Below are positions 1-24,646 of a stretch of 24,646 nucleotides of DNA, one piece after another (position 1 is the stretch's first letter; every line of letters begins with the position of its first letter). The notes under the pieces are model-generated. The model was not told the origin of the DNA. It did no database searches and saw only the letters and a program-made list of their open reading frames with translations. Origin of the DNA: a virus. Made by a program: the position numbers and the translations under genes. The stretch spans positions 1 through 24,646 of IMG/VR virus record IMGVR_UViG_3300031963_008595; one strand, given 5' to 3'.

Positions 1-50
1 TCTTTACCAACTCTATTTTCGCTGGGAGACCCACCAAATCCTGCACTCAT
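1..50 (-). CDS. Partial CDS, N-terminus of an unidentified phage protein
   Basis: An ATG at 48-50 opens a frame that runs off the left edge of the window after 16 codons, starting MSAGFGGSPSENRVGK. The start overlaps the stop of the upstream gene in an ATGA junction, the usual coupled arrangement in this genome. Too little is present to assign a family. Confidence 0.6.
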   Translation of the reverse strand, partial: MSAGFGGSPSENRVGK

Positions 51-355
51 TTTCTCTTCTTTTTCTCAGGTTGTTTATAACCCCAAAGTTTGGGATTCAC
101 TCTTCCATATCCAAAATCAATTTTTTGCACTGAACCTGGACCATATTTATCATAGTACATGTCAAAAAGACTTACTCGCTTTGAGCAACGAGTTAGGTCA
201 ATATGTTCTTCTTCATCTACAACATACCAAATTAAATATGCATCACTTGGAAATGAAGAATCTTTTGCTTTTTCTAAAGTAGTTTTTTCTAAAACAATTT
301 CGCACCCATACTCATGTGGCAGAACTCTATTAATTTTAGTTTTGTTTTCTGCCAT
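47..355 (-). CDS. Small basic-tailed phage protein of unknown function
   Basis: Encodes 102 aa from the ATG at 355, which follows an AGGAG Shine-Dalgarno element 11 nt upstream. An in-frame ATG at 385 would give 112 aa and an ATGA overlap with the preceding gene, but it adds an odd Lys-rich N-terminus, so 355 is preferred. The protein is soluble, rich in aromatic residues (YLIWYVVDEEE, DMYYDKYGPG) and ends in a Lys/Arg tail, which suggests nucleic-acid or protein contacts, though nothing catalytic is visible. I do not recognise a named family. Its place in a tight run of small genes suggests a conserved cyanophage accessory protein. Confidence 0.75.
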   Translation of the reverse strand: MAENKTKINRVLPHEYGCEIVLEKTTLEKAKDSSFPSDAYLIWYVVDEEEHIDLTRCSKRVSLFDMYYDKYGPGSVQKIDFGYGRVNPKLWGYKQPEKKKRK

Positions 356-381
356 TTTCTTTTTTTCTCCTACTACTGCAC

Positions 382-957
382 TCATGAACGATTACCCCAT
401 TGAATATCAGGATATGCTTCCTTGACGTTTTCATGAGTTATTTTGTATTTAGTTTGGAGTTTTTTGTCTTTTGTAAGAACCAACACCTCTGCTTCTTTAG
501 GGTGAAGTCCTTCCAAAATATTGATAAACATAGTTTCTCTTCGCAAAGAACTTAATCCATCATTACCACCTTTTACAAAATTATAAAACATATGGTATTC
601 CTTTCGAATAGAAGATCTACCTTGATCCATAGATCCTAAAGAATTACTTTTAAGTTCACCCATCTTTGATACTGCATCTTCTATTTTTTCACTCAAAGTT
701 CCACTATAAGAAGTCTGTTCGCCAGCACTTGCGTATGGAACGTCACCTTCAGGGAGTAGAGAAATTATAGATTCATCGAAATTCCAGATTAAAACCGTTT
801 TGAGTGAATCATGTTCATATGATTTAAGAATTTCCACTTTTTTTGCATTTGATCTTTGCTTTGATGCTAGTTCTAGAATCTCAAATACAAAAGGGTTTGT
901 TGGAAGAGTCTCAATTTGGTTTTCAGTCTTTGTCCTCTTCGTCTTCGTCGTAGTCAT
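382..957 (-). CDS. DUF6433-like conserved cyanophage protein
   Basis: Encodes 191 aa from the ATG at 957. The core TNPFVFEILELASKQRSNAKK, followed by VLIWNFDESIISLLPEG and YNFVKGGNDGLSSLRRE, matches my memory of the DUF6433 family of T4-like cyanophages, whose function is unknown. The C-terminal region (LEGLHPKEAEVL, KYKITHENVKEAYPDIQW) is typical of the same family. The start lies inside the 3' end of the upstream membrane-protein gene in another frame (35-nt overlap), with no clear Shine-Dalgarno, so translational coupling is likely. A TTG six codons upstream is a less likely start. The residue 75-105 region, Ser/Gly-rich, looks like an insertion relative to the remembered family pattern. 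Confidence 0.8.
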   Translation of the reverse strand: MTTTKTKRTKTENQIETLPTNPFVFEILELASKQRSNAKKVEILKSYEHDSLKTVLIWNFDESIISLLPEGDVPYASAGEQTSYSGTLSEKIEDAVSKMGELKSNSLGSMDQGRSSIRKEYHMFYNFVKGGNDGLSSLRRETMFINILEGLHPKEAEVLVLTKDKKLQTKYKITHENVKEAYPDIQWGNRS

Positions 958-1156
958 AATCGTAATCGTTTTCAAATCGTACAGATACTATTTCGTCAGG
1001 TATCACCTGTCCATTTTCGTCAAAAAACTCTGGATGCAAATATGGAGGTCTTGATTCCAACAAATGTCTGTAGGTTAACCATCCAATTATACCTCCTACC
1101 ATAAAAAAAAGCAATGTGAACATCGTAACAAATGTTATTACATATGCTGTTTCCAT
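923..1156 (-). CDS. Single-pass membrane protein with polyacidic tail
   Basis: Encodes 77 aa. Residues about 5-28 form one hydrophobic helix (YVITFVTMFTLLFFMVGGII). A cytoplasmic or periplasmic domain follows (PPYLHPEFFDENGQVIP) and the protein ends in an Asp/Glu/Tyr run, DYDYDYDEDEEDKD. The start is well supported by GGAGAAGG just upstream of the ATG. No family is recognised. The acidic tail shares its DNA with the Thr/Lys-rich N-terminus of the next gene, which is read in a different frame. Confidence 0.75.
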   Translation of the reverse strand: METAYVITFVTMFTLLFFMVGGIIGWLTYRHLLESRPPYLHPEFFDENGQVIPDEIVSVRFENDYDYDYDEDEEDKD

Positions 1157-1174
1157 TTTCCTTCTCCAGAGAGT

Positions 1175-1381
1175 TTATTTTTTCCTAATATCAAAATGAA
1201 ATTCTATAAAGAAATGAAACTCTCTACGAAAGAGAGAAATCATTTTACCAAACTTCACTTGAAAAGTCTTTGGTCTTTCTGATTTCTTCCTCCTATTCCT
1301 AAGTAGTAACTCAACACCTCTATTAATTTGAGGTTCTGATTTATTTAGTTTGCTTCTTTCTTCTTCCTGGTCTTTTGTCAT
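1175..1381 (-). CDS. Small Arg/Lys-rich conserved phage protein
   Basis: Encodes 68 aa from the ATG at 1381, preceded by GGAG at an 8-nt spacing. The ORF opens further upstream at a TTG, but the Shine-Dalgarno chooses the ATG. The sequence NKSEPQINRGVELLLRNRRKK is followed by KTFQVKFGKM and then an aromatic-rich tail (EFHFFIEFHF). The pattern recalls a small conserved cyanophage protein, but no function is known to me. It overlaps the 3' end of the upstream gene by 41 nt in another frame. Confidence 0.65.
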   Translation of the reverse strand: MTKDQEEERSKLNKSEPQINRGVELLLRNRRKKSERPKTFQVKFGKMISLFRREFHFFIEFHFDIRKK

Positions 1382-1700
1382 GACTATATCTCCAGGCATC
1401 CTCAAGAATACCGTGTAGGTAATTTCTTATTTTTCTTGCTTGTGGTTTTGGAATATGACCATATCCCTCACGAAGTTGTTTATGAATTTCATCTGATCCA
1501 CCCTCAAGATAATCGTCTAAATCCATTACAAGATTACTAATTTCGTTTGCAGTACAACTTTCAATAAACTGTTCTACTTCAACCTTTTTAGTTCCACGAA
1601 CTTTTAAATAATCATAAAACTTCAAAACAAATTGACCATTAAAGGCATAGTCAATTGCTTTTTCTACATCGCTGTAAACTTCGTGAAGATTATTATTCAT
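1341..1700 (-). CDS. Conserved hypothetical phage protein
   Basis: Encodes 119 aa from the ATG at 1700, which shares its T with the stop of the glutaredoxin gene (TAATG), so the two are translationally coupled. The protein is mainly helical and acidic (VYSDVEKAIDYAFNGQFVLK, LVMDLDDYLEGGSDEIHKQL), with a basic C-terminus (KRPGRRKKQTK). There are no membrane segments and no catalytic motif. The function is unknown; the location beside a glutaredoxin and other small genes offers no strong hint. The longer ORF upstream of 1700 is glutaredoxin coding sequence in another frame and is not counted. Confidence 0.7.
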   Translation of the reverse strand: MNNNLHEVYSDVEKAIDYAFNGQFVLKFYDYLKVRGTKKVEVEQFIESCTANEISNLVMDLDDYLEGGSDEIHKQLREGYGHIPKPQARKIRNYLHGILEDAWRYSHDKRPGRRKKQTK

Positions 1701-1936
1701 TAAACTAAATTTTGCTCCTTTAGATATTGAACAGTATCTGTACATCCACCAATGTGTTTATCATCTACAATTACTTGAGGAAAGGTAGAACCATCTCCAA
1801 ATTCTGCATAGAATTCTTCGCGAGTAAAATCACTATTCAACTTATAAACTACGTGCTGTAGTTGTGCCAACTCTAGCACTTGTTGAACTTTTGTGCAATA
1901 TGGGCAACCGTCTTTTGAATAAACTGTGAATTTCAT
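1700..1936 (-). CDS. nrdC: Glutaredoxin
   Basis: A 78-aa thiol-disulfide oxidoreductase with the dithiol active site C11-P-Y-C14 in a beta-strand context (FTVYSKDGCPYC). The cis-Pro motif TFPQVIVDD and the glutathione-binding GGCTD motif sit where glutaredoxins carry them. The length is standard for a minimal glutaredoxin. In T4-like phages such proteins supply electrons to phage ribonucleotide reductase (NrdAB), so a role in dNTP synthesis or redox repair in the host cytoplasm is likely. No Shine-Dalgarno is obvious. It is coupled to the next gene by TAATG. The family call is secure; the symbol follows phage usage. Confidence 0.93.
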   Translation of the reverse strand: MKFTVYSKDGCPYCTKVQQVLELAQLQHVVYKLNSDFTREEFYAEFGDGSTFPQVIVDDKHIGGCTDTVQYLKEQNLV

Positions 1937-1956
1937 AATTGTTATAAAACTGAAAG

Positions 1957-2241
1957 TTATTTAGCGTTAACTGGAATTCCCTGTCCCTCAGGCAACCATA
2001 CTTGTTGCTGAAGTTGCATTGGAGGTAGTTCTTCTTTTCCAGCAGGTAATCCTTGTTGTCCCGGAAGTTGTTTATCTGTTATTGATGTTACTGTAATGAT
2101 CTGATCCAAAATAAACTTCTGTTTTCTATAACTTCTTTTATCAGGATCAAAACCAATCAACATAAGGGCATCATTTTCTTCGCCACAGTGAGCAATCACT
2201 CTACCCGTGGTCTTGTCTGTCACCACCCAATAATCATACAT
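1957..2241 (-). CDS. Conserved hypothetical phage protein with Gln/Pro-rich C-terminus
   Basis: Encodes 94 aa. The N-terminal half is compact and folded-looking (MYDYWVVTDKTTGRVIAHCG, LMLIGFDPDKRSYRKQKFIL). The C-terminal third is low-complexity, rich in Pro, Gln and Gly (PGQQGLPAGKEELPPMQLQQ), and probably disordered. The start overlaps the preceding 39-aa gene by 8 nt. No catalytic residues or membrane segments are seen and I do not recognise a family. Confidence 0.7.
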   Translation of the reverse strand: MYDYWVVTDKTTGRVIAHCGEENDALMLIGFDPDKRSYRKQKFILDQIITVTSITDKQLPGQQGLPAGKEELPPMQLQQQVWLPEGQGIPVNAK

Positions 2242-2353
2242 TCTTTTTCTTCTGACTTTTAGTATTATAGGTTTCTTTTGCTGGTCTGTAAAGATTTGGC
2301 CAAGTATCTCTAATGATCTCTGCTAGTTTATATGGAGTTGTTGAAGTAATCAT
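2234..2353 (-). CDS. Small ORF, 39 aa, unknown
   Basis: Starts at ATG 2353, one base after the stop of the 53-aa gene, and ends TGA at 2234, overlapping the next gene by 8 nt. The product begins MITSTTPYKLAEIIRDTWPN and ends in a Lys-rich tail. Continuous tiling with its neighbours and an amphipathic, protein-like composition support it as real. Function unknown. Confidence 0.5.
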   Translation of the reverse strand: MITSTTPYKLAEIIRDTWPNLYRPAKETYNTKSQKKKNV

Positions 2354-2354
2354 T

Positions 2355-2516
2355 TCAAGATCTATTAGGAACATAATCCATATCTTCAATGAGGGTGTCT
2401 AACATTGCTCCATATTCTTTAAATCTTTTGTCTCCAGCAACAAAACATCTTTGACGCATCCAAAGAGCATCCGCAAGAAGTTTAATTTGGTCTTCTGAAA
2501 GCGATAAGGTTTTCAT
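2355..2516 (-). CDS. Small ORF, 53 aa, unknown
   Basis: Starts at ATG 2516 and reads MKTLSLSEDQIKLLADALWM, continuing with RQRCFVAGDKRFKEYGAMLD. The pattern is helical, charged and clearly protein-like, with two adjacent helices. The next gene starts one base after its stop. The compact helical design resembles small phage regulators or host-takeover proteins, but nothing specific can be assigned. Confidence 0.6.
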   Translation of the reverse strand: MKTLSLSEDQIKLLADALWMRQRCFVAGDKRFKEYGAMLDTLIEDMDYVPNRS

Positions 2517-2549
2517 AGTTTTAAGTCAACTTTCTTATGTATAAATGTC

Positions 2550-2921
2550 TCAATATCTAATATTTTTTCTTGGGCGATATGCATAAAGATTAGTTGGTTT
2601 TGGCGGTGCCATCCATTCTTCTATTATATCAAATTTATTCTCACAATAAAAATCCTGTTGAACATACCACAACTTCCAGTGTTCATGTCCCTTAGATTGA
2701 TTACAAGATTTACAGCAACATACTACATTTCTTGTAATATCTAATCCACCTTTTGATTGTGGTATAACATGGTCCAAAGTCAAATCTTCTTCTGAACCAC
2801 AATAAGCACATTTATGATCCCAACTTTCTTTTATTTGTTTTCTCCATAATCGTTTTGCTTCTGATTGACTTGTTGCGTGTAGATTGAACAAGTATTCTTG
2901 AGGCGACTGGAGAGGTCCCAT
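2550..2921 (-). CDS. HNH endonuclease
   Basis: A 123-aa protein with a complete HNH/beta-beta-alpha-metal signature. It has a zinc-binding pair C38-x2-C41 (KCAYCGSEEDL), the catalytic DHVIPQSKGG around residues 50-59, and a second cysteine pair in CCCKSCNQSKGHEHW. The tail (EEWMAPPKPTNLYAYRPR) looks like a conserved extension. It could be a free-standing homing nuclease or a stably kept phage nuclease. An AATAAATA late-promoter match sits 21 nt before the ATG, suggesting late expression. It is one of three endonuclease genes around psbA and psbD. Confidence 0.88.
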   Translation of the reverse strand: MGPLQSPQEYLFNLHATSQSEAKRLWRKQIKESWDHKCAYCGSEEDLTLDHVIPQSKGGLDITRNVVCCCKSCNQSKGHEHWKLWYVQQDFYCENKFDIIEEWMAPPKPTNLYAYRPRKNIRY

Positions 2922-2941
2922 AAGTGCTTGCGACTTATGAA

Positions 2942-2949
2942 TATTTATT
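2942..2949 (-). promoter_or_regulatory. Candidate T4-type late promoter for the HNH gene
   Basis: Minus-strand AATAAATA fits the NATAAATA late motif of T4-like cyanophages and lies 21 nt upstream of the ATG at 2921, the same distance seen at psbD. Eight bases alone are weak evidence; the repeated spacing helps. Confidence 0.5.
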
Positions 2950-2952
2950 TTG

Positions 2953-3033
2953 TCAGTAATGATAGTGGTCCGTGAGCGATATAAGAGTCATAAACAAACC
3001 GAAGAGAATAAAGAATGTTAGGATTGGAAGCAT
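2953..3033 (-). CDS. 26-aa hydrophobic single-helix peptide
   Basis: Starts ATG 3033 and stops TGA 2953, giving a peptide that starts MLPILTFFILFGLFMTLISL and ends TDHYHY. Nearly the whole peptide is one membrane helix, with a His/Tyr-rich end. It begins 10 nt after the stop of the GIY-YIG endonuclease. No Shine-Dalgarno is visible. Tiny membrane peptides recur in this window (28, 40 and 46 aa), which supports it being a real gene, possibly one that acts in the thylakoid or inner membrane. Function unknown. Confidence 0.5.
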   Translation of the reverse strand: MLPILTFFILFGLFMTLISLTDHYHY

Positions 3034-3043
3034 TTTAGATTTT

Positions 3044-3706
3044 CTACGAGTGTTTGGAGTTCTTTTTTCTATTTCTTGCAGATTGACGCATTTTTTCTAT
3101 GGTTTCTGGAGAATATTTTCTTCCTTCACAACCGTTAGATTTTCCCTTTTTGGAAGAACTTATTTTATCTTTAATTTCTTCACTATGAGATTTACCTTTC
3201 ATATGACTTGATTTGCCAACTTTAGCATCTCTCATTTTTTGTTTTGACTCTTCAGTATGCTTTCTACCCACCCAATATGTATTACCTTTATGAATATCAC
3301 CAATCTTATTTCTTGCTTTTTGTGATTGTGTTCTACCTTTATTTTTTTCTCCTATCTTATTCTTTACTTCTTCGGGTCTAGGTCTTCCTTTTAGAGCATT
3401 ACTTCTCTTCAGTTTTGTTTCTTCTGTTTGCAAAACACCAGAAGAACCATCACCACCATCAGTTCTATTATGAAGAATACCTGTCCCTAAATCTTTTCTA
3501 CCAAATATAGCAATCATATACTTTTCGTGATTAAATGCATCTCCTTCACTTAAGTTTTGCTTGAGAAGTATTATTTTACTCTTATCTCTAGGAGGTCTTA
3601 TATCATTCTTTGATTTCTTATATACTCGGTCTCCCTTACCTTTACCAATATAATAGGGAGTTTTATCCTCACGCAAATATGCGTAAGTGTAAAAAATGTT
3701 ATTCAT
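3044..3706 (-). CDS. GIY-YIG homing endonuclease with NUMOD3 repeats
   Basis: A 220-aa free-standing homing endonuclease. The GIY-YIG nuclease domain is at the N-terminus (FYTYAYLREDKTPYYIGKGK, residues about 5-24), with the downstream catalytic-region Glu in NHEKYMI. Residues about 95-220 are Lys-rich repeated NUMOD3-type DNA-binding modules (SNALKGRPRPEEVKNKIG, ARNKIGDIHKG, MKGKSHSEEIKDKISSSKKG). T4 Seg proteins and I-TevI share this domain order. It sits immediately downstream of psbD and has its own late promoter and a preceding terminator. The likely role is to cut a related phage near psbD and drive transfer of this region. Confidence 0.92.
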   Translation of the reverse strand: MNNIFYTYAYLREDKTPYYIGKGKGDRVYKKSKNDIRPPRDKSKIILLKQNLSEGDAFNHEKYMIAIFGRKDLGTGILHNRTDGGDGSSGVLQTEETKLKRSNALKGRPRPEEVKNKIGEKNKGRTQSQKARNKIGDIHKGNTYWVGRKHTEESKQKMRDAKVGKSSHMKGKSHSEEIKDKISSSKKGKSNGCEGRKYSPETIEKMRQSARNRKKNSKHS

Positions 3707-3728
3707 ACTACTCTAACGGTGACATTAA

Positions 3729-3736
3729 TATTTATA
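3729..3736 (-). promoter_or_regulatory. Late promoter for the GIY-YIG gene
   Basis: Minus-strand TATAAATA, an exact match to the T4 late consensus, 22 nt before the endonuclease ATG. It is placed between the terminator hairpin and the promoter-proximal arm of the inverted repeat, so transcripts starting here would lack the distal arm. Confidence 0.7.
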
Positions 3737-3737
3737 C

Positions 3738-3765
3738 AAAAAATGGAAGGTTTCCCTTCCATTTT
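3738..3765 (-). terminator. Rho-independent terminator after psbD
   Basis: On the minus strand an 11-bp perfect stem AAAATGGAAGG/CCTTCCATTTT with a 4-nt loop (3740-3765) runs into T6 (3743-3738). It lies about 30 nt past the psbD stop. A T4 run on the other side could give weak activity on the plus strand. Confidence 0.85.
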
Positions 3766-3792
3766 ACCTAATGTGTCACCGTTAGGCAACTC

Positions 3793-3800
3793 TATTTATA
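3793..3800 (-). promoter_or_regulatory. Second TATAAATA overlapping the psbD stop codon
   Basis: A minus-strand TATAAATA contains the psbD stop codon TAA (3798-3796) and lies in a small palindrome CTCTATTTATAGAG (3790-3803). It could be a real late promoter, but a transcript from it would run into the terminator hairpin, so it may be chance. Confidence 0.3.
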
Positions 3801-4857
3801 GAGCATTACCTCGTGGCAATACCTCATCAGGTAGCACCAGGTTCATTTGTGGTTGGTCCACACTAAACATCCAGGCACGAATTCCTTCTGATAAAAGTTG
3901 ATTTTTTGTGTAGAAAGTTTCATACGAAGGATCTTCAGCTGCTCGAATTTCCTGACTTACAAAATCATATGCTCTAAAGTTCAAAGCAAGTCCAATCATA
4001 CCAATAGATGCCATCCAAAGTCCTGTTACAGGAACAAAAAGCATTAGGAAGTGTAGAAACCTTTTATTACTAAAAGCAATGCCAAAAATTTGAGACCAAT
4101 AACGATTAGCAGTTACCATAGAATAAGTTTCTTCTTCTTGTGTTGGTTCAAATGCCTTAAAGGTATTTGCTTTATCACCATCCTGATAAAGAGTATTTTC
4201 TACAGTAGCACCATGAATAGCGCAAAGCAAAGCACCACCAAGAATACCTGCTACACCCATCATATGAAACGGATTTAGTAGATAATTATGAAATCCTTGA
4301 ATAAACAACAAGAACCTGAAGATCGCTGCCACACCAAAAGATGGAGCAAAGAACCAACTGGATTGTCCCAGTGGATACATCAAGAATACTGAAACGAATA
4401 CTGCAATCGGACCAGAAAACGCAATAGCATTATAAGGTCGAATACCGACCAGTCGTGCAATCTCAAACTGTCGAAGCATAAATCCAATCAGAGCGAAAGA
4501 TCCGTGGAGCGCCACAAAAGTCCAGAGTCCCCCAAGTTGGAACCACCTGATGATATCCCCTTGAGACTCAGGACCCCAAAGTAGAAGAAGAGAATGACCC
4601 ATAGAATCTGCAGGCGTTGACACAGCAGCCGTAAGGAAATTAGCGCCTTCAAGGTAACTAGACGCCAACCCGTGGGTGTACCAACTTGTAACAAACGTTG
4701 TGCCAGTAAGCCAGCCACCAAGGGCAAGATAAGCAGTGGGAAAAAGTAGTAATCCAGACCAACCCACAAATACAAAGCGATCTCGTTTAAGCCAGTCATC
4801 CAAGACATCAAACCATCCTCGCCGGTTAATTGGTTGTGAAAGTGTTGAAGAAGTCAT
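3796..4857 (-). CDS. psbD: Photosystem II reaction centre protein D2
   Basis: Complete 353-aa D2, the partner of D1 in the photosystem II core of the thylakoid membrane; it binds chlorophylls, QA and the non-haem iron and carries the redox tyrosine YD. The D2 start ([20 protein letters not shown]), five hydrophobic helices, [19 protein letters not shown] with its iron/QA-ligand His, and the acidic [12 protein letters not shown] are all present. Length equals that of cyanobacterial D2, with no intron or frameshift. Phage copies replace light-damaged D2 during infection. AGGAGG is only 2 nt from the ATG, an unusually short spacing. A GATAAATA late promoter lies 21 nt upstream. Confidence 0.99.
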
Positions 4858-4877
4858 AACCTCCTATGTATTTCTCA

Positions 4878-4885
4878 TATTTATC
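4878..4885 (-). promoter_or_regulatory. Candidate late promoter for psbD
   Basis: Minus-strand GATAAATA fits NATAAATA and is 21 nt upstream of the psbD ATG, leaving room for a short leader carrying the AGGAGG at 4860-4865. Confidence 0.55.
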
Positions 4886-4924
4886 TTAACATTCCTTAAC
4901 AAAGAGGTCAATGAGTATTAGCAC

Positions 4925-5047
4925 TTATCCCCAGTAAATTTGCCCAAGAGTGAATAAGACAAAAACAAGAACCGTAAATACCATCATACCTACGCCTGCC
5001 CAGATTACCCAGTTAGGCATAGGTTCGTTTTGAGTATTATGAGACAT
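4925..5047 (-). CDS. 40-aa single-pass membrane protein upstream of psbD
   Basis: Starts ATG 5047 and stops TAA 4925. A polar N-terminus (MSHNTQNEPMPN) is followed by one strong hydrophobic helix (VIWAGVGMMVFTVLVFVLFT) ending GQIYWG. Size and topology resemble the small single-helix subunits of photosynthetic complexes, and it sits directly between psbA and psbD, but the sequence does not match a Psb or Pet subunit I know. The start follows the 51-aa gene's stop by one base. Function unknown; a thylakoid location is an inference from context. Confidence 0.65.
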   Translation of the reverse strand: MSHNTQNEPMPNWVIWAGVGMMVFTVLVFVLFTLGQIYWG

Positions 5048-5048
5048 A

Positions 5049-5204
5049 TTATTGGTGCTTTTGTAGATACGCAACTAAATCTTCAAGATAGTCAGATGCT
5101 TTGCTCCAATCTCCATTAAACCTATCGTTAAGTTCTTCATAGATTTTTTCTGCCCTTTCAGGCGCAAGATTAGTTGCTTGAATAAATCCTTCTTTAGTAA
5201 TCAT
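5049..5204 (-). CDS. 51-aa helical protein of unknown function
   Basis: Starts ATG 5204 and stops TAA 5049. The sequence MITKEGFIQATNLAPERAEK continues with a UBA-like or helix-turn-helix-like spacing of helices (IYEELNDRFNGDWSKASDYL). It is acidic, soluble and clearly protein-like. The 40-aa membrane gene starts one base after its stop. No family is recognised. Confidence 0.6.
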   Translation of the reverse strand: MITKEGFIQATNLAPERAEKIYEELNDRFNGDWSKASDYLEDLVAYLQKHQ

Positions 5205-5214
5205 AATAAAATTT

Positions 5215-5616
5215 TTAAATGTCTAAGTATTGTAGCATATTTTGTAAGGTCTGTCTATTTTCCCTTACAAGACCCAATGCCCTATTGCAATGATTGCAAA
5301 GTAATCCCCTAACTTTACCTGTATTATGGTCGTGGTCAACACAAAATTTATCACTGCCCCTATATCCAATAGGGTCTGTCGATTTGCAAGTTGCACACTT
5401 ATAATTTTGTGCCTCTAACATTTCATAATAGTTTTCTTCTGTAATATTATACCTTCTCCGTAGGTCAGCGTCCATTTTAGACAACATATTTCTTTTATTA
5501 TATTTTCTGTTTTCTTTATAACAAGATAAACAGTTCCACATATGCACCCTATTTGGACCAACTCGTTTATATTCTGTTAGTGGTTTATTTACACCACATA
5601 TTTTACAAATACGCAT
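5215..5616 (-). CDS. Endonuclease VII-family homing endonuclease, F-CphI-like by position
   Basis: A 133-aa nuclease of the recombination endonuclease VII (His-Me finger) type. An N-terminal zinc site (C3-x2-C6 and CLSC) is followed by a second CATC site, the catalytic VDHDHNTGKVRGLLCNHCN (about residues 92-110) and a C-terminal helix. From memory, cyanophage S-PM2 encodes F-CphI directly 3' of psbA, a free-standing enzyme that cuts intronless psbA; this gene is in the equivalent place, so the same target is plausible. The ATG abuts the T-tract of the psbA terminator and there is no Shine-Dalgarno, so expression probably depends on read-through. The family is secure; orthology is inferred. 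Confidence 0.85.
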   Translation of the reverse strand: MRICKICGVNKPLTEYKRVGPNRVHMWNCLSCYKENRKYNKRNMLSKMDADLRRRYNITEENYYEMLEAQNYKCATCKSTDPIGYRGSDKFCVDHDHNTGKVRGLLCNHCNRALGLVRENRQTLQNMLQYLDI

Positions 5617-5644
5617 AAAAAAAGAGGGGTGTTTATTCCCCTCT
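5617..5644 (-). terminator. Rho-independent terminator of psbA
   Basis: On the minus strand the stem AGAGGGG/CCCCTCT (5644-5638 with 5629-5623) is followed by T7 (5623-5617). It lies 26 nt past the psbA stop. The next gene's ATG (5616-5614) follows the last T directly. Confidence 0.9.
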
Positions 5645-5670
5645 CATTATACTAGGTTTTTCTTAATAAA

Positions 5671-6753
5671 TCAACCGATTGCAGGTGCAGTAAGAGCAAC
5701 TGGGGTTGCTTCAGTAGCAGCAAGGTCCAGAGGGAAATTATGAGCATTGCGCTCGTGCATTACCTCCATCCCCAGTCCAGCACGGTTGAGAACGTCAGCC
5801 CAAGTGTTAATAACTTTACCTTCAGAACTCATAATGCTCTGATTGAAATTAAAACCATTGAGGTTAAAAGCCATCGTGGAAACACCAAGAGCGGTGAACC
5901 AAATACCTACAACGGGCCAAGCAGCAAGGAAGAAGTGCAGCGAACGTGAGTTATTAAAGGAAGCATATTGAAAAATAAGGCGACCGAAATAACCGTGTGC
6001 AGCAACAATGTTATAAGTCTCTTCTTCTTGACCGAACTTGTAACCATAGTTCTGCGACTCATTCTCAGTGGTTTCACGAACCAGCGAGGAAGTAACCAGA
6101 GAACCGTGCATAGCACTGAACAGAGAACCACCGAAGACACCAGCAACTCCAAGCATGTGGAAGGGGTGCATCAGGATGTTGTGCTCAGCCTGGAAGACAA
6201 GCATGTAGTTAAAAGTACCAGAGATACCCAAAGGCATCGCATCAGAGAAAGAACCTTGACCAAAAGGATAGACCAGGAATACCGCAGATGCAGCAGCAAC
6301 AGGTGCGCTATAAGCAACCATAATCCAAGGACGCATACCTAGACGGTAAGAGAGTTCCCATTCACGACCCATATAGCAGTAGATGCCGATAAGGAAGTGG
6401 AACACAACCAGTTGGAAAGGACCACCGTTGTAGAGCCACTCATCTAGGGAAGCAGCTTCCCAGATAGGATAAAAGTGCAGTCCAATAGCATTGGACGAAG
6501 GAATCACAGCACCAGAGATGATGTTGTTTCCGTACATCAGTGAACCAGCAACAGGTTCACGGATACCATCAATGTCCACAGGGGGAGCACCGATGAATGC
6601 GATAATGAAGCAAGTGGTGGCAGCAAGTAGGCAAGGAATCATCAGAACGCCGAACCAACCCACATAGAGGCGGTTATCAGTTGAAGTTACCCAGTTGCAA
6701 AACTGTTCCCAAATATTCGATTGTGATTGTTGACGTGAAATTGTAGCAGTCAT
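5671..6753 (-). CDS. psbA: Photosystem II reaction centre protein D1
   Basis: Complete, intronless 360-aa D1, the fast-turnover core subunit of photosystem II. It carries five membrane helices, the redox-Tyr region [18 protein letters not shown] with the Mn-ligand Asp, the QB/iron His in [16 protein letters not shown], and the C-terminal [13 protein letters not shown] followed by a 15-aa extension removed by CtpA. The motif MGREWELSY has Glu at residue 131, equal to standard position 130; Glu there marks the high-light D1:2 type. Phage D1 keeps photosynthesis running while host D1 decays. There is no Shine-Dalgarno. A strong composite promoter and a structured leader lie upstream, and a strong terminator follows. 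Confidence 0.99.
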
Positions 6754-6774
6754 TTGTTAAGAGTGTTAGATAAG

Positions 6775-6874
6775 AGTTCGGGGGACGAACTGGTATCGTT
6801 ATGCTCCGCACCACCCTCCAGTGCGGATATGAGAGACGTAATTTATACACCCATAGGTCTCGGTTAACGGGTGT
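6775..6874 (-). promoter_or_regulatory. Structured psbA 5' leader with three stem-loops
   Basis: Within the roughly 165-nt untranslated leader are three perfect 6-bp stems: AGTTCG/CGAACT (6775-6791), CCGCAC/GTGCGG (6806-6826) and ACACCC/GGGTGT (6847-6874). The start codon lacks a Shine-Dalgarno. The leader may affect mRNA stability or translation; it matches no riboswitch class I know. Confidence 0.5.
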
Positions 6875-6919
6875 TCAACAATGTTAAGAGTTATGATAGA
6901 CTCGTAACATTTGTTTACC

Positions 6920-6953
6920 TATTTATCATAGCATCGTCAGGAAATGCTGTCAA
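6920..6953 (-). promoter_or_regulatory. Composite early/late psbA promoter
   Basis: Minus-strand TTGACA (6953-6948), a 17-nt spacer and TATGAT (6930-6925) make a near-perfect host sigma70 promoter. The -10 runs into GATAAATA (6927-6920), a late-promoter match, so the same site reads TATGATAAATA. This could keep psbA transcribed both early and late. Confidence 0.8.
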
Positions 6954-6979
6954 TAGGTCCAATTGCCTAGGTGGCACAG

Positions 6980-6987
6980 TATAAATA
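6980..6987 (+). promoter_or_regulatory. Late promoter for the plus-strand gene block
   Basis: Exact plus-strand TATAAATA, 46 nt before the GTG of the first plus-strand gene and divergent from the psbA promoter. It is the only good promoter match for the 7033-8169 block. Confidence 0.7.
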
Positions 6988-7032
6988 GGAACCGTTTTTC
7001 CTAAATATCATTGTATCATATGGGGCGGTACA

Positions 7033-7146
7033 GTGTCAAAGTCTGCAAACAAAGGTAAGAAGGGTTCTGCTGGTGGCAAGCAATCCAAGCAAAATCAAGG
7101 TAATGCGACTGCGAAAAAAGCAAAGAATGGCGGTAAGAAGAAGTGA
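7033..7146 (+). CDS. 37-aa Lys/Gly-rich basic peptide
   Basis: Starts GTG 7033 behind GGGGCGG and ends TGA 7144-7146. The product (MSKSANKGKKGSAGGKQSKQ, then NQGNATAKKA and a KKK end) is about one third Lys, with no hydrophobic core, so it is probably disordered and binds nucleic acid or anionic polymers. It is the first gene after the divergent late promoter. Similar small Lys-rich proteins occur in cyanophages, as far as I recall. Function unknown. Confidence 0.6.
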   Translation: MSKSANKGKKGSAGGKQSKQNQGNATAKKAKNGGKKK

Positions 7147-7149
7147 TAT

Positions 7150-7344
7150 ATGCCAAGAGAATGGAATACTCCCAAGCGTGAGCGATGGAACGCACCAATA
7201 CATAATATTCTAAAGGCAATTGATAATCACACTCAAGAATACTTCAAGAGTGGTGATTTGTGGCATTTAGAAAAAGCAGATATGTTAAGACAATATCTTC
7301 ACGAACTCAAGACTTGGATACATAAACAAGAAGGAAAATTATAA
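7150..7344 (+). CDS. Conserved hypothetical helical protein, 64 aa
   Basis: The product starts MPREWNTPKRERWNAPIHNI and continues as amphipathic helix (NHTQEYFKSGDLWHLEKADM, LRQYLHELKTWIHKQEGKL). It starts 3 nt after the previous stop and ends in a TAATG overlap with the next gene, so the three are one transcription unit. It is soluble, with no cysteines or catalytic signature. I do not recognise a family. Confidence 0.7.
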   Translation: MPREWNTPKRERWNAPIHNILKAIDNHTQEYFKSGDLWHLEKADMLRQYLHELKTWIHKQEGKL

Positions 7345-7484
7345 TGAATGATATAGTTTGGAGTGTGATTGTCCTACTTGGAATCGGATTATTAGGAACT
7401 GTTTGGGTGATTTATAAGATCCTTCGTATTGCAAATCAAGAAAATGTATCAGTACAAAATCAAGAAGATAGTAAAAGTCATTGA
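7344..7484 (+). CDS. 46-aa single-pass membrane protein
   Basis: Starts ATG 7344 (TAATG overlap with the previous gene) and ends TGA 7484. One hydrophobic helix spans residues about 5-25 (VWSVIVLLGIGLLGTVWVIY), followed by a polar Gln/Ser-rich tail. It overlaps the nuclease gene by 41 nt in another frame. It lies in a block ending near the cell-wall hydrolase genes, so a lysis accessory role is possible but unproven. Confidence 0.6.
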   Translation: MNDIVWSVIVLLGIGLLGTVWVIYKILRIANQENVSVQNQEDSKSH

Positions 7485-7779
7485 TGGCGATACAATAGAT
7501 GTAGATATTGATTTGGGATTTAGAATTACTCTATCCCATAGAGTTCGACTAAAAGGAATCAATGCTGCTGAAACAAAGACTTTAGATTTAGAAGAAAAGA
7601 AAAAAGGACTTGCGGCAAAAGAATGGTTAACTAAAGAACTCTCTAAAGAAGACGAATGGATTATTGAAACAACAAAAGAAGATAAGTATGGAAGGATACT
7701 TGGAACTCTTTATCTTATAGATAATCTCATTAGTTTGAATCAAAAAATGCTAAACGAAGGTATTGTAGAACCTTACTAA
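7444..7779 (+). CDS. Staphylococcal nuclease-like (SNase/thermonuclease) protein
   Basis: A 111-aa SNase-fold nuclease from the ATG at 7444. It shows the Ca-binding and catalytic pattern of the family: IDGDTIDVDID (Asp), VRLKGINAAET (Arg and Glu), and EDKYGRILGTLYL (second Arg). Such enzymes cleave DNA or RNA to 3'-phosphates using Ca2+. There is no signal peptide, so it should act in the cytoplasm, perhaps in host nucleic-acid turnover. The upstream TTG at 7429 is a weaker start. It overlaps the preceding membrane gene by 41 nt. Confidence 0.88.
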   Translation: MYQYKIKKIVKVIDGDTIDVDIDLGFRITLSHRVRLKGINAAETKTLDLEEKKKGLAAKEWLTKELSKEDEWIIETTKEDKYGRILGTLYLIDNLISLNQKMLNEGIVEPY

Positions 7780-7781
7780 AA

Positions 7782-7949
7782 ATGAAAAGATTATTTCTTA
7801 TTGGACTATTGATTATCAGATTAATTGTCAATGAAGGAGTATTTCTAAATGCCAGAAGAATCCCCCCAAAAAGACAACCAACAGAAGTCTTCAGATTCAT
7901 CCGAAGACCAGCAAAAAAAGGAAAAAAGAAAGGCGAACCTTTTAGATAA
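7782..7949 (+). CDS. 55-aa protein with N-terminal membrane helix and basic tail
   Basis: Starts ATG 7782, two bases past the nuclease stop, and ends TAA 7949. A short hydrophobic helix (LFLIGLLIIRLIV) is followed by a strongly basic tail (ARRIPPKRQP, RRPAKKGKKKGEP). The last 101 nt are also the start of the 106-aa membrane gene in another frame, so one of the two could be spurious. The signal-anchor plus cationic tail and the position next to cell-wall hydrolase genes would suit a small lysis protein; no lipobox Cys is present. Confidence 0.45.
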   Translation: MKRLFLIGLLIIRLIVNEGVFLNARRIPPKRQPTEVFRFIRRPAKKGKKKGEPFR

Positions 7950-8169
7950 ATTAATCGCTTCTTTAGTTATTGGAACCTTATGTTACATTGGAATTACATT
8001 CATAAATTGTAATTTTATGATTCCAGGTTCAATGGAAAGAGCAGACGCATTAGGAGGATTAGTAAATCCCCCACCCTTAGATTGCAAAGAATCTGAGAGC
8101 AGGGGATATAATGCTTTATTTACTTTATTTACTACACTACTTGGACTAAAAGCAAAGATGGATGATTAA
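7849..8169 (+). CDS. Two-helix small membrane protein, holin-like candidate
   Basis: A 106-aa protein. Residues 1-30 are charged and disordered (Ser/Gln/Lys/Glu-rich). A first membrane helix follows (LDKLIASLVIGTLCYIGITF), then a Cys/Pro-containing loop with GGLVNPPPLDC, and a second weaker helix (YNALFTLFTTLLGLKA). Short two-helix proteins with charged ends beside an endolysin are often holins, but no family match is claimed. An ATG behind GAAGGAG supports the start. Its stop shares TTAA with the stop of the opposing lysozyme ORF, making the units convergent with no spacer. Confidence 0.7.
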   Translation: MPEESPQKDNQQKSSDSSEDQQKKEKRKANLLDKLIASLVIGTLCYIGITFINCNFMIPGSMERADALGGLVNPPPLDCKESESRGYNALFTLFTTLLGLKAKMDD

Positions 8170-8648
8170 GACTTCCACAAGTCCCCTTCTGCTTTTCTTC
8201 TTCTTGCCAGTCCTGCCTCCACATTAGACCCAGGATTTCTATAAAGATACAAGGCATCAGGTACTTTATCCCATTCCTTATTCTTCAAGACTTTTGTAAT
8301 AGTATTGAAGTTGCTACCACCATAGAAACCTGCGCCAAGATTATATGCAAAAGAAAGTAAAGCCCCTCTTTGGTTGTCATTCATCTCACTCCAGTAAGGT
8401 ATTTTTTGTAGCGAAGGAAGAAATCTATTTTCAATATCAAAAACTAAAAGTCTATCTGCATACTCTTGAGTAATTTTTTTTCCTATATTAAATGGTTGTC
8501 CATTAAAATCTTTAGTACTTCCCCAACCAATAGTAATTGGCAATCCTCCCGTTAATGGGTCTGGATAAGCGTTTAAATGACAACCCTCAAACTCCTTTAT
8601 TAATTCAATACCAACTAACGAAACAGTATTGTTAGTTGGCGTTTCTAC
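8166..8648 (-). CDS. GH24 lysozyme domain, expressed as a -1 frameshift extension
   Basis: This 160-codon frame encodes a T4-lysozyme-type muramidase domain. The catalytic Glu is in KEFEGCHLNAYPD, the Asp follows nine residues later, and the Thr is in LPITIGWG; RRRKAEGDLW ends the fold. No ATG, GTG or TTG precedes the catalytic Glu in this frame. The first possible start (TTG 8543) would delete Glu and Asp, so translation must enter from the overlapping peptidase frame, most simply by -1 slippage at 8648-8654. The fused product would be about 392 aa: peptidase, short VETPTNNT linker, lysozyme. Otherwise this is a broken gene or a one-base sequencing error. Confidence 0.85.
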   Translation of the reverse strand, partial: VETPTNNTVSLVGIELIKEFEGCHLNAYPDPLTGGLPITIGWGSTKDFNGQPFNIGKKITQEYADRLLVFDIENRFLPSLQKIPYWSEMNDNQRGALLSFAYNLGAGFYGGSNFNTITKVLKNKEWDKVPDALYLYRNPGSNVEAGLARRRKAEGDLWKS

Positions 8649-8654
8649 TTTTTT
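8611..8654 (-). promoter_or_regulatory. Candidate programmed -1 ribosomal frameshift signal
   Basis: The minus-strand slippery heptamer A AAA AAG (8654-8648) is in phase with the peptidase codons GTA AAA AAG and is followed at once by the TAG stop. Eight nt further on is a perfect 9-bp stem CCAACTAAC/GTTAGTTGG (8639-8631 with 8619-8611) and an 11-nt loop. A purine-rich GGGGAAG (8673-8667) lies 12 nt upstream and may act as an internal Shine-Dalgarno stimulator, as in dnaX. Confidence 0.75.
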
Positions 8655-9343
8655 ACATCAAATAATCTTCCCCATCCATCATTACCTTTAGGGCACCACC
8701 TATGAGAAAGGTCACTTCTCTTATAAACAGCACCTTTACCATTAGTTACTGCACCAGTATAACCATCATTGAGAGAACCATATGGATCATTGACTACATA
8801 ATCACCAGAATGAGTTTTGCCAATCACCACTACCATGTGTCCCCCTGTGGGGTTAGATAGAGGACCGCGATGAAGAATACCAATAACAACAGGTCTACCA
8901 GAGGCAAGCTCTCTATCAAGATCAGCAAAAGTAAGGCTGTAGGAAAAACTGGATTTAATACCATATGACGCAAGAACTTTGGTCTGAACCAAGTGGTCAG
9001 TTGTGTCACCGATTGAGAAAACTTTTTGTACATAGGCGTCATCGCCTTTAGGTCCTTTTAGTGTACCAGGTTTGAAATACTCAAGACACATTGCACATGC
9101 AGAAGAGTTGCAAGTTCTATTTGCATCTCTATAGTTATCTGTTTGTGGATAGAAAGGAACAGGTAAAATTGATGATTGTGGGTTGTCTTCTTTAGTTCTA
9201 TAAATCCTCACCCAGTTTGCATTATCTTGTAGCAAATCTTGTGCTTTAAGTTGCAGATCTTTTTCAAGTTGCTCAACAGCAGCAACATGCTTTGGATTTT
9301 TTTCGTCGTAGTGCTTGAAAAAATTATGGAGATCTATAAGCAT
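8645..9343 (-). CDS. C39-like cysteine peptidase domain protein, N-terminal half of a probable endolysin
   Basis: Encodes 232 aa from the ATG at 9343. An N-terminal helical segment (about residues 1-45) precedes a papain-like C39-type fold. The candidate nucleophile is Cys78 in RTCNSSACAM, with His169 in GGHMVVVIG and Asp186 in VVNDPYGSLNDG. It should cut peptide crosslinks of the cell wall. The frame ends TAG directly after a slippery heptamer, and the -1 frame continues into a GH24 lysozyme, so the short form is peptidase alone and the long form a bifunctional hydrolase. A CATAAATA late promoter lies 23 nt upstream. The TTG at 9355 is a less likely start. Confidence 0.85.
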   Translation of the reverse strand: MLIDLHNFFKHYDEKNPKHVAAVEQLEKDLQLKAQDLLQDNANWVRIYRTKEDNPQSSILPVPFYPQTDNYRDANRTCNSSACAMCLEYFKPGTLKGPKGDDAYVQKVFSIGDTTDHLVQTKVLASYGIKSSFSYSLTFADLDRELASGRPVVIGILHRGPLSNPTGGHMVVVIGKTHSGDYVVNDPYGSLNDGYTGAVTNGKGAVYKRSDLSHRWCPKGNDGWGRLFDVKK

Positions 9344-9366
9344 TATTGTATCCAAACCCTGTACTA

Positions 9367-9374
9367 TATTTATG
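9367..9374 (-). promoter_or_regulatory. Candidate late promoter for the cell-wall hydrolase
   Basis: Minus-strand CATAAATA fits NATAAATA, begins directly after the peroxiredoxin terminator and lies 23 nt before the ATG at 9343. Late timing suits a lysis enzyme. Confidence 0.6.
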
Positions 9375-9400
9375 AAAAAAGGAGGGTTTTATCCCTCCTT
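9375..9400 (-). terminator. Rho-independent terminator of the redox operon
   Basis: On the minus strand an 8-bp perfect stem AAGGAGGG/CCCTCCTT with a 6-nt loop (9400-9379) runs into T6 (9380-9375), three bases past the peroxiredoxin stop codon. Confidence 0.92.
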
Positions 9401-9403
9401 CAA

Positions 9404-9931
9404 TCAAGCAGTAACTGTTTCGCGTACTGTAGACTTCACATAATCAAGAACCACTTCTGGAGTAGTCTTCTCGTAAGGGTCGATGTCTGCATTGTCTCGC
9501 TGACCTGCCTCAACGAATAGTTTTTCGATGATTCCGTTATCCACGACCATAGCATAACGCCAAGAGCGATCACCGAAACCAAGGTTAGACTTATTGACGA
9601 GCATACCCATAGAACGTGTGAAATATGCATTGCCGTCTGGAATGAGTTTTACATTCTTGATGTTCTGATCTTGTTGCCAAGCATTCATTACAAACCCATC
9701 ATTAACAGAGATGCAGTAAATAGCGTCGATGCCACTACCAATAAAGTCGTCGTATCTCTCTTCGAATCCAGGAAGCTGATAGGCACTGCAAGCAGGAGTG
9801 AAAGCACCAGGCAGACTAAACAAGACCACACGCTTTCCATCGAAGAGTTCTGAAGTAGTACGAGTTACAAATTCTCCATTCTGACGAAATACAAATTGCA
9901 CCTGGGGAACTTCATATTGTTCTTTACGCAT
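9404..9931 (-). CDS. Peroxiredoxin, Prx5/AhpC-TSA type
   Basis: Encodes 175 aa from the ATG at 9931, set by GGAGG five nt upstream; ATGs further up lie in or before that site. The peroxidatic Cys48 sits in the hallmark SLPGAFTPACSAYQLPGFEE, and the partner Arg in GFGDRSWRYAMVV. It reduces hydrogen peroxide and alkyl peroxides in the cytoplasm using glutaredoxin or glutathione. No fused glutaredoxin domain is present, but a separate glutaredoxin gene lies at 1700-1936. It is the last gene of the hli/petF operon and is followed directly by a strong terminator, which suggests protection from light-driven oxidative stress. Confidence 0.95.
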   Translation of the reverse strand: MRKEQYEVPQVQFVFRQNGEFVTRTTSELFDGKRVVLFSLPGAFTPACSAYQLPGFEERYDDFIGSGIDAIYCISVNDGFVMNAWQQDQNIKNVKLIPDGNAYFTRSMGMLVNKSNLGFGDRSWRYAMVVDNGIIEKLFVEAGQRDNADIDPYEKTTPEVVLDYVKSTVRETVTA

Positions 9932-9980
9932 TTTAACCTCCATAATATTTTTCTTTTTCTTAAAAATATTAAACATCAAT

Positions 9981-10088
9981 TCACCAAATACCCGGAATAA
10001 TCTGTCCGGTGAGGGCATAGGAACCCATTGCGGCAACAATACCGATCATTGCTGCCCAACCATTAATACGTTCTGCGCGTTCGTTCAT
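9981..10088 (-). CDS. hli: High-light-inducible protein, 35 aa
   Basis: A minimal HLIP with the chlorophyll-binding helix ERINGWAAMIGIVAAMGSYA and C-terminal TGQIIPGIW; the ExxNGxxAM signature is intact. GGAG sits 7 nt before the ATG. HLIPs bind chlorophyll and carotenoid in the thylakoid membrane and dissipate excess light energy, often during photosystem II repair. The short form lacking an N-terminal extension is typical of phage copies. It sits between a 61-aa membrane gene and peroxiredoxin in the same operon. Confidence 0.97.
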   Translation of the reverse strand: MNERAERINGWAAMIGIVAAMGSYALTGQIIPGIW

Positions 10089-10100
10089 TGCTTTTCTCCT

Positions 10101-10286
10101 TTAGTTTACTTTAGAATAGATAGATGTTTCACCATAATCACGGTGAATTTTGTAACCAACAACTGCACCCTTAGTATTCATAAGTGCAGGCATAAAGACA
10201 ATTGTGAAGAATACTGCCGGTGCTCCAATAAAGAGAGCAGCAACAATCACATAATAAGTCAGCAATTCAACTAGAGAGTGTTCCAT
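10101..10286 (-). CDS. 61-aa single-pass membrane protein in the redox operon
   Basis: Starts ATG 10286. A long hydrophobic segment at about residues 8-32 (LLTYYVIVAALFIGAPAVFF, TIVFMPAL) is followed by a polar tail (GYKIHRDYGETSIYSKVN). The start overlaps the preceding gene by 20 nt. The position between petF and hli suggests a thylakoid or photosynthesis-linked role, but I do not recognise a Psb, Pet or Psa subunit. The ORF extends further upstream in frame, but only into the preceding gene's coding region. Confidence 0.7.
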   Translation of the reverse strand: MEHSLVELLTYYVIVAALFIGAPAVFFTIVFMPALMNTKGAVVGYKIHRDYGETSIYSKVN

Positions 10287-10548
10287 TATAAGGGTGTTGT
10301 TGTTTGAGTTCAGGATTTGGTTGTGAAGGAACAACTGGGTTCCTTGATTTGTTTTTAATTACGATGAAGGCATCGTTTTGATAAGACACTGTTCCAAAAG
10401 GTTTTGCCCATTTTGGGTTTGCGTTTGGACTAGTAGCAGTTCCTGTGACCGCTACTCCACCAATTTCAACTGAGATGTCATCGTCTTTATCCCATCCAAG
10501 TTCTTGTAGAGCAATAGCAAATTGTCCCAGCATTCCAGGATTGCTCAT
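10267..10548 (-). CDS. Conserved hypothetical protein next to petF
   Basis: Encodes 93 aa from the ATG at 10548, behind GAGGAG at 6-nt spacing. The fold looks like a small beta domain (ISVEIGGVAVTGTATSPNAN, GTVSYQNDAFIVIKNKSR) with a Pro/Gln-rich disordered end. There are no cysteines, so it is not an iron-sulfur protein despite its neighbour. It begins 29 nt after the petF stop and overlaps the next gene by 20 nt. Function unknown. Confidence 0.75.
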   Translation of the reverse strand: MSNPGMLGQFAIALQELGWDKDDDISVEIGGVAVTGTATSPNANPKWAKPFGTVSYQNDAFIVIKNKSRNPVVPSQPNPELKQQHPYNGTLSS

Positions 10549-10577
10549 AACGTTCTCCTCTGGTTCAAGGTTACCAA

Positions 10578-10871
10578 TCACAGATTCTCTTCCTGTTCAG
10601 TGAGAATCACACAATCACTTGTGGGATAAGCAACGCAAGTGAGAACCCAACCTTCTGCTTGTTGATCATCATCAAGGAACGATTGTTCTTCGTTGTCAAC
10701 GGTGCCAGAGATGAGTTTTCCAGCACAGGCAGAACAAGCGCCTGCCTTACACGATGAAGGAAGGTCAACGCCTGCCTCTTCTGCTGCTTCGAGAATGTAT
10801 TGGTCATCAGCACATTCGATAGTGGTTTCAGTTCCATCAGGAGATTGAAGAGTGACATTAAAAACGGTCAT
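10578..10871 (-). CDS. petF: Plant-type [2Fe-2S] ferredoxin
   Basis: A 97-aa ferredoxin with the cluster ligands Cys41, Cys46, Cys49 ([15 protein letters not shown]) and Cys79 (WVLTCVAYP), all present. The length is standard and the surface is acidic. It accepts electrons from photosystem I and passes them to reductases, including pathways for phage bilin synthesis and nucleotide reduction. The ATG shares a base with the stop of the preceding 28-aa gene (TAATG), so its translation is probably coupled. It is part of the operon driven from 11204-11232. Confidence 0.98.
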
Positions 10872-10957
10872 TAGTAAGTCTCACAAAGTTTTTCTACAGA
10901 TGCTGCCAACAAAACGAAGAAGGCAACTGAGGTCATTGTAAACAAGAGTGAAGTCAT
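10871..10957 (-). CDS. 28-aa hydrophobic peptide leading petF
   Basis: Starts ATG 10957, preceded by GAGGG at 7 nt, and ends TAA 10871, overlapping the petF ATG by one base. The peptide [20 protein letters not shown] then VEKLCETY is one membrane helix with a charged end. The good Shine-Dalgarno and TAATG junction make it a convincing gene and the likely translational lead-in for petF. It could also act as a small thylakoid subunit; the family is unknown. Confidence 0.65.
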
Positions 10958-10966
10958 TGTCAACCC

Positions 10967-11176
10967 TCAGAAGACCCCGAAAAAGAGTTTGCCAGTGAAA
11001 GCATAAGAAATAAGACCAGCAATAAACCCGACCATTGCAGTGCGTCCATTCATTTTCTCCGCCTTCTCGGCATAAGGTTCGATGCCATAACGATCAAGGT
11101 CTTCCTTGGTCATATACATCGATGGTTCTTTAGCAAACATATTCATTTGCCCGAACTCATTTTTAGTTACAGTCAT
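10967..11176 (-). CDS. hli: High-light-inducible protein, 69 aa
   Basis: Starts ATG 11176; the in-frame sequence further upstream contains the promoter and is not coding. A polar N-terminal extension (NMFAKEPSMYMTKEDLDRYG) leads to the HLIP helix EKAEKMNGRTAMVGFIAGLI, with the ExxNGRxAMxGF motif, and ends FTGKLFFGVF. It differs from the 35-aa copy in length and sequence, so it is not a recent duplicate. It is the first gene of the operon, about 20 nt downstream of the predicted transcription start of a perfect sigma70 promoter. Confidence 0.97.
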   Translation of the reverse strand: MTVTKNEFGQMNMFAKEPSMYMTKEDLDRYGIEPYAEKAEKMNGRTAMVGFIAGLISYAFTGKLFFGVF

Positions 11177-11203
11177 TTTCGTTTTATTACGAATTGTTAC
11201 ACA

Positions 11204-11232
11204 ATTATATAGGAAAAAGAAAAGGGTGTCAA
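11204..11232 (-). promoter_or_regulatory. Perfect sigma70 consensus promoter of the hli-petF-peroxiredoxin operon
   Basis: Minus-strand TTGACA (11232-11227), exactly 17 nt, then TATAAT (11209-11204): 12 of 12 consensus bases. It drives the unit ending at the 9375-9400 terminator. Host RNA polymerase would use it early. The -35 overlaps the pstS terminator hairpin. Confidence 0.93.
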
Positions 11233-11241
11233 GCACCCCTT
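11213..11241 (-). terminator. Weak terminator after pstS, overlapping the next promoter
   Basis: On the minus strand the GGGTG/CACCC hairpin (11238-11234 with 11228-11224) is followed by TTTTCTTTTT. It lies about 34 nt past the pstS stop. The stem is short and the T-run interrupted, so efficiency is uncertain. Confidence 0.45.
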
Positions 11242-11271
11242 GTAGTCATTTATACCTAATTTTATCAGAAT

Positions 11272-12234
11272 TTACTGACCAATGCGGTTTACAGCAAGTC
11301 TTGCGCGGTTCAGAATAGAACCACTCAGGGGAACATATCCAAGATCATCAGCAATTGATTGTGCCTTTGAACTCAGGGCATAGTTGAGTGCGTTGCGGAT
11401 GGCAACAGCATTAGCACCATTACCAGTCCTATATGCAAGAACCCAAGTCAGAGTTGAAATAGGATATGCAGTTGCTCCAGAGGGATTTGGGTTTTCACCT
11501 GCAAGGTTTCCATCCAGTTTAATGCCATTCAGAGCAGCAGAACCAGAAGCAGCGGTAGGAAGAACAAACTTACCTGCCTTGTTTTGAATTGCTGCTGCTT
11601 GGAGTTTGTTTGCTTTTACAAATCCAGTGTTTACATAACCAATTGCACCATTACTTTGTCGGATGCGACCAGCAACACCTTCATTACCTTTTGCACCTAC
11701 ACCAGTAGGCCAATTAACAGACTTGGCAGCACCTGCAGTCCAACCGCCAAATGATTTCAGAGAATTGGTGAAAGCATAAGTAGTTCCAGCACCATCAGAA
11801 CGATGAACAACCATCATAGGTCCTGCGGCACATCCAACTTGATTCCAGTTTTTGATGCGCCCAGCAAAGATATCAACTGTTTGCTTCTGGGTGAGTTTCA
11901 AAGTGCATCCTGGTTTGTTATAAGCAACAGCAATCGTTCCACCCACCATAGGAATTTGAACGACACCACGCTTCACTTTGGCGGCGTCTGATGCTGAGAT
12001 TGATTCGTCGGTTGCTCCGAAGTTAATTGTGCCCGCAATAAATTGACGAACACCAGCACCAGAACCAACGGACTGGTAATTAACCCTATTCCCAGTAGTT
12101 CGTGCATAATCTTGGAACCAACGTTGATAAATTGGAGCAGGGAAAGTAGCACCCGCACCATTAATAGTAGGTCCAGCAAGAGCAGATGCAGGTGCAGCAA
12201 CTAGACCAACAGCAAAAATTTGTTTCAGTTTCAT
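11272..12234 (-). CDS. pstS: Phosphate ABC transporter substrate-binding protein
   Basis: A 320-aa periplasmic phosphate-binding protein. Residues 1-20 form a signal peptide with an Ala-x-Ala cleavage site before GPTING. The family motif INGAGATFPAPIYQRWFQDY follows, with phosphate-site segments SVGSGAGVRQF, GATDE and HRSDGAGTTYAF. Length matches cyanobacterial PstS. No pstCAB follows, so it must feed the host transporter and raise phosphate uptake during infection. There is no Shine-Dalgarno, but a Pho-box-like direct repeat lies upstream, so host PhoB probably induces it under phosphate stress. Confidence 0.98.
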   Translation of the reverse strand: MKLKQIFAVGLVAAPASALAGPTINGAGATFPAPIYQRWFQDYARTTGNRVNYQSVGSGAGVRQFIAGTINFGATDESISASDAAKVKRGVVQIPMVGGTIAVAYNKPGCTLKLTQKQTVDIFAGRIKNWNQVGCAAGPMMVVHRSDGAGTTYAFTNSLKSFGGWTAGAAKSVNWPTGVGAKGNEGVAGRIRQSNGAIGYVNTGFVKANKLQAAAIQNKAGKFVLPTAASGSAALNGIKLDGNLAGENPNPSGATAYPISTLTWVLAYRTGNGANAVAIRNALNYALSSKAQSIADDLGYVPLSGSILNRARLAVNRIGQ

Positions 12235-12300
12235 AAAAAAGAATTTAGAAGTGAATTGACTTCGTAAGTAATAATACTAGAATGAAACCTCAAAGTCCAC

Positions 12301-12320
12301 TAAGGTTTGGTTAAGGTTTT
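12301..12320 (-). promoter_or_regulatory. Candidate Pho box of pstS
   Basis: Two minus-strand copies of AAACCTTA (12319-12312 and 12308-12301) are spaced exactly 11 bp, one helical turn, in the context CCTTAACCAAACC. This resembles cyanobacterial Pho boxes built on CTTAACCT. A TATTAT -10 candidate lies at 12276-12271. Confidence 0.7.
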
Positions 12321-12331
12321 CATTACCTAAC

Positions 12332-12360
12332 AAAAAAGGTCACCCATTTTGGAGTGACCT
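12332..12360 (-). terminator. Rho-independent terminator of the porin gene
   Basis: On the minus strand the stem AGGTCAC/GTGACCT (12360-12354 with 12343-12337), with an inner CCA/TGG pairing, runs into T6 (12337-12332), 22 nt past the porin stop. It separates the porin from pstS transcription. Confidence 0.88.
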
Positions 12361-12382
12361 AACTGAACTTATGAGTAGTTTA

Positions 12383-13849
12383 TCAGAACTTGAATGTCGT
12401 CTGGATTACACCACCCCAATTAGAGGAGTTGCCAGCAAGACGTTGATTGTCACTACCGTAGATGATAGCAGGAGTGACGCTGATGTTATCAGACACTTGA
12501 TACTTGTAGAAGATTTCAAGCATCGTTGCCTTCTCAAGGTTTTCGCCAGTGGGTGCCTGACCGACAGCAACACCAGCGGAGTTACCATCAACAAACACAT
12601 CATCCCAAGTCAAACCAGCAAACCATGATTGACTGTTGGTAGCATCACTAGGAGTACCACTTACAGTATTCCAACCATAACCACCAGAGATAGAGGGAAC
12701 CCAACCAGATTGAGTAGGTTGCCAATATGCGTTGATAGCATAACCATTAGAGGTTTGACCAGGAACCAGAGTGCCAGAAGCACCATTCAGACCATTATAG
12801 GTACGAACACGAGTACCTTCAGTACCATAACGATAACCGAATGCAGCACCCCAGTTATCACCACGATAACCAACTTGTGCCAAGGTATTAAGAGCACCAG
12901 ACTTGTCAAACTCACCAGTAGAACTATCGCTACCGTTTTGGGCAACATAGTTTACACCAGCAACAAGACCTTTTTTGCCGTACTGAACACCAAAACCAGA
13001 ACCAGTTGCCTTGTTATACACACCAGGAGCACCTGCTACTTGGAAGAAGTCAAGAATGTTCGACTTGTAAGCAGTAGGAATCCAAGACATCTCAGTATTA
13101 CGAACAAGAGCACCAGCAGTAAGAGTGGTGGTGTTATTGAACGCAGGGAACTGATAAAACAGGCGATCAATAACTACATTGTTACCAACTTCACTGGAAG
13201 TATCATCTGCTTTATCCAGTTTGAAGATTGAAGAACTGGAACCAAAAGGATTGCTACTAAAGTTAGCAGAACGAAGACGAGTGCGAAGCAGATCTTGACC
13301 AGTGAACGAAGTATCCAGATTCAGACGCAGATCATAGTTGAATGCGGTACGAGTTGAATCACCACCTTTGGTCTGATAGTCATCAACACCACCGAGAACA
13401 AAGTTTGCTTCACCACGCAGTTTGGTTGTAGTGGAGAACTGTTGTGCTTCAAGAGTAGTAACTTGTGCTTCCAGTTTATCTACACGACCACGAAGAACAG
13501 CAAGTTCTTGTGCGAATTCTGCTTGAAGGCGCTTCAGTTCATCAGTAACTTCGGTCACACGATCAAGGCAAGCATTCAGAAGTGCTGCTGCCTCATAGCG
13601 AGTCATTGCACGACCACCACCAAAGGTTCCATTGGGATAACCAGCAACGCAACCATAACGCTCTACAAGGTTGCTGAGTGCCTGATATGCCCAATCGGTA
13701 GGACGAACATCAGAGAATTGAGTGACGCTTGTAACCTGATCTGAAGAATATTGGTTAACTCCATTCATATTAAGATCTGCCGCCATCGCAGCAGGAGCAA
13801 CCATTCCCAGAGCAACAGGTGCAAGCATCAGTTGTTGAAAGAATTTCAT
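12383..13849 (-). CDS. Cyanobacterial-type outer-membrane porin, SLH plus OprB-like beta-barrel
   Basis: Encodes 488 aa from the ATG at 13849. A signal peptide ends AAMA before ADLNMNG. An SLH domain follows (FSDVRPTDWAYQALSNLVER, then GYPNGTFGGGRAMTRYEAAA), then a coiled coil (about residues 95-135, DELKRLQAEFAQELAVLRGR). The rest is an alternating beta-barrel ending in Phe (GGVIQTTFKF), the outer-membrane assembly signal. This is the layout of the major porins of marine Synechococcus, so it was probably acquired from a host. It may alter nutrient permeability, perhaps phosphate given pstS next door, or mask phage receptors. It has its own promoter and terminator and no Shine-Dalgarno. Confidence 0.95.
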   Translation of the reverse strand: MKFFQQLMLAPVALGMVAPAAMAADLNMNGVNQYSSDQVTSVTQFSDVRPTDWAYQALSNLVERYGCVAGYPNGTFGGGRAMTRYEAAALLNACLDRVTEVTDELKRLQAEFAQELAVLRGRVDKLEAQVTTLEAQQFSTTTKLRGEANFVLGGVDDYQTKGGDSTRTAFNYDLRLNLDTSFTGQDLLRTRLRSANFSSNPFGSSSSIFKLDKADDTSSEVGNNVVIDRLFYQFPAFNNTTTLTAGALVRNTEMSWIPTAYKSNILDFFQVAGAPGVYNKATGSGFGVQYGKKGLVAGVNYVAQNGSDSSTGEFDKSGALNTLAQVGYRGDNWGAAFGYRYGTEGTRVRTYNGLNGASGTLVPGQTSNGYAINAYWQPTQSGWVPSISGGYGWNTVSGTPSDATNSQSWFAGLTWDDVFVDGNSAGVAVGQAPTGENLEKATMLEIFYKYQVSDNISVTPAIIYGSDNQRLAGNSSNWGGVIQTTFKF

Positions 13850-13882
13850 AGATTTGTTTTTGTTTGTACTATAGGACAAAGA

Positions 13883-13907
13883 TTAAGAATTACAACAGAA
13901 TTCTTAA
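13883..13907. repeat. Palindromic operator-like repeat in the porin leader
   Basis: Perfect 9-bp inverted repeat TTAAGAATT/AATTCTTAA with a 7-nt spacer, just downstream of the predicted porin transcription start. It could be a repressor operator or an AU-rich 5' hairpin. Confidence 0.6.
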
Positions 13908-13917
13908 GTACTTATTT

Positions 13918-13946
13918 AGTGTACTGATTTTGTTCAAATTTGTCAA
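13918..13946 (-). promoter_or_regulatory. Sigma70 promoter of the porin gene
   Basis: Minus-strand TTGACA (13946-13941), a 17-nt spacer and TACACT (13923-13918). The -35 overlaps the stop codon of the upstream glycosyltransferase gene, so the porin is transcribed independently of the glycan cluster. Confidence 0.75.
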
Positions 13947-14752
13947 GTGGTTTGTTGGGCAGATGAATTTTCAGTTATTCTGCCCAAGAATGGATCATAA
14001 TTCATATAATCCTTAATGTCAATGTTAGCACCATTTTGCTGCCAATACTGCGAGAGAGCATTATAATTTCCTCTATGAAAAGCGTCAATATGATCTGGGT
14101 GAATGCTAGAACCCAATTCAATTCGGTAAAGCAAGAGAGGAATGGAGTAAGTATTACCTGAGTTATAAATCAAATCATCAGCAACAGGTCTTGGTTTAAC
14201 ACCATTATCAAGTTTATACTTATCACCTCGAACATGAAACTTCAAAAGTTTTTCTGCATGATGTCTTGTAATTAGATAACAAGCTGTAGAAAAATCATTT
14301 ACAAACCTCTTATGAAGTTTTACGTGTATATCACCAGTACAAATAATTGCAATTTGAACTACATCCCAATCATAAGGAATATGTGCATAAAAATCAGACC
14401 AAGTAAAGTTCCAATACTTAACTAAATCCAGATTACAATCATCTTCCATAATAATTGCATATGAACTATCGCTTGTTTCATACCAATGTTTAATTGCTTT
14501 CAAATGAGAAGTAATACACCCAACCTCACCTGAGGTCATCATTTCAGGATAACGACCACTAATAATATCACTAAGGTCATCTTCTCTACCATCATATGCA
14601 AAGATGCGAGTATAATTCTCTATCTCCCAATATTTAAATTGGTCCTCCATATATTTTCTTCTTTCAGGTTGCCCATCAAGATTCAAATAATAAATTGGTC
14701 CAATATTTTTAAGTTTATACGTTGATTTATTTTTATCAAGCAAATCATTCAT
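13943..14752 (-). CDS. GT25-type glycosyltransferase
   Basis: Encodes 269 aa from the ATG at 14752 (ATGA overlap with the preceding gene). It has the LPS/GT25 family pattern: YYLNLDGQPERRKYM at the N-terminus, GEVGCITSHLKAIKHW around residue 75, and the metal-binding EDD at residues 103-105 (AIIMEDDCNL). Members add galactose or related sugars to lipooligosaccharides or proteins. It is the last gene of the glycan cluster. The donor and acceptor cannot be read from sequence. Confidence 0.88.
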   Translation of the reverse strand: MNDLLDKNKSTYKLKNIGPIYYLNLDGQPERRKYMEDQFKYWEIENYTRIFAYDGREDDLSDIISGRYPEMMTSGEVGCITSHLKAIKHWYETSDSSYAIIMEDDCNLDLVKYWNFTWSDFYAHIPYDWDVVQIAIICTGDIHVKLHKRFVNDFSTACYLITRHHAEKLLKFHVRGDKYKLDNGVKPRPVADDLIYNSGNTYSIPLLLYRIELGSSIHPDHIDAFHRGNYNALSQYWQQNGANIDIKDYMNYDPFLGRITENSSAQQTT

Positions 14753-15606
14753 ACTACTACCCAACCTGAACAATAAAGATCTTTAGTATCTTTGTCTGCA
14801 TACGCAGGACCAAACCACTTTTGCGGTGCGATAACTTTTTTATTTGGATTACTAATCAACCATGACCCCCACCAACTCAAAGAACTATTAGCAATAATAG
14901 CATGAGAACACAATGACATTAAGCAAAGGTCAGCATATGGCGTATAAGATCCGTCTGGATATTTATCAACTGGTTCGGATACAAAAAATCTATCACTCTC
15001 AAAGAATTCCTGCTCTTTTACCCATTCAGGAGAATCTGAAAATACAATTACAGGATGATCATCATCAAAATAAGAAAGTGCCTTCTCATAATAATCAATT
15101 GATTGCACTGGATGTTGTTCAGAGCAATTTACATATGCCCACTTAAATCCGCGAGGATCAACCAAATTTGGATCTCCTCTGCGAACATGAAGCATGATTG
15201 GTTCCTGACCTTGGAAATTTTCCATCATTTCTTTACAAGGTTCAAGATGCTCATCATGAAAAGTAAAATCCTTACAGATGTCATCTGAAATATGTTGAAA
15301 ATATTTTTCAGATTGAAAAAATCCATGAAGACTTACATTATCTGGACAATTCTCAAAAAGTTCCTCATCAAAGTGAAAGAATCTTTCTTGAACATATCCA
15401 AAGTCATCTCTAAAATTTAAATTAAAATCTTCAACAGACTCCAATTTAAAACAATTATGTAGACTGTAATTTTCAATACCACTTCTATGAAATGGTGGAA
15501 TACACCAATCATAATTATGTTTAGCAGCAATCCCTCTTAGAGATGCATACTCAAACATTTGATTACCAAGTCTGCCAAGATTTCCAATCTGATTAAATGC
15601 TAACAT
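14749..15606 (-). CDS. GT11 alpha-1,2-fucosyltransferase, copy 1
   Basis: A 285-aa GT11 enzyme. GRLGNQMFEYASLRGIA at residues 11-27 and the donor-binding HVRRGD at 140-145 are hallmark motifs, and SSLSWWGSWL at 241-250 closes the site. The family transfers fucose from GDP-fucose to a galactose 2-OH. It is a clear paralogue of the gene at 17153-17926 (shared WCIPP, FDE-LFE-C-DNV-L-GFFQ-EKYF and NSS-SWWG blocks), so a tandem duplication with intervening genes is likely. It overlaps both neighbours by a few bases. Confidence 0.93.
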   Translation of the reverse strand: MLAFNQIGNLGRLGNQMFEYASLRGIAAKHNYDWCIPPFHRSGIENYSLHNCFKLESVEDFNLNFRDDFGYVQERFFHFDEELFENCPDNVSLHGFFQSEKYFQHISDDICKDFTFHDEHLEPCKEMMENFQGQEPIMLHVRRGDPNLVDPRGFKWAYVNCSEQHPVQSIDYYEKALSYFDDDHPVIVFSDSPEWVKEQEFFESDRFFVSEPVDKYPDGSYTPYADLCLMSLCSHAIIANSSLSWWGSWLISNPNKKVIAPQKWFGPAYADKDTKDLYCSGWVVV

Positions 15607-16408
15607 ATTTTTTAAGATAATCCTGTTTCAAATAATATTCTTTTAGTTGATTTTTATCCATAGTTTGAATTTTTTCCCACTCACTAATATTAGATTGCAT
15701 GTAGGGATTATTAAACCAAGAGTTTTCTCCTCGCGAATGCTCTAAGTGATAAACAACATCATTGATTCTACCAACATTATACTCTAAAGTATTAAACCTG
15801 TAAAATCTTTCTTTATCTTCTGGAGCGTATGCTTTAAAGTTTTCATTCTCCATCCCACCATCAATATAAACTTGACGGTTGAAAAACTGAACCCACCCAA
15901 AATCAGAGGTGCTACGTTCTGAATGTTTCTCAAGATAATCAAAGTCCATATTTTGTAAGAAATGAGAAACTACTTCATCAGTTACATAAACTTTCCTTTG
16001 GTATAATCCTTGTCCATATGGATAAATTACATCATGCGTATGATGCAAAATAGACTGATATGCTTCGTGGTATGAATCTAAAGGAAGCAAAACATCACAA
16101 TCATAGTTTACAACTATCTCTGACTTTGCTTCCACAATCATTTCATTCAAAACTTTCTGACGATGAAAGAGTGGTTCATCACTTTTCTCAAAGATATGAT
16201 TTACATTAATTTCAACATCCAAAATATTCTTTAAAATTGGTAGAGCCTCTTTCTGAAAAACAGACTCTACATCAACTTCTTTAATAAGAACATTCGTATC
16301 AAAATTTTCCAACAAAAACGCAGTTGTTGTAATTACATTCCTAAGTCTATCAGTAGACTCAATACGAATTGGAATAATAAAAGTTGCTTCCTTTAAATCA
16401 ATTTTCAT
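15593..16408 (-). CDS. GT-A glycosyltransferase with galactosyltransferase-like C-terminus
   Basis: A 271-aa GT-A-fold protein. The N-terminus TFIIPIRIESTDRLRNV opens the nucleotide-binding domain, YDCD at 102-105 is the DxD metal site, and GWVQFFNRQVYIDGGMENEN followed by PEDKERFYRF resembles the Glyco_transf_7C acceptor domain of beta-galactosyl and chondroitin-type enzymes. It overlaps the upstream gene by 11 nt and the downstream one by 14 nt. The sugar specificity is unknown. Confidence 0.85.
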   Translation of the reverse strand: MKIDLKEATFIIPIRIESTDRLRNVITTTAFLLENFDTNVLIKEVDVESVFQKEALPILKNILDVEINVNHIFEKSDEPLFHRQKVLNEMIVEAKSEIVVNYDCDVLLPLDSYHEAYQSILHHTHDVIYPYGQGLYQRKVYVTDEVVSHFLQNMDFDYLEKHSERSTSDFGWVQFFNRQVYIDGGMENENFKAYAPEDKERFYRFNTLEYNVGRINDVVYHLEHSRGENSWFNNPYMQSNISEWEKIQTMDKNQLKEYYLKQDYLKKYVSI

Positions 16409-17153
16409 CTGGATATTTTCTATTGATGCAAAATTCTTTATGCTTATTTTGGACGTAGTGATACTCTGATCTATTAATCAACCAACTACCTTCTGGATGT
16501 TCTACCACTGCATCATATTGAGATGTTTGATGACTACTAATGCGATTGTCATGGTCACGGTTTGCAACTAAGACATCAGAAATAATATGGGGAACTCCAT
16601 TCTCCCAACGCATACGATGATAAAACTCAGTATCTAAAAGTAGTTTTAGATTCTCATCAAAGTGTTGCTTTGAATTTCCCAAAAAAGAGACAACAGAAGG
16701 ACCACTTAAAAGATTTCTACCTTCTAACATGTAGTCTGTCCACTGAGGAACTCTTTCATCATAAAATGTTTTACCATCTTTAGTTCCACAAAATCCACTA
16801 AAAGACCAGGAACACCCAGTCTTTTTATATTCCTGATCAAGAATTTCTAAAGCATTATCCACAACGAAGAGATCATCAGAAAACATCGGTTTAATAATCT
16901 CTCCCTCACACTCATCAAGGGCAATATTAATATTTTCGCAAGGAATATTTCCACTATACTTTACATATTTGAAATCAAAATCATTGGAGTATTCCTTACA
17001 CGCATTTAAAATTTTATCATTTTTACTTTGATCCGAAACAACTATTTCCAAATCTTGAAACGTTTGAGTCTTAATAGAGTCAAGAAGTTCTCTCATCCAT
17101 ACTGGACCATTTTCTCCCCTATCATGCGCAGGAATTGCAATAGAAAATCTCAT
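16398..17153 (-). CDS. Family 2 glycosyltransferase
   Basis: Encodes 251 aa from the ATG at 17153, sharing a base with the upstream stop. A classical GT2 start (MRFSIAIPAHDRGE) is followed by WMRELLDSIKTQTFQDLEIV, VVSDQS, and the metal site FSDD at 91-94 (IKPMFSDDLFVVDN). The acceptor half has DTEFYHRMRWENG. These inverting enzymes extend polysaccharides from nucleotide sugars. There are no membrane helices, so it should act in the cytoplasm. Confidence 0.9.
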   Translation of the reverse strand: MRFSIAIPAHDRGENGPVWMRELLDSIKTQTFQDLEIVVSDQSKNDKILNACKEYSNDFDFKYVKYSGNIPCENINIALDECEGEIIKPMFSDDLFVVDNALEILDQEYKKTGCSWSFSGFCGTKDGKTFYDERVPQWTDYMLEGRNLLSGPSVVSFLGNSKQHFDENLKLLLDTEFYHRMRWENGVPHIISDVLVANRDHDNRISSHQTSQYDAVVEHPEGSWLINRSEYHYVQNKHKEFCINRKYPDEN

Positions 17154-17926
17154 CAAATACGCTCCCAAGAATCAGGGACTAAATCACGATCATCAAGATT
17201 CGCTTGAGGACCAAACCAAACCTTGGGAGCAATAACTTTTTTACTACCAGAGAGCCAAGCACCCCACCAACTAAAAGAACTATTTGCAATGATGTGATAA
17301 CTGCACATTGTCATTAGACACATATCAACCAAATTATTATCAGATTCAGAGATAAGAAATCTATCTGGTTGAAAAATATCTTGCTTTTTACACCACTCAG
17401 TATCATCTGAAAAAATAAGAACTGGAATATCTTGAGGAAGTCTTTTCAGTGCTTCCTCATAGTATTCTATAGAGCAAAGTGGATGATAGTTCTGTTTTTG
17501 AACATAATCACTTCTACGAATATGTAAGGAAATTGCTTCATCAAAAGTAAACATCTCTTTACATGGATTCCGAATATCATCTACAAAGATGAAATCTTCA
17601 CGAATCTGTTGTTCAATGTACTTAAAATACTTTTCGGTTTGAAAGAATCCATAAAGATTTACATTGTCCTGACAAGTTTCAAATAGATCTTCATCAAAAG
17701 TAAAAGACTTTTCTTCAACATAAGTTGCACCAAGCATCTCAACATTCTTCACAGAAGGAAGTTTGAAGGCTTCAAACAACTGATGGTCTTTATGCTCGTT
17801 ACGAAAGTCACTTGGAGGAATACACCATTCATATCCATGCTTTTCTGCAATTCCTCTTAATGCAGCATATTGAAACATTTGATTACCAAGTCTACCATTA
17901 CGACCCAAATGATTATAACCAATCAT
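17153..17926 (-). CDS. GT11 alpha-1,2-fucosyltransferase, copy 2
   Basis: Encodes 257 aa from the ATG at 17926, chosen because GAGG lies 5 nt upstream and because GT11 proteins begin a few residues before GRLGNQMF (here residues 11-18). HIRRSDY at 135-141 and NSSFSWWGAWL near the C-terminus complete the family signature. In-frame sequence upstream of 17926 is coding for the neighbouring DUF5672 gene in another frame. It is a paralogue of the gene at 14749-15606; differences in the acceptor region (the two diverge most near the HxRRxD motif) suggest different linkages. Confidence 0.93.
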   Translation of the reverse strand: MIGYNHLGRNGRLGNQMFQYAALRGIAEKHGYEWCIPPSDFRNEHKDHQLFEAFKLPSVKNVEMLGATYVEEKSFTFDEDLFETCQDNVNLYGFFQTEKYFKYIEQQIREDFIFVDDIRNPCKEMFTFDEAISLHIRRSDYVQKQNYHPLCSIEYYEEALKRLPQDIPVLIFSDDTEWCKKQDIFQPDRFLISESDNNLVDMCLMTMCSYHIIANSSFSWWGAWLSGSKKVIAPKVWFGPQANLDDRDLVPDSWERI

Positions 17927-17933
17927 AATTACC

Positions 17934-18611
17934 TCAACGAATATCCTGAACAAAAAAATGAAATCCAAAAGTCTCAATATCATCATGATATGGAGATATA
18001 TGCCTTTCTTTAGAAAACTTTGCGGCAACTTCTACTGGAGCAAATTTGCATCCTTGCTCTTCGTATATATGCCTATTATGAACACAGATGTTTCCATCTT
18101 CCGACGTTGATCCATATCCAAAATGCTTATAAAAATTGCCTTTATTCACATCCCAAGGAACTTGAACTTTGGTTGGAATATCAAGAAGTTTCTTACTCCT
18201 AAAACTAAATCCACCATTACCAACAGAAATATGTTCACCAAAAGGAGTTATGAATGATGCTTCTTCCCACCTCCACGGTGCTCCAATATAGTCGTAGTTA
18301 AACCAATTGTCATCCCATTGCAATGGTCTAATAACATACCCATCTGGTTGAACAAGTAGACAATAATCAGTATCTATGTGTTTGGTGAGATTATAAATGC
18401 AGTAATAGTTATAATCATGAATTGATTCAATTTTATAGCATTTTGAGAACTCAATTTCTTCAGGCAAATTACATGGATCTTCGTGAGTGATCAATTTAAC
18501 CTTTCCAAAGGAGATACCCTCCATACTTTTTTGTAAAGCATAGAGAGCACCATCAATATTATTGGATGAAATGCAAAAGAGAGTTACATTTGGGAGACTA
18601 ATTTTATTCAT
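17934..18611 (-). CDS. DUF5672-family glycosyltransferase-like protein
   Basis: A 225-aa protein matching my memory of DUF5672: YNYYCIYNLTKHIDTDYCLL, LVQPDGYVIRPLQWDDNW, YDYIGAPWRW, VGNGGFSFRSKKLL and FAPVEVAAKFSKE occur in the family order. These are predicted GT-A-like enzymes found in polysaccharide clusters; the QPDG element probably takes the place of a DxD motif. It overlaps the preceding gene by 8 nt. Catalytic activity is inferred from the family and cluster, not shown. Confidence 0.82.
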   Translation of the reverse strand: MNKISLPNVTLFCISSNNIDGALYALQKSMEGISFGKVKLITHEDPCNLPEEIEFSKCYKIESIHDYNYYCIYNLTKHIDTDYCLLVQPDGYVIRPLQWDDNWFNYDYIGAPWRWEEASFITPFGEHISVGNGGFSFRSKKLLDIPTKVQVPWDVNKGNFYKHFGYGSTSEDGNICVHNRHIYEEQGCKFAPVEVAAKFSKERHISPYHDDIETFGFHFFVQDIR

Positions 18612-19590
18612 ACTTAACTAAAACACCAGAAGTTTCGGGATTAATCACATACGTATACCTACGATAATCCTGCCAACAATCATTTCCTGTTTTAATATTA
18701 CCAGACCTATCCATATAAGTCCACTCAGGAACGATAGAATCAACAGGTCTCCACCATCCATCAGAAGTATTCCAATCAAACCAATACATTGGAACAATGA
18801 TATTTTTGAGTTCTGTTGACAACCAAACAGGCCAGAAAGAAAAAGTAGAGGAAGACATAATCACATTCTTTGCTGCGTGCAAAATACTATAATCAATAGA
18901 TAGAGGTCCACCTTTCATTTGATACCAACCGATCTTATAGTCGGGTCCACCTGGTTCATTAGAAACTGCTGCACCAACAACTTCAACTCCAGGAATATGT
19001 TTTCGCGCAAGATCTGCATCGTCAGTTACAATCACAAATCGCATATCACTTTTCTTTTCTTTCATTCTCTCAATTGCCATTTGATAGTATTGGGGCGGTA
19101 AGAATGAAAATCCAGTGGAGTAATCTCCTCCACGAAAATGAATTACACAAATATCGTCTGCAGAATAATCAGTAATGACTTTATCTTCATCAACTTTACA
19201 CCACTCACGAATATCATCACGTCGATCTTCAATATACAACATATTCTGGAATGTTCCATCCAGTTTAGTATTGTCCGGGAGAAAGAAAAGTCCGTGGTCA
19301 ATAGGATTCATATCATGCTGATGACGACCCTCTTTATAGTGACCTTCCTGACGTTCACGATACCAGTACTCAATACCTTCAGGTAGAGTGTCTGGAGGTC
19401 CGCCATCAGGTCCAGATCCACCCACAACATCCTTTCCCCAGAAGTAAGGCATCCAACCGTTTCCCTTCCACAGTTCTTTGCCTTTGATGCCGTACTCATA
19501 TCCAAGTTTTTCCGCAATGATACGAGTCACAACAGATGCCCAAATCTGGTTACCAAGACCAGATCCAAGATACATTTCATTTACTAACAT
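18604..19590 (-). CDS. Divergent fucosyltransferase-like (GT11-related) enzyme
   Basis: A 328-aa protein with the GT11 skeleton in altered form: GSGLGNQIW at 9-17 replaces GRLGNQMF, HFRGGDY at 151-157 is the GDP-sugar motif, and SSSTFSFWPVWL at 246-257 matches the C-terminal NSSFSWWGAWL block. A Gly-rich insertion (KDVVGGSGPDGGPP, about 53-66) and a C-terminal extension after residue 285 set it apart from the two clear GT11 genes. It has probably diverged in acceptor or donor. It overlaps the upstream gene by 14 nt. Confidence 0.8.
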   Translation of the reverse strand: MLVNEMYLGSGLGNQIWASVVTRIIAEKLGYEYGIKGKELWKGNGWMPYFWGKDVVGGSGPDGGPPDTLPEGIEYWYRERQEGHYKEGRHQHDMNPIDHGLFFLPDNTKLDGTFQNMLYIEDRRDDIREWCKVDEDKVITDYSADDICVIHFRGGDYSTGFSFLPPQYYQMAIERMKEKKSDMRFVIVTDDADLARKHIPGVEVVGAAVSNEPGGPDYKIGWYQMKGGPLSIDYSILHAAKNVIMSSSTFSFWPVWLSTELKNIIVPMYWFDWNTSDGWWRPVDSIVPEWTYMDRSGNIKTGNDCWQDYRRYTYVINPETSGVLVKYE

Positions 19591-20527
19591 ATTCTCCTTC
19601 TAAGACTTTATTTACAATGTTATCAAAAAAAGTTGGAAGTGTCAATTGAATTAGATCCATTTCTTGCGCTTGAGCAAACAAATGATCATTATCTTTTAGA
19701 AGTTCTTCGGTTACTTCAGTATATTCATTTACAAATAGAACTGGATATCCTTCAAATAACTTCTTAAGATATGGATGAGTTTTCATCACAGGAACTCTTC
19801 GCATATAAAGAACTTCCCAATTTCTATGACAATCAATAGCATTTCCAACAGGACAAATCATAAATTTGGATTGACTAAGATTGTATAGAAATACAGAATA
19901 AGGAACTCTCTCTTCATGAACTTCTACCCAAGACTTATTTTTAAAAATGTTCTTGATACCCACTCTTTGAGTATTTGTATTCTCACTATGACTCACATAT
20001 AAAAGTCCTGGAGGATTCTTTGGTATGAATCTCATAGAACTCTTAATATCATCAATCCTACTATCACTTGGATTCATTGCCCTCTGCAAACCATAAGGAG
20101 CAGGTACAACTTTTCCACCATAGGCAATAGAATTTATAGCAGAAATGCACAATACATTTTCAGGAATAGCATCAAAAATGTGTTCGTCAGTTGGAGTGTC
20201 TTCAAGGTTAGTGAAGATGATAAATTTCATATCAGGAAAATTTGAGCACAACTTCAACAGGTCACTTCTTTCCATAAGACCTTCAACATAAGGTCGGTCA
20301 GTCTCTTTTACCTCTACAATATGTCTTTTATATAAACGAATATTATCAATAAACAGAGTCATATAATCTCTGCTTTTTTGAATTTCAAAAAGTTTTTCTA
20401 CAAATTCAAGATTCATTAGATTAGCATCTTTCATAAAAGATGTAAAAATATTCCCCCATTGACCAGATTGATCACCGAAGGAATAATCGCACAATTTTGA
20501 AAGTGCTACACCTTCAATCAATTCCAT
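19577..20527 (-). CDS. Exostosin/GT47-like glycosyltransferase
   Basis: A 316-aa protein. The C-terminal half carries the donor-site region of exostosin-like GT-B enzymes: SKFMICPVGNAIDCHRNWEV, then LYMRRVPVMKTHPYLKKLFE and YPVLFVNEYTEVTEELL. The N-terminal half lacks recognisable motifs. The family includes GT47 and RXYLT1-type transferases; donor and acceptor are unknown. It overlaps the upstream GT17 gene by 10 nt and the downstream gene by 14 nt. Confidence 0.75.
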   Translation of the reverse strand: MELIEGVALSKLCDYSFGDQSGQWGNIFTSFMKDANLMNLEFVEKLFEIQKSRDYMTLFIDNIRLYKRHIVEVKETDRPYVEGLMERSDLLKLCSNFPDMKFIIFTNLEDTPTDEHIFDAIPENVLCISAINSIAYGGKVVPAPYGLQRAMNPSDSRIDDIKSSMRFIPKNPPGLLYVSHSENTNTQRVGIKNIFKNKSWVEVHEERVPYSVFLYNLSQSKFMICPVGNAIDCHRNWEVLYMRRVPVMKTHPYLKKLFEGYPVLFVNEYTEVTEELLKDNDHLFAQAQEMDLIQLTLPTFFDNIVNKVLEGEYVSK

Positions 20528-21375
20528 GGTTTAATAAATTCTGCGTATTTTTCTTGATTGTCAATGATGTAGTCTGGATATGAGTCATCAATGGGAATTG
20601 TTTTTATTTGAATAGACCTACCAAAAGGATCAATACCTTCGTCAATTTTTCTTTCCGCGTTTGCAGTATTAGTATCTACGTTATTTTCAGTATGTTCATA
20701 TGAAGCCAATTTCAATCTAAAATTATCTGCGTCACCAAAGAAACTCCAATGCCAACCCGCTTGCTCAATCCTATAAGCATCTTTATGCATATTTCTCAAA
20801 AGATCTACAGAATAATTTGAAAGGGTTTTAAATGTAGAAATCCTTGTTCCCATCCAATCATCTTGATAAAGATAGTTTAACTTGTAGTAAAACGCTTTCT
20901 GTAGACAAACATAATGATTGTTTGGATCAAACCAAGATAGATCTTTAAGAACTAAAGGATTAATAATTTCATCAGCATCACTGGTAAGAATAATATCATC
21001 ATCATTGATTCCAAAATTTACTGATCCATAAATGCTACTATCTCTATTAAAGATGGCTCTTTGAAAACGAATTGGATACTCTCTATAATGAGTTCCATTC
21101 AAATCATTTCCACCCATAGGAGTATGATACTTTTTCTTATCCATATAATCACTATAGTCATTGGGAATTTCTTCAGTGATATTATGAATAATTTTATGAT
21201 CGAACTTAGAAAATCTTTCTTTGTTTTCCTGATAGTAAAGTGGTTTAGGATTTCCACTAACAGTCCAAGGAGACTCTGTAATTACAAAATAATCAACAAC
21301 ATCATTAAGTATATTAAGTCTAAGTTCAAGAAGATCTAACTCATTGAAAAAGATAAAAGAATCAAACACCCTCAT
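20518..21375 (-). CDS. GT17-family glycosyltransferase
   Basis: Encodes 285 aa from the ATG at 21375, which overlaps the previous gene by 14 nt; in-frame sequence above it belongs to that gene. The start MRVFDSFIFFNELDLLELRL, then VITESPWTVSGNPKP, the metal site SDADE at 132-136 and AGWHWSFFGD are diagnostic of GT17 (beta-1,4-N-acetylglucosaminyltransferase III-like). Bacterial and phage members act on surface glycans. It is probably cytoplasmic. Confidence 0.9.
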   Translation of the reverse strand: MRVFDSFIFFNELDLLELRLNILNDVVDYFVITESPWTVSGNPKPLYYQENKERFSKFDHKIIHNITEEIPNDYSDYMDKKKYHTPMGGNDLNGTHYREYPIRFQRAIFNRDSSIYGSVNFGINDDDIILTSDADEIINPLVLKDLSWFDPNNHYVCLQKAFYYKLNYLYQDDWMGTRISTFKTLSNYSVDLLRNMHKDAYRIEQAGWHWSFFGDADNFRLKLASYEHTENNVDTNTANAERKIDEGIDPFGRSIQIKTIPIDDSYPDYIIDNQEKYAEFIKPWN

Positions 21376-22162
21376 TTTTATACTCCAGAATAAATTTACG
21401 TTGCTCCTCGTCGTTTTTCCAATTCTTAAGTTGAATATAATTTTCAAGTTCCATCACATAAACAGTGACCCCTTCAGTTTTCATTAACATCCCAGGATTT
21501 AAGTGCTCATCAAGGTATAAGTTCGTACAATAAAAATTGTTGAGATTAGAAGAGCATAATCCAGCAGCAACAGCAAAAGTACCAATACCAGAAGAGGCAA
21601 GATTTTTTGCTCTCATAAGAGTTGCAAAATCCTCTCCTACTGATTTTGATTGTATGGTTACTTTTTCAATCTTTCTAAGTTCATCAACTATGGGATTATA
21701 GTTATCTGGTTCAGTGACCACGATTACTTTATCGTATTCCTCAATCAAATTTAAGTAATAACATAAAGGATTGGGAACATAATCATGTGGAGGATTGTGT
21801 TTATGCGCAAAAATATCTCCACTACGAATATGAATGACTAAAGTATCATCATCAAATGGTTTATCAATGCTAAATTTAAAGTTTGGAACTACATGTTGCT
21901 TTGCAACTTTTCCAATATTTTCATATAGAAAATCAATAGGAATATCAAAGTCTTTATTTTGTGTATTATAGTGAAAAAATCTATTTGGACGAAGCATTGT
22001 TTTGCCTTCGTGATTCAATATGACTTGTTCAATTAATTCATGGGGAGGACTAACAAATCCGTCTCCATGAATTTGAGAGTATAGAATTCCATTGCAGATT
22101 TGTTGAATATTATTTCCAAGTCTCCCATACCAATGAGAGACACTATTCACAATACTTCTCAT
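21362..22162 (-). CDS. Fucosyltransferase-superfamily enzyme
   Basis: A 266-aa protein with an N-terminal GRLGNNIQQICNGI (residues 13-26) and HIRSGDIF at 111-118, the two blocks that define the GDP-fucose-using GT-B superfamily. It is shorter and more diverged than the GT11 genes, and the C-terminal serine block is replaced by ASSGIGTFAVAAGL. It starts in an ATGA overlap with the FkbM gene. This is the fourth GNQ/HxRxGD-type gene of the cluster. Confidence 0.78.
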   Translation of the reverse strand: MRSIVNSVSHWYGRLGNNIQQICNGILYSQIHGDGFVSPPHELIEQVILNHEGKTMLRPNRFFHYNTQNKDFDIPIDFLYENIGKVAKQHVVPNFKFSIDKPFDDDTLVIHIRSGDIFAHKHNPPHDYVPNPLCYYLNLIEEYDKVIVVTEPDNYNPIVDELRKIEKVTIQSKSVGEDFATLMRAKNLASSGIGTFAVAAGLCSSNLNNFYCTNLYLDEHLNPGMLMKTEGVTVYVMELENYIQLKNWKNDEEQRKFILEYKNEGV

Positions 22163-22785
22163 ATCAAATCCTGCTTAATGTAAAAGGCATCTCCCCAAGT
22201 ACCGCCCATCCAATCAGTTTCAACTCTAACCATGTTATATTCTTTAAGGAAATCATCAATGTCTTCAATAAGAGCATTATTTTCATAGACTTCAGTATTA
22301 TTAACCTCAGTGTAAACACAATCAATAGTCTTGAGAGTATTTTTTGCTCCTTTTAGAACTTCAAGTTCATATCCTTGAGTGTCCATATTGAGAAAATTAT
22401 AACTATGATTTTTCCCAATTACAGAATCCATTGTAACCATCTCAACAGTTTCTTTCCTGTCAAAAATAATATTTGGATATTGTTCTAAAACATGTTTAGG
22501 ATTTAGAATTGAACTACACAATCCATCATCATTACAAGTCATTTCTACAGTAGCACAACTACTTCCAAGTGCTTTATTGATGAGATTAATATTATCAAAC
22601 CCAATAGAGTTGACAACATCAGTCAACTTTTGAAATGGTACTTTTTGTGGTTCAAATACTATAAGATTTTCTACATTATTCTTCTTATAAGTTTCCATTT
22701 CTTGTCCAATGTGACCACCAACATGAATCACACCAGTAACATTGATACTATACTTCCTAATCAAGGAATTAAAACTCAAAAGCAT
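22159..22785 (-). CDS. FkbM-family methyltransferase
   Basis: A 208-aa SAM-dependent methyltransferase of the FkbM (Methyltransf_21) type. The SAM-binding GVIHVGGHIGQEMETYKK is at residues 18-35, VFEPQKVPFQ follows, and FLNMDTQGYELEVLKGA is the typical post-I region. In glycan clusters such enzymes O-methylate sugar hydroxyls. It lies 3 nt after the preceding methyltransferase gene and overlaps the next gene by ATGA. Confidence 0.9.
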   Translation of the reverse strand: MLLSFNSLIRKYSINVTGVIHVGGHIGQEMETYKKNNVENLIVFEPQKVPFQKLTDVVNSIGFDNINLINKALGSSCATVEMTCNDDGLCSSILNPKHVLEQYPNIIFDRKETVEMVTMDSVIGKNHSYNFLNMDTQGYELEVLKGAKNTLKTIDCVYTEVNNTEVYENNALIEDIDDFLKEYNMVRVETDWMGGTWGDAFYIKQDLI

Positions 22786-22788
22786 GTT

Positions 22789-23478
22789 TCAACTCCTAAA
22801 GATACATTCTGTTGACTCTTTAGAAATTCTTCCTTTTTGTACAAAAAGTTTTACAATTTCAGGATCAACCACAGTAGGATCTACATACCAATCTTCATAT
22901 GGATTATTTTGATTTGCAACATTTCTTACGATCAACTCATATCCATGAGACAGAAGAATTTCCATTGCCTCTTCGCCAGCATCAGGACCATCCTTGTAAA
23001 GATCAGTCTCATAAGTAATTACAGAAAAGCGATATTCATCCAAAGGAAGTGCTTTCAGTGCATTGAGAGTTTGCCAGGCAGGTTCAATATCAACTTGGAG
23101 ATAATCAATTTGCTTTGGGTACTTATTCTCTTTAAAGAATTTTTTATAATCAAATTGAATTGCATCAGCACAAATGCACTTATTATCTCTAATAGAGTTG
23201 TATCCTTCAACCTTTGACTGATCAATTTCAAAAGAAACGCCTTTCCAATCAAACTCAGTTTCAAGAAGATAGGTGTTACTAATAATCACACCATGATCTC
23301 CACCAATTTCAACATAAGTTCCATTCTTCTTTCCATCAAGAATACTCAAGACAAACATATCTTGAAATGCTTGAGAATAATTATTTTTAATACTCTCAGC
23401 ACCATTAAACTTATATCTAAGTTTTTCTAAATCTTTCTGAAAATATCGGTTGCAATCAGGGAAAGTGTAATCAGTCAT
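22789..23478 (-). CDS. Second FkbM-like methyltransferase
   Basis: Encodes 229 aa from the ATG at 23478, sharing a base with the epimerase stop. The motif YSQAFQDMFVLSILDGKKNG leads into the SAM loop YVEIGGDHGVIISNTYLLE. VSFEIDQSKVEGY and YLQVDIEPAWQTLNALKALP mark the FkbM-like fold, and the C-terminus has YEDWYVDP. It is not a close copy of the adjacent gene. It probably modifies the same glycan at another site. Confidence 0.85.
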   Translation of the reverse strand: MTDYTFPDCNRYFQKDLEKLRYKFNGAESIKNNYSQAFQDMFVLSILDGKKNGTYVEIGGDHGVIISNTYLLETEFDWKGVSFEIDQSKVEGYNSIRDNKCICADAIQFDYKKFFKENKYPKQIDYLQVDIEPAWQTLNALKALPLDEYRFSVITYETDLYKDGPDAGEEAMEILLSHGYELIVRNVANQNNPYEDWYVDPTVVDPEIVKLFVQKGRISKESTECIFRS

Positions 23479-24470
23479 TAGTTTTTCCAATAATCGTAAA
23501 TGTCTTTAGTAACTTCATATTCCATAGTCTTAACTTTTCTGTTTGGTTGCTTCATTGCCCAAACAAACATACTTTCAATCAATTCTTCAATATTAGTTTC
23601 ATCTCTAAATTCTAACATACTTTTTGCTTTTGTGTGATCACAATATGCATGTTTTACTTCATGTCTAGGTTCACCATGTTCAATAGGAACTTCATATCCA
23701 TATTTTTTACCAATCTTCTGTACTGTTTCGGCAACCTCATTCAGAGTAAAGTGCTTATCAGCACCAATATTAAATATTTCTCCGTCAAAATCTGTGAGAA
23801 GTTTATCAAATGGTTCCATATAATATTTGATATCAGAGAAAGCACGAGTCTGTTCTCCATCACCATAAACAAGAATTGGTTGTCCATTCAAAGTTTTACG
23901 TATGAAAATACCAATCACATTTCGATAACGATCCCAAATGTTTTGGTAAATTCCAAGAACATTGTGAGGACGAACAATATTATATCTAAGACCGAACTGC
24001 TCATGAGCCAATTTCAAATCACATTCTACAGCATACTTGGCAATGCCATATGGATCAATTGGTTGTGGACGTTTATCTTCAGTAAATGGAGGTTCTTGTT
24101 CACCATAAACTGCCATGCTAGATGTAAAAATCATCTTTGTATCGTGTTTAATACATTCGTTGATTAAATTTGCAGAGCAGATGAGATTGTTCCTATAATT
24201 ATAGTTGCGAATAAAAGGAGATAATCCTTCAGCAGCATATGCGGCAAAATGGAGAAGAATATCTGGTTTATGTTCTTCAAATAACTCTACTACCTTCTTC
24301 CTTCTTTCAAGATCAAATTTTGCAAATATAAAATTTTCAGACTTTGGGAGAAATGCTTTATACCCACCGGAAAGGTCATCAATACCTATTACTTTATGAC
24401 CGTTTGCTAAAAGATGTCGCGTGTAATTAGATCCAAGAAGACCTGCACATCCTGTCACAAATATCTTCAT
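23478..24470 (-). CDS. NAD-dependent NDP-sugar epimerase/dehydratase
   Basis: A 330-aa extended SDR enzyme. The Rossmann motif TGCAGLLGSNY (residues 6-16) binds NAD, and catalysis uses the Ser region SSMAVYG (117-123) and YGIAK (141-145). RPHNVLGIYQNIWDRY and GDGEQTRAFSDIKYY are typical of GalE-like UDP-glucose 4-epimerases, but a dTDP- or GDP-sugar substrate is possible. It makes activated sugars for the downstream transferases. It starts in an ATGA overlap with another epimerase-like gene. Confidence 0.92.
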   Translation of the reverse strand: MKIFVTGCAGLLGSNYTRHLLANGHKVIGIDDLSGGYKAFLPKSENFIFAKFDLERRKKVVELFEEHKPDILLHFAAYAAEGLSPFIRNYNYRNNLICSANLINECIKHDTKMIFTSSMAVYGEQEPPFTEDKRPQPIDPYGIAKYAVECDLKLAHEQFGLRYNIVRPHNVLGIYQNIWDRYRNVIGIFIRKTLNGQPILVYGDGEQTRAFSDIKYYMEPFDKLLTDFDGEIFNIGADKHFTLNEVAETVQKIGKKYGYEVPIEHGEPRHEVKHAYCDHTKAKSMLEFRDETNIEELIESMFVWAMKQPNRKVKTMEYEVTKDIYDYWKN

Positions 24471-24646
24471 AGATAATCTCCTTTCATTGCCTCAAATACT
24501 TTAGCGATACCTTGATCAATTGTAGTTTTTGGAGTCCACCACTTCATCAAGTAGGTATCTGGTCTATTTCTCTTATCCATCTGAACACTGTCTTTCTGAT
24601 CAGATGGTTGAACTTTTACGTCATACTTTCCAATCAAATTAAATTG
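24467..24646 (-). CDS. Partial CDS, C-terminus of a probable NDP-sugar epimerase
   Basis: The frame is open from the right window edge to TGA 24467 (59 aa), ending in an ATGA overlap with the next epimerase. The segment VQMDKRNRPDTYLMKWWTPK, then TTIDQGIAKVFEAMKG, resembles the C-terminal helix region of extended SDR sugar epimerases and dehydratases (substrate-binding Trp-x-Pro, then a Gly-Ile helix). The catalytic part lies outside the window, so the call is tentative. Confidence 0.6.
   Translation of the reverse strand, partial: QFNLIGKYDVKVQPSDQKDSVQMDKRNRPDTYLMKWWTPKTTIDQGIAKVFEAMKGDYL

Follow-up and report, generated by a model that had tools for sequence, protein, structure and literature searches.

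A probable programmed -1 frameshift linking peptidase and lysozyme in a cyanophage endolysin

Introduction

Among tailed phages, the best-known programmed frameshifts are those of structural genes. In the tail-chaperone genes G/GT of lambda-like phages and E+E' of P2-like phages, some ribosomes extend into an overlapping -1 frame, and the two-product output is conserved. The Escherichia coli dnaX gene (tau/gamma) combines an in-phase A AAA AAG with a downstream hairpin and a Shine-Dalgarno-like element, the 0 frame giving the long protein and the -1 frame truncating it; in E. coli, a sole tRNA-Lys makes this heptamer slip (PMC5009743). Endolysins can also come in two forms: CTP1L/CD27L, phi2638A, Lys170 and LysIME-EF1 each give a long and a short lysin from one gene, possibly acting together, the short one being a C-terminal fragment made from an internal in-frame start.

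Here we analyse a cyanophage lysin locus in which a C39 peptidase ORF is followed by a lysozyme in the -1 frame. Its signal fits the dnaX type, as the first-pass annotation of this DNA had proposed. The in-phase A AAA AAG and a downstream hairpin are shared and, in genomes of the likely host type, tRNA-Lys(UUU) is the only tRNA-Lys. The polarity is opposite, for here the -1 frame would extend the protein by a second enzyme; the early -1 stop of dnaX occurs only in ACG-2014f and in one further relative (L215). As in the tail genes, some ribosomes would continue into an overlapping frame, but the product is a lysis enzyme rather than a tail-assembly protein, and what would be added is an entire catalytic domain. 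Unlike the short forms of the internal-start endolysins, the short form here would be the N-terminal enzyme, released by a 0-frame stop, while the lysozyme lies in another frame and has no start before its catalytic Glu. Homologous domains make up the in-frame C39-lysozyme endolysins of ACG-2014f and, in reversed order, of S-CREM1, which are single ORFs and would each make one product, barring an active heptamer in ACG-2014f.

As a mechanism this would be nothing new in kind. In the literature that we searched, which gives partial coverage, no endolysin was found to be made in this way, and the first-pass annotation had likewise known of no phage lysis enzyme controlled this way. Papers pairing "frameshift" with "endolysin" concerned, where checked, tail genes or citations, and one genome note reports predicted frameshifts in genes near endolysins.

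Results

The lysin unit and its neighbourhood

The window, by which we mean the whole 24.6-kb virus record analysed, comes from a T4-like cyanophage, to judge from its ORFs, which include psbA, psbD, PstS, ferredoxin and a high-light protein, and from its relatives. These infect Synechococcus, and those nearest to it that have a name are Kyanoviridae. The lysin unit lies on the minus strand, with a peroxiredoxin gene on one side and a convergent 106-aa ORF on the other. The C39 peptidase ORF (8645-9343) encodes the predicted short, 0-frame product of 232 aa from an ATG at 9343, with a TTG at 9355 as an alternative possible start. A module of about 50 aa (LHNFFKHYDEKNPKH..) forms the N-terminus and is followed by a Peptidase_C39_2 domain (Pfam PF13529, E 2.8e-13, 51.1 bits against a cut-off of 24). 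By inspection, the Cys, His and Asp residues are present (RTCNSSAC, GGHM, NDPYG), and the ORF matches PHROG 10051 (endolysin) and PHROG 3617. The -1 frame (8166-8648, minus strand) encodes a GH24 phage lysozyme (Pfam PF00959, E 8.7e-23, 81.4 bits against a cut-off of 22.3) with the Glu-X8-Asp..Thr motif (FEGCHLNAYPD..TIGWG) and with GH24 relatives of solved structure. Read through the shift, the long product is a C39-lysozyme fusion of 392 aa.

Upstream of the C39 start, on the same strand, lies a T4-type late-promoter-like motif, CATAAATA (9367-9374), whose position would fit late expression. Among relatives, NATAAATA motifs occur within 150 nt upstream at 62% of loci with the frameshift arrangement, compared with 42% of loci where the lysozyme is a separate gene. 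A terminator-like hairpin read from the sequence, AAGGAGGGATAAAACCCTCCTTTTTT (9375-9400, minus strand), parts the lysin unit from the upstream peroxiredoxin gene.

The convergent 106-aa ORF (7849-8169, plus strand) has hydrophobic segments and overlaps the lysozyme end by 4 nt; it is possibly a putative holin or membrane protein, and Pfam and PHROG searches gave no match. Elsewhere in the window, four minus-strand ORFs (14749-15606, 17153-18028, 18604-19590 and 21362-22162) carry, by inspection, GRLGNQMF-like or related motifs; their products resemble alpha-1,2-fucosyltransferases, and they sit in a run of glycosyltransferase-like genes. Also by inspection, three minus-strand ORFs beside psbD and psbA (2550-2921, 3044-3706 and 5215-5616) look like homing endonucleases of HNH, GIY-YIG and endonuclease VII-like types.

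The junction in the window

The first-pass annotation had read a frameshift signal at the end of the peptidase ORF, and every base of its description holds. The ORF, on the minus strand, ends GTA AAA AAG TAG, the slippery heptamer A AAA AAG (8654-8648, with the A6 run at 8654-8649 and the G at 8648) being in phase with the C39 frame and directly before the 0-frame TAG (8647-8645). Read in -1 from 8648, the sequence stays open for 160 codons up to a stop at 8168-8166; the catalytic Glu is codon 21 of this frame (8588-8586), ahead of the first ATG, GTG or TTG (a TTG at 8543). A perfect 9-bp stem follows the heptamer by 8 nt, within the spacing of about 5-8 nt that marks dnaX-type signals: the hairpin, a probable stimulator, spans 8611-8639 on the minus strand, with CCAACTAAC (8639-8631), an 11-nt loop and GTTAGTTGG (8619-8611).

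GGGGAAG, a possible Shine-Dalgarno-like element, also lies where it had been placed, 12 nt before the heptamer (8673-8667, minus strand). It encodes a conserved Trp-Gly-Arg, and its anti-Shine-Dalgarno pairing is no stronger than in control genes. A role as a selected stimulator is unproven, as such selection would be indistinguishable from the coding constraint on the protein.

By itself, the signal in the window is modest: the heptamer is common and the hairpin moderate. AAAAAAG occurs 20 times in the window, 14.5 occurrences being expected, so the heptamer alone is not rare. The hairpin folds at -12.8 kcal/mol over 8645-8600 (z -3.8; 1 of 200 shuffles as good) and is less exceptional on a 65-nt segment, with z -1.5, or -1.1 against synonymous recoding. 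The comparative evidence is therefore decisive.

Heptamer and frame across relatives

We collected about 270 loci by scanning IMG/VR and by BLAST of GenBank phages. Junctions were taken where the lysozyme followed within 60 nt of the C39 stop; after removal of duplicates and of genes whose start overlaps that stop, 65 distinct start-less junctions were left, which are related sequences and not 65 independent events. Whenever the lysozyme directly follows the C39 stop without an overlapping start, it is in the -1 frame. All 65 junctions carry an in-phase X XXY YYZ heptamer at the stop or at most two codons from it, A AAA AAG in 63 and T TTT TTT in two, the latter in a separate lineage (S-CAM7). 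At the C39 end of the 63 controls no heptamer was found, either in the 45 genes with a separate lysozyme gene or in the 18 without a lysozyme.

Codon choice at the junction is just as uniform. Where the heptamer is A AAA AAG, Lys-Lys is written AAA-AAG in 63 of 63 junctions, as against 1 of 30 Lys-Lys pairs elsewhere in the same C39 genes, and the codon before it ends in A every time (63/63). ATG, GTG and TTG are absent from the -1 frame before the catalytic Glu in 31 of 69 junctions, a count that predates the removal of some overlapping-start cases, and are scattered in the rest; many junctions hold a GTG or TTG somewhere ahead of this Glu, and no start codon is consistent. Purifying selection acts on both parts, with dN/dS of 0.17 for the -1-frame lysozyme in relatives and 0.14 for C39. 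In fact, the comparison of homologues that the first-pass annotation had named as the test recovers all three elements, a conserved heptamer, a stem and a frame break. The opposite outcome that it had named, homologues all in frame without a slippery site, is not what was found, and the part of it that stands is that some relatives are in frame, or have overlapping starts or separate genes. Frameshifting, so read from the sequences, is one of several solutions in this group, beside in-frame fusions, overlapping starts and separate genes.

Cultured phages carry the break as well. S-PM2, deposited twice, has an identical frame break in both deposits, and three S-CAM7 isolates show one too. With the shift taken into account, the S-PM2 gene would give a C39-lysozyme protein resembling that of the window; it would read LFDAKK-VTSSTSR across the junction, and in the -1 frame no ATG, GTG or TTG comes before VTSSTSR. 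Its annotated lysin is a 72-aa stub (L001/L304, 1576-1794), and the S-CAM7 lysin (L005, L305 and L306) is annotated at 1359-1631 or 1413-1631. Such genomes list as lysins these stubs of 72-90 aa, which start in mid-domain (MNDNQRG.. or LKDEY..) and lack the catalytic Glu, an annotation artefact that the frameshift would explain.

The downstream hairpin

Folding downstream of the heptamer, scored against dinucleotide shuffles, has a mean z of -2.57 in the frameshift class, compared with -0.63 in the overlapping-start, -0.09 in the separate-gene and -0.50 in the no-lysozyme classes. A control segment 100 nt further downstream in the frameshift class gives z -1.17, so that folding there is also somewhat above chance. 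Against synonymous recoding the mean z of the class is -1.99, with 46% of junctions at p<=0.05 and 23% at p<=0.01; some hairpins, including that of the window over 65 nt, are not individually exceptional by this measure.

In a register search, stems begin 2-8 nt past the heptamer in 64 of 65 junctions; as this search picks the best register for each sequence, the fold tests above are the more stringent of the two. There are three main registers, plus unique solutions. The 3' arm mostly codes the lysozyme start (LVGIEL, CGVDL, KGVEL) and still has a matching 5' arm in sequences that are unrelated to each other (CCAACTAAC, TCAACACCAC, ACTCTACTCC, CCCCCACTAT). Pairing in one register covers 98.5% of cells, against 20-68% when the arms are slid; in the second register tested it covers 100%, against 39-58%. 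Compensatory changes are few: three cells in the first and none in the second. In the latter, the GGAGTAGA-type stem family, the covariation test found no two-sided changes, and support comes from full pairing as compared with slid controls.

Other arrangements as natural experiments

At eight junctions (L002, L036, L054, L072, L074, L075, L077 and L079) an ATG or GTG overlaps the C39 stop. Here the hairpin is weak or absent (the z of -0.63 above) and the heptamer decays to GCA AAA AAA or GCA GCA AAG or is lost, five of the eight keeping A AAA AAG. Such decay of both elements is expected once the lysozyme owns a start.

Inside a distant clade of in-frame fusions, the frame of S-CAM7 and its relatives is broken; the heptamer at this break is T TTT TTT, and the hairpin is a new one. 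A fully supported branch of the tree, in which support within the clade is patchy, parts them from the A AAA AAG clade, and the two versions would represent convergence. ACG-2014f (L007, L193-L196) and L215, by comparison, are in-frame C39-lysozyme fusions that retain an in-phase A AAA AAG, from which a -1 shift meets TGA. The region is present in 45 ACG-2014f records, and the heptamer was read in five distinct sequences of this type. Taken by itself, the hairpin of ACG-2014f falls short of significance (z -1.46), and a dnaX polarity in these phages is suggestive only. Two further groups of in-frame fusions (L210-L213 and L214) have A7 at the heptamer and keep the hairpin; they may reflect natural conversion to a fusion or a homopolymer error.

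Other relatives place the domains differently. S-CREM1 (L003, 580-1761) has the reversed order in one ORF, with the lysozyme first and then the N-terminal module and C39. Where the genes are separate, the lysozyme often has its own copy of an N-terminal module resembling that of the C39 protein. One stand-alone lysozyme (L006, 1440-2111) carries a module of about 50 aa like that of the C39 protein (LHNFFKFYDEKNP..); another (L227) has one of about the same length and a different look. The copies that resemble the C39 protein's module suggest that a lysozyme joined to such a module is what most arrangements would deliver. In the podovirus S-CBP4 (L393, 1501-2030), an unannotated C39 region is split mid-domain between two frames, which could be an error, decay or another case of recoding.

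Discussion

We propose that, in these viruses of picocyanobacteria, both ORFs belong to a single endolysin gene whose translation relies on programmed -1 ribosomal frameshifting, a reading to which we give a probability of about 0.88. Translation would first run through the N-terminal module and then the C39 peptidase. At A AAA AAG, tRNA-Lys(UUU) would fill the P and A sites while the ribosome meets the hairpin 2-8 nt downstream. Some ribosomes would end at the adjacent TAG or TAA and release the peptidase alone; the rest would move back by a single base and read on through the GH24 lysozyme, which yields the peptidase-lysozyme fusion, so that the lysozyme would be expressed only as a C-terminal extension of the C39 protein. 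At late lysis the two products would presumably cooperate to cut cross-links and glycan strands. That the slip occurs on the ribosome, and how efficiently, we infer; the two forms foreseen by the first-pass annotation gain support from the comparison of relatives. The tRNA background resembles that of E. coli: two alpha-cyanobacterial genomes each have one tRNA-Lys, with anticodon UUU (Rfam tRNA search and ARAGORN), which would read both AAA and AAG. They represent the likely host type, being picked by the alpha-carboxysome protein CsoS2, and may differ from the host of the window phage.

The main rival, which we regard as unlikely, is transcriptional slippage, whereby RNA polymerase adds an A within the A6 run, or a T within the T8 of S-CAM7, to give in-frame fusion mRNAs. 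An added A yields the identical fusion, the two contig groups with A7 truly carry it in frame, and T8 is of borderline length for slippage. Yet A6 is short compared with the homopolymer runs of about nine or more in genes that use transcriptional slippage, and nine is also the length at which selection against runs prone to slippage typically shows (PMC1088944). Slippage on DNA would also favour longer runs, which occur only in the L049 group (GAA AAA AAG), whereas a ribosome would require just what is seen, an A AAA AAG that is exact down to its closing G, in phase and followed by a stem. On present evidence, the mechanism would be ribosomal rather than transcriptional.

Still less probable is a free lysozyme, begun by reinitiation or internally at a weak start codon after the C39 stop, with the heptamer as a by-product. 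The eight relatives with an ATG or GTG over the C39 stop do have this classical coupled arrangement, but it is precisely there that the hairpin fades and the heptamer decays, both being present where the start is absent; moreover, the window, S-PM2 and the 31 of 69 junctions noted above have no canonical start ahead of the catalytic Glu. That the gene is decayed, or that sequencing or assembly went wrong, has next to nothing in its favour beyond the homopolymer run at the break. The one-base error or A7 that the first-pass annotation kept as its alternative fails, and we rejected it: the break recurs across scores of contigs, S-PM2 (both deposits) and three S-CAM7 isolates have it too, and another record, 99.99% identical over 6.7 kb, has the identical run. 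Purifying selection on both frames argues against decay.

A more tentative idea, to which we give slightly less than an even chance, is that the heptamer and hairpin set the ratio of peptidase to peptidase-lysozyme, that selection has kept this two-product output along separate routes (A AAA AAG with a -1 extension, T TTT TTT with a -1 extension, and an in-frame fusion whose heptamer truncates in -1), and that the ratio is a trait that tunes lysis. The frameshift itself, if true, would mean that host lysis is controlled at translation in phages that abound in the sea and in fresh water, the cultured S-PM2 among them. The lysin family would then offer a natural series, from separate genes and overlapping starts to frameshift and fusion, in which the gain and loss of a recoding signal can be followed.
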